Source of the DNA: an uncultured Saprospiraceae bacterium
GTDB taxonomy: Bacteria > Bacteroidota > Bacteroidia > Chitinophagales > Saprospiraceae
DNA: 64,000 nucleotides
Assembly (NCBI GenBank): GCA_938045585.1
Contig: CALIAU010000014.1
Span: 62,001-126,000 of the forward strand
Direction of reading: 5' to 3'
Shown here: positions 1 through 64,000 of the stretch, one piece after another
Layout of the letters: every line of letters begins with the position of its first letter
How positions within the stretch are numbered: the stretch's first letter is position 1
Notes under the pieces: model-generated
Seen by the model: the letters and a program-made list of their open reading frames with translations, nothing else
The model's database searches: none
What the model was told of the DNA's origin: nothing
Program-made: the position numbers and the translations under genes

Positions 1-422
1 CTAGCAAGTGGAGCAGCTGCTGCTTCTTCCCAATTCAGGTACTTAGGTTTCTCTAGAATATTAGAGACGGGCACTTTAATATATTCTGCAATTGTACCAG
101 GATCTGGCATTCCTAAGACTCTAAACTGACGGGTGGGCGCTTGCTCATCATTTCCCCAATCATAGGCAGGATAAATGATCACTTCTTTGCCTTTCCAATC
201 TGCTGAAACTTCTGAACCTATTTCAGTAACTACTCCTGCACCATCAGCACCTAAGATACAGGGCAAACGCATCCCTGGATACAAGCCTTTACCTAACCAA
301 ATTTCTCTGTGATTAAGTGCTGAAGCTTTTAGAGCTACTACACATTCATTAGGACCTGCAGTTGGTTTGGGTTCATCACGGATGATCAAGGTTTTGTCCT
401 CTTTCAGTACTAGTGCTTTCAT
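1..422 (-). CDS. Zinc-type alcohol dehydrogenase-like (MDR) oxidoreductase, partial
   Basis: The reading frame begins at an ATG at 422 and runs open off the left edge, giving about 140 N-terminal residues (MKALVLKEDKTLIIRDEP...). The segment looks like the GroES-like catalytic domain of medium-chain dehydrogenase/reductases, with the typical NHRE-x-W-x-GKGLYPGM-x-LP-x-ILGADGAGVV stretch at about residues 45-75. Members of this group are NAD(P)-dependent quinone or alcohol oxidoreductases, probably cytosolic. The Rossmann domain is outside the window, so cofactor and substrate cannot be judged. It lies 32 bases downstream of the GntP permease on the same strand and probably shares its transcript. 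Confidence 0.85.
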   Translation of the reverse strand, partial: MKALVLKEDKTLIIRDEPKPTAGPNECVVALKASALNHREIWLGKGLYPGMRLPCILGADGAGVVTEIGSEVSADWKGKEVIIYPAYDWGNDEQAPTRQFRVLGMPDPGTIAEYIKVPVSNILEKPKYLNWEEAAAAPLA

Positions 423-454
423 TGCTGTCTCTTATAATTGTACATCCACTCTAT

Positions 455-1795
455 CTACAATAGATAGAATAAGATGCAAGATAATATACCTCCTGTTATT
501 CCTATGATGGAAGATGCAATAGTCCAGACTCGGATACCCTGCTTTTCTGTCAGAGCTAAATATTCTTTGACCAACCAAAAGCCACTATCATTTAAATGGG
601 AGGCCATGGTTGCCCCTGAACTTATAGCAATAACCAGACAGGCTAATTGGCCCCCTGATAAATCATAGGAAGTCAATAGGGGTGCTACTAAGCCCGCAGC
701 AGTAATCATTGCTACTGTTGCAGAACCTTGTAATACTCTGACCAGCAAGGCCGCTAGAAAGGCAAAAAACACAATGCCAAGCCCCCAACTCTGAAGGGAG
801 TTTGCTAGGAGTTCGCCCGCGCCTGTATCCACCAGTGTTTGTTTATACACACCGCCCGCACCTGTTACCAATATGATAATCCCTGCAGGGTATAATGACT
901 TTGCCGATATATCTCCAAGCTGCTTGGAGTTAAGCCCACTTGACTTTCCTAAAAGATACCATGCTAATAGATTAGCTATAATTAGGGCCGTAAAGGGATG
1001 ACCTAATAGAATGATAAATTGATTTATGGCATTACTACCCAAGCCAACATAGCCTTCTTTGACAAGTGTGCCTAAGACAATCAAAATGATTGGAAGAAGG
1101 ATTATCCAGATAATTTTTCCAAATGTATGTCTGAATTCAGCAAACTCGGATGTGGTATCTGTCTCCTGTTTTAACTGAATGTTTAGTCTGTTTCCAATAT
1201 ACTTTCCATAGACTATTCCACCCGCATAGGCCATCGGTATTCCAATCACGAATCCCAAGATAATTACCCAGGCCAAAGAGGCGCCTAATATTTCTGCTAC
1301 AGCGATGGGGCCAGGTGTAGGCGGAATACAGGCATGCGTTACAGCGAGACCTGCAAGGAGAGGCACCGCATAATGAATAATGGATTTTCCTGTTTTATTA
1401 TGTAGGGCATGGAGAATGGGAAATAGAATAATGAAGCCCACGTCAAAAAAAACAGGAATAGCCACGAAAAAACCGGTGATCATCATCGCAAGAGGTGCTT
1501 TCTTTTCTCCTGTTAGACCAAGTAATTTTTGCGCGATAATATTCGCACTATTTGTTTTCTCCAATATTCCTCCAAATATGGCACCTAGTCCAACTACCGT
1601 AGCCACAAAGCCAAGGGTTCCTCCCATACCATTTTGGATGGTTTTAATTATCGCTTCTCCATCTAGACCTGCAAATAAACCAGTTAGGATACTTGCAATG
1701 AGCAAGGAAATGAAGGCAGGGATTTTCATCCTCAGAAGGAGAATAAGTAGAACAATGATTCCAATAAGTACTGCTCCTAATACACCTATGCCCAT
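455..1795 (-). CDS. GntP-family gluconate/organic acid:H+ symporter
   Basis: A 446-residue, very hydrophobic protein with roughly 12-14 predicted membrane segments. The N-terminus (MGIGVLGAVLIGIIVLLILLL), the ATVVGLGAIFGGILE segment near residue 65, and the THACIPPTPGP motif near residue 155 are characteristic of the GntP/GntT family. The family imports gluconate and related sugar acids or hydroxy acids by proton symport across the inner membrane; length fits the family norm. It starts 14 bases after the upstream SSS symporter stops, and a dehydrogenase follows 32 bases later. This suggests a small uptake-and-oxidation operon. The exact substrate cannot be read from sequence. Confidence 0.9.
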   Translation of the reverse strand: MGIGVLGAVLIGIIVLLILLLRMKIPAFISLLIASILTGLFAGLDGEAIIKTIQNGMGGTLGFVATVVGLGAIFGGILEKTNSANIIAQKLLGLTGEKKAPLAMMITGFFVAIPVFFDVGFIILFPILHALHNKTGKSIIHYAVPLLAGLAVTHACIPPTPGPIAVAEILGASLAWVIILGFVIGIPMAYAGGIVYGKYIGNRLNIQLKQETDTTSEFAEFRHTFGKIIWIILLPIILIVLGTLVKEGYVGLGSNAINQFIILLGHPFTALIIANLLAWYLLGKSSGLNSKQLGDISAKSLYPAGIIILVTGAGGVYKQTLVDTGAGELLANSLQSWGLGIVFFAFLAALLVRVLQGSATVAMITAAGLVAPLLTSYDLSGGQLACLVIAISSGATMASHLNDSGFWLVKEYLALTEKQGIRVWTIASSIIGITGGILSCILFYLL

Positions 1796-1809
1796 TTTTG
1801 AAATTTAGT

Positions 1810-3471
1810 CTAACCCATAAATAAAGGTGAAAAATAAATATAGATCATAATCACAATCACGCACACCAAGATGCCGACCTGTTTTACATACTTCCAAGGA
1901 GAAATATCCACCTGATTCGTGTAAGTCAATTGATAGTCCTCAGTTCTAGGTTTGATCTTCCCAATGATTAGCATGATGATGACATTCAATACAAAGAGTA
2001 TAGCCATGACGTGAAGAAAATGCGGATAAGCTTCTGCCTGCACAACATCTAACTGGTCTCCAGTTATGCCTGCAGCTTTTGCTTTTTCAAGAGCTGATTC
2101 CGCAAGATTTGGCTTTAGAATAAACTGGCTAATTGAATAAAATATTACACCCGATGCTAAGGCAATCTTAGCAGCTATCGCCGGTACTTTCTTAGTTAAA
2201 TAACCCACAACAATTATTGTCAAGATAGGAATGCTATAACAACCATTTACTTCTTGTAAATATCCAAACAAACCATCTGGTGCATTATCAATCAGTGGCG
2301 CAATAAACATAGCTAGGATAGCCAATACAATTCCAAACATCTTTCCTGCCTTTACTACCTGCTTTTCTGTTGCTTCCTTGTTAAAATATTCTTTGTAGAT
2401 ATCAACGCCAAAGAGTGTCACCGAACTATTCAAGGCACTGTTAAACGAACTCAGTATGGCACCGAAGAGTACTGCTGCAAAGAAACCTACTAAGGAAGCT
2501 GGCAACACTTCTGCTACTAATCGCGGATAGGCTTCATCCGGCTTGTCGAGTGTGTTTCCAAAAATATGGAAGGCAATCATACCAGGTATTACCAAGATAA
2601 GTGGTCCTAATATTTTTATAAAACTGGCTAATAAAAGTCCCTTCTGCCCTTCTGCTAAATTCTTTGCCGCAAGTGCCCTCTGAATTATAGCCTGATTGGT
2701 TCCCCAATAAAATACCTGCACTAGCATCATGCCCGTAAATATAGTTGCAAAAGGAACGGAGGCTGCACTATCACCAATCGAATTAAATCGTTCTGGATTG
2801 CTCGTAAATAATTCAGAAAAACCTGCAGCTACACTGCCATCACCTATATAAGATAATCCAAAAATAGGGATCATAATACCACCAATAAGTAAACCAATTG
2901 CATTTACAGAATCCGAAATTGCAACTGCCTTCAGGCCTCCAAAAATCGCATAGATAGACCCAATGATGCCTATCGCCCAGACAGCTCCCCAAATAGTTTG
3001 GATACGCGTCATACCGGTAAGCTCAGGGAGATCAAACATGGCACTAAATGCAACCGCACCGGAATACAAAACAATAGGTAGTAGAACTACAACATAGCCA
3101 GAAAGAAACAGAGCCGAAGCTACAGTCTTCGTCGACTTATCATATCTATTTCCCAAGAACTGAGGAATGGTTGTAAGACCTCCTTTCAAATATCTTGGCA
3201 ACAAAAACACAGCTGTTACGACCATTGCAATTGCTGCAAGAGTTTCCCACGCCATCACCAAAATCCCTTCTGTAAATGCCTGACCGTTTAGACCTATAAT
3301 TTGCTCAGTGGACAGATTCGTAAGGAGTAGGGATCCTGCAATAACCCCTGCTGTGAGACTACGTCCGCCTAAGAAATAGCCATCAGATGATTCTTCATTG
3401 GTATTGCGCGTAGCTAAATAGGCAACGATTGCTACAAAAGTTGTGAAACCTAAAAAGGTGATAAACTGCAT
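1810..3471 (-). CDS. Sodium:solute symporter (SSS family)
   Basis: A 553-residue inner membrane protein with 14 or so predicted transmembrane helices. The start (MQFITFLGFTTFVAIVAYLATR), the NLSTEQIIGLNGQAF motif around residue 52 and the ILSSFNSALNSS motif around residue 340 are typical of SGLT-like sodium/solute symporters, which import sugars, sugar acids or similar nutrients with Na+. It is the first gene of a minus-strand cluster with the GntP permease (14-base gap) and the MDR oxidoreductase. Two different transporters in tandem suggest related substrates such as a sugar and its acid, but this is inference. A weak -7-like box (TATCTTTC, 3519-3526 on the minus strand) lies upstream. Confidence 0.9.
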   Translation of the reverse strand: MQFITFLGFTTFVAIVAYLATRNTNEESSDGYFLGGRSLTAGVIAGSLLLTNLSTEQIIGLNGQAFTEGILVMAWETLAAIAMVVTAVFLLPRYLKGGLTTIPQFLGNRYDKSTKTVASALFLSGYVVVLLPIVLYSGAVAFSAMFDLPELTGMTRIQTIWGAVWAIGIIGSIYAIFGGLKAVAISDSVNAIGLLIGGIMIPIFGLSYIGDGSVAAGFSELFTSNPERFNSIGDSAASVPFATIFTGMMLVQVFYWGTNQAIIQRALAAKNLAEGQKGLLLASFIKILGPLILVIPGMIAFHIFGNTLDKPDEAYPRLVAEVLPASLVGFFAAVLFGAILSSFNSALNSSVTLFGVDIYKEYFNKEATEKQVVKAGKMFGIVLAILAMFIAPLIDNAPDGLFGYLQEVNGCYSIPILTIIVVGYLTKKVPAIAAKIALASGVIFYSISQFILKPNLAESALEKAKAAGITGDQLDVVQAEAYPHFLHVMAILFVLNVIIMLIIGKIKPRTEDYQLTYTNQVDISPWKYVKQVGILVCVIVIMIYIYFSPLFMG

Positions 3472-3669
3472 TCTGTATAAGTTTAATTGGGTTGTCGATT
3501 ATAGAAATAGGAATTTAGGAAAGATATCTGAATGTAAGCTTTCTACAGCAATATATTTTCTAATAGCAGATAGAGAAGGAAATATAAAATTTCACTAACT
3601 TAAACGTTATCGAAGTTTAAAATAAACAAATAGTTTATTGAGTTATAATAACAACGAAACCAATATTGC

Positions 3670-4614
3670 ATGCAACATTCCAGACTTGTATTCTTACTCT
3701 ATTGTATTTTTTTCCAATTTGCAGTTTTTGCACAAGATTGCCCAACAGCGAATACCATCAACTTAGAAACACAGGATGACATAGATGCGTTTTTAGCAAA
3801 TTATCCTGATTGCACAGAAATTAATGCTGAGCTAAACATAGGAAGAACTCTGCCGCCTAACCTTCAGAACTTTACAATAAATAACCTTACTCCCTTAGCG
3901 AATATTACTCAGGTGACTGGCGATTTTACTATAGCACAAAACACAAATTTGATACATCTAAATGGTTTGGAAAATTTAAACACAGTAGGCGGGAATTTAG
4001 AAATTAGAGGTGGCTTTCAAACTGCAAGTTTTGCTGGACTGGAAAACTTAGAAACGGTGGGTGGTAGTTTTAGAATAGTTGGAACTGACTTAGTAGATCT
4101 TTCAGATCTTGTGAATTTAGAATATATAGCATCTGCCTTCTTCCTAAATGGCAACAATAAGTTAACTGATATTGCTATTCCCTCTTTAGCAAACATTGGT
4201 GGATATTTCTATTTGCAAGGAAACCAAAGTTTAGTTAGTATTTCTGATATGCAACAATGGGAACGAATTGATGGAGGTATAGCATTTGTCGATTGTCAAA
4301 ACTTAGGAGATATCTCAGGTCTAAGTAATTTACAAAGCATAGGCTTAGGATTAATCTATGATAGCTTTTCAAATGACACAACCTTGGTGGGTTTAAATGG
4401 CTTAGATTCTATTTATGGAAACCTAGAAATAAAGAATACAAATACCGACACCCTTCTAGGCTTAGAAAATATAAAATTTATTGGTGTTAATATTATATAC
4501 CAGGATAATGACAGACTAGAGCAACCACTTTATTTCAATAATACACTAGAGCAGGTCAATAGCATTCAATTGATAGAAAACAGAAAGCTTTTACATGTAG
4601 GCGACTTTAGATAG
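3670..4614 (+). CDS. N-terminal part of a split T9SS surface protein (receptor-L/LRR-like repeats)
   Basis: 314 residues starting with a signal peptide (MQHSRLVFLLYCIFFQFAVFAQ). Residues 40-300 form beta-helix/leucine-rich-like repeats of the receptor L-domain type (LNGLENLNTVGGNLEI, FAGLENLETVGGSFRI, LSNLQSIG). The frame stops at a TAG at 4612 directly after a repeat. Just downstream the +2 frame continues with the domain and sorting signal that normally end such secreted Bacteroidota proteins. The gene therefore appears broken by a frameshift or a small internal deletion near 4600. The signal peptide would still export this fragment, but without a T9SS sorting domain it would stay in the periplasm. 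Confidence 0.75.
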   Translation: MQHSRLVFLLYCIFFQFAVFAQDCPTANTINLETQDDIDAFLANYPDCTEINAELNIGRTLPPNLQNFTINNLTPLANITQVTGDFTIAQNTNLIHLNGLENLNTVGGNLEIRGGFQTASFAGLENLETVGGSFRIVGTDLVDLSDLVNLEYIASAFFLNGNNKLTDIAIPSLANIGGYFYLQGNQSLVSISDMQQWERIDGGIAFVDCQNLGDISGLSNLQSIGLGLIYDSFSNDTTLVGLNGLDSIYGNLEIKNTNTDTLLGLENIKFIGVNIIYQDNDRLEQPLYFNNTLEQVNSIQLIENRKLLHVGDFR

Positions 4615-5320
4615 CTTTTCTTACAAGCCTATAGTTCTCTGTTCATATGACCCCAATGATAAACTAGTCTCACCAGAGGGAATTAAAGATGCGCATTATA
4701 CAGAATTTAAGGACTCTATATTTACCTATACTATTCGTTTTCAAAACACAGGAAATGCATCTGCCAAGAACATACGCATTTTAGACACGATAGATCAATC
4801 CTTAAACCTAGAAAGTATGAGGATTGTGAATAGTAGTTTTAGACCGAATGTGCGCATAGAAGATAGGGCAATTGAGTTTGTCTTTGAAGATATTTATCTA
4901 CCTGATAGTCTCAGCAATCCTGAAGGAAGTCAGGGCTTTGTATCGTATGAAATACATACACAGGCCAACCTTGTTGAAAACACGCGTATAGAAAATACCG
5001 CACATATAATATTTGACTTTAATCCACCAATAATTACGAATACGACTTTCAATACCCTGTCAGATAATTGTGGCATTGTTTCGACTGTAGATGATATTTT
5101 CGATTCCATCCGTTTTTATCCAAACCCGATCAAGAAGATGTTGTTTATAGATGACAATGAAAATAGAATGTTTGAAAAAACGATTTATGACATCTACGGG
5201 AAGAAAGTTCTGAGTTTCACTAAGAACAAAATTGATCAGAGTGCATTGGCTTCAGGATTATATGTGCTCAAAATTGACAATGGTAAAAGTCAAACTGCAG
5301 TGAAAATTTTTAAAGAGTAA
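4601..5320 (+). pseudogene. C-terminal part of the split T9SS protein (DUF11/DUF7619-like domain plus type A sorting domain)
   Basis: The open frame from 4601 encodes SYDPNDKLVSPEGI, then a conserved-repeat domain with YTIRFQNTGNASAKNIRILD and HIIFDFNPPIITN. This is the module that usually sits just before the T9SS C-terminal domain in Bacteroidota. It ends with a type A sorting domain (FYPNPIKKMLFI ... YDIYGKKV ... SGLYVLKI ... KIFKE). There is no signal peptide, and the first ATG (4817) lies inside the domain, so it is unlikely to be made as a functional secreted protein. Together with 3670-4614 it forms one disrupted gene. Homologues usually have a linker between repeats and YDPNDK, so a deletion is more likely than a single-base slip. 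Confidence 0.7.
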
Positions 5321-5323
5321 TTA

Positions 5324-5421
5324 GGGCATGACCCAAGTACGTTCCGTACTGTGGGTCGGGCTATCCAGGGGTTCCGTCACCTATAGGCGACAGCCTACGG
5401 CTCCCTTACTATCCCTCATGC
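5324..5421 (+). repeat. REP-like palindromic intergenic element, copy 1
   Basis: A GC-richer block in an AT-rich gap. It begins GGGCATG and ends CTCATGC, and holds small inverted repeats (AGTAC-GTTCC-GTACT; GTCACC-TATA-GGCGAC), a GGGTCGGGCTATCC core and GCTCCCTTAC. A second element with the same ends, CGTTCC and GCTCCCTTAC lies in reverse orientation at 46821-46930. I recall similar intergenic elements in other Bacteroidota but cannot name the family. No protein is encoded. Confidence 0.6.
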
Positions 5422-5511
5422 TGAATAAAAAGCAATTTAATACATCCAATAATCTAAATTTAGGGATATAAGTAATCACTAATCAAAAAAAATAACATTG
5501 GATAATTACTA

Positions 5512-6675
5512 CTATTTCATAGGGATATATGTCTCTCCCTTGATAATGTTTCTAGAAATTACCAAACGCTGGATTTCTGATGTTCCTTCATAGATCTGAG
5601 TGATCTTCGCGTCGCGCATCAAACGTTCTACGTGGTATTCTTTTACATAGCCATAGCCACCGTGTACCTGTACTGCTTCCACAGTCGTTTTCATCGCCAC
5701 TTCTGAAGCAAATAATTTTGCCATGGCTGCTGCCTGTGCATAATCGCGCCCTGTATCCTTTAGCCAAGCCGCTCTGTATACGAGCATTCTTGCTGCTTCA
5801 ATTTCCATTGCCATATCTGCTAGCTTAAAAGCAATGGCTTGGTGATTATTTATTGCTTTACCAAATGCTCTTCGTTCATCTGAATACTTTAATGCTAACT
5901 CATAGGCACCTTCTGCCATACCGAGTGCCTGTGCGCCTATTCCTATACGCCCTCCGTCTAGGGTTTTCATCGCATACTTAAATCCAAAACCTTCTGGACC
6001 CAGTCTATGCCCCTTGGGTACTTTGACATCTTGAAACATAACGGAGGAAGTGTCGGACGAACGAATTCCCAACTTATCTTCTTTTACACCCGTACTCACA
6101 CCTTCCCAAGTTGCATCTACCAAAAAGGCATTGATCCCCTTGTGTTTTAGTTCTGGATTTGTTTGTGCAATTACCACATATGCTCCGGCTTTCTTTCCAT
6201 TTGTAATCCAATTTTTCGTACCATTTAAAAGATAGTAGTCTCCCTTATCCTCAGCAGTTGTACGTTGGCTCGTTGCATCACTCCCTGCCTCTGGCTCTGA
6301 TAAACAAAAAGCACCAATCATTTCACCAGTAGTCAGCTTAGGTAGGTACTCTTGCTTCAAAGCATCTTCACCAAATTTCTCTATCCCCCATAGTGCCAAT
6401 GAATTATGTGCTGACATAATTACTGAACAAGAGTTATCAATTTTAGACAATTCTTCAATGGCAATTGCATAGGACAGAGTATCCATGGCAGCACCCCCAT
6501 AGTGTTCTGCTGTCATCAGCCCCATGAACCCTAAATCACCCATCTGCTTTACGAATTCTGTAGGGTGCGACTGATCAGTGTCTCGTTGTATAACACCAGG
6601 CTTAAGAACATTCTGGGCAAAATCTCTTGCTGCCTCTCGTATCATAAGGTGTTCTTCTGTTAGGGTAAAATCCAT
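5512..6675 (-). CDS. Acyl-CoA dehydrogenase (short/medium-chain type)
   Basis: A 387-residue flavoprotein of the usual family length. It shows the CLSEPEAGSD substrate/FAD motif near residue 127, the GIGAQALGMAEGA helix and the C-terminal IYEGTSEIQR motif. The glutamate of IYEG (about residue 363) aligns with the catalytic base of short- and medium-chain acyl-CoA dehydrogenases. It oxidises acyl-CoA to trans-2-enoyl-CoA and passes electrons to ETF in fatty acid or branched-chain amino acid breakdown, in the cytosol. It stands alone, divergent from the EamA gene. A good -7 box lies about 33 bases before the start. Confidence 0.95.
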   Translation of the reverse strand: MDFTLTEEHLMIREAARDFAQNVLKPGVIQRDTDQSHPTEFVKQMGDLGFMGLMTAEHYGGAAMDTLSYAIAIEELSKIDNSCSVIMSAHNSLALWGIEKFGEDALKQEYLPKLTTGEMIGAFCLSEPEAGSDATSQRTTAEDKGDYYLLNGTKNWITNGKKAGAYVVIAQTNPELKHKGINAFLVDATWEGVSTGVKEDKLGIRSSDTSSVMFQDVKVPKGHRLGPEGFGFKYAMKTLDGGRIGIGAQALGMAEGAYELALKYSDERRAFGKAINNHQAIAFKLADMAMEIEAARMLVYRAAWLKDTGRDYAQAAAMAKLFASEVAMKTTVEAVQVHGGYGYVKEYHVERLMRDAKITQIYEGTSEIQRLVISRNIIKGETYIPMK

Positions 6676-6707
6676 CCTTTTGCTTTGTAAGATTACGTAA
6701 TTAAGTA

Positions 6708-6715
6708 CAAATATA
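6708..6715 (-). promoter_or_regulatory. Bacteroidota -7 box for the acyl-CoA dehydrogenase
   Basis: Read on the minus strand the bases are TATATTTG, an exact match to the TAnnTTTG -7 consensus of Bacteroidota sigma-A. A TTG at 6733-6735 could serve as the -33 element, though the 17-base spacing is slightly short of the usual 19. The implied leader is about 25 bases. Confidence 0.5.
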
Positions 6716-6799
6716 ATTTAAATTAATAAGGTCAATAAAAGACTAAGTATATTTCCTGCCAATTCAATTCACTCTAGATTTTTTCTTTTAGTTTTGCCC

Positions 6800-7633
6800 A
6801 TGCGTAGGGCAATACTATACATGATAATCGCCTCCATCTTCTTTTCTGGACTTAACTCCTGTGTCCGATTTGTAGATCAACTGCCAACCATGCAGATTGT
6901 ATTTTTCAGGTCCATTACTACATCACTTTGTTGTCTGCCTATCCTGTTTAGCAAAAAGATTTCAATTTTTGGCAACAATCAAAAACTACTTTTTCTAAGA
7001 GGTCTCTTTGGCCTCATTGCGATGTCTCTATTCTATAAAACCTTACAAATCATGCCTATAGGAACTGCTACTTCTTTGCGATACATTTCTCCACTATTTG
7101 CAGCGCTTTTGGCAATACTATTGTTGAAAGAAAAGATGCGTCCTCTACAATGGGTTTTTCTTTTCATTGCTTTGATAGGTGTTTTTCTATTAAAAGGCTT
7201 TGACAGCCGAGTAAGCACATTCGCCATTTTACTTGCCTTACTAACCGCATTCTTTAGTTCGTTTGTTTATGTACTCTTGCGCAAAATTGGAAACACGGAA
7301 CACCCGGTAGTAGTGGTAAACTATTTTATGTGCATGGCCTTTATCGTTGGTGGTATTTTATCTATTGGAAACTGGATACAACCTATTGGAAATGAATGGT
7401 TCGTTTTAATTAGCTTAGGACTTTTGGGTTTTGGAGGCCAGTATTTTATGACGCGTGCTTTTCAGATGGCCGAAACAAATATTATTGCACCCTTTAAATA
7501 TACAGAGGTACTATTCACGCTGACCTTTGGTTGGTTTCTCTATGGCGAACACCAGACGCTTGCTAGTCTTGCTGCTATGGGATTAATCGTAATTAGTCTC
7601 TTAGCAAATGTATGGGCCAAACAAAATACTTAA
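6800..7633 (+). CDS. EamA/DMT-family transporter
   Basis: A protein of about 277 residues with ten predicted membrane helices in two EamA halves. It shows the family's conserved GLNSCVRFV region, PIGTATSLRYISPLFAALLAILLLKEKM near residues 90-117 and a matching second-half segment IIAPFKYTEVLFTLTFGWFLYGE. Such inner membrane proteins export or exchange small metabolites; substrates cannot be predicted. The in-frame start at 6794 is a TTG; I prefer the ATG at 6800 (MRRAILYMIIAS). It is divergent from the acyl-CoA dehydrogenase and convergent with the cytochrome gene. Confidence 0.9.
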   Translation: MRRAILYMIIASIFFSGLNSCVRFVDQLPTMQIVFFRSITTSLCCLPILFSKKISIFGNNQKLLFLRGLFGLIAMSLFYKTLQIMPIGTATSLRYISPLFAALLAILLLKEKMRPLQWVFLFIALIGVFLLKGFDSRVSTFAILLALLTAFFSSFVYVLLRKIGNTEHPVVVVNYFMCMAFIVGGILSIGNWIQPIGNEWFVLISLGLLGFGGQYFMTRAFQMAETNIIAPFKYTEVLFTLTFGWFLYGEHQTLASLAAMGLIVISLLANVWAKQNT

Positions 7634-7642
7634 GCCATCATC

Positions 7643-8173
7643 CTATTTCCGCAAGGACTGTACATAGTTTGCCACCGCAACTATTTCTTTTTCATCCAGG
7701 GTATTTCGAAAAGGGGTCATAAGTCCTTTTCCAAAATAAACTTGAGAAATATTGCGCGCCACCGTAGATTCAATTACCGTTAAGTCTTTAGCACCATTTA
7801 ATTGCAGATTCCCTTTGATACCATGACAATTCGTACAGTAGTTTCTAAATATCTTCTTTGCATCTATTGTCCCTATCTGATGGCTATATTTTTTCTCTAA
7901 TTCTTCTCCATATGCATACTGTTCTTCTGTTAAACGTATTTCTGTTTTTGTTCCTTGCTTTATCCCTATCTCTTGAACAGCTTCAGAGGCTTTTAGATCT
8001 GTTGCGTTTGTATCCAGTTGAATATCTTTTACAGTAGCTCTATTGTTCAATTTACTTGATTTTTTTAGACTCTCTTGCGAGCAAGAAGCCATGAAAAGAG
8101 CCCAAATGATTATTAAAACAAAGGGGAATACTTGTATGCAAATATCTGCAGTTCTATGCTGTCTGAAATTCAT
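7643..8173 (-). CDS. Monohaem cytochrome c lipoprotein (class I)
   Basis: From the preferred ATG at 8173 the product is 176 residues. It has a lipoprotein signal (ILIIWALFMASC-like segment ending ASCSQ), a charged linker, and a C-terminal cytochrome c domain. That domain has the haem motif CTNCH at about residues 113-117 and a likely axial methionine in GLMTPF at about 152. It should be lipid-anchored and carry electrons in the periplasm. The frame is open further upstream to 8308, but that start would coincide with the start of the divergent gene and add a non-signal extension, so I reject it. No oxidase or partner gene lies nearby. Confidence 0.85.
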   Translation of the reverse strand: MNFRQHRTADICIQVFPFVLIIIWALFMASCSQESLKKSSKLNNRATVKDIQLDTNATDLKASEAVQEIGIKQGTKTEIRLTEEQYAYGEELEKKYSHQIGTIDAKKIFRNYCTNCHGIKGNLQLNGAKDLTVIESTVARNISQVYFGKGLMTPFRNTLDEKEIVAVANYVQSLRK

Positions 8174-8306
8174 CTTTTGAAAATATGCCTTCAATAGTGC
8201 TCTAGTTGTTATCAAAAAGACAAAGGAAAGGCTTCTTAAAGAAATTTTAACCCCATTTTCCCTAGATTTTAACTCGAAACCATGCATCTTTGTAAAAAAT
8301 TGCAAC

Positions 8307-8954
8307 ATGAAAAAAGTATTGTGTTATATATTGATGCTAGGTCTTATCTCGTGTGGGGGTCAAAATGTAAAAGTAGAGGACTCTACAGACACACCGGCGG
8401 TAACAAAAACAGCTGCTAAACCTGCTACTTTGAAGGATAGAGCGCATCCTGCCGCAAAACCTGCAACTGCAAATGCAGGAGCTGTCAGAAATCAAGCACA
8501 ACAGAGAAGAACACCTAAACAGGTTGCATTAGGAGATTACAAACCTAAAAACGAGGGCTGGCATGTAAACCTAGAAGATGCCATTGCTGAATCATCAAAA
8601 ACAGGAAAACCTATTCTTGCTAACTTTACTGGAAGTGATTGGTGTGGATGGTGCAAACGTCTAGATAAAACAGTTTTCCATCAGGCAGATTTCAAGCCTT
8701 GGGCTGACAAGAACGTTGTCCTACTAGAGCTTGATTTTCCTAAGCGTTTTAAATTACCGCAAGAAATTGCACAACAAAACAGAAATTTAGCACAATCCTT
8801 TCAGGTAAGAGGCTATCCGACTGTTTGGCTATTTGATGCGGGATTAGATGCTTCTGGAAAGCAGAAACTTACTGCTCTTGGAAAGGCTGGATATATGAAA
8901 ACTCTTGGGGAGTTTCAGTCAAAAATTGATAGCTATATCGCAGCTAGGAGCTAA
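8307..8954 (+). CDS. Thioredoxin-fold lipoprotein (DUF255/TlpA-like)
   Basis: 215 residues. The N-terminus MKKVLCYILMLGLISCGG ends in a lipobox with the acylated cysteine at residue 16. Residues 30-75 form a low-complexity Ala/Pro/Lys linker. The thioredoxin fold follows, with a WCGWCK active site at C113 and C116 and the cis-proline loop RGYPTVW near residue 172. It probably acts as a periplasmic thiol oxidoreductase or reductant for envelope proteins. It is divergent from the cytochrome c gene, which could share a haem-lyase or redox context, although no other maturation gene is present. Confidence 0.85.
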   Translation: MKKVLCYILMLGLISCGGQNVKVEDSTDTPAVTKTAAKPATLKDRAHPAAKPATANAGAVRNQAQQRRTPKQVALGDYKPKNEGWHVNLEDAIAESSKTGKPILANFTGSDWCGWCKRLDKTVFHQADFKPWADKNVVLLELDFPKRFKLPQEIAQQNRNLAQSFQVRGYPTVWLFDAGLDASGKQKLTALGKAGYMKTLGEFQSKIDSYIAARS

Positions 8955-8958
8955 GCTA

Positions 8959-9459
8959 TTATTTATTATTAAGTAGAGTATTCATACGTTCCAGTACATT
9001 GTATACTGCAGGACAATATATGGCATTGATGGCATGCCACTCTTTTCCATCTTTGAAAATAGACTGTTCCGTATGTGGGTACTCTCTGCAAGCTTCAGGT
9101 CTAAATTCATAAATACTACATGCATTATCATCTTGAAGAAAAACACAGGGGCTGGTCTTAAATACTAAGTCCCCATCGTCGTCGATAGTTGTATATTCTT
9201 TTTCAAATTGCTTTTTGCTGAGTCCTAAATGCTTAGATAATCGTTTGACATCTGACTTTAGTAGTTGAGGCGGAATACTCTTACAACAGTTTGCACAGTC
9301 CATGCAACTCATTTCCTTAAAGACCTGATCTTGCACCTCTCCTACCTTTTTGAATATTTTCTTATTCTTCTTTTCGAATAAGTTTTTAACAATTTTTTTA
9401 TACGTCTTTTCAGATCGTACGTTTGCCTTTTTCCACTTTTCTATCAAATCTTTTTTCAT
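8959..9459 (-). CDS. YkgJ-family cysteine cluster protein
   Basis: 166 residues with the family's cysteine pattern: CMDCANCCKSIPP near residues 53-65, CVFLQDDNACSIYEFRPEACREYP near 105-130 and a final AIYCPAV. This pattern is thought to chelate zinc or an Fe-S cluster (known annotation: Fe-S oxidoreductase-like/YkgJ). Function is not established. The first 45 residues are very lysine-rich and probably helical. The stop lies four bases from the end of the convergent thioredoxin-like gene. Confidence 0.85.
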   Translation of the reverse strand: MKKDLIEKWKKANVRSEKTYKKIVKNLFEKKNKKIFKKVGEVQDQVFKEMSCMDCANCCKSIPPQLLKSDVKRLSKHLGLSKKQFEKEYTTIDDDGDLVFKTSPCVFLQDDNACSIYEFRPEACREYPHTEQSIFKDGKEWHAINAIYCPAVYNVLERMNTLLNNK

Positions 9460-9566
9460 GCCTATGCCAAATTGCTATTTTTTATTATTGTTCCTATTCA
9501 AATAATATTCCAAAAATAATATCATGTGATTCTTCTTAGCTTTTCATTGTATTAAATATCTATGCC

Positions 9567-10415
9567 CTACACCTTCTTATTCAATAAGAGACCTTCCTTG
9601 TTATATTCTAAAACTCCAGGAAAGCTGACATGATTTGCAAAATATAGAAACGACTTACCCGGATCCATTGCCTGTATGGATTGCAGAGATTGAGTCCAAA
9701 GTTCATCAACAGAATCATACATACTAGGAAGCTTGCTGTACTTCATTTGAAATCCATGTCGCAACGCATCCGCAAGGCAAATAAGTGTAGATCCTGCACT
9801 TTCTATTCTAAGGCAATAATGGTCTTCTCTATGTCCTGGACTTGGGAACATACTCAAGCCCCTGATGAATTCTTCTCCGTCCTTTACTAATTGTAATCGC
9901 TCTCCCAAACTTGGTAACACAACAGTTGCAAACCGTTCTTTCCCAGAATTACTACCTCTAATTGATTCAATAGGAAATACTCTCTTCAGGGCGTTAAATG
10001 CATTTTTTTGTAATGCATTTCGTTGTTCTTCATCCATCCAAAGCGCATAGGCTTTCTCAGCCATGATAATTTTTGCACGTTTAAATTGATGAAGACCACC
10101 TACATGATCACCATCCCCATGTGTTATAATTATTACATCTATGTCATTAGCTTTCAGTCCTATTTGTTCCATACAGCTCAGGAGTGCCCCCTTCCCTAAT
10201 CCAGTATCAATAAGAATTTTATATCCTTCTTGTTCAATGTATAAATAATTGAATCCTATTTCAACTTGACTATTTTTTGCTCCATGTTCTAGGTATGCAC
10301 TTAGTACTTCATCATGTTTGTCCTGGGTAAACTCGTCTACTATTGAAATATTCTTACTACTTTCTTCAAAACAAATACACGGTACATTTCCTATTTTAAA
10401 TTGATAAAATCTCAT
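9567..10415 (-). CDS. MBL-fold metallo-hydrolase with HxDxDH motif
   Basis: 282 residues of the metallo-beta-lactamase fold. The core motif is THGDGDHVGG (H99, D101, D103, H104), followed by SPGHREDH near residue 195, LADALRHG near 217 and a late NHVSFPG histidine. The second histidine of the classical HxHxDH motif is Asp here, so the first metal site should differ; similar variants exist in the lactonase-like branch. The likely role is hydrolysis of a small ester, lactone or phosphoester in the cytosol. It starts one base after the stop of the upstream alpha/beta hydrolase, so the two are probably translationally coupled. Confidence 0.85.
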   Translation of the reverse strand: MRFYQFKIGNVPCICFEESSKNISIVDEFTQDKHDEVLSAYLEHGAKNSQVEIGFNYLYIEQEGYKILIDTGLGKGALLSCMEQIGLKANDIDVIIITHGDGDHVGGLHQFKRAKIIMAEKAYALWMDEEQRNALQKNAFNALKRVFPIESIRGSNSGKERFATVVLPSLGERLQLVKDGEEFIRGLSMFPSPGHREDHYCLRIESAGSTLICLADALRHGFQMKYSKLPSMYDSVDELWTQSLQSIQAMDPGKSFLYFANHVSFPGVLEYNKEGLLLNKKV

Positions 10416-10416
10416 A

Positions 10417-11238
10417 CTACAGATAATCTAACAACCATTTTGAAATAACCTCTGGATATTCCATGGGAACCAGATGGCTTGCGAATGCAACATTTAGAAA
10501 GTGATTATGCCTTTGTCCTTTTTTCCATTTCTCCCAAAGCTCTTTGCTTATCACATCTGTTTCATCACCACGGACTGCATAAATAGGCAGCTTCAGCTCT
10601 AGAAGTTTATCAAATACGTGTAAAACAGTAGAGTAAATGCGTGCCTCCCATTCTTTAGAATAGCGCAAAACTTGCATACCTGTTTTTTCATCCTTCCTGG
10701 TTCCTGCATGTATATAATCCCACAGTGTATCGTCAGACAATCTTTTAAATACCTCTTTCTGTCTATAGGACTGAAATGCATTTTCTTTGGAGTACCATTC
10801 TGACTTTCTGTTCAAAGCTTTTTTAGCTATGGGTATTATATTTTTTCTAAAAGAGAGCGGTACTACCTGACTGAGATAGTCCACATATTTTGGAAAAAGG
10901 ACTGGATCAATTAGGATCAAGCGCGAAAATATATCTGGACGCTTATGGGCGGCTAATACACTAGCTACTGCGCCTAAGGAATGTCCCATTGCTATCACTT
11001 GGCTTAAGCCGTGATCTTCTATAGTTGTTATAAGCTCATCTGCTAATTCCTCCCAGGATCGGAACTTCTCATAATTTGAATTCTCTTGCAGGGGCTTCAT
11101 CAAGATTGCAAGCACTCTGTATTTTGGAGTAAGTGCTTCCAAAAGCTGTTTATATGCTCCTGGAGGATACCCATTTGCATGCGCAAAGAGAATTATCTCT
11201 CCTTCGCCTCCAAAATCTATAAGTGGAATTTTTGTCAT
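10417..11238 (-). CDS. Alpha/beta hydrolase
   Basis: 273 residues with an oxyanion HANGYPPGAY motif (residues 20-29), the nucleophile elbow GHSLGA (Ser87), an acid in RGDETD near residue 222 and a likely catalytic histidine in ASHLVP near 256. It is a cytosolic serine hydrolase of unknown substrate. The HANG oxyanion sequence is common among Bacteroidota esterases that keep company with fatty-acid genes. It is the first gene of a two-gene unit with the MBL hydrolase (1-base gap) and divergent from plsC. Joint action of the two hydrolases on one substrate is possible but unproven. Confidence 0.87.
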   Translation of the reverse strand: MTKIPLIDFGGEGEIILFAHANGYPPGAYKQLLEALTPKYRVLAILMKPLQENSNYEKFRSWEELADELITTIEDHGLSQVIAMGHSLGAVASVLAAHKRPDIFSRLILIDPVLFPKYVDYLSQVVPLSFRKNIIPIAKKALNRKSEWYSKENAFQSYRQKEVFKRLSDDTLWDYIHAGTRKDEKTGMQVLRYSKEWEARIYSTVLHVFDKLLELKLPIYAVRGDETDVISKELWEKWKKGQRHNHFLNVAFASHLVPMEYPEVISKWLLDYL

Positions 11239-11342
11239 ATTCTGCTCTCCTGATGCAAGTGCAAAAGTAGCTAAACATCTGCACTTTTAATTGTGGAGTT
11301 TTCATCATTTATACATTTAAACTTATCTTCGAACCTGAAGCA

Positions 11343-12077
11343 ATGATGATAATAAATTACATATTGAGTACACTGTATATCGTGTATTTCTTTTTATTTC
11401 TCTTCCTCTTCCACCCTATCCAGTGGATTGCTTTTCATGTATTTGGTCTTGGAGCACATAGAAAAACTGTAGATCTACTTAATTTTTTTCTACTGAGGGG
11501 AAGTCACCTCGTAGGATCTCGTATACAATATATTTCACCACAAAAAATAGAAGCAAACAGACCACTCATTATTATTGCAAATCACCAAAGCATGTATGAC
11601 ATTATAGGCATCATTTGGTTTTATAGAAAGCTCAAACCGATTTTTGTTTCTAAAGCCTCCTTGGCAAAGGGAATTCCAAGTATTTCTTTCAACTTGAGAA
11701 ACAGTAAGGCTGCTTTAATCAATAGAAAAGATCGAGAGCAAGCATTAACATCCATAACTTCACTCGGGAAATATATTGAAAAGACAAGACAAAGTGCTGT
11801 GATTTTTCCGGAAGGCACACGATCAAGAAAGGGTTTAAGAAAATTTTCAACGGGTGGTTTGGAAGTACTTCTAAAAAACGCGCCCAGTGCACATATACTA
11901 CCTGTTGCAGTCAATGGCACTGGTAAAATGGATGCATACAAGGTATACCCAGTAAATAGTTTTACAAAACTTTCATGGACAAGCTTGCCCATTTTTGATC
12001 CTAGCGGTATGTCAGCTGTAGAAGTTGCTGCAAAAGCGAAACAAGCGATTGCAGATGAACTTGAGCGACAGGATTAG
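11343..12077 (+). CDS. plsC: 1-acyl-sn-glycerol-3-phosphate acyltransferase
   Basis: 244 residues with an N-terminal membrane segment (residues 5-32), the acyltransferase motif NHQSMYD (H81, D86; NHxxxxD) and the FPEGTRS motif at residues 154-160. This matches PlsC/LPLAT enzymes that acylate lysophosphatidic acid to phosphatidic acid at the inner membrane. Two ATGs occur in tandem at 11343 and 11346. A near-consensus -7 box (TATCTTCG, 11324-11331) lies just upstream, giving a very short leader. Confidence 0.9.
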   Translation: MMIINYILSTLYIVYFFLFLFLFHPIQWIAFHVFGLGAHRKTVDLLNFFLLRGSHLVGSRIQYISPQKIEANRPLIIIANHQSMYDIIGIIWFYRKLKPIFVSKASLAKGIPSISFNLRNSKAALINRKDREQALTSITSLGKYIEKTRQSAVIFPEGTRSRKGLRKFSTGGLEVLLKNAPSAHILPVAVNGTGKMDAYKVYPVNSFTKLSWTSLPIFDPSGMSAVEVAAKAKQAIADELERQD

Positions 12078-12308
12078 AACTTGAAATACTTTCGGTCTAA
12101 TGCTATAAAATAAACTTTATACTTCATGTAGGTTTTACCTTCTTCAAAGTCAGGTTTTCTATGTATACTTCGACTTTTTTTCTTGATAAAAAAAGTAGCA
12201 AAAAAATCAAGTATGCTTGATTGCGCACGTAGGCAGGTTCTCAAATTCATAGCGTCGAGTGCTGCCCCGCTACCCACTTGTGAGAAACACGCAGCCCTCA
12301 TTCATAAA
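12078..12308. other. Intergenic stretch with a degenerate repeat, no gene
   Basis: Between the convergent plsC and M20 genes. It contains CTTGAT and ATCAAG arms flanking A-rich runs (12182-12211), then a GC-richer segment. Both strands have short frames (75 and 61 residues) with no start context or recognisable domain. The reverse translation FFATFFIKKKSR resembles a noncoding repeat I recall in other Bacteroidota. I see no RNA or protein gene. Confidence 0.35.
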
Positions 12309-13589
12309 TTATTGTCCCATATTCATATAATCCAGAGTCATATTACACATCATCTTTACACCAAGTAGGAGCCCTGACTCTACGATATAAAAATCAGGCG
12401 TATGGTGTCCTGTTGCTTCGGCAGCAGCAGGATCTTTCCCTCCTAAGAACCAATACAAACCTGGGACCTTCTGGGCGAAGAATGAAAAGTCTTCCGCACC
12501 TGTTCTTGCTGCTACTACACGTACATTATCTTCACCAGCTGTCTTGTACATCGTATCTATCATCTTACGTGTCAGCTCAGGATTATTATAGGTAACTGGA
12601 TATCCAATCTGAATATCTACATCTGCTACGGCTCCCGCACTTTCTGCAATAAGAGTTGCCGTACGTGTTATATCCGCATGAATTTTTTCTTGCATGCCCA
12701 CATCCAAGGTGCGAATTGTACCTACAAGTTCGCATTCTTCTGGGATGATATTATTACGGACACCTCCTTGTATCTTTCCTACCGAAATAACTGCCGCTTC
12801 CTTTGTTAACTCTGTTTGTCTACTTACAACCGTCTGTAAACCCATTATTATTTGTGCAGCTACTGTAATAGGATCTACCCCAGACCAGGGCCTGGATCCA
12901 TGCGCTTGCTTCCCTTTTACAGTAATAACAAATCTGTCAGAAGCTGCCATTGCTCCACCAATCTTGTAATCGACTCTATTTGCATCTAAGCCAGAACTGA
13001 TATGCTGTCCAAAAATTACATCCACTCCGTGCTTCTCTAGTACGCCTTCTTTGACCATCAGCTTAGCTCCTCCTTCTTCCCCTGGAGGGGCACCTTCTTC
13101 TGCTGGTTGAAAAATCAAAACAACTTTTCCCTTGAGCATCTTCTGTTTTGATTTTAATAATTTTGCTGCTCCTAGTAACATCGCAATGTGGGTATCATGA
13201 CCACAGGCATGCATTGTCCCTACATCTTCTCCTAAATAATTTGTCCTTTCTTTTGAAGCAAAGGGTATATCAACTCTCTCTACAACCGGTAGGCCATCAA
13301 TATCCGCACGCAGTCCTACTGTAGGTCCGGGCAGTCCTCCCTGTATTACACCTACGACACCGTGATGTGCGATTCCAGTTTCATGTTCAATATTCATTTC
13401 TTTTAAGCGCTCAGAAATATATTTTGCTGTATTCACTTCCCTATTCGATAATTCTGGGTACTGATGAAAATGTCGTCTCCATTCAATAACTTCAGATTCA
13501 ATGGCATCATACTCCGCAGATGCAATAGTTTGACTCATTATACTTGGAGTTAAAATTATAAGTAGGAAAAAGCACGCTAGGTATTTCAT
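12309..13589 (-). CDS. M20 family metallopeptidase/amidohydrolase, exported
   Basis: 426 residues with a cleavable signal peptide (MKYLACFFLLIILTPSIMSQ). It shows the M20D metal motifs: RADIDGLPV near residue 94, MHACGHDTH (C129, H131) and PAEEG (E164-E165), with a late HHTPDFYI histidine. Family members deacylate N-acyl amino acids or cleave dipeptides and aminoacyl conjugates using two metal ions. The signal peptide places it in the periplasm or outside, fitting breakdown of external peptides. A well-spaced promoter lies directly upstream. Confidence 0.93.
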   Translation of the reverse strand: MKYLACFFLLIILTPSIMSQTIASAEYDAIESEVIEWRRHFHQYPELSNREVNTAKYISERLKEMNIEHETGIAHHGVVGVIQGGLPGPTVGLRADIDGLPVVERVDIPFASKERTNYLGEDVGTMHACGHDTHIAMLLGAAKLLKSKQKMLKGKVVLIFQPAEEGAPPGEEGGAKLMVKEGVLEKHGVDVIFGQHISSGLDANRVDYKIGGAMAASDRFVITVKGKQAHGSRPWSGVDPITVAAQIIMGLQTVVSRQTELTKEAAVISVGKIQGGVRNNIIPEECELVGTIRTLDVGMQEKIHADITRTATLIAESAGAVADVDIQIGYPVTYNNPELTRKMIDTMYKTAGEDNVRVVAARTGAEDFSFFAQKVPGLYWFLGGKDPAAAEATGHHTPDFYIVESGLLLGVKMMCNMTLDYMNMGQ

Positions 13590-13606
13590 AGTTTGAATTT
13601 ATTTTC

Positions 13607-13636
13607 AAAAGATAAGAAATAATTAAAAACAAACAA
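13607..13636 (-). promoter_or_regulatory. Promoter of the M20 amidohydrolase
   Basis: On the minus strand a TTG (13634-13636) and TATCTTTT followed by G (13607-13614) are separated by exactly 19 bases, matching the Bacteroidota -33/-7 architecture. The -7 box deviates by one inserted T from TAnnTTTG. The leader would be about 10-15 bases. Confidence 0.5.
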
Positions 13637-13727
13637 GGCACATCATCTGCATCCCATTATTAAAATTAGTCTGTTTACAAGCTTGCATTTCACTTTTAAA
13701 AGCTAATATTATGACCTATTAAACACT

Positions 13728-14531
13728 ATGCCGAAAGAAGACAAGATTCTATACCATGAATTACATTCTGAATCTCCAGAATTTGATTGGATATTAATGA
13801 TTCATGGAGCTGGAGGAAGCACGGTGACATGGAAACGACAGATTCCAGAATTGCGCAAACGCTTTAATTTACTAGTTATTGATCTACCTGGTCATGGCCA
13901 AATGGCCAAATGGCCAAATACAGATAAGAAATACACTTGGGCTACCATTGCAAACAAGATTAAAGCAGTAATAGATCATCTGTCCATTAAAAAGTTTCAC
14001 ATCATTGGAGTTTCGGTAGGCACAGTGATCGCTTTACAAATGCGTGATATGTTTGTCCATCAGGTGAAATCAGTCATTATGCCTGGTTGTATTATCCAAC
14101 TTAACCCTAAGTTAAAGTTGATAGCTAATTCTAGCCTTATGATGGCCAAAGTAATCGGCTTCAGAGCGTTTTACAAAATGAGTGCCATGGTGATGATGCC
14201 AAGACAAAATCACAAAGTTTCTAGAGACGTATTCATTCGTGAATCCAAGGCATTGAGTATTGCTGAGTTTAAAAAGTGGACGAATATGTATTACACCTTA
14301 AATAAAACTCTAAAGCGATTATTCAAAGAAAAGTCAAATATCCCTCAGCTGATAGTTATGGGCGCGCAGGATCATTTGTTTTTAAATCCAGCCAAGCGAT
14401 ATGCTGACGTACATATGAATACCAGTATTCAAGTTATTGAAAAATGTGGCCATGTTGTGAGCATTGAAAAAGCAGATATCTTTAATGCCATGTGTCTAGA
14501 TTTCTACACAAAAAATAATTTTTCAATATAG
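13728..14531 (+). CDS. Alpha/beta hydrolase with octanucleotide repeat
   Basis: 267 residues, cytosolic. The family features are HGAGGSTVTW (oxyanion loop, residues 26-35), DLPGHG near 54-59, the nucleophile elbow GVSVG near 90-94 (Ser), an acid in GAQDHLF near 216 and the terminal histidine in CGHVVSIE near 244. The loop after DLPGHG is encoded by three perfect copies of an 8-base unit (13896-13919), so slippage would shift the frame early in the protein. The substrate is unknown. It is convergent with the large surface protein across a shared terminator. Confidence 0.87.
   Translation: MPKEDKILYHELHSESPEFDWILMIHGAGGSTVTWKRQIPELRKRFNLLVIDLPGHGQMAKWPNTDKKYTWATIANKIKAVIDHLSIKKFHIIGVSVGTVIALQMRDMFVHQVKSVIMPGCIIQLNPKLKLIANSSLMMAKVIGFRAFYKMSAMVMMPRQNHKVSRDVFIRESKALSIAEFKKWTNMYYTLNKTLKRLFKEKSNIPQLIVMGAQDHLFLNPAKRYADVHMNTSIQVIEKCGHVVSIEKADIFNAMCLDFYTKNNFSI
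13896..13919 (+). repeat. Three tandem copies of octamer GGCCAAAT inside a gene
   Basis: Three perfect contiguous copies at 13896-13903, 13904-13911 and 13912-13919, coding for GQMAKWPN in the loop after DLPGHG. Because the unit is not a multiple of three, gain or loss of one copy would truncate the hydrolase. Three copies is short for a phase-variable tract. Confidence 0.9.
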
Positions 14532-14540
14532 ATATAAAAA

Positions 14541-14567
14541 AAGAGGAACCCTATTTGGGCTCCTCTT
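14541..14567. terminator. Bidirectional rho-independent terminator
   Basis: The hairpin AAGAGGAaCCC / GGGcTCCTCTT encloses a TATTT loop, with A-tracts on the left and AAAAAA on the right, so each strand has a U-tract. It sits between the convergent alpha/beta hydrolase (ends 14531) and the large surface protein (ends 14611). Confidence 0.8.
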
Positions 14568-14610
14568 AAAAAACTTGCGGTCCGTTGAGATTGAGATTGA
14601 GTTTTGATTA

Positions 14611-17600
14611 TTACTGAATAATAATCATCTTACGCGTTGCCGTAAATGTACCGCTTTGCAACTGGTAATAAATAATTGCGTTGTTTCCTAGGTCCTCTTT
14701 ATTCAGAGTCATAGAATGTACGCCTTTGTCATAATCACCATTCATCTGACGAATCAATCGGCCAGCTACATCGAAGAATCGAATTGTAGTCTTACCTGCT
14801 TGACCTAGATTAAAGTGAATCGTAGTTGTTTCGCTAAATGGATTTGGCTGATTTTGGTGCAGCGCATATCCAAGGCTAGTATGTTCCTTATTACGTAGAG
14901 ATACGTTGATAACATTTAGCTCACTGGTCATATATGCTTCTGACCGTAATTGGTCTTCAACAAGCTCCAATGTAGTAGTTACATCTGTATCTAAAGTAAA
15001 TAATAAGGTACCCTCCGCAAAATCCATTGGTTCTAGAGAATGATAGCTTGTAGTAAGCGTCCCAGCTGCATTGATACCAAAGTTTTCAGTATTGACTTCA
15101 ATGGCAGCGGGAGTTACTCCAGTGACATTTCCAGCATTTCCAATGTGCATTGCGAATTGGTATCCATACACATCATTAAATCCTTCTCCTGCAATGAAAG
15201 CGATTTTTCCATCCTCCATTTGCTCTGTTACAAACTCAAGCGTTTGACCTGTTCTTGTGTCAGAAACAATGTTCGCGAAGTTTGGAGTAACACTTTCATT
15301 TACATCACCCACTTTTACACCTACAAAATCTTCTGATAGTAGGTTTTGCATCAAACCATTGATTTGAATCAATTCGCTAAATGGCCAAGGCTGAGTAGGA
15401 ATAAGCACCTGTGACTCATCCACAAATCTCCAACTTTTGTTTACTGGAAATTCTGGATAAATACCCAAGATTATCTTTCTTAACTCTACCAGATCAATTG
15501 CTGAAACAGACTGATCATTGTTAATATCAGCTGCAATGTACTTATACGGCGAATCAAATACTTGCGTACCTAAGATATGCTTTTGCATAAGTAAAATATC
15601 CAAAGTAGTGACACCATTTAAATGATCATTGTCTAACTCCGGAGTCAATGTATAGTTAAATAAAGCTGGATTATCATCAAATGCATATTGACCATTTTCA
15701 TCAGTATACTCTACCTTTGGAAATTCAGGTGAATTGCTACTAGCAACTACTTCCACATTTTCTACACTCTTGCCATCCTCCGTTCGTATTTTTCCTAATA
15801 CATCAAGTTTCGCTGCTGAGTTATCATCGCATGATCCTGTATTATCTACTAGGGTCAATGTTACAGTACAATAATCGTAATTATCTTTTTCGTCCCATAC
15901 AAAAATATCTAGCGTGATAGGTTCGCCAGCAACGGCTGGTAAATCATCACATGTAAACAATCTATAGGAACAGTTAGTATCTTCGTCAAATTTAGGATCT
16001 TCTTCCGGGCTGTCGTAGTTATCGTTAAATGTAAACTTCAATGTGGTAGAACAGTTATCAAAACTTCCGAGGTCAAAGTCGCAAGCCCATATTTCTAATT
16101 CTCCATTATCCATTAAAGCAGTACTTACATTCAAGCAATATGGTGTAGGGGGTTTATTGTCTACCACCATTAGGTTAGATGAACAGGATCCTCCATTTCC
16201 GCAGCCGTCTGTAACGTACCACTGAATGATATGATTGTTCATACTGCCTGGTATATCGCTATCCAAAGTAATTGATAACTCTTCTCCTGACATCGTAGGG
16301 GAGATGTAATTAGAGCTATTAAAAGGGACGAAACTAGAGTAGATCTCATCTACATTTCCGTCACCCCAGAAATCTATTGTAACTTCCCACTTAAGCCAAT
16401 TACTCATACAATTACCAATATCAGTTGCATTGGCTGTAATCGTAACATTCTTTGACTCACATGTAATTCCATCGTTATCATCATCCCAGAAGTCATCAGC
16501 CTCTACAGTGATATCTGTACAATTTACAATTGGAGCATTATTATCTTCTACTTTGATTGTTTGAATATGCTGCCATACACCATCAGATGACTCATCTAAG
16601 GGATCATCGGAATCATATACACACCAATCAATTACTGTAAATGAGTTTAGGATTTTGAAACATGCACCCGTTTCTATAAAGAAGGTATCACTATCCAGTG
16701 TATAGCCTACCTGCGCACATACATTCTCATCCCACGTAGGTATGTTCTCACCTAAGTCCTCACAGTCTACTGTCATATCCTGTGGCCATGTAATATCAAA
16801 GCCATTAAATGGATCTGCAGCTCCTACAGTGATTCGTTGTAAACAGGTCATATTTGTCCCAGTAATTCTCCAGGTTCTACGCACAACTCCAATTCCACAA
16901 TCATTGAGACCACTTGTGTTATCTGTATAACTTGTAGGCACATCTCCACAGCTTCCTGTAGCAGTGGGTCTACCCGTAAGATCAAGATCATCAATGTCAT
17001 CTGAACAGTCAATAGAAATATCATCAGGACACATAAGGCTTGTTGGCAACTTATCCTGTATAGTCGCTTCTACCATACATGTATTGTAGTTCCCAAAGGC
17101 ATCAACAACTATAAGTTCTATCATAATCGGATTGTCTGCAATGTCAGCACAACAAAACGCCTCATAGTCAAAATAGTCTATATTACCTACCTCAAAAGCA
17201 ACTTCTGGCATTGGAACATCTGGGTCATCACAGCCACCATCCATTCTTCTTACATAGATTTCTACATCTGTACAGTTATCATGCGAACCACTATTAAAAG
17301 ACTCAGCATATGCATGCGCCCATCCAAGTGTAGTTAATGAGATAACGGTAAATTCCTGACAAACAGGAACAGGTGGTGTATTATCCTCAAGATCCACTTC
17401 TGTAAAACAACTCGCCGTTCTTCCACAGGCATCACTTACCTCATACTGAATCCAAGACCTACCTAAGGGTAGATTAAAAATAACAGCATTGCTGGTAATA
17501 GGATACACAACATTCGTAAATGTATAGACAGCATCCGGTGGAGGATTTCCATTTGTATCAGCTAATAGAAAACCTACCTTATATGTCAGCGTAGAACAGG

Positions 17601-19038
17601 ATCCATCCGCAACGGTTGGTGGTGGCAATTCAGCTGTACCAGTACAACTATGATGGTCTACAGAAAACACCATCCCATCTGTAGGACATGTTACAGCAAG
17701 ACCATCGTCTACTAACTTAATAATCTGTACATATTCTTCCACGGTACCAGAACACCAGTCTACTGCTAACCACTCTCTTACAATTTTATATTCACCCTCA
17801 CACAATTCTATTGTATGGTCTTCATATGTAATTGCAAGTCCACATACCAGCTCTGTAAATGGCAATTCATTTATAGTAGGATATGCATAGTTCGCTGCAT
17901 CCGCTTCTGAATTTCCTTGGTCTAAGAAAAAATCATAGATATCATCCGGTGAACCCTCGTATTCACATGGAATTTCTACGATCGGATTGGGTGGTACCAC
18001 ATCCACTAAGCTAATAGGCTTTAATAAAAATTCTTGGGTACAGGTAGAGCTGTTACCATGCTCGTCTGTAAAAATCCAAGTTCTAAATATCTTTTTTGAA
18101 CTACATCCAAAGTCTACAACTTCATCATTATAATCCGATGTAAAGTCTGTACACTCTTCTGTTGCATCTGGCGTAGGTGTTGGGATCGTCTGCGGTGACG
18201 CCGTAATACCATCCGCTTGATTACACGTAAACATACATTCCTCATCAAACATAAATAACTCCATATTTGTGTTGACTGTATAGTTACATGGTGCCACTAA
18301 GTCTGCTACATCTAGGTATATCACTAATTGATATATGCCCACAGGTAATTGACTTACAAGGAGTCCAGTATCATCATCTCCACTTGCAATAATATTTGCA
18401 CACGGATTATCTGGATCAAAATTTCCAGCATAGATAACACCCACCTGATCACACCCTAGGGTATGCGAAGTAAAGTTTGCACTAAAGTTTGTAGTAAATT
18501 CATTCACTGCAAAATTGTGTACCTGATAAAATGCATCAGGTCCATCAAAACCACCGCTGATAATATCACAGGTAGGGATAGATGGATCACCACCCGTAAA
18601 TGAATCGGAAAATTCGTCAAAGGCTTCTCCGCCTTCTGGACAATCACACTCCAAGAGGGGTGCAAGTTTGTCTTCTACAGTAACGTGACCCCAACAAGAA
18701 TTACCAGTTGGAATCTCAAAAATGGAAACCTGATAAACACCCGGTAATGATAATGTCACAGACGGTCCTGTAACACCATCTATAGTAACCTCGTAGTTAG
18801 CGGGGTCATATCCTGGTATGGATTCCTCACCCTCCAGAACAACATCTGGAGTAATGATAGCTTCACACGTCCCACTTAATGATACATTCACATTGTCGTT
18901 ACAAGCAAGTGTTACATCAAGTAATCCCTTCTCGTGAGAGTTGGGAAACAAAGGACTGGAAGCCAATAAAATAAGTAAAGTTAACAAGCTACATACGCGC
19001 ATTACTTTACTCTTAATAGTTAAATCGGCTTTAACCAT
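14611..19038 (-). CDS. Large T9SS type A surface protein with Ig/HYR-like, dockerin-like and cohesin-like parts
   Basis: 1475 residues. The N-terminal signal segment contains LLTLLILLASSPLF. About 1000 residues of acidic, cysteine-rich, tandem Ig-like/HYR-like domains follow, with recurrent DNTPP, DNNAPI and DNKPP boundaries, CxxxVTVxD strands and many paired Cys. Near residues 1085-1210 a carboxypeptidase-regulatory-like segment (GKIRTEDGKSVENVEVVAS) leads to a dockerin-type region with two calcium loops (LDILLMQKHIL, DINNDQSVSAIDLVELRKIIL). A cohesin-like beta-sandwich follows, then a type A T9SS sorting domain (NQPNPFSETTTIHFNL ... MIIIQ). It should be exported through T9SS and attached to the cell surface, as an adhesin or matrix protein. 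Domain names are from memory of family patterns. Confidence 0.85.
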   Translation of the reverse strand: MVKADLTIKSKVMRVCSLLTLLILLASSPLFPNSHEKGLLDVTLACNDNVNVSLSGTCEAIITPDVVLEGEESIPGYDPANYEVTIDGVTGPSVTLSLPGVYQVSIFEIPTGNSCWGHVTVEDKLAPLLECDCPEGGEAFDEFSDSFTGGDPSIPTCDIISGGFDGPDAFYQVHNFAVNEFTTNFSANFTSHTLGCDQVGVIYAGNFDPDNPCANIIASGDDDTGLLVSQLPVGIYQLVIYLDVADLVAPCNYTVNTNMELFMFDEECMFTCNQADGITASPQTIPTPTPDATEECTDFTSDYNDEVVDFGCSSKKIFRTWIFTDEHGNSSTCTQEFLLKPISLVDVVPPNPIVEIPCEYEGSPDDIYDFFLDQGNSEADAANYAYPTINELPFTELVCGLAITYEDHTIELCEGEYKIVREWLAVDWCSGTVEEYVQIIKLVDDGLAVTCPTDGMVFSVDHHSCTGTAELPPPTVADGSCSTLTYKVGFLLADTNGNPPPDAVYTFTNVVYPITSNAVIFNLPLGRSWIQYEVSDACGRTASCFTEVDLEDNTPPVPVCQEFTVISLTTLGWAHAYAESFNSGSHDNCTDVEIYVRRMDGGCDDPDVPMPEVAFEVGNIDYFDYEAFCCADIADNPIMIELIVVDAFGNYNTCMVEATIQDKLPTSLMCPDDISIDCSDDIDDLDLTGRPTATGSCGDVPTSYTDNTSGLNDCGIGVVRRTWRITGTNMTCLQRITVGAADPFNGFDITWPQDMTVDCEDLGENIPTWDENVCAQVGYTLDSDTFFIETGACFKILNSFTVIDWCVYDSDDPLDESSDGVWQHIQTIKVEDNNAPIVNCTDITVEADDFWDDDNDGITCESKNVTITANATDIGNCMSNWLKWEVTIDFWGDGNVDEIYSSFVPFNSSNYISPTMSGEELSITLDSDIPGSMNNHIIQWYVTDGCGNGGSCSSNLMVVDNKPPTPYCLNVSTALMDNGELEIWACDFDLGSFDNCSTTLKFTFNDNYDSPEEDPKFDEDTNCSYRLFTCDDLPAVAGEPITLDIFVWDEKDNYDYCTVTLTLVDNTGSCDDNSAAKLDVLGKIRTEDGKSVENVEVVASSNSPEFPKVEYTDENGQYAFDDNPALFNYTLTPELDNDHLNGVTTLDILLMQKHILGTQVFDSPYKYIAADINNDQSVSAIDLVELRKIILGIYPEFPVNKSWRFVDESQVLIPTQPWPFSELIQINGLMQNLLSEDFVGVKVGDVNESVTPNFANIVSDTRTGQTLEFVTEQMEDGKIAFIAGEGFNDVYGYQFAMHIGNAGNVTGVTPAAIEVNTENFGINAAGTLTTSYHSLEPMDFAEGTLLFTLDTDVTTTLELVEDQLRSEAYMTSELNVINVSLRNKEHTSLGYALHQNQPNPFSETTTIHFNLGQAGKTTIRFFDVAGRLIRQMNGDYDKGVHSMTLNKEDLGNNAIIYYQLQSGTFTATRKMIIIQ

Positions 19039-19332
19039 GATTTAGAGTTTTGGTTATTAAATAAAGTAAATAAGCGCTCTGTTTTTCAGAGCTTGTTCAG
19101 ATTAAAAGGGGAATACTTAAAGGAGCGGGGAATCTCCGTGATTTGTTTATGAGACACAAATATAGTATCACCTCCCTCTATTTATTTTCTTTTAGAGTCG
19201 GTAATTTTTGCATATAATTTTCTTGCATGCAATATCTAAAATTGAAATATCGGACAAGTCTTTCTTTATCAATTTACTACATAATGAAATTTTAAAATTT
19301 GTCTTAATGAGAGAAGGAGGGACGTAGAGCTT

Positions 19333-19394
19333 GCCTGCTTGCGCAAGCAGGCAGGATGAAGGGATGAAGAGCTTGCCTGCGTGCGCAAGCAGGC
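19333..19394. repeat. Tandem pair of GC-rich palindromes
   Basis: Bases 19333-19352 form a perfect 20-base palindrome (GCCTGCTTGC and its reverse complement). Bases 19375-19394 repeat it with one change. The two copies are separated by GA-rich sequence that is itself partly repeated. Each would fold as a strong hairpin in either strand. Related sequence recurs near 23010-23043. Confidence 0.85.
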
Positions 19395-19463
19395 AGGACG
19401 GAGAGATGAAGAGACGGAGAGATAAAGAGAGAGCGACATGTTCGGTCAACTCCTAATTAACAT

Positions 19464-19501
19464 GAAACCTGCCTTCCAAAGAACGCAGACAAGCCGCGAA
19501 A
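19464..19501. repeat. Left arm of a 38-base inverted repeat
   Basis: This 38-base sequence is the exact reverse complement of 22832-22869. The arms bracket the CAP gene and the TonB-dependent outer membrane protein gene (3.3 kb). Outside the arms no transposase is present. Confidence 0.9.
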
Positions 19502-19565
19502 CCTGGAAACCGTGAAACTGCGAAACCTGGAAACCGTGAGACCGCGAAACCGCGAAACCGATTAC

Positions 19566-20081
19566 TCACATACCCTCAGAATACCTAGGATTTTTTCTGT
19601 ACATATTACTTGGAAGAGTTTTCCCAAAGTGCTGCACCCAATATTTGCCTTTGCGTGCAATGCCCATATCAGTCATACGTGCATCCATGAGGAGTTTACA
19701 ATGGCTTGGACTTTTTATCCAGTCCTTGAACACTTGCATAAAGTGACGCTGACCCTCACCTAGATTCTCCCCAGCATACTGCCATCTGTAGCCAACCCTA
19801 TCCATACGATCACCTACATCTTTTCCATCAGGTCCTATGTGTGCAAAGAATCTATACTCATACATTTTCTGGGCGTGGATACGTGCAGATTGCACTAACT
19901 TTTCCTCCCATTGGATGGGCTTGACCGGTGGCATATATCTACCATCACAGTTACAACCCTTAGCGCGTAAATCATTGACTCGTTCGACCATAAAATCAAC
20001 GGAGACCTTGGTATCCGTTGTGCCTCTATACTGAGAGAACAGGGCCATTGGAAATAATAATATGAGAATAACTATGCGCAT
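19566..20081 (-). CDS. CAP-domain (SCP/PR-1-like) secreted protein
   Basis: 171 residues with a signal peptide (MRIVILILLFPMALFSQ). The CAP domain shows VERVNDLRAKGCNC at the start, the histidine-bearing SARIHAQKMYEYRFFAH, the YAGENLGEG signature near residue 108 and WIKSPSHCKLLMD near 126. Bacterial CAP proteins are secreted and of mostly unknown role (protease, lipid binding or adhesion). The family usually includes a histidine-glutamate cavity, and H/E residues are present here. It lies divergent from the TonB receptor, inside the 38-base inverted repeat. Confidence 0.9.
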   Translation of the reverse strand: MRIVILILLFPMALFSQYRGTTDTKVSVDFMVERVNDLRAKGCNCDGRYMPPVKPIQWEEKLVQSARIHAQKMYEYRFFAHIGPDGKDVGDRMDRVGYRWQYAGENLGEGQRHFMQVFKDWIKSPSHCKLLMDARMTDMGIARKGKYWVQHFGKTLPSNMYRKNPRYSEGM

Positions 20082-20332
20082 CTAGTAAATGTAACGAAGA
20101 CTGTTTGTATAGCGTATCTTTTCCCACATAAAATTTTGTTAATGCATAGAATAAAGCACGCCTACACTATAAATACGAGATCAGATCTAAATAGTTACAT
20201 TTTTAGCCTATTTCTATCAGGAAACGGACTAAATAATGCTTCGTTAAAAGCTTATTCAGAAAAATTGCAAGTATGATTAAACTTCTTCCCATCTTTATTG
20301 TCTAATGTATTTGGATCAGAATTCAATTAAGC

Positions 20333-22816
20333 ATGAAAAGTACTCATATTCTACTTTTAATTTTTTTGACCTTTGGTCTGCAAGCCCAGCGTGGAGCTAG
20401 AAATGGAGGAGGAAAGGGATTTAAAGTCTCTATAGTAGGACAGCTACTAGATGAAAGCACGAATCTTCCTCTTGCCTATGCTACCATCTCATTATTTTCA
20501 AAAGTAGATTCTAGTTTGGTGGCAGGTGCCCTCTCCGATGATAATGGAAAATTTTCATTGGAGTCTAGCCCTGGCAAATACTATGGTGTCGTTGAATACA
20601 TTTCGTACGAAAATACCTACATAGATAACATACCCTTTGAAAAAGGCAAACGTGAAATAGATCTAGGTTCCATTTATTTAAATCCAGACTCCTATACCCT
20701 ATCCCAAGTAGAGATACGGGCAGAAAAAAGTGAAACGCAATTTTCACTCGACAAAAAGATATTTAATGTTGGTAAGGATCTAGCTGGTAGAGGTGGCTCC
20801 GCAGAAGATATCCTCGACAATGTACCTTCTGTAGCAGTAGACATTGAAGGCAATGTGAGTTTACGTGGAAGTGGTAATGTGAAAATATTAATTGATGGCA
20901 GACCCTCTGGATTGGTAGGAGCAGATAATGCAAATGGCCTTAGACAGTTACCATCTAATATGATTGATAAGGTAGAAGTAATTACCAACCCCTCTGCTAA
21001 ATACGAGGCAGATGGTATGGCTGGAATTATAAATATTGTTCTCAAGAAAGAAAATAGATCTGGTTACAACTCCACGATAGAAGGAAGTATAGGCATTCCA
21101 GAAACCTATGGTTTAAATTACACTGGAAATTATAGATCGGGCGCAACAAACTATTTTGCCTCCTATGGATTTTCAAATAGAAATAGTCCAGGCGGCGGAT
21201 CACGAGAGCAATCCCTCGCCTTTTTTGACTTCAATCAATATTCCGACCAAATCAGAGATATCGACAGAAGTGGTCTTTCGCATAATATCCGAGCAGGCCT
21301 TGACCTTTCTATAAACGAAAAACAAACCCTTACTGGAAGTATTACATTTAGAGATTCTGATGAAGAAAACAATAACCTCGTAAGTTATGAAGACTACATT
21401 GGACCAGTGAATTCAACTGAACGAACACTAGTAGCGCTGATTGAACGTAAGGATGATGAGATAGAGCGAGAGAAAAGGTTCGAATATAGCCTTGCTTACC
21501 TGAATAGGTTAAATGATAAAGGAAAAGAACTCAGTGCAACGGTACAGTACAGAAGCGATATTGAAACAGAGTCCTCTGACTTTGAAGAAACACTCTTTGA
21601 TGACTTTGGTGTGCCTTCTAACACACCACCAGCATTTCAACGTTCTGCCAACGAAGAGGCACAAAGCAATGTATTGTTTCAGTTGGACTTCACAAATCCA
21701 TTTTCTAAAGAATCAAAGTTGGAATTTGGAGCACGCGTAAATCTGAGAGAAATAAGTAACGACTACAGAGTAGAGGACAGAGTAGATGATGAGTGGATAC
21801 CAGTTATAGGATTTGATAATGTATTTAATTACAATGAAGATGTGTTTGCCTTATATTCTACCTATGGTAATTCCTTCGAGAAATTTTCTTATCAGTTGGG
21901 CTTACGTGGTGAGTATTCACATGTAGTTACAGAATTAGAAGAAACAAATGAAGTGAACGACAGAGATTACTTCGGTCTCTTCCCAAGTGCACACTTCAAT
22001 TATCAGATAAATGAAGGCAATGCATTTCAAATAAGCTATAGTAGACGTATCCAAAGACCTCGGTTTTGGTATTTGAACCCCTTCTTTTCCTTTGGTGATA
22101 ACAGAAACTTTTTTGGAGGAAATCCGAATCTAGATCCAGAGTATACGAATTCCTATGAGGTAGGACATATAAAGTATTGGGAAGGCTTTACACTTAACTC
22201 CTCCTTATTCTGGCGTCATAGCTATGATGTAATAGAGAGAATTCAAATTTCTAATGGAGATGGTACGACCCTGACTGCACCTCAAAATCTTTCTGAACGC
22301 GATGATTTTGGTTTGGATGTAAATGCTTCTTTTTCCAAATTGAATTGGTGGAGATTAGATGGAAATGTGAGCGTCTTCCGTTCTATTACAGACGGACAAA
22401 ACATTGGATCAGAATTACAGGCAGATACCTATACCTCTACTGCAAGACTAACAAATAGAATCACTACCCTATCTAATACAGACTTTCAACTTAGAATGAA
22501 TTACAGAGGTCCTAGAGAAACGACACAGGGAAGTAGAAAAGCGATCATATCTGTAGACCTAGGTGTCAGTAGAGATTTCCTTAACAAAAAACTTACGCTC
22601 ACAATAAGCGCCCGCGATTTATTTAACTCACGTAAACGCATCTGGGAAAACGAAATTGGTAATCTATTTACCAAAGGTGATTTCCAATGGAGAGCACGCT
22701 CTGTACAATTCACTGCTGCCTATAAAATACTCAATGACAAAACCCGTAGCAAAGGACGTAGAGGAAATCGCTCTGGCGGTGGAGGTGGCGACTTTGAGGG
22801 TGGCGGAGAGTTTTAG
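20333..22816 (+). CDS. TonB-dependent outer membrane beta-barrel protein
   Basis: 827 residues. The signal peptide (MKSTHILLLIFLTFGLQAQ) is followed by a CarboxypepD_reg-like domain (residues 30-115, GQLLDESTNLPLAYATISLF) and a TonB plug (GSAEDILDNVPSVAVDIEGNVSLRG near 150-175, NVKILIDGRPSGL). The rest is a long barrel rich in alternating aromatic strands, typical of the outer membrane beta-barrel family (OMP_b-brl_3). The C-terminus carries a Gly/Arg-rich tail (GRRGNRSGGGGGDFEGGGEF) instead of a terminal aromatic strand residue, which is odd but seen in relatives. No SusD partner is adjacent. It probably binds a metal-chelate or peptide substrate. Confidence 0.92.
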   Translation: MKSTHILLLIFLTFGLQAQRGARNGGGKGFKVSIVGQLLDESTNLPLAYATISLFSKVDSSLVAGALSDDNGKFSLESSPGKYYGVVEYISYENTYIDNIPFEKGKREIDLGSIYLNPDSYTLSQVEIRAEKSETQFSLDKKIFNVGKDLAGRGGSAEDILDNVPSVAVDIEGNVSLRGSGNVKILIDGRPSGLVGADNANGLRQLPSNMIDKVEVITNPSAKYEADGMAGIINIVLKKENRSGYNSTIEGSIGIPETYGLNYTGNYRSGATNYFASYGFSNRNSPGGGSREQSLAFFDFNQYSDQIRDIDRSGLSHNIRAGLDLSINEKQTLTGSITFRDSDEENNNLVSYEDYIGPVNSTERTLVALIERKDDEIEREKRFEYSLAYLNRLNDKGKELSATVQYRSDIETESSDFEETLFDDFGVPSNTPPAFQRSANEEAQSNVLFQLDFTNPFSKESKLEFGARVNLREISNDYRVEDRVDDEWIPVIGFDNVFNYNEDVFALYSTYGNSFEKFSYQLGLRGEYSHVVTELEETNEVNDRDYFGLFPSAHFNYQINEGNAFQISYSRRIQRPRFWYLNPFFSFGDNRNFFGGNPNLDPEYTNSYEVGHIKYWEGFTLNSSLFWRHSYDVIERIQISNGDGTTLTAPQNLSERDDFGLDVNASFSKLNWWRLDGNVSVFRSITDGQNIGSELQADTYTSTARLTNRITTLSNTDFQLRMNYRGPRETTQGSRKAIISVDLGVSRDFLNKKLTLTISARDLFNSRKRIWENEIGNLFTKGDFQWRARSVQFTAAYKILNDKTRSKGRRGNRSGGGGGDFEGGGEF

Positions 22817-22831
22817 AATGCGGTGTTACGT

Positions 22832-22869
22832 TTTCGCGGCTTGTCTGCGTTCTTTGGAAGGCAGGTTTC
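22832..22869. repeat. Right arm of a 38-base inverted repeat
   Basis: Exact reverse complement of 19464-19501, beginning 16 bases after the stop of the TonB-dependent receptor. A decayed relative of the same sequence follows at about 22921-22955. Confidence 0.9.
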
Positions 22870-22920
22870 GTGGTTGTTCACCTTCGGCTTAGGGTTTCCG
22901 TGCTGGCACTGGTTTCATGG

Positions 22921-23043
22921 CCTGCCTGCGTTCCTTGGAAGGTAGGCTTCCGCAATCTTTAACCGATAAGCAAGACAGAGTGATGAAGGGATAGCGCACC
23001 CTAGTGCGCATGGGGCCTGCCTGCGTGCACAAGTAGGCAGGCA
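22921..23043. repeat. Degenerate copies of the same repeat family
   Basis: GCCTGCCTGCGTTCCTTGGA with a GGTAGGC arm (about 22921-22955) resembles the 38-base inverted repeat, and GCCTGCCTGCGTGC with AAGTAGGCAGGC (about 23011-23042) resembles the palindromes near 19333. GATGAAGGGATA between them matches spacer sequence of the first cluster (GATGAAGGGATG). The gap 22817-23051 has no gene. Confidence 0.65.
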
Positions 23044-23051
23044 CTCTATCT

Positions 23052-23726
23052 TCATCCGACGACATAGGCAGCCAACACCTCCAAATACACCTGTATATGC
23101 TTTTCCTTCTCCTTTCTCCTATACTGCATAATCCATCTGGGATGTGGCAAAGGAATCACTTCATCAAAATATTCACGTCTATCATTAAGCGCTTTTAAAA
23201 ATTTATAATTTTTACCCATACCAAGACAAAGTACTGCGCGTGTGTCAGCTCCTATTTCAATATGGTCCTTTATGGACTTTTCTATATAGGGTGTAACACG
23301 TTTTTCTAATAGCTTATCATCGTAATAATTGATATTCTTTCCAGCCTTAATAAAACCGAGTGGACAGACCGAACTGATATAAAAGTGTTTGGCAAACAAT
23401 TCCATTCCTCCGTATGCTGCTATCATCTCATGGATAAATATAGATGATAGTTCATGTCGTTTTTGAAAATTGTTTTTAATATCCATCAGCTCTTCTAACT
23501 GAATAGGATCTGTAAAAGGGATGCCTGTGACACCAGCACCAAACCTACCAGGATTTATACCCATCAAAAAAATACGCTTGCGGCTATCCTTGTAATATTT
23601 TTGATGATACTGCTTACTGATTCTTAAGACCTCTGCATCAAAGGGATCAATCCAAGAAATACCCTTGGGTAAACGAATCTTGGTTTCAAGATTTCCGTAG
23701 AAGTCCAACATCTTTTTTGAAAACAT
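23052..23726 (-). CDS. SMUG2-like uracil-DNA glycosylase family protein
   Basis: 224 residues of the uracil-DNA glycosylase superfamily. Visible motifs are GINPGRFGAGVTGIPFTDP (residues 55-73, the first active-site motif), YISSVCPLGF near residue 117 and the late PLPHPRWIMQYRRKE near 193, where HP is the expected glycosylase loop. I recognise it as the SMUG2/DUF4918 group, which removes uracil or oxidised pyrimidines from DNA and starts base excision repair. The exact lesion preference is not predictable. It is followed by YpdA, with a 109-base gap. Confidence 0.8.
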   Translation of the reverse strand: MFSKKMLDFYGNLETKIRLPKGISWIDPFDAEVLRISKQYHQKYYKDSRKRIFLMGINPGRFGAGVTGIPFTDPIQLEELMDIKNNFQKRHELSSIFIHEMIAAYGGMELFAKHFYISSVCPLGFIKAGKNINYYDDKLLEKRVTPYIEKSIKDHIEIGADTRAVLCLGMGKNYKFLKALNDRREYFDEVIPLPHPRWIMQYRRKEKEKHIQVYLEVLAAYVVG

Positions 23727-23835
23727 GTACCTAAGATAAGAAAGGAAGAAAAAAAGTGGAGTGTTCTATACTGATCGGATTCAATTGGTTTCCTGTGTAC
23801 TTATATAATACAAAACTAGAGTCAGATAAGTTCCA

Positions 23836-24801
23836 TTATGTATTTCTTTTAGCCAAAATGGACTTCAGGATGCGTTTTCCATCCTCTCTGGTGTTTTCGA
23901 TAAATAGCTTACTGGTAAGCATACCGCTATTGATTACACCTGCCAGATAAAGATTTCTGACATTGGACTCTAGGGTTTCTGGATCAAAGCTTGGAATTTT
24001 ATCAGAGGTTTCTGAAAATTTGATACCTAGACTTTCTAAAAAAGAATAATCAGGAAGATATCCTGTCATAGCAAGTACGTAGTCATTTTTGATTTCAATA
24101 GGACCATCTGGCGTATTTATGCGAACACTGTCTTCTGTTATCCGATCAAGAGTCGAATTAAAATACGCCTTAATGGATCCCTCCTTAATTCTATTTTCAA
24201 TGTTTGGAAGTATCCAATATTTAACTTTTTGGTAGAGCTGCGCATTCCGAATTACCATCGTGACCTCTGCACCCTTTTGCCAGGTTTCTAAGGCAACATC
24301 ACAGGCCGAATTTGCACCACCTACTACAACAAGCTTTTGTCCGATATATCTATGCGCATCGTCGTAGTAATGGTCTACCTTTTCTAAGTCCTCTCCCGGC
24401 ACATGGAGTAATCTTGCTTTATCGTAATATCCTGTGGCTACTATTAGATGCGTGCACGCATAGATTTGCTTTTCTGTATGCACTTGAAAGTCTTCTCCCT
24501 GCTTTATCCCAAGAACTCTATTCCCATACTGAATATGCAATGCATGACTTTCTGCCAATCTTCTATAGTATTCTAAGGCCTCCCTGCGAGTGGGTTTGTC
24601 TGTATGTGAAATAAAGGGAACATCGCCCACCTCTAAATTTTTTGAGGTAGAAAAGAAGGTCATATTACTTGGGAAATTGTAAATAGAATTTACCAAGACA
24701 CCTTTCTCAATCACTAAATAATTGAGATTATTACGATGTGCTTCTATGGCACAGGCAAGACCTGCAGGACCTGCACCAACAATAATAAGATCATAGTGCA
24801 T
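23836..24801 (-). CDS. ypdA: YpdA-family putative bacillithiol disulfide reductase
   Basis: 321 residues with an N-terminal FAD motif GAGPAGLACAIEA (residues 9-21), the YNFPSNMTFFSTS segment near 42-54 typical of YpdA, a second dinucleotide-binding GGANSACDVALE near 160 and an FAD-closing LYLAGVINSG near 288. The family reduces bacillithiol disulfide with NADPH. No redox-active CxxC is visible, as expected for this family. This gene predicts that the organism makes bacillithiol, but bshA/B/C are not in the window. It starts 11 bases before the end of the T9SS type B gene upstream, same strand. Confidence 0.88.
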   Translation of the reverse strand: MHYDLIIVGAGPAGLACAIEAHRNNLNYLVIEKGVLVNSIYNFPSNMTFFSTSKNLEVGDVPFISHTDKPTRREALEYYRRLAESHALHIQYGNRVLGIKQGEDFQVHTEKQIYACTHLIVATGYYDKARLLHVPGEDLEKVDHYYDDAHRYIGQKLVVVGGANSACDVALETWQKGAEVTMVIRNAQLYQKVKYWILPNIENRIKEGSIKAYFNSTLDRITEDSVRINTPDGPIEIKNDYVLAMTGYLPDYSFLESLGIKFSETSDKIPSFDPETLESNVRNLYLAGVINSGMLTSKLFIENTREDGKRILKSILAKRNT

Positions 24802-24812
24802 GTCGCTTATGC

Positions 24813-27689
24813 TTATCGAATCAAAGTAGCAGTTCCGTTAATTTCTTCTGTTATTGAGGAAACTTCATAGGTCGAATACCAAACATATACATCCCCTGGA
24901 GCTGGGTCACCATCCTTGGTGCCATCCCAAAGTTCTTCTGGGTCGTTTGTTTCAAACATTAGATTTCCATACTGATTATATATCCTCAATTCGTAATTAG
25001 AAACTGCAGAAGGACAGATAATAAATGGTCCAAAGAACTTATTGCTTTCCAAGTCCTCATCCATAGACATATTTCTTAAGCCAGGATATAAGGCATTTGG
25101 CCATCGTACAAAATTCTCTGTGTTTATATTTGGCGATACTGCGTTAGATGTATAATTCTGCTGACAGAAATCTGCTGTAACGATATATTCAGAATCAAAG
25201 TCGTCTACAAATATTTCAGCCTGGTTTGTTTGACCACTCGACCAAACAATATTGCTCAAGCCCGTAGGATCCTCTATACGGATTCTCAATAAGCCCGTCT
25301 CACATGAAATAGTATCGTCTGCAATTAATATAATATTAGTAGTTGGAAGATCATCCAAACCTATGGTTATCTCATCGCCTATCTCAAATTGGCAGGCATC
25401 TATTGCGAGTACACTGTAGGTGCCATAATCAGGAACAATTACATTTAAGTTATTGCCTATTTCATTTCCTGCCGCATCAAACCATCTCACATTAGAAAGA
25501 CCATCTGCAACAGGTCCATTTAATTCGAGCTGTAACTCGCCTGTTGCACAGGCTCTATCTACATCAAAGTCTATGTTGATTTCTTGTGGTTGTGGAAGAC
25601 CATTTGGTATTGTTATCTGATCTGCAATAATAAACCCACAGGTATCTACTGCTGAAAAGGCATAGGTTCCAAATTCTGTGACTATCGGATTTGGTCCCTG
25701 CAATTCCAGCAAAGGATTGCCTAATCCATCAAACCACATTATATTATTAAATATGCCACCAAACAATTGTAACTCTATAACTCCTTCGGCACAGTATCTA
25801 TCTATATTCCAAGCAAAGATGTAGTCTGCCGCTTCAATGTTAGGTGCAGAAAGATCAAGCGCCTGTGTTGCAAGGATTCCACATTGGTCTAAGACATCTA
25901 CAGACAAGGAGGTCATACCACCTGAATCTATTTGAACTGCTATCTGAGGCACGGTATCACCAGTACTCCAGTCTATACTGTAAGGCGCTAGACCTCCACT
26001 TGGGAAGGCAGCAACGCGTATGGTACGATCTGTACACCAAGATGAATCATCAATTTGTAAGGCAACCATGGTCGAGTCCAAAACCGAAATAGTTGCTGTA
26101 TCACACAGTGTAAAACAACCTCTTTCATCGTTTATCGTAACTTCTACTATGGGCATTCCTTCCTCTTCTACTTCTATGCTAGGTGTTGTTTCTTCCGTAT
26201 TCCATAGATAGGAATCAGCTCCTTCCACAAAGGCATCTTCAATTACAAAAATTGGATCATTTGGACAGAATGCTGTATCTACTAGAGTGATTGTAGGTAT
26301 ATCAAAACCTATCGCTCTTGCTACTGACTCTGCCATGTAATCTACTATCGCAGTATCCGCAACAGTTGTTAGTTCATATTCTCTCTGCCCAGTAGGCCAA
26401 TCGAAGATGATTGAATCTGGCAACATCTGCGCACATTGTTCTAACTCTGGTGCCATAGAACCTCCAGCATTCCCTAAAGAATCTGCAACGATTAAATGCG
26501 CTGCTAAAGTTCCTACTTCCGTCAAGTAAGTTCCCCAATACGCAGAGCCATCCTCAGCTATCGATTCTAACTCACCAACATTAAAATTCAAACCTAAAGT
26601 CCTAGGGTATAATTTACTCCAGATTAATTCTCCATCTGGATCTAGTTTAATCTTAAATGCATTGGAAGATTGAACCATATTATTAACAAAGACAACAACT
26701 TCTCCTGAAGCGACAATATTTCCGCTTTCCACTTCTGTTACATGATTTAAAAATGTTTGCACTCCAAGACCTCCCAGAACAATTTGTTTAGACCATAGCA
26801 AGTCTCCATCTCGGTCTGTTTTTAAAACAAAACCGTTTACAATACCTTGAAGGTTCTGATTAGTTCCTGCTAAAAGATAACTTGTATCAGAAAGCATTAG
26901 TACATCGTTTCCTACATTAAAGCCTCCTAAAGAATCAATATAATTTTTTGCCCATAGTGGATCTCCAATAGAATCTAATTTCATTAAAAGTCCATCTGCA
27001 AAATTAAATCCTAAATCGGTTGTCCATCCACCAATTAATAGTGAGGAATCCTCAACCATACTGGAACCAAAAGCCAAAGGACGTGCATTTACTCCCATTG
27101 AATCTGTTAACAAGACTCTATTTGCCCAATTTGCATCACCATTATCGTCCAAACTAAAACAATTCACTCCGTTTTCTCCACCCTCCAAAGAATAGGTAGT
27201 TGCACCAAGTAGTGTAAAATCCTCTCTACTTGTTATTGTAATTGGATAATTCACATTATCAAATTCGTACTCTTCGAACCCACCAAAACCTTTAGTCCAA
27301 ACCACATCTCCCTGCGGATCTAACTTAATAATCACGTGCTGGTTTTCTTGTCCCAATGTAGGATCCAAAATTATTGAAATGGCTAAACTATCATCTCTTA
27401 AACCTACAATTTCACCATCTAATACATATCTCCAATCCTCTTCAATGGTAATATCTCTGCTCCAAGTGGATTCTCCTTTAGGATCAAATTTTGTAACATT
27501 AAGTGCAGAAAAATTTCCTGCAAAGTCAATAACACCATTGTAGGCATAATACCCTCCTGTTGTCTGGGTTAATCCAAGTGCGATTTCCTGCCTCCCAGAG
27601 ACAGGATATGTACGATGAAAGTTAAACTGGGCACTTACTTCCTGAACAAAAAAGAAAGCCACTAAAATGAGACTTGATATGATTCTCAT
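24813..27689 (-). CDS. T9SS type B (gliding-motility-associated C-terminal) surface protein
   Basis: 958 residues. The signal peptide (MRIISSLILVAFFFVQEVSAQ) is followed to about residue 400 by repeated blade-like units of the form GDxxWxKxxxxxxG (for example GDVVWTKGFGG, GDPLWAKNYID, GDLLWSKQIVL), suggesting a beta-propeller. Several Ig/SprB-like domains follow (VALQIDDSSWCTDRTIRVAAFPSG and others). It ends with ELRIYNQYGNLMFETNDPEELWDGTKDGDPAPGDVYVWYSTYEV, the conserved gliding-motility-associated/type B T9SS sorting domain (residues about 905-950). It should be secreted and attached at the surface by the T9SS. Role unknown. Confidence 0.88.
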   Translation of the reverse strand: MRIISSLILVAFFFVQEVSAQFNFHRTYPVSGRQEIALGLTQTTGGYYAYNGVIDFAGNFSALNVTKFDPKGESTWSRDITIEEDWRYVLDGEIVGLRDDSLAISIILDPTLGQENQHVIIKLDPQGDVVWTKGFGGFEEYEFDNVNYPITITSREDFTLLGATTYSLEGGENGVNCFSLDDNGDANWANRVLLTDSMGVNARPLAFGSSMVEDSSLLIGGWTTDLGFNFADGLLMKLDSIGDPLWAKNYIDSLGGFNVGNDVLMLSDTSYLLAGTNQNLQGIVNGFVLKTDRDGDLLWSKQIVLGGLGVQTFLNHVTEVESGNIVASGEVVVFVNNMVQSSNAFKIKLDPDGELIWSKLYPRTLGLNFNVGELESIAEDGSAYWGTYLTEVGTLAAHLIVADSLGNAGGSMAPELEQCAQMLPDSIIFDWPTGQREYELTTVADTAIVDYMAESVARAIGFDIPTITLVDTAFCPNDPIFVIEDAFVEGADSYLWNTEETTPSIEVEEEGMPIVEVTINDERGCFTLCDTATISVLDSTMVALQIDDSSWCTDRTIRVAAFPSGGLAPYSIDWSTGDTVPQIAVQIDSGGMTSLSVDVLDQCGILATQALDLSAPNIEAADYIFAWNIDRYCAEGVIELQLFGGIFNNIMWFDGLGNPLLELQGPNPIVTEFGTYAFSAVDTCGFIIADQITIPNGLPQPQEINIDFDVDRACATGELQLELNGPVADGLSNVRWFDAAGNEIGNNLNVIVPDYGTYSVLAIDACQFEIGDEITIGLDDLPTTNIILIADDTISCETGLLRIRIEDPTGLSNIVWSSGQTNQAEIFVDDFDSEYIVTADFCQQNYTSNAVSPNINTENFVRWPNALYPGLRNMSMDEDLESNKFFGPFIICPSAVSNYELRIYNQYGNLMFETNDPEELWDGTKDGDPAPGDVYVWYSTYEVSSITEEINGTATLIR

Positions 27690-27801
27690 AGATATGAGTT
27701 TAATTATGCATTTTAAAACACTAAATATATAATATAATAGCTTCTCAATCTATTATACAGCGCTAAAGAAAGCGATTTTAGGCTCAATACGGACAGTAAA
27801 A

Positions 27802-29613
27802 TTACTCAGAATAGATTTCTGCTATGTGCGAAGCACATTTTTCCCGAATTACACGCCTTTTTAGCTTCAAAGTAGGTGTTAATTCAGAGGCAGTTCCATC
27901 TGTCTTAATTGGCTCCCAAGGCTGACAAATTAGCTTGAATTTCTTTACCTGCTCCACCTTACTAAAAAGAGGGTTTATCTTATCCACACAGGCCTGGACA
28001 CTGGCTATAACCTCAGGAGATTTTACCAGCTCCTCCATATTCGTCCAATTGATATTTTTTTGCTTGCAAAATTCTTGCAATGCCGCTTCCGAAGGAATAA
28101 TGAGTGCCGACACAAATTTCTTTCCATCTCCTACTACCATCACCTGTTCCACAAGAATATCTTCTTTCAATTTGCTTTCTATTGGCGCCGGAGCAACATA
28201 CTTACCACCAGAAGTTTTTAAAAGTTCTTTTTTCCTATCCGTAATTTTCAGATATGGCACTCCACCTGGACCATCGACTAACTTGCCAATATCTCCAGTC
28301 TTTAGATAACGCTTGCCTTCGATTTCCCTAAACACCTCTGCTGTTTTATCCGGCTTATTATAATACCCTTGCATTATATTAGGTCCTGCCGCTAAAATCT
28401 CCCCAGCACCTGGACCATAATTCTCTTCGTCCAAGTCGATATGCAAATCCACACTTTCAATCACTGGTCCCACCGTACCTATCTTCGCATATTGAAAATC
28501 ATTTACACTGATTGTGGGCGAAGATTCCGTCAAGCCATATCCTTCTAAAATCGGTATGCCTGCCGCACTAAACACACGCGCAATCTTTGCTGGCATAGGA
28601 GCTGCTCCCGTTACGATTCCCCTCAACTGTCCACCCAAGGCTGCTCTCCATTTACTGAATATGAGTTTGTCTGCAATCGCAAACTTAAAACCTGAAAGGG
28701 GTTGACCATGCTCATAATTATCGGTCATCTCTAAGGCCCAGAAAAATAGCTTCTTTTTTGCTCCTGTCAAGGAGAGACCCTTACTGTAAATCTTATCGTA
28801 TATCTTTTCTAGAAGACGTGGAACCGTTGTGAAAAAATTAGGCTTTACCGTCTGTAAGTCCCCCGTCTCTCCACCAAGATTATCCGTTCCTGTACAATAC
28901 ACCGTGTGCGCCTTATTTAAGTAACCATAAATTACTGCGCGTTCAAAAATATGACAGAAGGGTAAGAAACTTAATACATTTTCATTCTCGGTTGGCAATA
29001 GCGATTTACAGGTATCATCCACTACCGTTTTAATATTAGTATGTGTCAGCATAACCCCCTTTGGATTACCTGTAGTACCTGAGGTATAAATTATCGTTGC
29101 TAAGGCATCAGGATCTACCTCCGCTGCGGCAGCTTTTACCTCGGCTATTTTATTTTTAGAAAATAGACTCTCCCAAAACACTCTATCCGATCTCTGCTTA
29201 TCCATCGTAAAGATCTCTTTCAAAGACGGTGCTTCTTTTTGTGCCTCCGCTACCTTATCGAATAAATCAAGATCACCTACAAAGCAAGCTTTCACCTCAG
29301 CATCATTCAATATATATTTATACTCCTTCGGACTTATGGTAGGATACAGAGGAACATTGATAATCCCCAGTAACTGCGTAGCTATATCTACGATCAACCA
29401 CTCCGGTCTATTTTTGTAGCTTACGATAGAAATCTTATCTCCAGCCTTATAGCCTCTTTCCAATAAACCACTCGCCAATTCTTCGGCTGCATTTACAAGT
29501 TCTTCCGTGCTATAAAAGGACCAATCATTCCCCTTCTTCTGACCAATACTTTTTTTAAGTGGACTCTTTTCTTTTTGTTGATAGAGATAATCAAATAAGC
29601 GTGTAACTTTCAT
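27802..29613 (-). CDS. Long-chain fatty acid-CoA ligase (AMP-forming)
   Basis: About 603 residues from the preferred ATG at 29613 (MKVTRLFDYLYQQ); an ATG at 29640 would add nine residues. The adenylating family motifs are YTSGTTGNPKGVMLTH (P-loop), EGYGLTESSP, the LKTGDIG motif and ITDRKKELLKTSGGKYVAP. It activates long-chain fatty acids to acyl-CoA through an acyl-AMP at the membrane or cytosol. It fits with the acyl-CoA dehydrogenase and PlsC in this window. It stands alone, without adjacent beta-oxidation genes. Confidence 0.93.
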   Translation of the reverse strand: MKVTRLFDYLYQQKEKSPLKKSIGQKKGNDWSFYSTEELVNAAEELASGLLERGYKAGDKISIVSYKNRPEWLIVDIATQLLGIINVPLYPTISPKEYKYILNDAEVKACFVGDLDLFDKVAEAQKEAPSLKEIFTMDKQRSDRVFWESLFSKNKIAEVKAAAAEVDPDALATIIYTSGTTGNPKGVMLTHTNIKTVVDDTCKSLLPTENENVLSFLPFCHIFERAVIYGYLNKAHTVYCTGTDNLGGETGDLQTVKPNFFTTVPRLLEKIYDKIYSKGLSLTGAKKKLFFWALEMTDNYEHGQPLSGFKFAIADKLIFSKWRAALGGQLRGIVTGAAPMPAKIARVFSAAGIPILEGYGLTESSPTISVNDFQYAKIGTVGPVIESVDLHIDLDEENYGPGAGEILAAGPNIMQGYYNKPDKTAEVFREIEGKRYLKTGDIGKLVDGPGGVPYLKITDRKKELLKTSGGKYVAPAPIESKLKEDILVEQVMVVGDGKKFVSALIIPSEAALQEFCKQKNINWTNMEELVKSPEVIASVQACVDKINPLFSKVEQVKKFKLICQPWEPIKTDGTASELTPTLKLKRRVIREKCASHIAEIYSE

Positions 29614-29687
29614 ACAGACAAAATAGCATTTTCGCTTCATATTTTCGGAAATAGTAAATGTTTATTCTTTCCCATACTATTTCTTTG

Positions 29688-29790
29688 GGGCCTACCCTGC
29701 ATACACAGGGTCGCTACGTTACGGGTCTCGCAATTCTGCTCGGCCACAAGACAGGTCTTGTGTCTTAACAACCCTGCACATCGCTAGTCC
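29688..29790. other. GC-rich palindromic intergenic element with 8-bp hairpin
   Basis: This block holds CCCTG-CATACA-CAGGG (29695-29710) and a perfect 8-bp stem (CACAAGAC-AG-GTCTTGTG, 29745-29762) within an AT-rich gap. It differs from the REP-like element at 5324, although the GC-rich palindromic style is alike. It follows no U-tract and does not look like a terminator. It could be a REP relative or a structured RNA; function unknown. Confidence 0.45.
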
Positions 29791-29892
29791 AAGAAGGGAT
29801 TATTATAGTCTTTTTAGTATTCGTTATGTCCTTTTTGAAATCGGGCCACCCACCTAAGGATAAGTACTAAGTTTTTAATGATAACGGTCCAT

Positions 29893-30124
29893 AAAACCAG
29901 CACGAAGTGCAGAAACCAGCGAAGCAGAAACCAGCGAAGCAGAAACCAGCGAAGCAGAAACCAGCGAAGCGGAAACCAGCACGAAGTGAAAAAACCCGCG
30001 AAGCAAAACCCACACAAAGTGTAAAAACCCGCGAAGCAAAAACCCACGAAGCAAAAACCAGCGAAGCAAAAACCAGCGAAGCGGAAACCAGCACGAAGTG
30101 CAAAATCCCGCACAAAGTGCAAAA
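29893..30124. repeat. Array of about 14 mini-hairpin repeats (GAA/AAA triloops)
   Basis: Units of about 15 bases have the pattern AAACCA-GC-GAA-GC-AG. The core alternates between GC-GAA-GC, (G)CAC-GAA-GTG(C) and CAC/ACAC-AAA-GTG(T). Stems are 2-4 base pairs around a GAA or AAA triloop, and variants change both strands of the stem together. One of 14 units (near 30051) has a broken stem. The flanking unit is conserved (AAACC[AC]). Frames through the array are low-complexity Lys/Pro/Ala or their antisense and are not real proteins. Unit 15-bp periodicity keeps frames open by chance. Confidence 0.85.
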
Positions 30125-30127
30125 CCC

Positions 30128-30149
30128 TTTTAACACTACCGTGTTAAAA
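30128..30149. terminator. Palindromic hairpin at the end of the SCP2 gene
   Basis: A perfect 9-bp stem (TTTTAACAC and GTGTTAAAA) encloses a TACC loop. It immediately precedes the stop of the SCP2 gene read on the minus strand, and the arms provide U/A-rich ends. It is probably the terminator for that gene; the stem is AU-rich, so efficiency is uncertain. Confidence 0.65.
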
Positions 30150-30443
30150 CTATCCCACCAAAGACTGCAATTTCATTGCGAGTCCCATATCTCCTTTTAT
30201 TTTAATCTTACCACTCATCACCGCCATCATAGGATTAAGGTCACCAGCTTTGAGTTTTTGAAGAGTCTCGACACTTGTTGTAATCGTACAATCTGCTTCT
30301 TTATCTTCAGCAGAAACGACATTTGCATCGCCGGTGCCATCAATAAATATTGGGTTCTCGTCTAGGATAAACTTAAAGGTTGCTCCGAGAGGAGATATAT
30401 TGCCTGCTTGTTCTTGAATTTGGCTAATTACTTGATCTATCAT
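30150..30443 (-). CDS. SCP2 sterol-transfer-like domain protein
   Basis: 97 residues from the ATG at 30443 (MIDQVISQIQEQAGN). The single SCP2 domain shows ADCTITTSVETLQKLKAGDLNPMMAVMSGKIKIKGDMGLAMKL, the hallmark KxxG-DM segment that ends the domain. SCP2 proteins bind hydrophobic ligands such as acyl chains or sterols in the cytosol. An earlier upstream ATG at 30479 adds a non-conserved 12-residue extension, so I prefer 30443. It lies downstream of the mini-hairpin array in reverse orientation. Confidence 0.88.
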   Translation of the reverse strand: MIDQVISQIQEQAGNISPLGATFKFILDENPIFIDGTGDANVVSAEDKEADCTITTSVETLQKLKAGDLNPMMAVMSGKIKIKGDMGLAMKLQSLVG

Positions 30444-30596
30444 TGTAGAAATTTTAAAATCTGTTGCAATATACAACATATAGTTCTTAACTAAATTTCA
30501 AAGAGAAAGTTCCTAAAGCCGACAGAAATCCAGTTTAGTCAGTTATTTAACATTGCATGGCGAACCATTTATGCTCTATAAACATTTACTTAGTGT

Positions 30597-30854
30597 ATGT
30601 CTGATAAAGTATATAAACCTATCGCCTGCCAGCTGTATGATCAGCTGGAGATTCTTTCCATGCGGGGAGAAGAATGCACTATTCAATACCTGAATCAAGG
30701 TGAATCAAAAACTGCATCTGGTAAAATCGTAGATCTCTTTCCTATTTCTAGTGTGGAATATCTCAAATTAGATAGCGGTAAGACACTGCGCCTGGATATG
30801 CTGGTAAAAATAAACGACATCGATTTTTCTTGTGACAGTGCCTGCTCACACTAA
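30597..30854 (+). CDS. Rho-binding antiterminator (Rof-like)
   Basis: 85 residues: YKPIACQLYDQLEILSMR...CTIQYLNQGE...SVEYLKLDSGKTLRLDMLVKIN. This matches the layout of E. coli Rof (Sm-like fold, YxPI-x-C-xx-YD-x-LE start, RLDxI near the end). Rof binds Rho and blocks its RNA-binding surface, reducing Rho-dependent termination. An extra Cys-rich C-terminus (SCDSACSH) is present. It is the only plus-strand gene between SCP2 and the anti-sigma candidate, and its stop lies 23 bases from the convergent anti-sigma stop. Call is from remembered family pattern. Confidence 0.75.
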   Translation: MSDKVYKPIACQLYDQLEILSMRGEECTIQYLNQGESKTASGKIVDLFPISSVEYLKLDSGKTLRLDMLVKINDIDFSCDSACSH

Positions 30855-30876
30855 TTTCTTCTAAGAAATATTTCAA

Positions 30877-31671
30877 TTACAAACGACTAAGTAGCTCAGC
30901 CGCTTCTTTCGTATGATCCGCTTTTGGATTTGACGCGAGCGCATTGAGTAAGGTTTTTGCCGTATCCGTATTTCCAAGTTCCAGGAACGTCAGAGCCTGG
31001 TACCACACTCCATGATCAGTCAATAAATAATTATCAGAGTTCGCTACTTTTTTAAAGTCCTCTAAGGCCTCCGCATGCTTTCCCGATGCATATAAAGAAA
31101 CGCCTCTGTAAAGATTCCACTTTATGTCTTGCTTCTCCGCTAAGAATTTATCCAGATAGGGTATTACCTGCTCATATTGTTTCTGATTATACAATTCTGA
31201 CATTTCTTTAATTGCATCATCCGAAGTCCCTCTATCTGTAATCTCTAAGGGCATTGGTTCAAAATAAGAAGCCATAGGCACGGTAGACTTGTTAGGCTCT
31301 TTTGTGGAAGCCGTATAGGTAGTCACTGCAACTAATAGAGCTAAGAGAGTAACAATCAGTAGAAATATTTTTACCCAAGGCATGGAGCCTTTGCTTTGTA
31401 CTTGTATTGTATTGGATTGCGCGTTGTTTTCATTGATTTTGGACTTGGCGGTAGTTCTAGTTTTTGTTTTTTTGATATTACGCAATCTGTTGCGTACATC
31501 AGATACTTCGATTTGTTCGATACCGCGCTTAAGCGAACTGCGTAGCTTTAGTTCTTCTTGCAAAACAGGATGCTCATTGAGCAGACGTTCAAAGTCACTC
31601 TTCTCACTAGCGCTCATGCTATTCAGGATGTAGGCATCTATTTGCGTATCAAACTTATCTACGAGATCCAT
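30877..31671 (-). CDS. Membrane-spanning anti-sigma factor candidate with periplasmic TPR domain
   Basis: 264 residues. The N-terminal ~90 residues are cytosolic and resemble anti-sigma starts (DAYILNSMSASEKSDFERLLNEHPVLQEEL), with no zinc-binding HCC motif. A transmembrane helix covers about 99-118 (WVKIFLLIVTLLALLVAVTTY). The rest is a periplasmic TPR-like domain (residues ~135-264: KWNLYRGVSLYASGKHAEALEDFKK). The start overlaps the sigma factor gene by 13 bases, the classical arrangement for sigma/anti-sigma pairs. The periplasmic half is closely paralogous to the product of 36332-36907. The anti-sigma role is inferred from gene order and topology. Confidence 0.8.
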   Translation of the reverse strand: MDLVDKFDTQIDAYILNSMSASEKSDFERLLNEHPVLQEELKLRSSLKRGIEQIEVSDVRNRLRNIKKTKTRTTAKSKINENNAQSNTIQVQSKGSMPWVKIFLLIVTLLALLVAVTTYTASTKEPNKSTVPMASYFEPMPLEITDRGTSDDAIKEMSELYNQKQYEQVIPYLDKFLAEKQDIKWNLYRGVSLYASGKHAEALEDFKKVANSDNYLLTDHGVWYQALTFLELGNTDTAKTLLNALASNPKADHTKEAAELLSRL

Positions 31672-32258
31672 AATGTTGTTTTTATATGTGGTTCATTTGT
31701 CACCATCTCTCTTAATTGCTTAAGACATTTTGATTTTTTAGTTTTTGCAACCGATTCATTTGCATAGCCTAATTCTGTAGCAATTGCCTTCAGTTTCATT
31801 TCTTCAAAATAGAAGTACTTCAAAACCTTCTGACAGCCCTCTCCTAATTTCATAATGAGTTCGTTGAGCACGTTTGTTTCTTGGGTACGTTCCAAGACCT
31901 GCAAACTGCTTTCTGAAATATCAATAAAATCCTCATCGACATCCTCTATCTGCGCAAGCTTAGAACTTTTTCTAAGTTGATTAAACCAAAGGTTGCGAGC
32001 GACACTATAGATATAGGTATTCAACTTACATGTCAATTTAAATGACTTATCTCTTAGTTTACTGTGTAAGACAATCAGTGTATCCTGAAACACATCTTCT
32101 GCCTGCGTCTCTGTACCATTATTCTTATGCACTAAACTGTATACCGTATTTGCATAGCTATCATAGAGCAATGAAAATGCTTTGTCTTGGTCACGTTTAT
32201 CTACAGATTGCATCAAGTGAATAATCTGTGTTTCTTTTGCTGTATTGCTCTCTTTCAT
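31659..32258 (-). CDS. ECF-type RNA polymerase sigma-70 factor
   Basis: 199 residues from the ATG at 32258 (MKESNTAKETQ); a TTG at 32267 is the other option. Sigma region 2 spans about residues 25-95 (AFSLLYDSYANTVYSLV ... AEDVFQDTLIVLHSK ... YIYSVARNLWFNQLRK). Region 4 spans about 140-190 (CQKVLKYFYFEEMKLKAIATELGYANESVAKTKKSKCLKQL). It should direct transcription of a small regulon, possibly including its own operon. It follows the CHAT gene by 40 bases and overlaps the anti-sigma by 13 bases. Confidence 0.9.
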   Translation of the reverse strand: MKESNTAKETQIIHLMQSVDKRDQDKAFSLLYDSYANTVYSLVHKNNGTETQAEDVFQDTLIVLHSKLRDKSFKLTCKLNTYIYSVARNLWFNQLRKSSKLAQIEDVDEDFIDISESSLQVLERTQETNVLNELIMKLGEGCQKVLKYFYFEEMKLKAIATELGYANESVAKTKKSKCLKQLREMVTNEPHIKTTLWIS

Positions 32259-32298
32259 ATATAACAACTTAGAGCTAAAGGTAACACCTAGAATAGGA

Positions 32299-35148
32299 TT
32301 ATTTTCTATGTCGGAAGAAGAAAAAGCCCAAAATAAGCAAGAGACATGCTGCTAGGTAGGGAAAGAATTCTGAGAAAGACTGTGACGTCGTGATGGCATC
32401 TGCATTTCCAGAAAAAGTAAGCCCTGCCCAAAAATGGGGATGCGCCATGAGCTTATTCGAATTTTCTAGATAATCGAGTTTGGCCGTCCTTAGTGCAGAT
32501 GAAATATTACTCTTGTCTAGTTGACTATAAAAATTACCAACGATATCTGCAGTTGCACAGTCGTTTATGGACCAGAGTGAGGTCACTAGAGAAGATACCC
32601 CTGCCGAACGGAACGCCTTGCCTAGATGTATTACACCCTCTCCTGCCTTCATCTTTCCACTCCCCGTATTACAAGCACTCAATACCGCCAGATCTGCATT
32701 CAATTGCATATTCTCCAAATCCTGAATAGATAGGTAGTCATCATAAAAGATAAGTTTATTAAAGGCATCATCCTCATCATCTAAACAGGCATGTGTAGCT
32801 AAATGAATGATACTTGCAGAATCCATTTTTTCAAAATTTGCAAGACTAGCGCGTTCTGAATAAAATGCCTGCGCAGAAAGATTCGCACTAATATGTTCTA
32901 ACTCTTTTTTCGTACAGCCCAAGGCACTCATTTTTGCATCTGCAACACAATTCCGCTCCTCTGTTTTCTCCCCTTCTGTAAATGGTGCAAAAGAAATAGC
33001 ACTCAAAGAATTAAAATTCGATCTTTGATTCTTGGAGTCCAACCAAAGTTCGGCGGAGGAAGCATACTGGATATCTTTTTCACGCAATAAATAGGACAGT
33101 TCGCTAAAACCAAAGGCATCTGCATCCTCCCCTGTTAGCAATACCTCAAATGGTAGATAATACAATTCTCCAATCTGACTTATCACAAAGGAAGTACTAC
33201 TATGTAATTCTTCCGGAATTAATTCTTTATACAAAAGCTGACTAGCTGCCTTAAAGTTAGGCAGATCTTGCGCATTAAACGCATCCAATGGATTTTTACG
33301 AATGATGTTTAAAACACTACTGAGGGCAGCCTTATTCCCCTCCGTCTTCTCAATGGTATGCACCCCTTCCCTATCTTTCTTCACCCAGGCACAATACCAG
33401 TGTTCGTCAGTTTCATAGAAGCTCAGAAAACTTTGATTTTTCTCTAGTTGATTTTTTAAAGCACTAAGGTCCAAAGAGTTTATGGCATACTTCGCTTCAT
33501 AATACGCTGGATAATTATCTTCTAGATATTTTTGGTGGTCAGCATAGGCGCGGGTAGTTTGGAGCTCCTCCTCTTTCCACTGATTTACAACTGCCTCTCC
33601 TTCCTCATCCTTGGGTTTAAATTCATGAATTTTACGCTTTAGCGTATTCAGTTCTTCCTTAAATTCTATGTCTTTATCAAGCAACTCTTGTGGTATGGAA
33701 GAACTTGTTCGCGCTAGTTTGTCTTGGATATCTTCCTTCAGAACAACTGCTTTGTTATCTTCTATGAGTTGGAGAATTTCTGTGAAGGTTTCTGGGGACT
33801 TGTCTTCAGCGTAGATTTCTAGCAATAACTCTAAGTAGGCCGGATAATGTTCTTGGAGTTGTTTGTTTAAGAGGTATTTTGAGTGTTTTGAAGAGAGTTC
33901 TTTTTGAAGGAATTTTGCACCGTTGAAAGCTTGGCGGTAATTCCGAAGTGCTGCTTTAATATATTTTGTATTAAAATCTATAGAAAATTTCTTCCTAAAT
34001 ACCTTTGCGGCTCTACTGTGTGTTCTAACGTTGTTGATATTAAAATTTGCCAAATCATTAAAGTCATCATATTCATTTAGATCATTAGATAGATCAACCC
34101 CAAGATAAGTTAACGCTTTATTAATATAAAATTCTGCACTATCTTGTTGACCATTTTCATAATATGAAATACCTAAAAATGATGTATAATTTGAAAGTGC
34201 TTTTTCAATACTTAGTTCACGAGAGCTTCTATTTAAATATGCCGTACTAAAGTTTTTAATAGCAGCATCGTAATCCTTAGTATTAAAATAATTAGAACCT
34301 AAATGGTAATAAAACTCTTCAATAAGTTCACTATTATCAGTTTGTGAAATTTCAATAGAGTTAAACGTTTCACTCGATTTAAGAGTGTCACCAATCTCAA
34401 AATATGTATTTGCGATAGCAATTTTCAAGTCAATTTCTAAATCTAACCTCGTTTTTTTCCCTTGTAGTTTGGATACAGTTTTATAGGCTTTATTTAAGCT
34501 TAGCAAGGCCTCCGAGAACTTTGAGTCTTGAAAAAAATTCATTCCAATATTAAACAACAATTTAGCACGTATCTCAATATCCTTATTTGGATCAACTTTT
34601 GTTAAATATTTATTTGCTAATTCCGACGACTTTTGAATATCTCCTTTATTCCTGTATACATTTAAAAGTAACTCTAATGTGTTGAATGATTCATTTAAGT
34701 GTACCCCATTTTTTTCAAACGAAGCCAAGGCCTTTTCGGTATATTGAATGCATTTTGTATAGTTAGTTAACATGTATTCACTGTAACCTAAATTTCCCAT
34801 AGTAAATGTATATTCTACATCAGTTTCTAAAAGGTATTCTACAGAATACTTATATGCTGAATCTAAGCTCTCACTAGCCCCGTGCAAATTGTCAGACAAA
34901 TTATATACAACATTCAATATATTGTATTCATAAACTAATTTTTTCCAGTTTCCTATCGATTTAAGCAAGCCAACTGCCTTTAATCTTTCATCTATACATT
35001 CATCTATGTTATTTAATTCATACTTATTATCTGAAATTAAAATAATACTATCAATTTTTTGATTCACTAATGAAGTATCAATCATAGCAGCAGTCAATTT
35101 ACAATTGGCTGCTGCTATGAGAATCAAAATTATTACAATCTTATTCAA
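32299..35148 (-). CDS. Membrane-anchored TPR-CHAT protease
   Basis: 949 residues. A signal peptide (MNKIVIILILIAAANCKLTAA) starts at a TTG (35148); no in-frame ATG lies before the previous gene's stop. Residues ~40-450 are tetratricopeptide-like helices (SEALLSLNKAYKTVSKLQGKK, YDAAIKNFSTAYLN). Residues ~560-880 are a CHAT caspase-like domain with the catalytic pair in HLATHACLDD (His ~786) and LSACNTGSG (Cys ~826). A transmembrane helix lies at the extreme C-terminus (LAACLLLILGFFFF). Predicted topology places TPR and CHAT in the periplasm, facing the anti-sigma's TPR domain. It is 22 bases from the T9SS gene upstream and 40 from the sigma factor downstream. Confidence 0.9.
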   Translation of the reverse strand: MNKIVIILILIAAANCKLTAAMIDTSLVNQKIDSIILISDNKYELNNIDECIDERLKAVGLLKSIGNWKKLVYEYNILNVVYNLSDNLHGASESLDSAYKYSVEYLLETDVEYTFTMGNLGYSEYMLTNYTKCIQYTEKALASFEKNGVHLNESFNTLELLLNVYRNKGDIQKSSELANKYLTKVDPNKDIEIRAKLLFNIGMNFFQDSKFSEALLSLNKAYKTVSKLQGKKTRLDLEIDLKIAIANTYFEIGDTLKSSETFNSIEISQTDNSELIEEFYYHLGSNYFNTKDYDAAIKNFSTAYLNRSSRELSIEKALSNYTSFLGISYYENGQQDSAEFYINKALTYLGVDLSNDLNEYDDFNDLANFNINNVRTHSRAAKVFRKKFSIDFNTKYIKAALRNYRQAFNGAKFLQKELSSKHSKYLLNKQLQEHYPAYLELLLEIYAEDKSPETFTEILQLIEDNKAVVLKEDIQDKLARTSSSIPQELLDKDIEFKEELNTLKRKIHEFKPKDEEGEAVVNQWKEEELQTTRAYADHQKYLEDNYPAYYEAKYAINSLDLSALKNQLEKNQSFLSFYETDEHWYCAWVKKDREGVHTIEKTEGNKAALSSVLNIIRKNPLDAFNAQDLPNFKAASQLLYKELIPEELHSSTSFVISQIGELYYLPFEVLLTGEDADAFGFSELSYLLREKDIQYASSAELWLDSKNQRSNFNSLSAISFAPFTEGEKTEERNCVADAKMSALGCTKKELEHISANLSAQAFYSERASLANFEKMDSASIIHLATHACLDDEDDAFNKLIFYDDYLSIQDLENMQLNADLAVLSACNTGSGKMKAGEGVIHLGKAFRSAGVSSLVTSLWSINDCATADIVGNFYSQLDKSNISSALRTAKLDYLENSNKLMAHPHFWAGLTFSGNADAITTSQSFSEFFPYLAACLLLILGFFFFRHRK

Positions 35149-35170
35149 AAGATAAAAATTATTGATAATG

Positions 35171-36064
35171 CTAGTAATTCTTTACAAATTTTTCGACAAC
35201 TCTTTTCTTATTCAAAGTATAGCTAATAAAGTAGAAACCTTTTTCCCAGTTTTTTGTAGTTAATCTCCCAATGTAATTTTCTGACTTAAATGTAATTCTT
35301 CCATTTATGTCATACACAACAATATCACGTACTTCATTTAAATAATTATTTAACACAATTTCATCATCTATAATATTTGATAAAATCAATTTCTGGCTTC
35401 TAATGTCTTCGCTCCTTGAACTTCCATCCCAAAGGTCACCGTCTCCTCTTCCACCTCCGTTCCCACCATTGGTATTCCCTCCGTGTCCATGTCCTTGAGT
35501 TATATCTTCATAATATTCTCCAAGTATGTCAACATCATAAATTAAATCACAATCATCTCCACAACCATAAGTATAGTATAATATTGGAAACCCACAATGT
35601 CCCCAAAAATTATATTCGTTTGTATAATCTGTATAGTCTACCCCATTATCTTCCAACATTACAACTTTATACATCAGTATTTTTTTTTGTTCTTCACATG
35701 GATAATTTGACTCAAGCTCTTCGGATGGTATTTTTACATTAGCTGAATACACTTTGTAATCGTCACATCTTTCTCCATTTGCTCTAAATGTTGTTAAAGG
35801 GTCAGAAATCCAAATCATTTCCCCACCTAAATAGATCGATAAATACATTTTTGGGAATTGACTTGGTAAAGTCCAAACATTTTGATCATGATTTAAATTT
35901 ATTAGTACATATGCTCCTTCTAGAATCCCATCTATGCAAAATCCAGGATTGCCATTGGTAGAAGTGCTTTTTATAGAATTTACTGGACTAATAGGTCCAG
36001 CGATAATATTAATTGTTAATAGTAAAAACATCAAAGTGGTAAAAGTGTAATTAATCGCTCTCAT
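35171..36064 (-). CDS. Small T9SS type A secreted protein of unknown function
   Basis: 297 residues with a signal peptide (MRAINYTFTTLMFLLLTINIIAG). The central part has paired cysteines (CIDGILEG, ERCDDYKVY, NYPCEEQKK, GHCGFP, YGCGDDCD) and a short Gly/His/Asn-rich linker (HGHGGNTNGGNGGGRGDGD). The end looks like a T9SS type A sorting domain (NEVRDIVVYDINGRITFKS ... GFYFISYTLNKKRVVEKFVKNY). I do not recognise the central domain. It is the first gene of the operon with the CHAT protease, sigma and anti-sigma genes (22-base gap to CHAT), so it could be the exported effector or the sensed partner. Confidence 0.75.
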   Translation of the reverse strand: MRAINYTFTTLMFLLLTINIIAGPISPVNSIKSTSTNGNPGFCIDGILEGAYVLINLNHDQNVWTLPSQFPKMYLSIYLGGEMIWISDPLTTFRANGERCDDYKVYSANVKIPSEELESNYPCEEQKKILMYKVVMLEDNGVDYTDYTNEYNFWGHCGFPILYYTYGCGDDCDLIYDVDILGEYYEDITQGHGHGGNTNGGNGGGRGDGDLWDGSSRSEDIRSQKLILSNIIDDEIVLNNYLNEVRDIVVYDINGRITFKSENYIGRLTTKNWEKGFYFISYTLNKKRVVEKFVKNY

Positions 36065-36278
36065 ATGTGTTTTATTTTAAGTGTTTTAAAATTATACTTC
36101 CAATTTGCTTTCACAATGTCATCAGAAGTATGGATTATTCAAATTGAAGCCTCTAAAAGACTCCATTGTTTTCACGTATATATTTGAATAAGCTTCTCAA
36201 GGTAACCCCTAAAGTAAATATTTTTTCAAAAATTAACCTTTTGGGGGTGAGAGTGACGGGTAGTTTACGGTTTGTGGG

Positions 36279-36297
36279 GTAATCACTGCGTGATTAC
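36279..36297. other. Perfect 8-bp stem-loop upstream of the CHAT operon
   Basis: GTAATCAC-TGC-GTGATTAC, a perfect 8-bp stem with a 3-base loop, lies in the 267-base gap between the small TPR membrane gene (ends 36332) and the T9SS gene (starts 36064, minus strand). No U-tract follows, so it is a weak terminator candidate and may be a protein-binding palindrome. Confidence 0.45.
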
Positions 36298-36331
36298 TGG
36301 GTATCGTGGGCTAGCACCTTTTAATATTCAC

Positions 36332-36907
36332 CTACAGCTTACCTAGTACTTCCTTGGCCTTGGTCATGTAATTTCCTTGGGGCTTCACAGCTAGTTTTTG
36401 TAAAAGCTCTTTGGCAAGGTCTGCGTCTCCGATCTTCAGTGCACAGAGAGCCTGATACCAGGTACCGTGTTCTGCAAGATATTGATTAGCCGAATTTGCT
36501 AGGAGAGAAAAGTCTTCTTCTGCTTTTACCAAATCACCTGTTTCGTAGTAGGCAATCCCACGGTACAAATTCCACTTCACATCTGGCTTTGTTTGTAAGA
36601 ATCCGTTGAGGATGGGAATAACATCTGCATACAGTTTATCATTATACATGGTTGCCATGGTTTTAAACTGGGGCTTTACTGTGGCTTTTTCTGAAAGTTG
36701 TAGAGGCATCGGTTTATAGTAGCTGGCAACAAGGTCTTTATTAGATCCTGATCCGCTTCCTGAAAACATACGGGAGACCAAAAATAGAATACAGGCAAGT
36801 AGACCTATAAAGAGGAGATACTTAAGCCAGGTTTTTGCTGGTGGCTTATGCATAGCCACCTTCTTAGACCTTATCTTTCCTTGTGCTTTTTTCTTTGATT
36901 TACTCAC
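36332..36907 (-). CDS. Membrane TPR protein paralogous to the anti-sigma periplasmic domain
   Basis: 191 residues. The start is a GTG at 36907 (MSKSKKKAQGKIRSKKVA), with an ATG at 36853 as an alternative. A basic N-terminus precedes a helix at about 28-46 (WLKYLLFIGLLACILFLV), then a Gly/Ser linker and a TPR-like domain. That domain aligns directly with the anti-sigma candidate: ASYYKPMPLQL vs ASYFEPMPLEI, VIPILNGFLQTKPDVKWNLY vs VIPYLDKFLAEKQDIKWNLY, EHGTWYQALCALKIG vs DHGVWYQALTFLELG. The sigma-binding N-terminal half is missing. It could be a competitive partner for whatever the anti-sigma's periplasmic domain binds. Confidence 0.85.
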   Translation of the reverse strand: MSKSKKKAQGKIRSKKVAMHKPPAKTWLKYLLFIGLLACILFLVSRMFSGSGSGSNKDLVASYYKPMPLQLSEKATVKPQFKTMATMYNDKLYADVIPILNGFLQTKPDVKWNLYRGIAYYETGDLVKAEEDFSLLANSANQYLAEHGTWYQALCALKIGDADLAKELLQKLAVKPQGNYMTKAKEVLGKL

Positions 36908-36983
36908 AGTTATTTCTTTTACTTTCTCATTAGAAAAGCAAAGTTCAGTAATTCTTTAAAATAACTCAAATGAAAAACAAAAT

Positions 36984-37736
36984 TTATAGCTCTATAGGTC
37001 GCACCCAGACGTTTCTGAAGCGTACCTTATCTCCATGGTCTTGCAGCATGATGGGTAGTTTGTCTGCATGCGCATCATATACTGGGTCACCAATGTAGAC
37101 TGTAGGTCCTTCTAGAATAGCATTGTGGTGTAGTAAGACACCGTTATGAAAAACTGTCAATGCTGCCTTCTCTCTAACATTCCCTAATTTCCCAAATACA
37201 GGTGCCTTAAATATTATATCATAGGTCTGCCATTCCCCCGGCGGTCGCGAAGCATTGACCATAGGAATATGCTGCTTATAAATGGAACCTGCTTGGCCAT
37301 TTGGATAGGTCTTATTTTCGTAGGAGTTTAATACCTGCACCTCGTAGAGTCCCATAAGAAAGACGCCACTATTGCTGTACAACTGCCCTTCTTTTCCCTC
37401 ATCCACCGGAGATAACCACTCGATATGCAGCTGCACATCTCCAAAGCCTTCCTTGGTCTGAATGCCTCCTGATCCGGGCTTTACTACCATGGCTCCATCC
37501 TTTAGCAACCACTCTACTGGCCCTCCGTCCTTTTCTTTTTCCCAGGCATCCAAATTTGTTCCATCAAATAATACAGTAGCATCTGAGGGTGGTGCACTCT
37601 GCACGCCTGCTACTACTTTCACTGGTACAGGTTCCCAGACCTCCGTTTGTTCAGGTTTGTCTTTGACCATTCCTTGTGCAAAAGTAAAAACGGCAATTCC
37701 TAGCAAAACAAGGGTAAAACATATCTTTCTGAGCAT
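36984..37736 (-). CDS. DUF1080 (3-keto-disaccharide hydrolase) family protein
   Basis: 250 residues with a signal peptide (MLRKICFTLVLLGIAVFTFAQ). The domain has LFDGTNLDAWEKEKDG near residue 55, GGIQTKEGFGDVQLHIEWLSP near 94, NSGVFLMGLYEVQVLNSYENKTYPNG near 122 and a terminal IMLQDHGDKVRFRNVWVRPI. This is the concanavalin-like DUF1080 family, recently linked to cleavage of 3-keto-disaccharides (family knowledge). It is probably periplasmic. It lies upstream of the TPR membrane protein with a 76-base gap and is transcribed in the same direction, so co-transcription is possible. Confidence 0.88.
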   Translation of the reverse strand: MLRKICFTLVLLGIAVFTFAQGMVKDKPEQTEVWEPVPVKVVAGVQSAPPSDATVLFDGTNLDAWEKEKDGGPVEWLLKDGAMVVKPGSGGIQTKEGFGDVQLHIEWLSPVDEGKEGQLYSNSGVFLMGLYEVQVLNSYENKTYPNGQAGSIYKQHIPMVNASRPPGEWQTYDIIFKAPVFGKLGNVREKAALTVFHNGVLLHHNAILEGPTVYIGDPVYDAHADKLPIMLQDHGDKVRFRNVWVRPIEL

Positions 37737-37834
37737 TTCTTTCTTTTATTTAAGATATCAATATAGCCAATTTCTTTTTTTAATTTCACATTCTTAAACG
37801 ATCCATCGTTCTACTTTAAACAAAAGAAATTTTT

Positions 37835-38293
37835 ATGAAATATACATATATCTTACTCCTGAGCCTTTGCTTTATAGCCTGTGGAGATGATGATACAGAA
37901 GGTTGTGCTCCTAAGAATGTTACTAGCCTAGCTGTAGAGACGCTTATTGACAATTATATCACGGACAATAATCTAAATCCTGAACTGAATAGTGAGGGCC
38001 TATATTATATTATAAATACGCCAGGTGGTGCTGAGAGACCTAGCTTGTCAGACACCGTAACTGTAAATTATAGAGGCTACTATAGAAACGACTGTGAATT
38101 CGATGCCAATGACGGAATAAGCTTTGGTCTTACTAATCTCATAGAGGCATGGCAGATAGGCATTCCTTTATTAGGGCGTGGAGGTAGCATGCAAATGATT
38201 GTACCCCCTAGCTTAGGCTACGGTAACAATACACCTCCTGGTCTCAAAGCAGGTGAACCACTTATTTTTGATATCGAACTATTAGACTTTTAA
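37835..38293 (+). CDS. FKBP-type peptidyl-prolyl isomerase lipoprotein
   Basis: 152 residues with a lipoprotein signal (LLLSLCFIACGDDD; Cys16). The FKBP domain shows SDTVTVNYRGYYRNDCEFDAN, ISFGLTNLIEAWQIGIPLLGRGGSMQMIVPPSLGYGN and the terminal PLIFDIELLDF. It should be a periplasmic prolyl isomerase or chaperone. An expected F/D active-site pattern of FKBPs is partly conserved. It is followed one base later by the DJ-1-like gene, suggesting a shared transcript. Confidence 0.9.
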   Translation: MKYTYILLLSLCFIACGDDDTEGCAPKNVTSLAVETLIDNYITDNNLNPELNSEGLYYIINTPGGAERPSLSDTVTVNYRGYYRNDCEFDANDGISFGLTNLIEAWQIGIPLLGRGGSMQMIVPPSLGYGNNTPPGLKAGEPLIFDIELLDF

Positions 38294-38294
38294 T

Positions 38295-39017
38295 TTGAAA
38301 ATATTTCTCTTCTGTCTCTGCGTAACTCTGACGCTATCTTGTACCCAAACAGGTAGTAAGAAAAATACGTTGACCACAGCTAAGAATGAAATTGTAGAAG
38401 GACGATATAATGTTGCCTTCCTAATCATGGATGGTGTCTACAATACGGAACTTACTGCTCCCTACGATATTTTTCAACACACTATTTTTAGGGATAGCAT
38501 CAAGGCGATGAATACCTTTTTAGTTGCAGATAAAATGGATCCAGTTCGTTCGTTTGAGGGGATGCGCATTCTTCCTGACTTTAATTACCTAGAAGATGAA
38601 CTGCCTCCTATTGACATTTTAGTTGTTCCTAGTGCAGAACATCATCTGGATACCGACCTAGAAAACCAAGAGATGATACAATGGGTAGCTGAGGTAGCAA
38701 AGAATGCCAAATATGTGACCTCCCACTGTGATGGTGCATTCGTACTTGCTAAGGCAGGACTCTTGGATAATTCGGCTTCTACAACCTTTCCAAGTGATAT
38801 AGATGCATATAAAACCATGTTTCCTCAGCTAGATGTAAGAAAGGATGTCCTTTTTGTACATGATGGAAAATATATTACCTCCGCAGGTGGTGCTAAGTCT
38901 TTTGAAGCAGCTCTCTATCTCTGCGAACTTCTTTACGGTAAAAAAGTGGCACAACGTCTTGCAGGTGGTTTAGTAATTGATTGGGATCTTGAGCAAGTAA
39001 AACATATCGTTATATGA
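38295..39017 (+). CDS. DJ-1/PfpI family lipoprotein
   Basis: 240 residues. The start is a TTG (38295); it precedes a plausible lipoprotein signal (MKIFLFCLCVTLTLSCTQTGSKK). The DJ-1/PfpI domain covers ~35-235, with VAFLIMDGVYNTELTAPYDIFQH and the nucleophile region YVTSHCDGAFVLAKAG (Cys about residue 147) before a terminal VIDWDLEQVKHIVI. Relatives are amidases, glyoxalase-like enzymes or transcription-factor domains; activity is not predictable. A lipid anchor on a DJ-1 protein is unusual. It overlaps the next gene by four bases (ATGA). Confidence 0.85.
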   Translation: MKIFLFCLCVTLTLSCTQTGSKKNTLTTAKNEIVEGRYNVAFLIMDGVYNTELTAPYDIFQHTIFRDSIKAMNTFLVADKMDPVRSFEGMRILPDFNYLEDELPPIDILVVPSAEHHLDTDLENQEMIQWVAEVAKNAKYVTSHCDGAFVLAKAGLLDNSASTTFPSDIDAYKTMFPQLDVRKDVLFVHDGKYITSAGGAKSFEAALYLCELLYGKKVAQRLAGGLVIDWDLEQVKHIVI

Positions 39018-39454
39018 ATATTCGTCGGGCTGACATACATGACTTGGATGCACTTGTTCCCCTCTTTGATGGCTATCGCATCTTTTACAAACAAGAAAGT
39101 GACCCAACTGCTGCACGTGCCTTCCTCAAGCAACGGATGGAACAAAAGCAATCCACAATTTTTATAGCCTATGCAGATAATCAAGCCCTTGGCTTCACGC
39201 AGCTTTATCCCATATTTTCTTCCGTAAGTATGCAAGATGTGTGCATCTTGAACGATCTTTTTGTAGATCCAGCAGCGCGTGGTAAAGGCATTGGTGAGGC
39301 TTTGCTTGAAACAGCGAAAAACTTTGCAAAAGAGAATAATTTAAAGGGTCTAAGTTTGGAAACAGACAGGGATAATCCTGCACAACATTTATACGAACGC
39401 TTAGGATGGAAGAAGGATGTGGACCATTTATTTTATACTTGGACAAACGACTAA
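39014..39454 (+). CDS. GNAT family N-acetyltransferase
   Basis: 146 residues beginning MNIRRADIHDLDALVPLFDGYR. The acetyl-CoA-binding motif QDVCILNDLFVDPAARGKGIGEALLETAKNFA (residues ~75-105) has the R/Q-x-x-G-x-G/A loop, and the ETDRDNPAQHLYERLGW element near 121-137 closes the fold. The substrate is unknown. It overlaps the DJ-1-like gene by four bases (ATGA), so the two are probably coupled in translation. Confidence 0.92.
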   Translation: MNIRRADIHDLDALVPLFDGYRIFYKQESDPTAARAFLKQRMEQKQSTIFIAYADNQALGFTQLYPIFSSVSMQDVCILNDLFVDPAARGKGIGEALLETAKNFAKENNLKGLSLETDRDNPAQHLYERLGWKKDVDHLFYTWTND

Positions 39455-39470
39455 AGAAATGCGCAGACTA

Positions 39471-39929
39471 TTATCTCCCAGACTTACCTGCTTTTACTAA
39501 CGCTTCTACTGCATCTTCTAGCATCTGATAGACATGCTCAAAACCTCCCTCATAGTAGGGATCCGGCACTGCCCTATTTTCTCCCGGGAAACTATAATTT
39601 AGGATCATTTCTACCTTCTTCTTGTCTTCCTCGTTTCTAGCCAATTTTAAAATATTATGGTAGTTAGAAACATCCATGGCAAGAATGAGATCAAATTCTT
39701 CAAAATCCTCCTGTACAAATAATCGAGAACGCTGTTGCCGTATATTGATACCATGTGCCTCAGCAACTGCAATCGAACGTCTATCCGCCTGTTCGCCATT
39801 ATGCCAGCCACTGGTACCCGCAGAATCTACCGTCCAATCCAGATTGTTAAAGACGATCATCTTTTCCATGATCCCTTGTGCTAAAGGGGATCTACAAATA
39901 TTTCCCAGACATACCATGAGTATACGCAT
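39471..39929 (-). CDS. Low molecular weight protein-tyrosine phosphatase
   Basis: 152 residues, typical for the family. The N-terminal P-loop MVCLGNICRSPLAQG carries the CX5R nucleophile (C7, R13). The general acid is in PDPYYEGG near residue 121, and DLILAMDVSN lies near 80. It removes phosphate from tyrosine residues or related small phosphates in the cytosol. It follows the helicase gene on the same strand in genome position but is separated from it by 50 bases. Confidence 0.93.
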   Translation of the reverse strand: MRILMVCLGNICRSPLAQGIMEKMIVFNNLDWTVDSAGTSGWHNGEQADRRSIAVAEAHGINIRQQRSRLFVQEDFEEFDLILAMDVSNYHNILKLARNEEDKKKVEMILNYSFPGENRAVPDPYYEGGFEHVYQMLEDAVEALVKAGKSGR

Positions 39930-39979
39930 ACCCTTAGAACGAAATTTTTCTTAAATATGATTCCTGCCCATGCATAATT

Positions 39980-42900
39980 CTAGTCCTCCGTATCCATTTC
40001 CCAGGCATCCAAAATCCAATCCCGATATACGGGATTCCTTTCCAATATTTCTTTGTTGCCTACAATACACAAACTTTCACGCGCTCGTGTAATAGCAACA
40101 TTAAACTTTCTATCAATCCCCTCCTCTGATAAATTGGCAAGGGTGCGCAGTTGATGTGCTCGATTAATACACATTGACAATATTATATGATCACGTGCAC
40201 CGCCCTGGTATCGCTCTACTGTATCTACAGAAATATGCTCCATAGGTAAATCCTTCTCTTGCATCTTCTGCATGATCAAGGCTATCTGTGCACGATAGGG
40301 TGTTATAATACCAATGTGATCTGGTCGCAGGTCTATTCCAGTTTGTTTATAATAAGAAAGATAGCGCGTAAGCATAGCTACAACCTTGTTCGCTTCATCT
40401 TCATTCGTTTTATGGGTGAGGGTCTTATCAATTTCTGCATGCACAAATACATTTCGTTTGTTCCAAACATATTCTGGGGCAAGACAAGACTCTGCACTCA
40501 GTCTGGATATTCCAGGTAAAATTTCTAGAAAGTCTTCATAAAAAAATCGTCGTGGAAACTTTACGAGTTCTGCATGCATACGCCCCTGCTTCGTCAATAT
40601 ATCCACATTATCCAGCCAGGATTCTTGTTTTGCTTTCTTGTAGAGTCGTTCAAAAAGTGAGATGCGTAGATTATTTGTTCCGATCTTTTCTACCAACTGA
40701 GGAAATTTAATTTTAGATTTTTCTGGAGATTGTACAACAACCGCTGGTAACTGCTTATGATCTCCTACGAGTACAAATTTAGGCGCACGCGCAAGAATAC
40801 TTATAAGCATAGGCTCAAGAATCTGGGACGCCTCATCCACGAGGATGTTCTCAAATTTTACCAGTTTAAATATTTCCTGTTTCCCTAAAATAGAGGACAG
40901 AGTAGAAACAAAAATTTTAGTTTTTTGTAAACGCGCTTTTAGTTGTTTTCTATTCGTCAGAAGACTGGCTTGTACAGAAAGTAAATTCTCCTGATATCTC
41001 TCATCTGTGCTATAACGTGAACCTATGCGAATAAAATCCTTAGAACCAGCTGCCTGAACAGCAGCACATAATTCATCTACCGCCTTATTCGTATAGGCCA
41101 GGAGGAGCAGTGGTTTATCCTCTTGAATATTATAGCGAATAAATTCCTTGATCATAACAGAGGTCTTCCCCGTTCCTGGTGGACCCCAGAGTAAAAAATA
41201 GTCCTGCGCGCGCAAGATCTTTTCAAACACAGACTGCTGTTCTTCTGACAGCTGCTCCGTTTTGAAAGATATTTCCTTATTCAAACTCGGCTTAGGTCCA
41301 ACAAGACCAAGCATTTTTCTACGATACTGCTCTGGCATACAGACCCACGCAAAGAGTGATCTATACATGGCATTATAGCCACTGTCTAAATGATCAGGTT
41401 CTAGATTCCAATAGCTATGTTCTTTAAACAAGCTTTGATTATACTGACGATTCCGCAAGCGCACTGAAATCCTATCTTTGTCTAGGGATAGAATAGAACA
41501 TTTAAAAACCTGATTTGCTAAGGGAGAATCTAGAGCATGTACACAGGGATACAAGACCACTATATCCCCTACCCTAAATCTGGAAAGCGCATTTGATCGT
41601 GCACTCTTTTTAAAATGTATTTCTGCTTGCTCGGTATTTGAATAATTGTGTTCAATCGTGAGATAAGACAGTATCTTAAAGTTCTCTTCCTTTTCAGAAA
41701 TGGGATCTAACCATAGGCTGGCCATGCCATTTGTTTTATCTATGCCATGTTCGCCAATTTTTGCTAATCGGTGTTCGCGCGCAATAAAACTGATACAGGA
41801 TCTAAAGTACTGCAGTTCTGTTTCTGATAATCTTGACAATTGGTCCTTTATAAACTTCAGATCGCGTATCAAAAAATTATCACCTGCCTTTCCCACTGAG
41901 CCCAACAACTGAATAAAGTTTCTGAATGAACTATCGTCTTCTATATTTTCTAATAAGCGTTCGAAATAGATTATCTGATTTCTTAAGCGGAGTGCATCGA
42001 GTTGTTGCGCCTTTGCGGTAGGCGCAAAGCGCAAACTCTTCTCTTCAATTTTTGAATATAAAATATAATTAGAGGGTTTGCTTTTATATCCAAAGGCAGA
42101 GCGGATAAGCAGATCGTATAGCAGTGTTTGGGTATAGTGATTTTTTGCAAGACCATAGACATTGGGCTTATATAGGGAACCACTTTTTAATTCGATAATA
42201 TCAAATTGATTTTTAGTTGGATTTGCATGTAAGACATCTAATCTTCCTTGCATACCATATTTACGTGACAAGAAGGAAGGCTCTGTGTAGGTTTGTGCAA
42301 TATCTAATCCTAGATTTGGTAGAGATACATGGACTACCTCCTTTATGTGCTTAAAGTGTTGTTTCGATTGGTAGACTAATTTTTTTATGTCTCCATCTTC
42401 CTTATTGGTATAGGCCAGTGGTGCTAATTGGAAGACCTTGCTAAGAAGATCTTCATAGCTTATGTCTGGATCCGCTAATATTTCATCAAGAAAGTAGTTT
42501 GCAACATTTCCAAGCAACAAGGGAAGCTGTTTATCTACTGGAAGGAATCTACGCGTAAAATAACTTTGGGGATAACTCCCGTCTGGTTTAAAACTTTCGG
42601 AGATACTGGTTACATCAATAAGAAAGTCAGGATCAATTATGAGTCCTTTGGGATAGCACTGTTCATCCTTAATATCTGCCTCAATTAGATTCATCGAGAC
42701 GGGTTTTTCCAAGAGCTCCCACATGTGGTCTAAGTCTTCTTTACAATGTAGATTCTTTTTTTCCTTGGAAAAGACAAGTTGTAATTCTAAGGCAGGATTG
42801 TCCTCATCTATAAATATGTAATTGTCCTCATTCTTAAAACAGAGTCCTTGGAGCACCGATCTAAAGATGGATTCCTCTTCTTTGGCCCACCCCTTGGGTT

Positions 42901-43282
42901 GCTGAGGAAGGTCTATGCTAAGATTGTATGCTTCACTGAGAATTAATTGAATCAAGTAATCACCTAAGACTAATCGCTGGGGTATATCTAGTTGGTCAGT
43001 CTGATTCTCTTCTGTAATTCTATATTGGTGGAGTAAACGAGTATCTGATGAAGAAATCTTGAAGGCATTCGCGATATAGGCAATTCTGGAGAAAAGAGTG
43101 GTGAAATGTAGTTCGGAGGCTTGGCTAAGTTCTTCGAAAACCAGATTAAAGAGCAAAAACAGATCTTTAACAGCTAATTTTGGTTGATTTTCTGCAATTT
43201 TCCTCAACAAATCTAATTGTTCAAGAAATATTTTATCCCTTTTCTCCGTTACTGTCATACTTTCAAGAAACATCCTTTTCAT
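39980..43282 (-). CDS. Dna2-like nuclease-helicase (PD-(D/E)XK + SF1B)
   Basis: 1100 residues. A PD-(D/E)XK nuclease occupies about residues 320-395 (GRLDVL near 345, DIIELKSG near 362, then QTLLYDLLI), the Cas4/RecB/Dna2-type active site D...ExK. A superfamily 1B helicase follows: Walker A GPPGTGKTS near 700, Walker B ILVDEASQILEP near 808, motif III GDHKQLPAVV near 832, TPYRAQI near 1000, TVERYQGGARDHIILS near 1025 and VAITRARESL near 1065. It probably processes DNA ends or replication intermediates 5' to 3'. I see no clear four-cysteine Fe-S signature. It is a singleton, not in a recognisable defence island. Confidence 0.88.
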   Translation of the reverse strand: MKRMFLESMTVTEKRDKIFLEQLDLLRKIAENQPKLAVKDLFLLFNLVFEELSQASELHFTTLFSRIAYIANAFKISSSDTRLLHQYRITEENQTDQLDIPQRLVLGDYLIQLILSEAYNLSIDLPQQPKGWAKEEESIFRSVLQGLCFKNEDNYIFIDEDNPALELQLVFSKEKKNLHCKEDLDHMWELLEKPVSMNLIEADIKDEQCYPKGLIIDPDFLIDVTSISESFKPDGSYPQSYFTRRFLPVDKQLPLLLGNVANYFLDEILADPDISYEDLLSKVFQLAPLAYTNKEDGDIKKLVYQSKQHFKHIKEVVHVSLPNLGLDIAQTYTEPSFLSRKYGMQGRLDVLHANPTKNQFDIIELKSGSLYKPNVYGLAKNHYTQTLLYDLLIRSAFGYKSKPSNYILYSKIEEKSLRFAPTAKAQQLDALRLRNQIIYFERLLENIEDDSSFRNFIQLLGSVGKAGDNFLIRDLKFIKDQLSRLSETELQYFRSCISFIAREHRLAKIGEHGIDKTNGMASLWLDPISEKEENFKILSYLTIEHNYSNTEQAEIHFKKSARSNALSRFRVGDIVVLYPCVHALDSPLANQVFKCSILSLDKDRISVRLRNRQYNQSLFKEHSYWNLEPDHLDSGYNAMYRSLFAWVCMPEQYRRKMLGLVGPKPSLNKEISFKTEQLSEEQQSVFEKILRAQDYFLLWGPPGTGKTSVMIKEFIRYNIQEDKPLLLLAYTNKAVDELCAAVQAAGSKDFIRIGSRYSTDERYQENLLSVQASLLTNRKQLKARLQKTKIFVSTLSSILGKQEIFKLVKFENILVDEASQILEPMLISILARAPKFVLVGDHKQLPAVVVQSPEKSKIKFPQLVEKIGTNNLRISLFERLYKKAKQESWLDNVDILTKQGRMHAELVKFPRRFFYEDFLEILPGISRLSAESCLAPEYVWNKRNVFVHAEIDKTLTHKTNEDEANKVVAMLTRYLSYYKQTGIDLRPDHIGIITPYRAQIALIMQKMQEKDLPMEHISVDTVERYQGGARDHIILSMCINRAHQLRTLANLSEEGIDRKFNVAITRARESLCIVGNKEILERNPVYRDWILDAWEMDTED

Positions 43283-43368
43283 TGAAAACTAGCTTTTGGT
43301 CTATTTAAAATCCTAAAATTTTGTTAAAATTTAACCTTTGGGAAATTTATATTCCTCATAAGTGTATG

Positions 43369-43376
43369 TATCTTTG
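43369..43376 (+). promoter_or_regulatory. -7 box for the DUF937-OmpA gene
   Basis: TATCTTTG is an exact match to the Bacteroidota TAnnTTTG -7 element. No TTG lies at the ideal 19-base distance. The leader to the ATG at 43484 would be about 100 bases, long for this window, and could hold regulation. Confidence 0.5.
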
Positions 43377-43483
43377 TAGCTCATTGTAATCAATGATTGC
43401 AAAGAAAAACAATCATTCTAGCCTTTCAATTAGCATTTAAACTTATTAACTAAATACTATTAAATAATTCAAAACAAATCACT

Positions 43484-44815
43484 ATGAATTTAGTAAATCT
43501 GCTTAAGGATCAGGTTACTTCGGGGTTAGCTGGTCAAGCAGCTAAATTTCTTGGAGAATCAGAGTCTGGTGTTACAAAAGCATTAGATGGTATATTCCCA
43601 TCTCTTTTAGGACAAGTTATTGGTATGTCAGAATCTAAGTCTGGACTTGATGATATCTTCAAGATGGCAAAGAATGCTGACCCAAGCATATTAGATAATA
43701 TCGGAGATATCTTCGGATCCACTAGCAAAGTGACTGGCCTTATGAATGGCGGTGGTGGCTTACTTTCTACTCTTCTAGGAAACAACTTAGGAGGAATGAT
43801 AGAAAAAATTGCTGGCTTCGGAGGAATCAAAACTGGATCTTCTTCTTCTCTAATTAAAATGGCAGCGCCGTTTTTAATGAGTATGGTAGGTCGTTATATG
43901 AAAAATAAAGCATTAGATGCTGTAGGTCTTGGAAAATTCCTAGGATCTCAGAAAGCGAATGTAAGCAGCGGTATGCCTTCAGGACTTGGAAACATCTTAG
44001 GACTTAGTGGTCTTGGAGATATGGTTTCTGGTGTTGCTGATGGAGGTAAGAAAGTTGTAGGTGGAGCTGCTGATGCAGGAAGAAGAGTTGTAGGTGGAGC
44101 TGCTGACCTTGCAGGTAAAGGAGTAGGTGCTGTTGGTGATGTAGGAGAAGCTGCTGTAAAAACTGGTGGTGGATTATTGAAGTGGTTATTCCCACTTTTA
44201 CTTATCCTAGGTCTTGCTAGTTACTTTGGTTACAGCACTTGTCTTGGAGACAAAGTTGCTGACGTAACAGGAGATGTTATGGACAAAACAGGTGACATGG
44301 CTGGAAAAGCTGCGGACATGGCAGGTGATGCTGCTGGTGCTGTTGCTTCTGGTGCTGGTGCACTTTTAGGAAATGTAAACGAAGCTGCGAAGGCTGCTCT
44401 TGATAAAGTATCGTTCACTGCAGGTTCTGCTGGTGATCAGATCAACAAGTGGATGGAAGGTGGAGCTAAGGGTGACAACAGATTTACCTTTAGAAACCTA
44501 AAGTTTGCAACAGGTTCTGCAGAAATATCAGGAACTTCTGGTGTGGAAGTAGACAACCTTGCTGCTATTCTTAAGGCTTACCCAGACTCTAAAATCAATG
44601 TTTCTGGTTACACAGATAACACGGGAGATGCTGGTAAGAACAAGATGCTTTCAGAAGCTAGAGCAAACGCTGTACAAGCAAGATTAATTGCTGCAGGTAT
44701 TAGCGCGGATAGAATCTCTACTCAAGGAATGGGTGATGCTGATCCAGTTGCAGACAATGGTACTGCTGAAGGAAGAGCGCAAAACAGAAGAATCGAGGTT
44801 ACTTTTTCTAAGTAA
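43484..44815 (+). CDS. DUF937-transmembrane-OmpA fusion protein
   Basis: 443 residues. Residues ~1-180 are a DUF937 (YidB-like) domain (VTSGLAGQAAKFLGESESGVTKALDGIFPSLLG). Residues ~185-230 are Gly/Ala-rich (KKVVGGAADAGRRVVGGAAD). A single transmembrane helix covers ~232-250 (LLKWLFPLLLILGLASYFGY), followed by another Gly/Ala-rich stretch. The C-terminal OmpA peptidoglycan-binding domain (~330-443) has KFATGSAEISGTS, VSGYTDNTGD and DPVADNGTAEGRAQNRRIEV. The protein could tether a cytosolic DUF937 assembly across the inner membrane to peptidoglycan. A strong terminator follows. Codons are more GC-rich than its neighbours because of Gly/Ala. Confidence 0.88.
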   Translation: MNLVNLLKDQVTSGLAGQAAKFLGESESGVTKALDGIFPSLLGQVIGMSESKSGLDDIFKMAKNADPSILDNIGDIFGSTSKVTGLMNGGGGLLSTLLGNNLGGMIEKIAGFGGIKTGSSSSLIKMAAPFLMSMVGRYMKNKALDAVGLGKFLGSQKANVSSGMPSGLGNILGLSGLGDMVSGVADGGKKVVGGAADAGRRVVGGAADLAGKGVGAVGDVGEAAVKTGGGLLKWLFPLLLILGLASYFGYSTCLGDKVADVTGDVMDKTGDMAGKAADMAGDAAGAVASGAGALLGNVNEAAKAALDKVSFTAGSAGDQINKWMEGGAKGDNRFTFRNLKFATGSAEISGTSGVEVDNLAAILKAYPDSKINVSGYTDNTGDAGKNKMLSEARANAVQARLIAAGISADRISTQGMGDADPVADNGTAEGRAQNRRIEVTFSK

Positions 44816-44833
44816 TTTCTAATCTATATTTTA

Positions 44834-44866
44834 AAAAGCCTGAGGGGAAACCTTCGGGCTTTTTTT
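44834..44866 (+). terminator. Rho-independent terminator after the DUF937-OmpA gene
   Basis: The hairpin AAAGCCTGAGGGG / CCTTCGGGCTTT, with an AAA loop, is followed by TTTTTTTTG. The sequence is a textbook rho-independent terminator for the plus-strand gene ending at 44815. Confidence 0.92.
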
Positions 44867-44885
44867 TGTTTAATAGTATAGATTT

Positions 44886-45031
44886 TAGACGCTAGACGCT
44901 AGATATTAGACTGATGGGATCTAATAACAAAATAGTATTTAGCACTTTAGTCTTTAGATATACATAAGATTAGTAACTAGCAAAATCTCCTATCTAGCGT
45001 CTAGCGTCTAGCGTCTAGTGTCTGGTGTCTA
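44886..45031. repeat. Heptamer arrays in inverted orientation (TAGACGC / TAGCGTC)
   Basis: Left arm (44886-44911) carries GACGCTA-type heptamers. Right arm (44993-45031) carries TAGCGTC heptamers, three perfect and two changed (TAGTGTC, TGGTGTC). The first 18 bases of the left arm are the reverse complement of part of the right arm, so the region could form a large stem-loop between the DUF937-OmpA and methyltransferase genes, which converge here. Confidence 0.8.
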
Positions 45032-45034
45032 CTT

Positions 45035-46594
45035 TCATTTTGAGTCCATATCTAGGAGCTCTAAATTTGCAAACATATCTGACTGCGGAAACCTAAGTTT
45101 GGCTGCTTTTAATTTTTGGTAGAAGAGGGCATCTTGTCGTAATTGGAAGTGGCATAAAATCTGATTGTAATCTACATCTATTTTGTTTCCAAAAATTTCT
45201 AGCGAACAATCAAAATACTCCATTGCCTCTTTGTAAAATCCTAAATCATACATGAGGCCTCCTAACTCATAAGATAGATCATAATCTTCTTTAACAGCAT
45301 AGTAACTGTCCCACACTTTACGCAAAGTTTGCTTAAGTCTATCACGTTGCATCACTGAGATTTGCTTTACTAAGTTTTTAATTCTAGGTAAGAGTTTAAT
45401 AAATATAGATGAATCATACGCGCTGAGTCGTATAAAGCCTAGAAGCTGAGATAAATCTACATTGCCTATATTTTTATATACAATCTGCTTCATGCTATTT
45501 AAGTCATCCAGATTGATTTGACTGGAATGCTTGCGATACATTTTCTCAACAAGTGGGAAAGGAACGGCTTTATTTGTAAAAAATAGAGCACCGAATTCAA
45601 TACTTAAATTTGTGGAAGCATCAAACATAGCATGTCCTCCACTTTGTATGCAAAACTGAGACAAGGCATGAAAGTTAACCCAAATGGAGAAGCTTCCATG
45701 CTTCACAATATCAGGGCATATTCTTCCCGTCACAGAATGGATTTCTTTATATCCCTTATCCATGGTTAGAACTACTAAACCTGTCTTAGAAAGAGAAGAA
45801 ATCTTGCGAAGACAATCCAATGCCGCTCTTGGAAACAAAATATAAGATTCCTTTTTAACTAGCATATACTGTGCTAAAATTTCATTCCATATCGTATTTT
45901 CAAATATGGGAACAGAAGCAATAGAATTATGAAACTCTAAATTCATGTTACTAATTAGTTCTTGCGCACTACTTTTTTCTGGATCAACAGATGCATCGAT
46001 AGAGACTAAACAATCATAAATTTCATTATTATGTATATAGTATAATTCATTTGGAAGCGAATCGAAAAAGTAATTTGCAATAGTCAAGATAGCTTGCTCT
46101 AGATCTTCAGTAGCTATTGTCGCGTTTGACTTGCGCAATGAAAGTTTCTCACTGGTCGTAGCATCAAAATAGCACAGGTCTAAAACCTCTCTATCATAAT
46201 ACGTCTGTAATTTTAAATGGCTGCTCAAAAAAGATAGGTTATCTTCTACTATATCACTAAGCACGTAGCAATATTTAGTCGAACATGGACTTGCTGCAAT
46301 GAGTACATCAAGATGTTTAAGAATATTAAAACAAAGCCTACCATGACCAGCACCTAGTTCTAGTATGTATACAACTTCATCTGCCTTCTTTTGCATTTCT
46401 AAATCTTTAAGAAAGGCATAAATTAGTTCGGCATAGGCTGTTGCCGCTAAGGCACTATTTGTTATCTGATGTGGCACGATTCCCTCACTCCAAGCAGCAA
46501 TGCCTTTCTCTTTATAAAAGTCTGTGTTTAGTTGCCAGATAAGGCTTTCAGAAAAACGGGTTTTCTCTTGGACAGAATAAGCATGTGGATTCAT
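45035..46594 (-). CDS. SAM-dependent methyltransferase-like protein with C-terminal TPR
   Basis: 519 residues from the ATG at 46594 (MNPHAYSVQEKTRF); a TTG at 46600 is the track alternative. The nucleotide-binding motif ELGAGHGRL (near residue 87) and the later NYFFDSLPNELYY (near 175) resemble Rossmann-fold methyltransferases of the MidA/NDUFAF7 type. The C-terminal ~120 residues are TPR-like (YDLSYELGGLMYDLGFYKEAMEYFDCSLEI). No substrate can be given; MidA-like proteins methylate arginine on complex I in eukaryotes. The gene ends at the repeat region and starts 350 bases before the REP-like element. Confidence 0.6.
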   Translation of the reverse strand: MNPHAYSVQEKTRFSESLIWQLNTDFYKEKGIAAWSEGIVPHQITNSALAATAYAELIYAFLKDLEMQKKADEVVYILELGAGHGRLCFNILKHLDVLIAASPCSTKYCYVLSDIVEDNLSFLSSHLKLQTYYDREVLDLCYFDATTSEKLSLRKSNATIATEDLEQAILTIANYFFDSLPNELYYIHNNEIYDCLVSIDASVDPEKSSAQELISNMNLEFHNSIASVPIFENTIWNEILAQYMLVKKESYILFPRAALDCLRKISSLSKTGLVVLTMDKGYKEIHSVTGRICPDIVKHGSFSIWVNFHALSQFCIQSGGHAMFDASTNLSIEFGALFFTNKAVPFPLVEKMYRKHSSQINLDDLNSMKQIVYKNIGNVDLSQLLGFIRLSAYDSSIFIKLLPRIKNLVKQISVMQRDRLKQTLRKVWDSYYAVKEDYDLSYELGGLMYDLGFYKEAMEYFDCSLEIFGNKIDVDYNQILCHFQLRQDALFYQKLKAAKLRFPQSDMFANLELLDMDSK

Positions 46595-46820
46595 AGGCAA
46601 ACTACTTTTGTAAGAAAATTCATTTCTAACCAGCTAGTTTGCGCCAAACTCTATTAGCTTAAACCTACAAATTTTAAATGTGCTATCAAGATAGTTCTAT
46701 TCTAAGGGATATGCATCAAGATTGTAAAAGCCTTTTGTTAAATTTTTTGGACTTAATCCTAAACGCATTGTCTAATAAATAAACTTTAGACGTTCTTGCC
46801 ACTTGCAATATGTAAAGGAT

Positions 46821-46930
46821 GCATGAGCTGCCTGGATTGTGGACGTAGTCCAGACCCGCTAGGGGCCGACCGAATAGGGAGCATGTAAGGGAGCGACCTG
46901 ACTGAGTGGAACGAGGGAATGGGCATGCCC
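46821..46930 (-). repeat. REP-like palindromic intergenic element, copy 2 (reverse)
   Basis: Read on the minus strand it starts GGGCATGCCC and ends CTCATGC, with CGTTCC, GCTCCCTTAC, GGTCGG and a GGACTACGTCC hairpin. These ends and blocks match copy 1 at 5324-5421, though the interior has diverged. The 46595-46950 gap contains no gene apart from this element; the upstream part is plain AT-rich sequence. Confidence 0.6.
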
Positions 46931-46950
46931 AAATTATACTTCTCCTAATA

Positions 46951-48255
46951 CTATGCCTTTTTCTGAAAAAAGTAAAACACTGGAATGCCGAGGAATAAAA
47001 TCACTAGACCATAGAGGGACTCAGCGGACATAGATATAATCAGATTAATGACAAAGGCGGCTGTGATAAGAACATACAGAAATGGTATCAGTGGATATCC
47101 AAAAGCTTTCACTGGCCGTGCGACATTAGGTCTTTTTTTGCGTAGGATAAATAGTGCTAAACCTGCTAGCATCATGAAGACGATATCCATAAAGGTGACA
47201 AAGGTGATGACCTTGATAAAGGAGCCCCAAAATAGAATAAGTAAACATGCCCAAATGGCTTGGAAAATCATTGCTATGTATGGTGTACTAAACTTGGGAT
47301 GCACCTTGGCTAATTGTGGAAAGAATACACCGTCTTTCGCCATCGCAAAATAGATACGTGGGGCAGACATGGTATAAATAGCTATGGTTCCGAAAATAGA
47401 AATAGAAATTAAAATTGTTACAATCTTTCCTCCTCCAGAAATTACCTGTGCAACTGCGTCTCCTGCAATTCTTGAAGAAGCGACAATGCCATCCATAGGT
47501 AATAATAGTAGGTAGGCAATATTTGCAAAAACATATAAGAGAGTAACTGCCATGGTACCTATCACGATAGAGCGTGGAACGTTATGTTGTGGCTTGATTG
47601 CTTCTCCTGATAGATAGGTTGCGTGATGCCAACCACCAAAGGACCAAAAGACGCCTACAAAGGCAAACAAAATAGGTTTAATACCTATGTTAGAACTTCC
47701 TTCAACACTAAGTGAAAAGATGTCTTTACCCTCTGTTCCAAAAAATAGTCCTACGATAAGTAAGAGAATAATCGCTAATATTTTAATACCCGAAAAGGTA
47801 CTAGCTAAGAATTGCGACACGCTGACTCCCATCACATTTATGGCGGTCAAACTTAGGACTAAAATGACACCGATGATTTGTTTTTGTAGCTGTGAGAATT
47901 CGTAAAAAAAGGAAAGAAAATCTGCAAAGGCAATAGAAAGGGCTGCAAGTGCTCCTGTGTTTATAATCAAAAGTGTTACCCAGCCATATAAAAAACCAAT
48001 CAAGGGCCCATAGGCTTCTTTAAGATATACATAGACTCCTCCAGACTTGGGATACATCGCGCCTAGTTCTGAAAAACTAAGTGCCCCAAACATAGATACA
48101 ATACCTCCCGCTAACCAGACTAAAAGGATATACACAGGAATGCCTAAATGCGAGGCTACTGTACTGGGTGTGATGAAAATTCCGGAGCCGATACATGAAC
48201 CGATGACGATCATCGTAAGTCCATATAGGGAAAGTCTTCTTTGTAAGCCTTGCAT
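46951..48255 (-). CDS. APC-family amino-acid permease
   Basis: 434 residues with 12 predicted membrane helices. The first helix has GLTMIVIGSCIGSGIFITPS, the classical APC substrate-binding GSGIF motif (residues ~13-32). Later YPKSGGVYVYLKEAYGPLIGFLYGW (near 68-92) is typical of the amino-acid/LAT-type permeases. It should take up or exchange amino acids in the inner membrane. The SusD and SusC genes lie upstream on the same strand across a terminator, so a shared operon is unlikely, but a peptide/amino-acid theme is plausible. Confidence 0.92.
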   Translation of the reverse strand: MQGLQRRLSLYGLTMIVIGSCIGSGIFITPSTVASHLGIPVYILLVWLAGGIVSMFGALSFSELGAMYPKSGGVYVYLKEAYGPLIGFLYGWVTLLIINTGALAALSIAFADFLSFFYEFSQLQKQIIGVILVLSLTAINVMGVSVSQFLASTFSGIKILAIILLLIVGLFFGTEGKDIFSLSVEGSSNIGIKPILFAFVGVFWSFGGWHHATYLSGEAIKPQHNVPRSIVIGTMAVTLLYVFANIAYLLLLPMDGIVASSRIAGDAVAQVISGGGKIVTILISISIFGTIAIYTMSAPRIYFAMAKDGVFFPQLAKVHPKFSTPYIAMIFQAIWACLLILFWGSFIKVITFVTFMDIVFMMLAGLALFILRKKRPNVARPVKAFGYPLIPFLYVLITAAFVINLIISMSAESLYGLVILFLGIPVFYFFQKKA

Positions 48256-48403
48256 TGGTTGAATTCTTGTCTAAAAAAGGAAAATTAAATTACAATCTCA
48301 AATCACACAGACTTTTTTATTAGCATAGAAATAAATCATGTCATACACCTTGGGGAAAATGGAATACGAAAATTAGTTATTCTTATGAGTGTGCGGTAAA
48401 AAA

Positions 48404-48433
48404 AACGCCGGATACTTTGTAAGATCCGGCGTT
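48404..48433 (-). terminator. Rho-independent terminator after susD
   Basis: A perfect 10-bp stem (AACGCCGGAT and ATCCGGCGTT) encloses a 10-base loop. The minus-strand transcript follows it with eight U residues, so it terminates the susCD unit. It separates SusD from the amino-acid permease. Confidence 0.92.
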
Positions 48434-48455
48434 GATAATATATAAGAATAAAAGC

Positions 48456-49754
48456 TTATTCTATTTCAGATACTGGTCTTGGGAAGTTTGGCCATACATC
48501 ATCATTTGCTCTATCAATAGGCAACTGGTCTAAAAGTCCCCATCTACGCATATCTACCCATCTGTGTCCTAGTCCAAACAAAGAGTATCTTCTTTGCTGT
48601 ATAAGTTCTGCAACTAAGTCACTATCTGAGGTACCACCAGCGTAATCACCCAAACCTGCTGCGTTACGCACCACATTAAGCGCATCCACTGCAGCTGAAT
48701 TATTGGATCCAATATTTGCTTCTGCCATCATCAATATGAGCTCTTCATTATTTATATAGGGTACCTGATCTTCAAGAGACTGGTATACCCATACATCATA
48801 GTCACCACTTAAATCATCTAGGGTAAGTGTCCCAGAGGGTCTAAGAAGTACTTTATTTAATCTGTTATCTCCTGCTTCTGCATCCTCTGTATACGAAGGA
48901 TGCGCGATAATTGCATCCGCTTGATTAGGCACTCTAAATAAGTTGTTTGCAAAATCACCTCCAGCAGAGGAATACGATCTTGCCGGTCCTACTTGCATAG
49001 CACCACCCATATCCATAAATGAATTATTTAAGAATGAAGCCGCTCCACTATTATCCCCTCTATACAATGCAATTCTTGCTGCAAGTGCTCTATTAAACTG
49101 AGCAAAGGTAGCGGGCGTATCAAAACCACTCATAGCTGAAGATAGATTGAAGGCAAATTCAGCACCTGACAATAGGCCATTTGCCTCATCAAGTAAACTT
49201 GCAATATTTGCTAGAGCAGCATCAAAGGATTCGAAGGCACCTAGGTTATTAATATCTGACACTTCTGTACGGATTCCATTTTCTCCCTGTAGGTTTAAGG
49301 CTAAATGTAATTCGTACGCTTGGAATGTTTTTGCAAAACCTATATATCCATTTAACTCAGCTGGAGTAATTGTTGTAGAATTTTCAGCTGATTCAATTAA
49401 TACATTTAGGTTTCTAATCGTACGGTATCTACCGAAGTAAGGACGTGTCCCATAAAATCCGGCATTATCTAATTGAGAATCTCCTTTCCCTAATACCTCT
49501 CCAGTGTATCTAGGATCTGATCCGGTGAAGAAATAGTATTCTCTCCCTACGATAGCTGTTACGTCATAATAGAATCCTATTTCCTGTCTTAGGAGATCTT
49601 CAGATCCTGTCACAAGGGTTTGCAACTGACTCTTTGTTGCATCTAGTAAAAGACCTTCAATACTGGGTCCATTTGGATTTGGAATTTCATCAATGCTACA
49701 GCTTACTGCGCAAAGTGTACATCCAAGTAAGAGTATATAAAATATATTTTTCAT
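48456..49754 (-). CDS. SusD/RagB-family outer membrane lipoprotein
   Basis: 432 residues with a lipoprotein signal (LLLGCTLCAVSCSIDE; Cys19). The RagB/SusD fold shows the TPR-like N-half, TITPAELNGYIGFAKTFQAYELHLAL near residue 128, and a C-terminal RRYSLFGLGHRWVDMRRWGLLDQLPI near 393. It sits on the outer membrane surface as the lid over its SusC partner. Its gene follows SusC by 26 bases on the same strand. It is shorter than most SusD proteins (about 500-600), consistent with the smaller RagB-like forms. No CAZyme or sulfatase is in range. Confidence 0.93.
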   Translation of the reverse strand: MKNIFYILLLGCTLCAVSCSIDEIPNPNGPSIEGLLLDATKSQLQTLVTGSEDLLRQEIGFYYDVTAIVGREYYFFTGSDPRYTGEVLGKGDSQLDNAGFYGTRPYFGRYRTIRNLNVLIESAENSTTITPAELNGYIGFAKTFQAYELHLALNLQGENGIRTEVSDINNLGAFESFDAALANIASLLDEANGLLSGAEFAFNLSSAMSGFDTPATFAQFNRALAARIALYRGDNSGAASFLNNSFMDMGGAMQVGPARSYSSAGGDFANNLFRVPNQADAIIAHPSYTEDAEAGDNRLNKVLLRPSGTLTLDDLSGDYDVWVYQSLEDQVPYINNEELILMMAEANIGSNNSAAVDALNVVRNAAGLGDYAGGTSDSDLVAELIQQRRYSLFGLGHRWVDMRRWGLLDQLPIDRANDDVWPNFPRPVSEIE

Positions 49755-49780
49755 GTTTATACTTTTTATTTAATTAACAA

Positions 49781-52750
49781 TTAGAAGGTTGCTTGTACGT
49801 GGAAATCCCATCTCTTAGATGAAGGAAATGGTGTAACTTCTACACCTGTTGACAAGCCGTTACTACCGAAGTTTGACACCTCAGGATCGTAACTATTGTA
49901 ATCAAATATGTTTATTAAATTATTACCAGAGATACCGATCTTCAAACTTTCCGCACCAGGTATAACTGAATTAGGAAGTGTGTAATACAACCCGATTTCT
50001 CTTAGTCTAATATAACTTGCATCTTCTATGTATGGCTCTGTATTACTTCCTAAAACACTCAGTCGGTATGGACCGTTTGCAAGTTCCCCTGAAGGATCTA
50101 CACCCATGTCATCAAAATCATGAGTCGTTTCATTCAAGTCAAATAACAAAGTAGAAAGGTTGATATTAGACCCTCCTTTTTTCCAATGCCATAAGAATGT
50201 AAGATCAAAGTCACTTACAGAAACATTATTAGACCAGGTCATTTGGAAATCTGGTTCTGCATTTCCAAAAATCTGTAAGGTTGGATCCCCTGTGCCATTT
50301 AGTGTAACATCTGGGTTTGGTCCTACACCTATAATTGTTGTAGGGCTAAATCCTTCTTTTACTAATAAGTTACCTAAGAAATCAGCAAAGCCACCACTTG
50401 TAAACGCAGGTACTAATAACTCCGTCACCTCAGAGCTGTTTTTCCAGAATCCAAAACGTGTACCCCAGTTGATAGTCTCTGTATTGAGAACACCTATTGT
50501 TAATCCTAATTCGATTCCTTTATTTTGTAATTGTGCAGCGTTAGTCACCTGTTGTGAGAATCCAGTAGAGGATGGAACATCCGCATTCAACAATAAGTCC
50601 TCAACACTTTTGACATAATATGTTGCATCTATTGCAAATCGTTCTGCTAAACCTAAATCCACACCAAATTCTAATTCTTTTTGTCTTTCTGGACCTACCT
50701 CTGAATTACCTAATAAGGTAGGTACTACTACACCTGCATTTCCATCTACAATCGTAGACTCAAGTGTAGTTGACTTAGCACCAAATCTTGCAAAGTTTCC
50801 TGATTCTCCGTATGCCAATCTTAGTTTTAAGAGATCAAAAAATCCACCATCTCCAAGAACACCAAGGTTGTGAAGATTCACAGCAAAGTTTGCTTTCGGG
50901 TAGAAAAATAATTTATTCACATCACTATTGTTAGAAGATTTATCTCCTCGTATACCTAGTGTTGCTAAGAATTTATCGTCATAGTTTATTTCTTCTTGCA
51001 CAAAGAAACCTTTATCCTGCTGGATTCTTCTTAGCTGTGTCACGTTTCTGTTTCCAGCCTGGTCAAGGTTAGTCTCAGCACCGATCAAATTACTTGCCTC
51101 TCCAAGGATTGTATTTCTATTAAAGTCTTCTTGCGTTACACCTGCTGAAGTCGTTAATGATAAGCCACTATCCATATAATAACTATATACACCAATGGCA
51201 GCTAAGTTTGTGTTTAAGTTCTTGGTAAACCCTTGTACAGATACACCATTCAGACCAGCGCCATCTCTTTGGAACTGTAAGGAGTTTGGAAAGATTGCAG
51301 TTGTATTTAAATTATAAAAATCCGCCCCTCCTCTAAATAAAAACTTTAGGGTAGAATTATCACGTGAAAGTACTTTTGCAGTCAGTGTACCACCTCCTAA
51401 AAATCTATTTACTGATTCGTTATTCGTAACCAATTCTGCTGTTTCTAAAAAGTTAGAAGGTGCATAGGGGTTAGAAGGGAATAAACCAGTAGAAGGATCT
51501 GCTTCTAGGGCTGCAAAGGCAGGTGTGGACGTAAAGGAAATACCCATGGTAGTACCTGAATTATCATTATTGAAAAATCCTCTATCTGCAGATGAGTTAA
51601 TAAAGTTAGTAGACACTGCCAGATCAAACACATCTGAAATCTTGTGATCAAGATTTAAACGTGCAGAGATTTTATCATAGCCCGTATTCGCAACTATACC
51701 CTCTTCGTTCTTATAAGAAGCACCTAAATAGAAGGTTGTCTCTTCTGATCCACCTGAGAGACTTAGTCGTGTATTTGATAGGGTTCCTTTGTTACCATAC
51801 AGAAGATCTTCATAGTTCGTGATTCCATTATTTCTAAAGTCATCAATATTATCTGCAAATCCACTCGCCAAGACTCTTTCTTCTGTCCACTCTCTAATAC
51901 CAAGTTTTCTTAACTGCGATGTTTGTCCAAGGGATTGGGAAACTCGTATTTCTGTATTACCAGCCTCACCTCTCTTTGTATTAATAATTACAACACCACC
52001 TGCTGCTCTTGAACCATAGATTGCTGCTGCTGATGCTCCTTTTAATATTTCCACAGACTCGATGTCTTCTGGACTTAGGTCAGATAATCTATTAGAAGGA
52101 TTATCTTGATTAGATGTACTACCGCCTCCGGCTGCTGCAGAAACGATATTTAATCCTGCTGGAATAGATGAATTATCCATATACACACCATCTAATATCA
52201 CGAGGGGCTGAGAAGAACCACTTATAGAGGTCAGTCCTCTTAGTTTAAATGAGACACCACCGCCAGGCGCACCTGAGGCCGCTTTTATCTCTGCTCCTTT
52301 GAATTTACCATATAAGGCACTTTCTACTGTAGAAGCGGGAGCAACTGCTATTAATTCATTTGCATCAATTTTTGCAACTGAGTTTGCTAGATTCCTCCGT
52401 TTCACTGTAGTTCCTAATCCAGTGATTACCACTTCGTCTAGTTGATTAAAATCTTCAGAAAGGACTATGCTACCAAAGTTACCATCCGCGATAGCCATGG
52501 TTTGTGTTCCGAAACCCAGATATGAGATTTCTAATTCAGTAGCCCCATCAGGAACTGTCAACATATAATTTCCATCTAGGTCTGTTATGGTACCTACTGT
52601 GGTACCTTTAATCATTACAGAGGCTCCAATTATAGGTATTCCACTTGCATCAGTTACTACACCAGAGACATTGCTTTGGGATAGTAGGTCTGATTGAGTA
52701 ATACATAGGCATGCAAGTAGAATGCCTAGATTCATAAATAGTTTTTTCAT
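49781..52750 (-). CDS. SusC/RagA-family TonB-linked outer membrane transporter
   Basis: 989 residues from the ATG at 52750 (MKKLFMNLGILLACLCITQ); an ATG at 52762 adds four residues. A CarboxypepD_reg-like domain (residues ~30-110, SGVVTDASGIPIIGASVMIKG) precedes the plug (GTTVKRRNLANSVAKIDANEL, GVYMDNSSIP, DIESVEILKGASAAAIYGSRAAGGVVIINTKRG) and a 22-strand barrel ending in SSKRWDFHVQATF. It imports oligomeric nutrients with TonB energy. It pairs with SusD downstream. No sugar enzyme or regulatory sigma/anti-sigma lies beside it, so the substrate could be a peptide, supported only by the nearby permease. Confidence 0.95.
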   Translation of the reverse strand: MKKLFMNLGILLACLCITQSDLLSQSNVSGVVTDASGIPIIGASVMIKGTTVGTITDLDGNYMLTVPDGATELEISYLGFGTQTMAIADGNFGSIVLSEDFNQLDEVVITGLGTTVKRRNLANSVAKIDANELIAVAPASTVESALYGKFKGAEIKAASGAPGGGVSFKLRGLTSISGSSQPLVILDGVYMDNSSIPAGLNIVSAAAGGGSTSNQDNPSNRLSDLSPEDIESVEILKGASAAAIYGSRAAGGVVIINTKRGEAGNTEIRVSQSLGQTSQLRKLGIREWTEERVLASGFADNIDDFRNNGITNYEDLLYGNKGTLSNTRLSLSGGSEETTFYLGASYKNEEGIVANTGYDKISARLNLDHKISDVFDLAVSTNFINSSADRGFFNNDNSGTTMGISFTSTPAFAALEADPSTGLFPSNPYAPSNFLETAELVTNNESVNRFLGGGTLTAKVLSRDNSTLKFLFRGGADFYNLNTTAIFPNSLQFQRDGAGLNGVSVQGFTKNLNTNLAAIGVYSYYMDSGLSLTTSAGVTQEDFNRNTILGEASNLIGAETNLDQAGNRNVTQLRRIQQDKGFFVQEEINYDDKFLATLGIRGDKSSNNSDVNKLFFYPKANFAVNLHNLGVLGDGGFFDLLKLRLAYGESGNFARFGAKSTTLESTIVDGNAGVVVPTLLGNSEVGPERQKELEFGVDLGLAERFAIDATYYVKSVEDLLLNADVPSSTGFSQQVTNAAQLQNKGIELGLTIGVLNTETINWGTRFGFWKNSSEVTELLVPAFTSGGFADFLGNLLVKEGFSPTTIIGVGPNPDVTLNGTGDPTLQIFGNAEPDFQMTWSNNVSVSDFDLTFLWHWKKGGSNINLSTLLFDLNETTHDFDDMGVDPSGELANGPYRLSVLGSNTEPYIEDASYIRLREIGLYYTLPNSVIPGAESLKIGISGNNLINIFDYNSYDPEVSNFGSNGLSTGVEVTPFPSSKRWDFHVQATF

Positions 52751-53012
52751 AATTAAATACATTTATTTTGTAATTAAGGCAGTTGAAATTTGGTCCAGAG
52801 AACTGCCAGGTCTATTAAATATAGCAATTCTCATCATTCCTATAGATTATCTTATCCTTATTTCTACTAATGGAGTCAATACATATCCTAAGAAGGTCAT
52901 AGGCATGACCAATGAGTAAAGAGACAAGAGCATTCACTATAATTTTTCTTTGTCTAGGATTCTTATTTAAAATGTGTAAATTATGTGCGATTCAAAATCT
53001 CCAAGAAGACTT

Positions 53013-54293
53013 ATGTTAAGCGCAATAAAACGTATTATTTTTCTTCTTTTCTTTCTCTTTGCTGCTGTAGAAAGCTTTTCCCAAATACGCGGCTTAGAAC
53101 TTTTGGAAAATGGCAAAGAAGTAGAGTTTGATTTTAGGTTTGAGAACAACTACATACTTATCGACGTACGTCTGAATAATTTTTTACCTCTCAGCTTTAT
53201 ATTCGATACTGGCGCTGAGCATACCATACTTTTTCAAAAAACAATTGCTGACTTGTTAGACCTAGAATATAGTCAGCAAGTTACTATTGTGGGGGCAGAT
53301 TTACAGAAAGGAATAGTGGCTTATATTTCTAGAAACATAGCAATCGATCTTGCGGATCTTCCTCAGGTGACTAGAGACATCATAGTCTTAAGTGAAGATT
53401 ATTTGAGGCTAGAGGAATTAACAGGTACATCTGTGGATGGTATCATAGGTGGAAGTTTTTTTCACGGGCTGGTGGTAGATATTAATTATAAAAAACGAAA
53501 AATAAAATTAATCCACCCTGATAAGTTTAAAACTCCTGATCCTAAAAAGTTTGAAACAATGGATGTGTCTATTGTAAAAAACAAACCCTACATAAAAGCG
53601 CAGACACAAATAGAAAATGGAGAAGAGACAGAGGTACTTTTATTATTAGATACAGGAGCTGGACTTACCTACCTATTACATAGTAATACAGACTCCTTAC
53701 TGAATATCCCTGAAACTGTTTTACGCGGAAGTCTAGGGCATGGTTTAGGTGGTATTGTAGAAGGCTTTGTTGGGAAGTCAAATTACTTGAAGTTTGGATC
53801 CTATCATTTTGACAATCTAATTACAAGTTTTCAAGAGGTAGATTCGGTCTGGCATGCCAAGGCAGATGTCCATAGGAATGGTATCATTGGCAATCTGATA
53901 TTATCGCGATTTAGAGTAATCATAGACTACACAAAACATAAACTGTATTTAAAGGCTGAAAAATCATATAATAAAGAATTTCAATATGATAAAAGTGGTA
54001 TCATATTGATTGCATTTGGGAAGGACCTTTCAGACTATTACGTCAAAGACGTTTTTCCTGATTCTCCTGCTGAAAAAGCGGGGATTCAGACAGGAGATAT
54101 CATCAAAAAGGTGGGTTTTTGGCCTACTTCTTTTCTTAGTTTGAACAAAATTCTAGACAAATTTTCAGGAGAACATGGCAAAAAAGTAAGTATAAAGCTA
54201 GAAAGGGACGGCGAATGCATCAAAAAAAGCTTCTATTTGGAGGATTTCTTCCTCAAAAAGCCCAAATCTGCCAGAAGTCCTCAGGGCTTATAA
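53013..54293 (+). CDS. Periplasmic double retropepsin-like aspartyl protease with PDZ domain
   Basis: 426 residues from the ATG at 53013 (MLSAIKRIIFLLFFLF, a signal peptide); an ATG at 52983 would add ten residues. Two retropepsin-like modules each bear a DTG catalytic motif: FIFDTGAEHTIL (Asp about 65) and LLLDTGAGLTYL (Asp about 213). A C-terminal PDZ domain follows (residues ~335-420, DVFPDSPAEKAGIQTGDII). A monomer with both DTGs resembles pepsin-like pairing of two lobes. It is probably a periplasmic or surface aspartyl peptidase involved in envelope processing. Downstream lies rplU with its own promoter. Confidence 0.87.
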   Translation: MLSAIKRIIFLLFFLFAAVESFSQIRGLELLENGKEVEFDFRFENNYILIDVRLNNFLPLSFIFDTGAEHTILFQKTIADLLDLEYSQQVTIVGADLQKGIVAYISRNIAIDLADLPQVTRDIIVLSEDYLRLEELTGTSVDGIIGGSFFHGLVVDINYKKRKIKLIHPDKFKTPDPKKFETMDVSIVKNKPYIKAQTQIENGEETEVLLLLDTGAGLTYLLHSNTDSLLNIPETVLRGSLGHGLGGIVEGFVGKSNYLKFGSYHFDNLITSFQEVDSVWHAKADVHRNGIIGNLILSRFRVIIDYTKHKLYLKAEKSYNKEFQYDKSGIILIAFGKDLSDYYVKDVFPDSPAEKAGIQTGDIIKKVGFWPTSFLSLNKILDKFSGEHGKKVSIKLERDGECIKKSFYLEDFFLKKPKSARSPQGL

Positions 54294-54310
54294 AATAGAG
54301 GGCTAAGACC

Positions 54311-54340
54311 TTGATTTTAAGAGATTATAGCTTATCTTTG
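54311..54340 (+). promoter_or_regulatory. Promoter of rplU-rpmA
   Basis: A TTG (54311-54313) and a consensus -7 box TATCTTTG (54333-54340) are separated by exactly 19 bases, matching the Bacteroidota sigma-A architecture. This is the clearest promoter in the window. The leader is about 20 bases. Confidence 0.8.
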
Positions 54341-54365
54341 CAATCCATTTTCAAAAAGAAAACGC

Positions 54366-54680
54366 ATGTTTGCAATAGTAAATATTAAAGGACAACAATT
54401 TAAAGTAGAGGCAGGGAACGAGATCTATGTACATAGACTTGGTGCTAAAGATGGTGAAAAGCTCAGCTTTGACGAAGTATTATTGACTTCTGACGGGGAC
54501 AATACGAGCGTAGGTTCGCCTAATGTATCAGGTGCATCTGTATCAGCAACCGTTCTTGAGCAAATGGTAAAAGGTGATAAAGTAATCGTATTCAAGAAAA
54601 AGAGAAGAAAGGGTTACAAGGTGAAAAACGGTCACAGGCAACAATTCTCTAAAATTAAGATTGATTCTATAACAGCTTAA
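54366..54680 (+). CDS. rplU: 50S ribosomal protein L21
   Basis: 104 residues, standard length. The start MFAIVNIKGQQFKVEAGNEI and the end FKKKRRKGYKVKNGHRQQFSKIKIDSI are hallmarks of bacterial L21, which contacts 23S rRNA domain I in the large subunit. rpmA follows after 25 bases, the near-universal bacterial order. A strong promoter lies upstream. Confidence 0.99.
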   Translation: MFAIVNIKGQQFKVEAGNEIYVHRLGAKDGEKLSFDEVLLTSDGDNTSVGSPNVSGASVSATVLEQMVKGDKVIVFKKKRRKGYKVKNGHRQQFSKIKIDSITA

Positions 54681-54705
54681 TTGCAAACTTTAAACAAGAA
54701 AGATC

Positions 54706-54972
54706 ATGGCACATAAAAAAGGAGTCGGTAGTACGGATAATGGAAGAGACAGTAATAGTAAACGTCTTGGAGTAAAATTATTTGGTGGTCAGTACGCTAA
54801 GGCTGGAAATATCATTATCAGACAAAGAGGCACTAAGTTTCATCCTGGTGACAATGTGTATATGGGTAAGGATTTCACTATCCACGCAAAGGTAGAAGGC
54901 TATGTTGTATTCAAAAAGAAAAGACTGAACAGAACCTTTGTGAGTATATCTGAAACTCCGGTGAACGTATAA
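54706..54972 (+). CDS. rpmA: 50S ribosomal protein L27
   Basis: 88 residues with the L27 core [21 protein letters not shown] (an N-terminal MAHKKG reaches the peptidyl transferase centre), [34 protein letters not shown] and a VYFKKK-type end. It is a component of the large subunit near the P site. It ends nine bases from the convergent batE stop. Confidence 0.99.
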
Positions 54973-54981
54973 GTCGCTCTT

Positions 54982-55737
54982 CTAAATTCTTTCTACGTTA
55001 TTTTTTGGAATCCAACTCTCATCCGAGTCTGGCAACTTCACTTGATAGTATTCTTCAAAGCTGTCTTTGATTTTCACTTTTATACCTTCTGAAATAATTG
55101 GGAACTCTTCGTTTTTACTATTTTCATCTGGTCCGTCCAAGCGATCTACTTCTGACATAACAATAGCATAACTATCATTCTTTACGTCAAAGTATCTTGT
55201 CCATGCAGCTGCAAAGGATAAAATTAATCCTGTAATCACAAGGGCTGCACTCGTCCACTTTTTCTTTCTAGACATAGAATTAAATAGGATCTTATTTAAT
55301 AAGAATACGAGGCCAAGTAAAAAGAGCAGGCTTAAAACTCCCCATGCAAGCATAGGTAGCAGATTGCTAAAGCTTTTCCAATATGCAACAAGAAAGAAAG
55401 GACTGATTGCAAATATGGGATCATCTATTTCTGATTTAGCTAGATCGAGATTAGTTATTGCATCTTGATAAGCAGGGCGATACTTGATTGCGCGTTCCAA
55501 AAACAATATCGCTTTGCCTATTTTCTTTTCCTGCAGATATAAGGTACCTAGATTATAATACAACTCTGCAGATGCTGTACCCTGCCCCAGTAATTCTTCA
55601 TACACCTGAATGGCTTCTTGTTGTTTTCCATCCTGTGCAAATTGCATTGCTTTGTTCAGTTGTTCTGTTTGTCCAAAACTAACTGCACTGATACAAATAC
55701 ATAGTAGTATGATATATATTCGAATATGCGTATACAT
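54982..55737 (-). CDS. batE: BatE-like TPR/SH3 membrane protein
   Basis: 251 residues. A signal peptide (IILLCICISAVSFG) is followed by TPR units (AELYYNLGTLYLQEKKIGKAILFLERAIKYRPAYQDA, residues ~25-90). Two transmembrane helices lie at about 120-145 and 160-180, and a C-terminal SH3-like domain covers ~190-250 (VKIKDSFEEYYQVKLPDSDESWIPKNNV). This matches BatE of the Bat (Bacteroides aerotolerance) operon. It probably works in the envelope with MoxR/Bat partners, but those genes are not nearby. It starts two bases after the OstA-like stop. Confidence 0.8.
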   Translation of the reverse strand: MYTHIRIYIILLCICISAVSFGQTEQLNKAMQFAQDGKQQEAIQVYEELLGQGTASAELYYNLGTLYLQEKKIGKAILFLERAIKYRPAYQDAITNLDLAKSEIDDPIFAISPFFLVAYWKSFSNLLPMLAWGVLSLLFLLGLVFLLNKILFNSMSRKKKWTSAALVITGLILSFAAAWTRYFDVKNDSYAIVMSEVDRLDGPDENSKNEEFPIISEGIKVKIKDSFEEYYQVKLPDSDESWIPKNNVERI

Positions 55738-55739
55738 GA

Positions 55740-57758
55740 TTAGTTTTCCTTTTTATTAGATGTTGATGATTTAGATTTTGAAGATTGCTTTGTCTCTGCC
55801 TTCAATGTCTGCTCAGTTCCTTCAATAAATGTATCTAATTTCTCTTGCTTTTTCTCAAGCAGATCATCAGGTACTTCTGCCCCCCTTTGCATTCCAGTAG
55901 GTACATTAGAAGGGATGCCTTCTTCTGAACTTCCTCCCCTAGTCTGCCTTTTAACATCCTTACTAATACTCAATAGGTCATTAACCCCATTGGGTTTTAT
56001 ACTAAAGTTCCAAGCGAAGCCTTCCAAAAACTTATCTCCCTTTGTTGCCTTTGCCATAGGCGTTAAGACAGAAGTGGGCTCTGTATAAAAACGGACATCT
56101 GTCAGGGAGTCTTGCTGAAAATAGAAACGCATACGACTGCAGTCTGTTTTATTGAGTCCTATAAAAGCACCAATATCATCCTTTAGGTAATAGATAGATC
56201 TAGAATTTCCTGTTACATACATATTATCCACATAGTCGTCCTTAAATTCTGCAAGTACATCCGTACCAGAAATTTGATTGTACAGGTCCCCCACTTCTGC
56301 ATTGACTATAAAGCTATTTTGCATGATTTCTAGGCTATTTACTTTTTCATTCTCTAAATTAATATGGATAGTATCTCCAGAAAATTGTGAAGTATCAGAC
56401 CACATAATAGGAACTCCTGTGAGTATGAAGCTGGAATCAATATCATCAAAGTATAGATGATCAGAAAGTGCACTCAGATTTTCCTTAAAAATGCGTACAT
56501 CCGGAAATGCTGTAAACTCTTTATACTCGCTACTATCTGTTTTTATACTTGCATAAAATAAGGTGTCCGCACTTAAATACAGGGTATCGCCATCCAGTAT
56601 TTGCAATAAGAGGGGTCGTATCCCATTCGCCAGCTCTACTTTAACTGATTCATCTTTTTCATTATAAATCAGAGACTCTCCGTAAATTGTATTGTTCTTA
56701 CTCGTATCTACCCAAGTGACATCTCCTTTTACAAATGCAAAGCCACTTAGACTATCATACTTAATATCTTCCCCTCGTATTATCATGGGCGGCTCACTTA
56801 AAAAGCCCTTCCCTTCTACATTTACTGTTTCCGTTTTACTATTAAATACGATACGCTTGCCTTCTACTCTTTTTTCTGGACCTATATATACACCATTGCC
56901 TATGAGTGAGACATCCTCCGTAATCTCATTAAACAAAATAGTATCTGCGGTTGCAGTTTCATCTATGCTATTGTAATTAGCGGATCCATACAAAGCAATT
57001 TCATTTTTAGCCTTGTTATATCTAATTTCAGTTGCCCTCGCTTTTTTATCTTCTTCTGTATATAAAGGGTTTCCTAGGAATACAGCATTCCCTGAATCCA
57101 TATCATAATAGCCTCCTTCACAATAAATTTCTTTGTTGTCTTTATAGACATAGGTGGGACTAATAAAGTGTGCAACGTTAGTCTTCGTATTGAAATGCAG
57201 GGAGTCTGCTTTTAAAATAAAGGTTGAATCTTCTACGACTACTTTTTCGCGAAAAATTGCTTCCCCTTTGTTTACCCAGTATACGCCTTTTAGACTATTC
57301 AATTTAGAATTTTCATTCTGCATAAACATTGTATCGGGGAAGGTTGCTATCTTATTTTCTAAATCATAGTAGAGGACATTCGTGAACAATTCGCGTTTCC
57401 CATTTTGCATAGCTACATTCCCAAAGAGCTCAGATTTGAATTTGCCACCATCATAAATGAGAGAATCAGAAAATACCTTAATCGTATCATCTTGAATAAT
57501 GATTACATTTCCGATTGCGGTTAAGTTATTGTTCTTTACTATCTGCGCATAATCAGAAAACATAAATATACTGTCTTGGTACATTTTGACATTCCCTTCA
57601 AGAATTTGAATAGGGTCAGCCTGCGTATTATCCAATTTGAAATTATTTGCAGCACTATATAATTTCTCCTTGTCTGGATTGTCAATAGTATCAGGAATCT
57701 GGGCCATAAGTTGGCTCCCAAATAAAAAAAGAGATAATATTACTATAAGCTGTTTCAA
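55740..57758 (-). CDS. OstA/LptA-like envelope protein
   Basis: 672 residues with a TTG start at 57758 (MKQLIVILSLFLFGSQLMAQ, a signal peptide). The body has OstA-type repeats, in which VKMYQDSIFMFSDYAQIVKNNNLTAIGNVIIIQDDTI and similar strands recur at about 25 residues (VFSDSLIYDGGKFKSELFGNVAMQNGKRELFTNVLYYD). This fits beta-jelly-roll LptA/LptD N-domain-like proteins that move lipopolysaccharide. A Ser/Thr/Lys-rich tail ends it. It is two bases from batE, so they are co-transcribed. A near-consensus -7 box (TATCTTTA, 57767-57774) lies immediately upstream, giving an almost leaderless mRNA. Confidence 0.8.
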   Translation of the reverse strand: MKQLIVILSLFLFGSQLMAQIPDTIDNPDKEKLYSAANNFKLDNTQADPIQILEGNVKMYQDSIFMFSDYAQIVKNNNLTAIGNVIIIQDDTIKVFSDSLIYDGGKFKSELFGNVAMQNGKRELFTNVLYYDLENKIATFPDTMFMQNENSKLNSLKGVYWVNKGEAIFREKVVVEDSTFILKADSLHFNTKTNVAHFISPTYVYKDNKEIYCEGGYYDMDSGNAVFLGNPLYTEEDKKARATEIRYNKAKNEIALYGSANYNSIDETATADTILFNEITEDVSLIGNGVYIGPEKRVEGKRIVFNSKTETVNVEGKGFLSEPPMIIRGEDIKYDSLSGFAFVKGDVTWVDTSKNNTIYGESLIYNEKDESVKVELANGIRPLLLQILDGDTLYLSADTLFYASIKTDSSEYKEFTAFPDVRIFKENLSALSDHLYFDDIDSSFILTGVPIMWSDTSQFSGDTIHINLENEKVNSLEIMQNSFIVNAEVGDLYNQISGTDVLAEFKDDYVDNMYVTGNSRSIYYLKDDIGAFIGLNKTDCSRMRFYFQQDSLTDVRFYTEPTSVLTPMAKATKGDKFLEGFAWNFSIKPNGVNDLLSISKDVKRQTRGGSSEEGIPSNVPTGMQRGAEVPDDLLEKKQEKLDTFIEGTEQTLKAETKQSSKSKSSTSNKKEN

Positions 57759-57877
57759 ATCAGGTGTAAAGATACTACATCAAAGGCGAGTTAGCTTTAG
57801 TATAACGTTTCTTTAAAGGATTCCTAGATGGGTGTCTAAGATAGCTTAGAGGGTTAATCTTGCATAGTAATGCTTTT

Positions 57878-58315
57878 CTAACGCAGCCTATCCATAGATT
57901 TTACTAAGTTTTCATCCTTGCGGATAAAATGAATGGCTAAACCTGAAAAAACTAAACCTATGAGAGGAAGATACATACCAATCTGATCGTTTACAGTTGC
58001 CTCCGCTGCCATATTACTCGCCTCATTATAAAAAAGTAATACTGCAGTTACCATGAGTAGAATAGAAAAGATTGTAGCCAAAATGCTTATGCGTAGTTGT
58101 GTCGCTCTATTCTTAAACAAGAATATAGCAATGAGACTGAGTAAGGCACCTCCACCGGATAAGACCATTAGAACGATATGATCATTTACATCATATATCT
58201 TATCAGATAAAAATTGGGATGTGGCTATGTCACTATCTGCAAAAGGCACAAAGAACAGTGCTCCTAACGCAAGGGCACTTATAAAGAGAAAAACAGACTG
58301 CAATCTTTGTATCAT
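57878..58315 (-). CDS. DUF4293 membrane protein
   Basis: 145 residues with four predicted transmembrane helices (about 7-27, 48-67, 75-95, 115-132). The start MIQRLQSVFLFISALALGALFFVPFADSD is typical of DUF4293, a Bacteroidota-restricted family without known function. It is divergent from the amino-acid oxidase-like gene, 55 bases away. Role unknown. Confidence 0.8.
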   Translation of the reverse strand: MIQRLQSVFLFISALALGALFFVPFADSDIATSQFLSDKIYDVNDHIVLMVLSGGGALLSLIAIFLFKNRATQLRISILATIFSILLMVTAVLLFYNEASNMAAEATVNDQIGMYLPLIGLVFSGLAIHFIRKDENLVKSMDRLR

Positions 58316-58370
58316 TATTTAGTTTTTGTTTCTTAGGAATATATCTTAAGATAAGGCAAATATAATATTT

Positions 58371-59486
58371 ATGAATCTTAGTTTTTGGGAGAATCGATAC
58401 ATTAATGACGCGGATATATGCATTATTGGTGCTGGTTTGGTTGGTATGATTTCAGCTATTGAATTAAGAAGGAAATATCCTAAAGCTAAAATAGTAATTG
58501 CAGAAAGAGGAAGTATCGGTAGTGGAGCAAGCACAAAAAATGCAGGCTTTGCTTGTTTTGGTTCTGTAGGCGAGATTAGAGATGATATTGCTCATAGATC
58601 TGAAGAGGAATGTATAGCATTAATTTCAAAAAGATGGAATGGCTTGCAAAGGCTAAGAAGTTTGTTTAAACACGCATCAGATATTGGCTTAGAGTTTCAT
58701 GGCTCCTATGAGGTGTTTACACATGAAGAAGAAGACCTAGCCAAGCAGTTAAGTTCTGAATTAGAGTACTATAATGCGCTTGTAAAAAAAGCAATTGGAG
58801 AGGAAGAGGTATTTACCCAGCGTAAGAACATATTTGGTTTCAAGGTATGTAACGAAACGATTTATAACCGATTAGAGGGGCAGCTGGATGTTACTAAGCT
58901 GATACGTAGTCTTCATAAAATCTGCCAGGAAAAGGACATTACTATTGTGCATGGTTTTGCACTCTCTTCATATGAAGAAGGTTCGAGAATTCGGCTTGAC
59001 TTTGATCATGGACTTAGTTTAATGACGGAGCAACTTGTGTTTGCTACAAATGCATTCACCAAGCAGTTCTTTCCGCAACTTGACATAGTCCCTTACAGGA
59101 ATCAATTAATTATGACAGAAGAGATCCCAAATTTATCTTGGAAAGGAACCTTTCATTTTAAGGGTGGTTTGGGATATTTTAGAAATGTTGGGAACAGAGT
59201 TTTGTTAGGTGGAAGACGAGACATTGATATGGAAAATGAGAATACTATTGACTTTGGTCTTACGAGTCCCATCCAAGAGCACTTGGAATCATTTATGTAT
59301 GAGACACTGGGCATTGACCCAGACATATCCATAGCACATCGCTGGAGCGGAATACTAGCACATGGAAAAAGCAAATCCCCTATCATAAAATCCATTTCAG
59401 ATCGTGTCCATTGCGCAGTTCGATTAGGTGGAATGGGTATAGCTATTGCTTCTAATACTGCAAAAGAATTAAGCGAGTTATTATAA
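58371..59486 (+). CDS. DAO-family FAD-dependent oxidoreductase
   Basis: 371 residues. The FAD-binding motif CIIGAGLVGMISAIELRRKYP (residues ~18-38) and a D-amino-acid/glycine oxidase-like catalytic domain are visible (RGSIGSGASTKNAGFACFGS near 53-72; the C-terminal GGMGIAIASNTAKELSELL). It should oxidise amino acids or N-methyl groups with FAD. The cysteines that hold covalent FAD in sarcosine oxidase cannot be confirmed by eye. The substrate is undetermined. A bidirectional terminator follows. Confidence 0.9.
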   Translation: MNLSFWENRYINDADICIIGAGLVGMISAIELRRKYPKAKIVIAERGSIGSGASTKNAGFACFGSVGEIRDDIAHRSEEECIALISKRWNGLQRLRSLFKHASDIGLEFHGSYEVFTHEEEDLAKQLSSELEYYNALVKKAIGEEEVFTQRKNIFGFKVCNETIYNRLEGQLDVTKLIRSLHKICQEKDITIVHGFALSSYEEGSRIRLDFDHGLSLMTEQLVFATNAFTKQFFPQLDIVPYRNQLIMTEEIPNLSWKGTFHFKGGLGYFRNVGNRVLLGGRRDIDMENENTIDFGLTSPIQEHLESFMYETLGIDPDISIAHRWSGILAHGKSKSPIIKSISDRVHCAVRLGGMGIAIASNTAKELSELL

Positions 59487-59523
59487 AACTATTGACAATG
59501 TTTAGAATATCTAGAGCAAAAAA

Positions 59524-59550
59524 AAGGATCTGAGTAAAACTCAAATCCTT
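59524..59550. terminator. Bidirectional rho-independent terminator
   Basis: AAGGAT-c-TGAGT / ACTCA-a-ATCCTT with an AAA loop has A-tract on the left and CTAGTTTTTT on the right. It serves the flavoprotein gene (plus) and the ExbD operon (minus). Confidence 0.88.
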
Positions 59551-59574
59551 CTAGTTTTTTCATTCAATTATAGA

Positions 59575-60042
59575 CTATTCAGCCTGAGGCTTTGCAGAGT
59601 AGTTAACCAATAACTGGCCAGACTTTCTTAACTGCGTTTTCAAATCAGCAAGGATACCCATGGTTACATCTCCATCAACTCGCAAGGAAGTCTTGATAGC
59701 TGGGATTTGTTTTTCAGGCACCTGTGCTCTGTGCTTTTCTAGGAAAAGCGGAATATCTTTTATATCAGAGATTTTATCTCCTAATTGAATTCTAGGGCTT
59801 GTGCCATAGGCCGCTCGATATTGCTTTTTAGGCTTTCCGACATAAATATGATTTACAAGTGATTTCTTTTCCAACTTTGTTAGTTCAGACGCATTAGGCA
59901 CATTTACATCGACCTGCTGTGTTGCATCTCTAAGAACGGTAACAACCATAAAGAAAAAGAGTAGCATAAAAATAATATCAGGCAAAGAAGCCGTAGATAT
60001 TTCGGGACTTGATTTCCCTCTTTTCTTTTGAAATTTTGACAT
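59575..60042 (-). CDS. ExbD/TolR-family biopolymer transport protein (second copy)
   Basis: 155 residues with one N-terminal transmembrane helix (residues ~20-42, SLPDIIFMLLFFFMVVTVL). The ExbD proton-channel aspartate lies in the DIIFMLLFFFM segment. A periplasmic domain follows (RIQLGDKISDIKDIPLFLEKHRAQVPEK). ExbD partners ExbB in a proton-driven motor that energises TonB or TolA/GldL-type machines. It is the last gene of the operon, with an 11-base gap from the longer ExbD paralogue. Confidence 0.92.
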   Translation of the reverse strand: MSKFQKKRGKSSPEISTASLPDIIFMLLFFFMVVTVLRDATQQVDVNVPNASELTKLEKKSLVNHIYVGKPKKQYRAAYGTSPRIQLGDKISDIKDIPLFLEKHRAQVPEKQIPAIKTSLRVDGDVTMGILADLKTQLRKSGQLLVNYSAKPQAE

Positions 60043-60053
60043 ACTATTATTTT

Positions 60054-60605
60054 TTACTCTTCACCAAAATTAGTCGGTTCAGCTTCAGAAATTACAAGTG
60101 GAATACCAGATCTGATTTCTTTTTGCTGTGTTCTTTCAAGAAACTCATATTCTTTTCCAAACTTTCGTTTAGAAGCTTCATCCCAAAGCTCACGATAAGC
60201 AGCTTTGAGTTCGTTATACACTTCTAAGTAAGTTTTGTACTTAGTACCTCTATCATTTTTAAGAGAGATAATTGCTTTGTTAGGCGCCTCAGCCATGTTT
60301 TCCAATTTCTTTGGATTGCTGATAAACTCTTTTGCATTTTCTCTTAAATCTTTAATGTCTGCTGGTTCACCTCTTACTAGTAATTGGTTCTGTGCATTTA
60401 CAAGAACAGAGTATACATTTCTAGTTTTAAGCTTTTGAATATCTGGTTCATCTTCCGACCATGGTGGAAGTTTTACCAAGACACCCTTATCCACATCAAT
60501 AGTCGTTGTAACAAGGAAAAAGATCAAAAGCAAAAAGGCGATGTCAGCCATTGAACCTGCATTGATCTCATTACTGATCCTGTCTTTTGCGCTTTTCTTT
60601 CCCAT
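60054..60605 (-). CDS. ExbD/TolR-family biopolymer transport protein (first copy)
   Basis: 183 residues with one N-terminal helix (AGSMADIAFLLLIFFLVTTTI, residues ~17-37) carrying the conserved channel aspartate (Asp22). The periplasmic part includes VKLPPWSEDEPDIQKLKTRNVYSVLVNAQNQLLVRGEPADI. Its start shares one base with the stop of the upstream gene (TAATG-type overlap), so translation is coupled. Its longer periplasmic domain compared with the second copy suggests a different partner. Confidence 0.93.
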   Translation of the reverse strand: MGKKSAKDRISNEINAGSMADIAFLLLIFFLVTTTIDVDKGVLVKLPPWSEDEPDIQKLKTRNVYSVLVNAQNQLLVRGEPADIKDLRENAKEFISNPKKLENMAEAPNKAIISLKNDRGTKYKTYLEVYNELKAAYRELWDEASKRKFGKEYEFLERTQQKEIRSGIPLVISEAEPTNFGEE

Positions 60606-61102
60606 TATTTAAATAGATTTCTGATTTCGAATAATATCATAGATGCTAAAGCTAACACAGCCAAAAATACTGTGCCTTTCACTCCGGCGCTTATGAATTT
60701 ACTAACGTTTTCCGAAACGTTTTCTCTCTGTAGTAATTCAGAAATTTTACCTGTTGTTTCGTTTTCAGCCATACTATACAGAATAAAGATTAAGGCTAAA
60801 AGTACTACGAAACCTATGATAAATTTCATTGAACCCTTTGGGTCAGAAACTAGTCCTTTCAGAGCAAATACAGCCCAAAGTAATAATGCCGCTCCAAGTA
60901 AGATAGCAACCATATATACACCTGGGTTAAAGAAATCAAAAGTTTGATCCGTTGTATTCTTTAAAATAACATTTAAGTCATCTGAGGTGCTATATCCTGC
61001 TCCTTTGATTCCACTTATAATGGAAAACAAGGAAATGGCTATTGCAACCAGTCCGAGCATTAAAGCTCCTAACTGACCGTGTTTAGTAAGTAATTTATAC
61101 AT
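60605..61102 (-). CDS. Four-helix membrane protein of the ExbB/ExbD operon
   Basis: 165 residues with four predicted transmembrane helices (about 14-33, 58-78, 90-108, 138-158). I do not recognise a named family, though similar small proteins occur between exbB and exbD in Bacteroidota. The stop overlaps the ExbD start by one base and the start lies 19 bases after exbB ends. This suggests a structural partner of the ExbB-ExbD motor. Confidence 0.8.
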   Translation of the reverse strand: MYKLLTKHGQLGALMLGLVAIAISLFSIISGIKGAGYSTSDDLNVILKNTTDQTFDFFNPGVYMVAILLGAALLLWAVFALKGLVSDPKGSMKFIIGFVVLLALIFILYSMAENETTGKISELLQRENVSENVSKFISAGVKGTVFLAVLALASMILFEIRNLFK

Positions 61103-61121
61103 ACTTTTTTTGTTTTGTAGT

Positions 61122-61850
61122 TTACTTGAAAATACCGTTTTTAGCCATCACGTCTACCAGTCCGATAGAAGCGTCTTCCATTCTGTTTACAATTCCGTCA
61201 ATCTTGTTAACGATGTAATTGTAAAAGATTTGAAGTATAATCGCCACGATAAGTCCAAATACTGTTGTCAAAAGTGCTACCTTAATACCACCGGCAACAA
61301 CTGAAGGAGATAGATCTCCTACTGCTTCAATTCTATCAAAGGCTTTAATCATCCCGATTACAGTTCCCATGAAACCAAGCATCGGTGCAATCGCAATAAA
61401 GAGTGAGATCCAAACGAGACCTTTTTCTAAAAGTCCCATTTGTACTGAACCATAGGATACAATCGCTTTTTCAACTGCATCAGGTCCTCCTGAGGCATTT
61501 CGTAGTCCTTCGTGCAATACACTTGCCGCAGGTCCAGGAGTAGATCTTGCTACTTCTTTTGCTCCTTCCAAGTCGCCATCAGCAAGACGTTCGTCAATTC
61601 TGCCTAATAATTTGTCTGTATTCGCTGTTGCAATATTGAGAGTAATAATTCTTTCAATACAAAAGGCTAGTCCTAAAATAAGGCAGACTAGTACCGTTGA
61701 CATAAATTTCCAGTCTCCTTCAATAAATTTTTCTTTCAGCATTTGAAATCCTCCACTAGAAGTTTCCTCAGCTGCCTGTGCTAATATTTCTGTCGCTCCA
61801 AAACAAGCGAATAAAACAAATACAACACTTAACGCAATAAATTTCCGCAT
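61122..61850 (-). CDS. exbB: MotA/TolQ/ExbB proton-channel protein
   Basis: 242 residues. A signal-like N-terminus is followed by three membrane helices. The MotA/TolQ/ExbB core shows GLVWISLFIAIAPMLGFMGTVIGMIKAFDRIEAVGDLSPSVVAGGIKVALLTTVFGLIVAIILQIFYNYI (residues ~140-205), with the PMLGFMGTVIGM and TT-x-FGL segments typical of ExbB. It forms the proton channel with the two ExbD proteins. It is the first gene of the four-gene unit. No TonB is in the window, so the energised partner is unknown. Confidence 0.94.
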   Translation of the reverse strand: MRKFIALSVVFVLFACFGATEILAQAAEETSSGGFQMLKEKFIEGDWKFMSTVLVCLILGLAFCIERIITLNIATANTDKLLGRIDERLADGDLEGAKEVARSTPGPAASVLHEGLRNASGGPDAVEKAIVSYGSVQMGLLEKGLVWISLFIAIAPMLGFMGTVIGMIKAFDRIEAVGDLSPSVVAGGIKVALLTTVFGLIVAIILQIFYNYIVNKIDGIVNRMEDASIGLVDVMAKNGIFK

Positions 61851-62084
61851 AACAAGTCGATTTTTCTTTTTAAATCTGTGTAGTGAATATAAGTTTAAAG
61901 GTTTATCTGCTAAAAATATAAATTATTGCCAAAGTACACTAATTCAACTCCCTTTTTTGACCAGAATTCTATTTTAATTTATCGATAAACACATTCTTTG
62001 AATACAAGATGTATATATACGGAAATATGGCGTATTTATAGGCAGCAAATCGTACACTAAGGGACAATTATTGGTAGTTTTTCC

Positions 62085-62092
62085 TAAATTTG
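62085..62092 (+). promoter_or_regulatory. -7 box for tRNA-Ser
   Basis: TAAATTTG matches TAnnTTTG and is followed after 20 bases by the tRNA 5' end. No -33 TTG at the 19-base position is clear. Confidence 0.5.
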
Positions 62093-62112
62093 CCCTCCCT
62101 TTAAGAAGCAAA

Positions 62113-62200
62113 GGAGAATTGGCCGAGTGGCTTAAGGCGCACGCTTGGAAAGCGTGTATACCTCAAAAGGGTATCGAGGGTTCGAATCCCTCATTCTCCG
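62113..62200 (+). tRNA. tRNA-Ser (GGA anticodon)
   Basis: 88 bases. Acceptor GGAGAAT (62113-62119) pairs with ATTCTCC (62193-62199), with discriminator G at 62200. The anticodon stem CACGC/GCGTG surrounds loop TTGGAAA, giving anticodon GGA (62147-62149), for serine UCC/UCU codons. A long variable arm (about TATACCTCAAAAGGGTATC) and the T arm GAGGGTTCGAATCCCTC confirm a class II serine tRNA. CCA is not encoded. Confidence 0.97.
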
Positions 62201-62204
62201 CATT

Positions 62205-62969
62205 TTAATTGAATATAATTTGAGCTGTTTTGCTTGTTTTCTCTGCTACCTCTTCCAAGCTAATTTCTTTTACATCCGCAATACGTTGTGCAATATGCTC
62301 AAGATATGAAGGTTCGTTGCGTTTACCTCGATAAGGCACTGGAGATAAATAGGGTGCATCCGTCTCTAATACTAATCGATCCAAAGGAATATTTTTGACT
62401 ACTTTATCCACCCCTGCATTTTTGTATGTCACTACTCCACCTATTCCCATATAAAATCCTTCTAGTGCCAAGATTTCTTCTGCTTGTGCAACTGTTCCGT
62501 TAAAACAATGAAAGACACCACGTAAGTTACTATCATGCAGATTACGTACTTCTGAGATAGTAATATCTAATGCTTCTCTTGAATGAATAGAGACAGGAAG
62601 CTTTAATTCTTTGGCGAGTTCTAAATGATGACAGAACACTTCAATTTGTTCTATTCTAAATGTTTTATCCCAATACAAATCAATTCCAATTTCTCCCACT
62701 CCAAAATATTTTCTTGCACGCAGGTTTTCTTCTGATATAGCCAATTCATCTTTCCAACTTTCTTTCACATAGCATGGGTGTAAGCCCATCATGGGATAGC
62801 ATTGATCTGGATAGGCATCGACTACGTTGTGCATGGGAACTATTGTGCTAGAATCTATATTAGGAAGATATAACTTAGAAATATTTTGTTTCTTACATCT
62901 AAGCATTAGCTCTTGGATGTCTTCTTTAAAATCTTCTAGGTAAATATGTGTATGTGTATCTATTAACAT
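62205..62969 (-). CDS. tatD: TatD family DNase/hydrolase
   Basis: 254 residues. The start MLIDTHTHIYLEDF carries the THTH metal ligands (H6, H8). GVGEIGIDLYWD near residue 94, SIHSREALD near 132, FHCFNGT near 154 and VLETDAPYLSP near 200 match the TatD metal-dependent hydrolase site. It probably acts as a 3'-5' exonuclease or in DNA repair or quality control. The start is seven bases from the divergent rnhA ATG and the stop is five bases from the tRNA end on the opposite strand. Confidence 0.95.
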   Translation of the reverse strand: MLIDTHTHIYLEDFKEDIQELMLRCKKQNISKLYLPNIDSSTIVPMHNVVDAYPDQCYPMMGLHPCYVKESWKDELAISEENLRARKYFGVGEIGIDLYWDKTFRIEQIEVFCHHLELAKELKLPVSIHSREALDITISEVRNLHDSNLRGVFHCFNGTVAQAEEILALEGFYMGIGGVVTYKNAGVDKVVKNIPLDRLVLETDAPYLSPVPYRGKRNEPSYLEHIAQRIADVKEISLEEVAEKTSKTAQIIFN

Positions 62970-62976
62970 AGTGCAA

Positions 62977-63609
62977 ATGTCGACAAAAAAGAAAAAATAT
63001 TATGTGGTTTGGCTGGGTGTAAACCCCGGAATTTACGACAATTGGACAGAAACTCAATTGCAGATTACAGGTTATCCTGGGGCCAAGTATAAATCATTTA
63101 AAACTCGAGCGGAAGCGGAAAGTGCTTTTGGAGATACTTTTGACGAGCATTACGTTAAGAAAGAGAAGAAAACAATCATTCCAGAATTTGATAAATCCAT
63201 CATTATTGAAGACAGTATTAGTGTAGATGCGGCCTGTAGTGGAAATCCAGGTGTTATGGAATATCGTGGTGTTGTTACTTATACCGGAGTAGAGATATTT
63301 AGACAGGGTCCTTTCAATTTTGGTACAAATAATATTGGTGAATTCCTTGCTCTGGTCCATGCAGCTGCACAATTAAAAAAAGAGGGAAATTCGACAACTA
63401 CCATTTATACGGATTCACGAACTGGTATGGCTTGGCTTAGAAAAAAGAAAGTCAAGACGATGTTAAAAAAAACAAACTCGAATGTCAAGCTTTTCAAGAT
63501 GCTTGCGCGTGCTGAAAATTGGGTTAAAAACAATTCAATAGAGAACCCCATTGTGAAATGGGATACGAAAAACTGGGGTGAAATTCCTGCTGACTTTGGG
63601 AGAAAGTAA
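62977..63609 (+). CDS. rnhA: Ribonuclease H with viroplasmin-type N-terminal domain
   Basis: 210 residues from the ATG at 62977; a GTG at 62971 is possible. The N-terminal Cauli_VI/hybrid-binding domain (KYYVVWLGVNPGIYDNW ... SFKTRAEAESAFG) binds RNA-DNA hybrid. The RNase H fold shows the active-site residues SVDAACSGNPG (Asp near 76), NNIGEFLAL (Glu near 115), YTDSRTGMAW (Asp near 140) and a late KWDTKNWGEIPADFGRK (Asp near 190). It cleaves RNA in RNA-DNA hybrids. Confidence 0.95.
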   Translation: MSTKKKKYYVVWLGVNPGIYDNWTETQLQITGYPGAKYKSFKTRAEAESAFGDTFDEHYVKKEKKTIIPEFDKSIIIEDSISVDAACSGNPGVMEYRGVVTYTGVEIFRQGPFNFGTNNIGEFLALVHAAAQLKKEGNSTTTIYTDSRTGMAWLRKKKVKTMLKKTNSNVKLFKMLARAENWVKNNSIENPIVKWDTKNWGEIPADFGRK

Positions 63610-63616
63610 AATCTAT

Positions 63617-64000
63617 TTATCCAGGAAACTTCATTCGATAATCCACTTTCACCTTCCCTTTTTTGATGGCTTCTAGTTTTCGCTTGATCAATCTTCTTTT
63701 TAAGGGCTTCAATTTTGTAGTAAAGAGTAATCCTTCGATATGATCATATTCATGTTGTATGACGCGTGCGTTTAATCCATCAAAAGATTCAGTATGTTCC
63801 TTAAAATTTTCGTCGAAATATTTTATGGTAATGTTTGGTAGCCTTTCTACATCTCCTCTAATATGTGGAATAGATAGGCATCCTTCTTCATATGCCCAAG
63901 GCTCACCTTCTTCTTCGAGGATTTCTGCATTGATAAACGCTTGCTTAATACCCTCTTCCATTTCTTCATCCTCTTCTTCCATTTGAATAGTGTCCACTAA
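63617..64000 (-). CDS. def: Peptide deformylase, truncated at window edge
   Basis: At least 126 residues are visible; the true start lies beyond 64000. Present are motif 2 EEGCLSIPHIRGDVER (Cys ligand) and motif 3 QHEYDHIEGLLF (HEYDH zinc ligands and Glu). The frame also includes a DTIQMEEEDEEMEEGIKQ segment, an unusually acidic insert between motifs 1 and 2. It removes the formyl group from nascent protein N-termini. It converges with rnhA (7-base gap). Confidence 0.93.
   Translation of the reverse strand, partial: LVDTIQMEEEDEEMEEGIKQAFINAEILEEEGEPWAYEEGCLSIPHIRGDVERLPNITIKYFDENFKEHTESFDGLNARVIQHEYDHIEGLLFTTKLKPLKRRLIKRKLEAIKKGKVKVDYRMKFPG

Follow-up and report, generated by a model that had tools for sequence, protein, structure and literature searches.

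The window, the whole stretch of 64,000 nucleotides analysed here, comes from an uncultured Saprospiraceae bacterium and carries an array of short hairpins between two genes of the same strand (Table 1). The upstream gene encodes a 109-aa protein with an SCP2 sterol-carrier domain and ends in a stop codon at 30150-30152. Read by hand, the array lies 3' of this gene in the sense orientation, 23 nt past the stop codon, and the strand that reads GGTTT (minus) is also the one that codes for the SCP2 protein. Directly past the stop codon and ahead of the first GGTTT, a hairpin with the sequence TTTTAACAC-GGTA-GTGTTAAAA can be read. Downstream of the array follows a gene for an AMP-binding, acyl-CoA synthetase-like protein.

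Several other features were observed nearby. A 42-bp repeat with a CTTGCCTGC..GCAAGCAGGCAG palindrome (19318-19430) adjoins a second, octameric array, and the intergenic gap of the hairpin array itself holds a palindromic repeat at 29688-29800, recognised by eye, with arms ACCCTG..CAGGGT and ACAAGAC..GTCTTGT. A small protein encoded at 30597-30854 gives a sub-threshold match to ROF, a modulator of Rho termination, and TRF reports further short tandem repeats at 44035-44106 and 44993-45031 (33-bp and 7-bp units).

Table 1. Positions of the array, its parts and the neighbouring features in the window
Feature	Position	Strand	Basis
Octamer array GAAACC-NN, sister family member after another stop codon	19494..19560	minus	TRF
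AMP-binding (acyl-CoA synthetase-like) gene	27802..29640	minus	PF00501
Mini-hairpin array, 14 AAACC-linked units and last linker	29894..30127	minus	Direct sequence reading, TRF
Units 2-5, 15-bp tandem copies GC-GAA-GC; units 2-4 identical 15-mers	29913..29972	plus	Sequence reading
Second 112-bp half, diverged duplicate of 29893-30004	30005..30116	plus	TRF, 17 differences
Unit 8, ACAC-AAA-GTGT; relative to unit 1, compensated G-C to A-T and loop GAA to AAA	30006..30024	plus	Sequence reading
Unit 10, stem broken (ACGAAGC)	30040..30054	plus	Sequence reading
9-bp hairpin past the SCP2 stop codon	30128..30149	minus	Sequence reading, fold
SCP2 sterol-carrier domain gene	30150..30479	minus	PF02036, 1.8e-20

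Units and duplications of the array

Direct reading places 14 hairpin units at 29894-30121, as originally predicted, with linkers that start at 29894, 29913, 29928, 29943, 29958, 29973, 29992, 30006, 30025, 30040, 30055, 30070, 30085 and 30103, and a final linker that begins at 30122. Each unit consists of AAACC (AAATCC once), one or two bases, a short stem, a three-base loop, the second arm and usually two purines, with resulting lengths of 14, 15, 18 or 19. The triloop is GAA in 12 of the 14 units and AAA in the other two. Thirteen stems are intact or nearly so and one is broken, that of unit 10, where a defect near 30051 had been noted before. The core GC-GAA-GC is found in units 2-5, 7, 9, 11 and 12, and GCAC-GAA-GTGC in units 1 and 13; unit 6 reads CAC-GAA-GTG, its outer pair lost, and unit 14 reads GCAC-AAA-GTGC. 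A search of Rfam with window positions 27000-33000 gave no match up to an E value of 1.

TRF calls a 15-bp array and, in addition, two 112-bp halves (87% match) with 17 differences when compared without gaps. Between the halves, one stem pair has changed on both sides (units 1 and 8, G-C to A-T) and one stem has been lengthened with compensation (units 7 and 14, GC to GCAC), against two uncompensated stem changes (units 3/10 and 6/13). With two compensated differences set against two uncompensated ones, and with units 2-4 identical, covariation within the array alone is thin. The array was built in part by plain duplication.

A genus-specific repeat family and its turnover

Genome-wide searches showed that the array is not a unique object. 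BLAST with the array found six places in its own genome (G000), the array included, and four in the sole other species of the genus compared (G001, 82% complete), and a covariance model matched 42 and 12 times, respectively. In 118 other genomes of the bacterial family, under stricter filters, the model gave two weak matches, which on reading by eye are probably chance occurrences in coding DNA. The hairpin repeat family is genus-specific, being present in both species examined from the genus and, these two probable chance matches aside, missing from the 118 genomes. Among the loci examined, the window array is its longest hairpin tract.

Two words make up the repeat family: the octamer GGTTTC-NN on the coding strand and, on the opposite strand, the mini-hairpin unit AAACC-A-stem-C-RNA-G-stem-RR, where R is a purine. 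Stems include GC, GCAC, GCCC, GTCC, GGGC, GTGC and TTCGCC, the commonest being of 2 bp, and complementarity is kept. In 392 kb of the source genome, 35 triloop hairpins with a stem of at least 2 bp are flanked on both sides by AAACC, about a third of them (11 units) supplied by the window array, compared with 0, 1, 1, 2 and 0 in five dinucleotide shuffles; the array is thus real by this count as well as by direct reading. A pattern search allowing two mismatches located 22 places in the same genome, of which six carry the double change GCAC..GTGC to GCCC..GGGC and two an uncompensated single stem change.

A broad distribution of the unit pattern was considered and rejected. Exact matches comprise 25 stretches in genome_contigs and three in viral_contigs, which by eye are mostly chance-like and in coding DNA. 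Only those in a Saprospiraceae MAG (L011) and a Chitinophagaceae MAG (L035) resemble intergenic GGTTT text; covariance model R1 had no match in either of these genomes and one weak match (E 0.47) in the L019 genome. In about 100 kb each of four genomes of the bacterial family no linker-hairpin family stands out, with only about two cases expected per 100 kb, a rate taken from the seven AAACC cases with stems of at least 3 bp in 392 kb of the source genome. Repeats with periods of 7-9 bp do occur in these four genomes, strongly so in G002 (L244-L248), where periods of 7, 8 and 9 bp account for 131, 68 and 100 repeats per 100 kb, so short-period repeat text may be common in the bacterial family. 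A quasi-palindrome, CCTGCCTNCNTTCCTTGGAAGGCAGG, matches 18 loci (e.g., L099 1807-1832) out of the 237 fetched, with some overlap among them, and adjoins AAACC arrays where read.

Among the matches listed in searches of open-access literature, no report was recognisable as the AAACC mini-hairpin family; known repeats resemble it in part. According to the available text of the source, the heptameric intergenic repeats of Xanthomonas and Nostoc (GGGAATC / GGGGAYT) take a similar position and differ in length among related species (PMC4692102), but the unit described here is 8 or 14-19 bp long and forms hairpins with complementary stem changes, and its linker GGTTT has only GG, whereas a quadruplex would call for runs of three to four G. 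The TAACTGA direct repeats of Beggiatoaceae, Cyanobacteria and five Bacteroidetes likewise form short-period intergenic arrays, and for the cited Bacteroidetes the gaps of close relatives are shorter and show no obvious repeats (PMC4679880). As far as the excerpted text of that source goes, they differ in lying mostly before start codons in the main genome studied and in being direct heptamers with no hairpin unit.

Comparison of the two species revealed lineage-specific differences in gap length. Among 53 comparable gene gaps, six carry an array in the source genome, and the three usable ones measure 349 vs 14, 422 vs 299 and 318 vs 109 bp in G000 and G001, all longer in G000. The others left out are those on C2 (221 vs 5 bp; a called ORF start enters the array) and C10 (negative projected length), as well as the gap of the window array, where one gene was skipped. 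The 47 array-free gaps have medians of 90 and 104 bp, and none of the 17 that measure at least 150 bp in the source genome is shorter than 60 bp in G001. One of these comparisons (L068 8590-8938 = G000 C13:108590-108938, and L192) concerns the 349-bp gap, which in G000 holds two opposed arrays between convergent genes; in G001, the two convergent genes overlap at their stop codons, as judged by eye. The gap of the window array in G001 contains other palindromic sequence and no array. Where the window has the octamer array at 19494, G001 has mini-hairpins. These replacements indicate that the repeat words turn over, and the few comparable arrays are not conserved between the two species.

Pairing, loop letters and orientation

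Sixteen units with stems of 4 bp, chosen from known units, were aligned; 98.3% of cells pair (84.8% in shuffles) and both sides change in three of the four stem pairs. At least four of 16 pattern matches in G001 are uncompensated. A less biased set consists of 267 inter-linker segments from contigs C14, C15 and C13:40001-120000, with the window array and three other BLAST-matched places there excluded. Seven of these segments are spanned by a triloop hairpin with a stem of at least 4 bp (shuffled mean 0.52, maximum 2 in 100), and no two of the seven share a stem; four-, five- and six-base loops occur at chance level, and two-base loops occur twice against 0.48 (maximum 3). With stems of at least 2 bp the excess is smaller, 21 triloop hairpins against 9.92 (maximum 20). 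No other result argues as strongly as these counts in the 267 segments for conservation of pairing rather than of sequence. The predicted covarying stems are thus supported by complementary changes genome-wide, while the record within the array is mixed and in part one of plain duplication. Across all 557 segments, a set biased by the many loci fetched with hairpin-based queries, triloops with stems of at least 4 bp number 48 against 1.87 shuffled, and other loop lengths are at chance; at stems of 3, one-base loops also exceed chance (11 vs 4.55) because GC-GCA-GC is also readable as CGC-A-GCG. The additional claim that selection acts on the fold is unsupported as it was stated, since copying of units between sites or hairpin-aided template switching would equally keep stems complementary.

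The loop obeys a rule of its own. A C-G pair closes 73 of the 84 spanned triloop hairpins of the 557 segments, and 67 of these 73 read R-N-A on the AAACC strand, with two of the mirror type; by eye, 14 of 16 follow the rule in the less biased set. The accepted 73 units, left after a hand list of stems had dropped 12 of 85 spanned hairpins (unfiltered count, 84), comprise 58 with G-N-A, ten with A-N-A and five other loops; the mostly C-G closing pair and the three-base G-N-A loop are those of the stable d(C-GNA-G) mini-hairpin. The d(GCGAAGC) mini-hairpin is unusually stable, and A-A sheared loops behave like GNA-type triloops. The d(GNA) triloops form a stable DNA family in which a C-G closing pair is preferred (PMC5815330). 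The C-GNA-G rule holds across the repeat family, in line with the predicted link to d(GCGAAGC)-type DNA mini-hairpins. This signature and the commonest stem of only 2 bp suggest that the fold that matters is probably in DNA, on the AAACC strand. The conserved property is thus probably a DNA mini-hairpin on the non-coding strand, and we infer that the 2-bp stems make sense only in this form.

Folding of the whole tract gave mixed results. As DNA, the AAACC strand folds no better than shuffles (z -0.80), the program giving long-range pairings, and the GGTTT strand has a z of 0.47. Sense-strand RNA is not better than shuffles either (z 0.54), and antisense RNA, from the AAACC strand, beats them (z -4.64) over a stretch that includes the 9-bp post-stop hairpin. 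An antisense RNA is therefore possible.

Position and strand are related to the gene. Among 195 gene ends of the source genome with a gap of at least 100 bp, 29 are followed by a sense array, five have arrays in the antisense orientation alone, and the other 161 lack arrays. The distance from the stop codon to the first linker is 0-84 nt, and at most 47 nt in 25 of the 29 sense arrays; many other family members directly follow stop codons. Hairpin clusters at most 60 nt from the nearest called gene end in the two genomes, drawn from loci partly fetched by hairpin queries, number 23, of which 20 are 3' and sense, one is 3' and antisense and two are at 5' ends. Octamer-only clusters near gene ends lie 3' with GGTTT on the coding strand in seven of eight cases. 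Of the 20 hairpin clusters farther than 60 nt from a gene end, seven are 3' and sense and a single one is 3' and antisense; for the other 12 the nearest gene end is a 5' end, a group that wrongly includes the window array because its SCP2 gene falls below the 110-aa cut-off. In all six convergent gaps with clusters on both strands, GGTTT comes before AAACC, the GGTTT cluster being on the side of the plus-strand gene, and orientation hence follows the gene, not the replication fork. This rule is not evident among 112 gene ends of G001 (two sense, three antisense-only).

Candidate explanations

We conclude that the array is a local expansion in a repeat mosaic that is specific to the genus and sits at gene ends. 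Our preferred reading, held tentatively and at somewhat less than even confidence, is that this mosaic spreads by hairpin-aided copying. A stable C-GNA-G hairpin would fold on the AAACC (template) strand when that strand is single-stranded, and would stall copying so that the strand switches template. Such a switch could duplicate units (as in the 15-bp and 112-bp duplications of the window), perfect palindromes and move repeat words between gene ends, where insertions would be least harmful. The dispersed family, its complementary stems, loop rule, post-stop site and orientation favour this proposal, as do the lineage-specific gap growth in G000 and the duplications within the array. Copying driven by a reverse transcriptase was set aside, RVT_1 having no match in either genome (G001 being 82% complete), a result that also favours hairpin-aided copying.

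Other observations fit less well. The template switch itself is proposed, not observed, and two species were compared; the loop letters may reflect descent from a few ancestral units. Stems are uncompensated in unit 10, the outer pair of unit 6, two places in the source genome and at least four in G001, and the AAACC strand stands out from shuffles as RNA rather than as DNA. In addition, palindrome growth alone does not account for the match between GGTTT and the coding strand of the gene closest to it, a match that points to a link with transcription. This orientation rule is the chief observation that copying by itself fails to explain.

An RNA element at gene ends, whose sense transcript (GGUUU plus hairpins) would act as a terminator chain or a 3' exonuclease block, is possible, and we rank it second. 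The 20 sense clusters among 23, the six convergent gaps and an excess of post-stop hairpins support it: with stems of at least 5 bp in the first 60 nt, 78 of 223 gene ends in the source genome carry one against 36.7 shuffled (5' side, 62/236 vs 54.5), although the excess in G001 is small (35/134 vs 25.7; 5' side, 42/160 vs 38.9) and gene ends there show no orientation. The post-stop sense position accordingly suits the mRNA 3' end structure that the original prediction had listed among possible roles, but we rank the RNA reading below copying. An RNA terminator needs a stem longer than 2 bp; the array units, with stems of 2-4 bp and no U-run, lack the GC-rich stem of at least 5 bp followed by a U-run that defines an intrinsic terminator, and one weak terminator-like site lies within the array. 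Canonical terminators are about equally rare at gene ends of the source genome with arrays (2/29) and without (9/161), so that replacement of terminators by arrays is not shown. Two arrays, and a few more by eye, begin past a canonical terminator, and at least those are probably absent from the mature transcript. The sense RNA also folds no better than shuffles. The main fact that the RNA reading fails to explain is the triloop and strand rule, the triloops carrying a stable-DNA sequence on the non-coding strand.

A DNA switch is less likely than either. Here, supercoiling would extrude the template-strand C-GNA-G hairpins, and gene ends would thereby gain a barrier or a binding site that depends on DNA topology. 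The reading draws on an analogy with the promoters of the phage N4 virion RNA polymerase, whose hairpin stems are 5-7 bp. Extrusion of these hairpins needs a C-G closing pair and the loop G and A, likewise on the template strand, whose loop resists single-strand probes, and the non-conserved stem bases are free (PMC4496689). In the available text of that source, however, the N4 stem is longer (7 bp, against mostly 2-4 bp here) and the hairpins are phage promoters at gene starts (PMC4496689). It is unlikely, then, though conceivable, that the genus has spread N4-promoter-type, supercoil-extruded hairpins behind many genes on the template strand, where they would sense torsion or resist single-strand binding protein, with the fold, not the letters, being inherited.

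Movement of a REP/BIME-like element by a Y1 (RAYT) transposase is improbable. Within a REP family the stem sequence is conserved, whereas the mini-hairpin stems vary. The roles as recombination substrate or in nuclease recognition that the original prediction had listed drew no support from the search for a Y1 transposase. REPs are short intergenic palindromes found mostly 3' of tandem or convergent genes (PMC3733652, PMC6006769), as are the clusters near a gene end described here, and Y1_Tnp has two matches in the source genome and one in G001. However, the mini-hairpins lack a GTAG or CGTC foot: of the 73 accepted units, 58 have an A ahead of the stem and 60 a tail of two purines, and GTAG occurs only across a loop variant. 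Their stems, mostly 2-6 bp of free sequence, surround a fixed triloop, and their orientation is tied to the gene. All three Y1 genes (G000 C13:45506, G000 C23:16885 and G001 C47:4514) adjoin other palindromes; perfect TGTACCTATAGACAGGGAT palindromes flank the C13 gene on both sides, two copies lie 3' of the C23 gene and, by eye, different palindromes surround the G001 gene. An AAACC array is present some 330 bp away from the C23 gene. With no REP foot, no match to the Y1-adjoining palindromes and no quadruplex G-runs, the mini-hairpins are set apart from both the REP and the Xanthomonas/Nostoc repeats. The transposase loci are L065 5369-6157, L099 1935-2206 and L100 2437-3160, and the G001 protein has NHLH and YIHNNP, as in Bacteroidetes subclass 2.6 (PMC6006769).

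An ordinary minisatellite, in which slippage of a 15-bp unit leaves hairpins as incidental by-products, is similarly hard to credit. The identical units 2-4 and the 112-bp duplication agree with slippage, which is true for part of the window array but contradicted for the repeat family, whose dispersed members have different stems that still pair around a retained triloop. Finally, it is very improbable that the array encodes a low-complexity peptide. Four open frames (102, 89, 64 and 152 aa) overlap the array, but the two tested (102 and 152 aa) have no Pfam match, in line with the original view of the array as probably noncoding. The mix of 14-, 15-, 18- and 19-bp units disrupts the reading frame, and many members directly follow stop codons.

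Many bacterial genomes carry unexplained families of intergenic repeats at gene ends, and the family described here gives a clean handle on them. Across dozens of units the stem letters vary, whereas pairing, loop length and mostly the loop letters are constant, and the hairpin strand is fixed relative to the gene. The family thus lets one ask whether it is a DNA hairpin, as opposed to RNA, that underlies the spread or use of these repeats.
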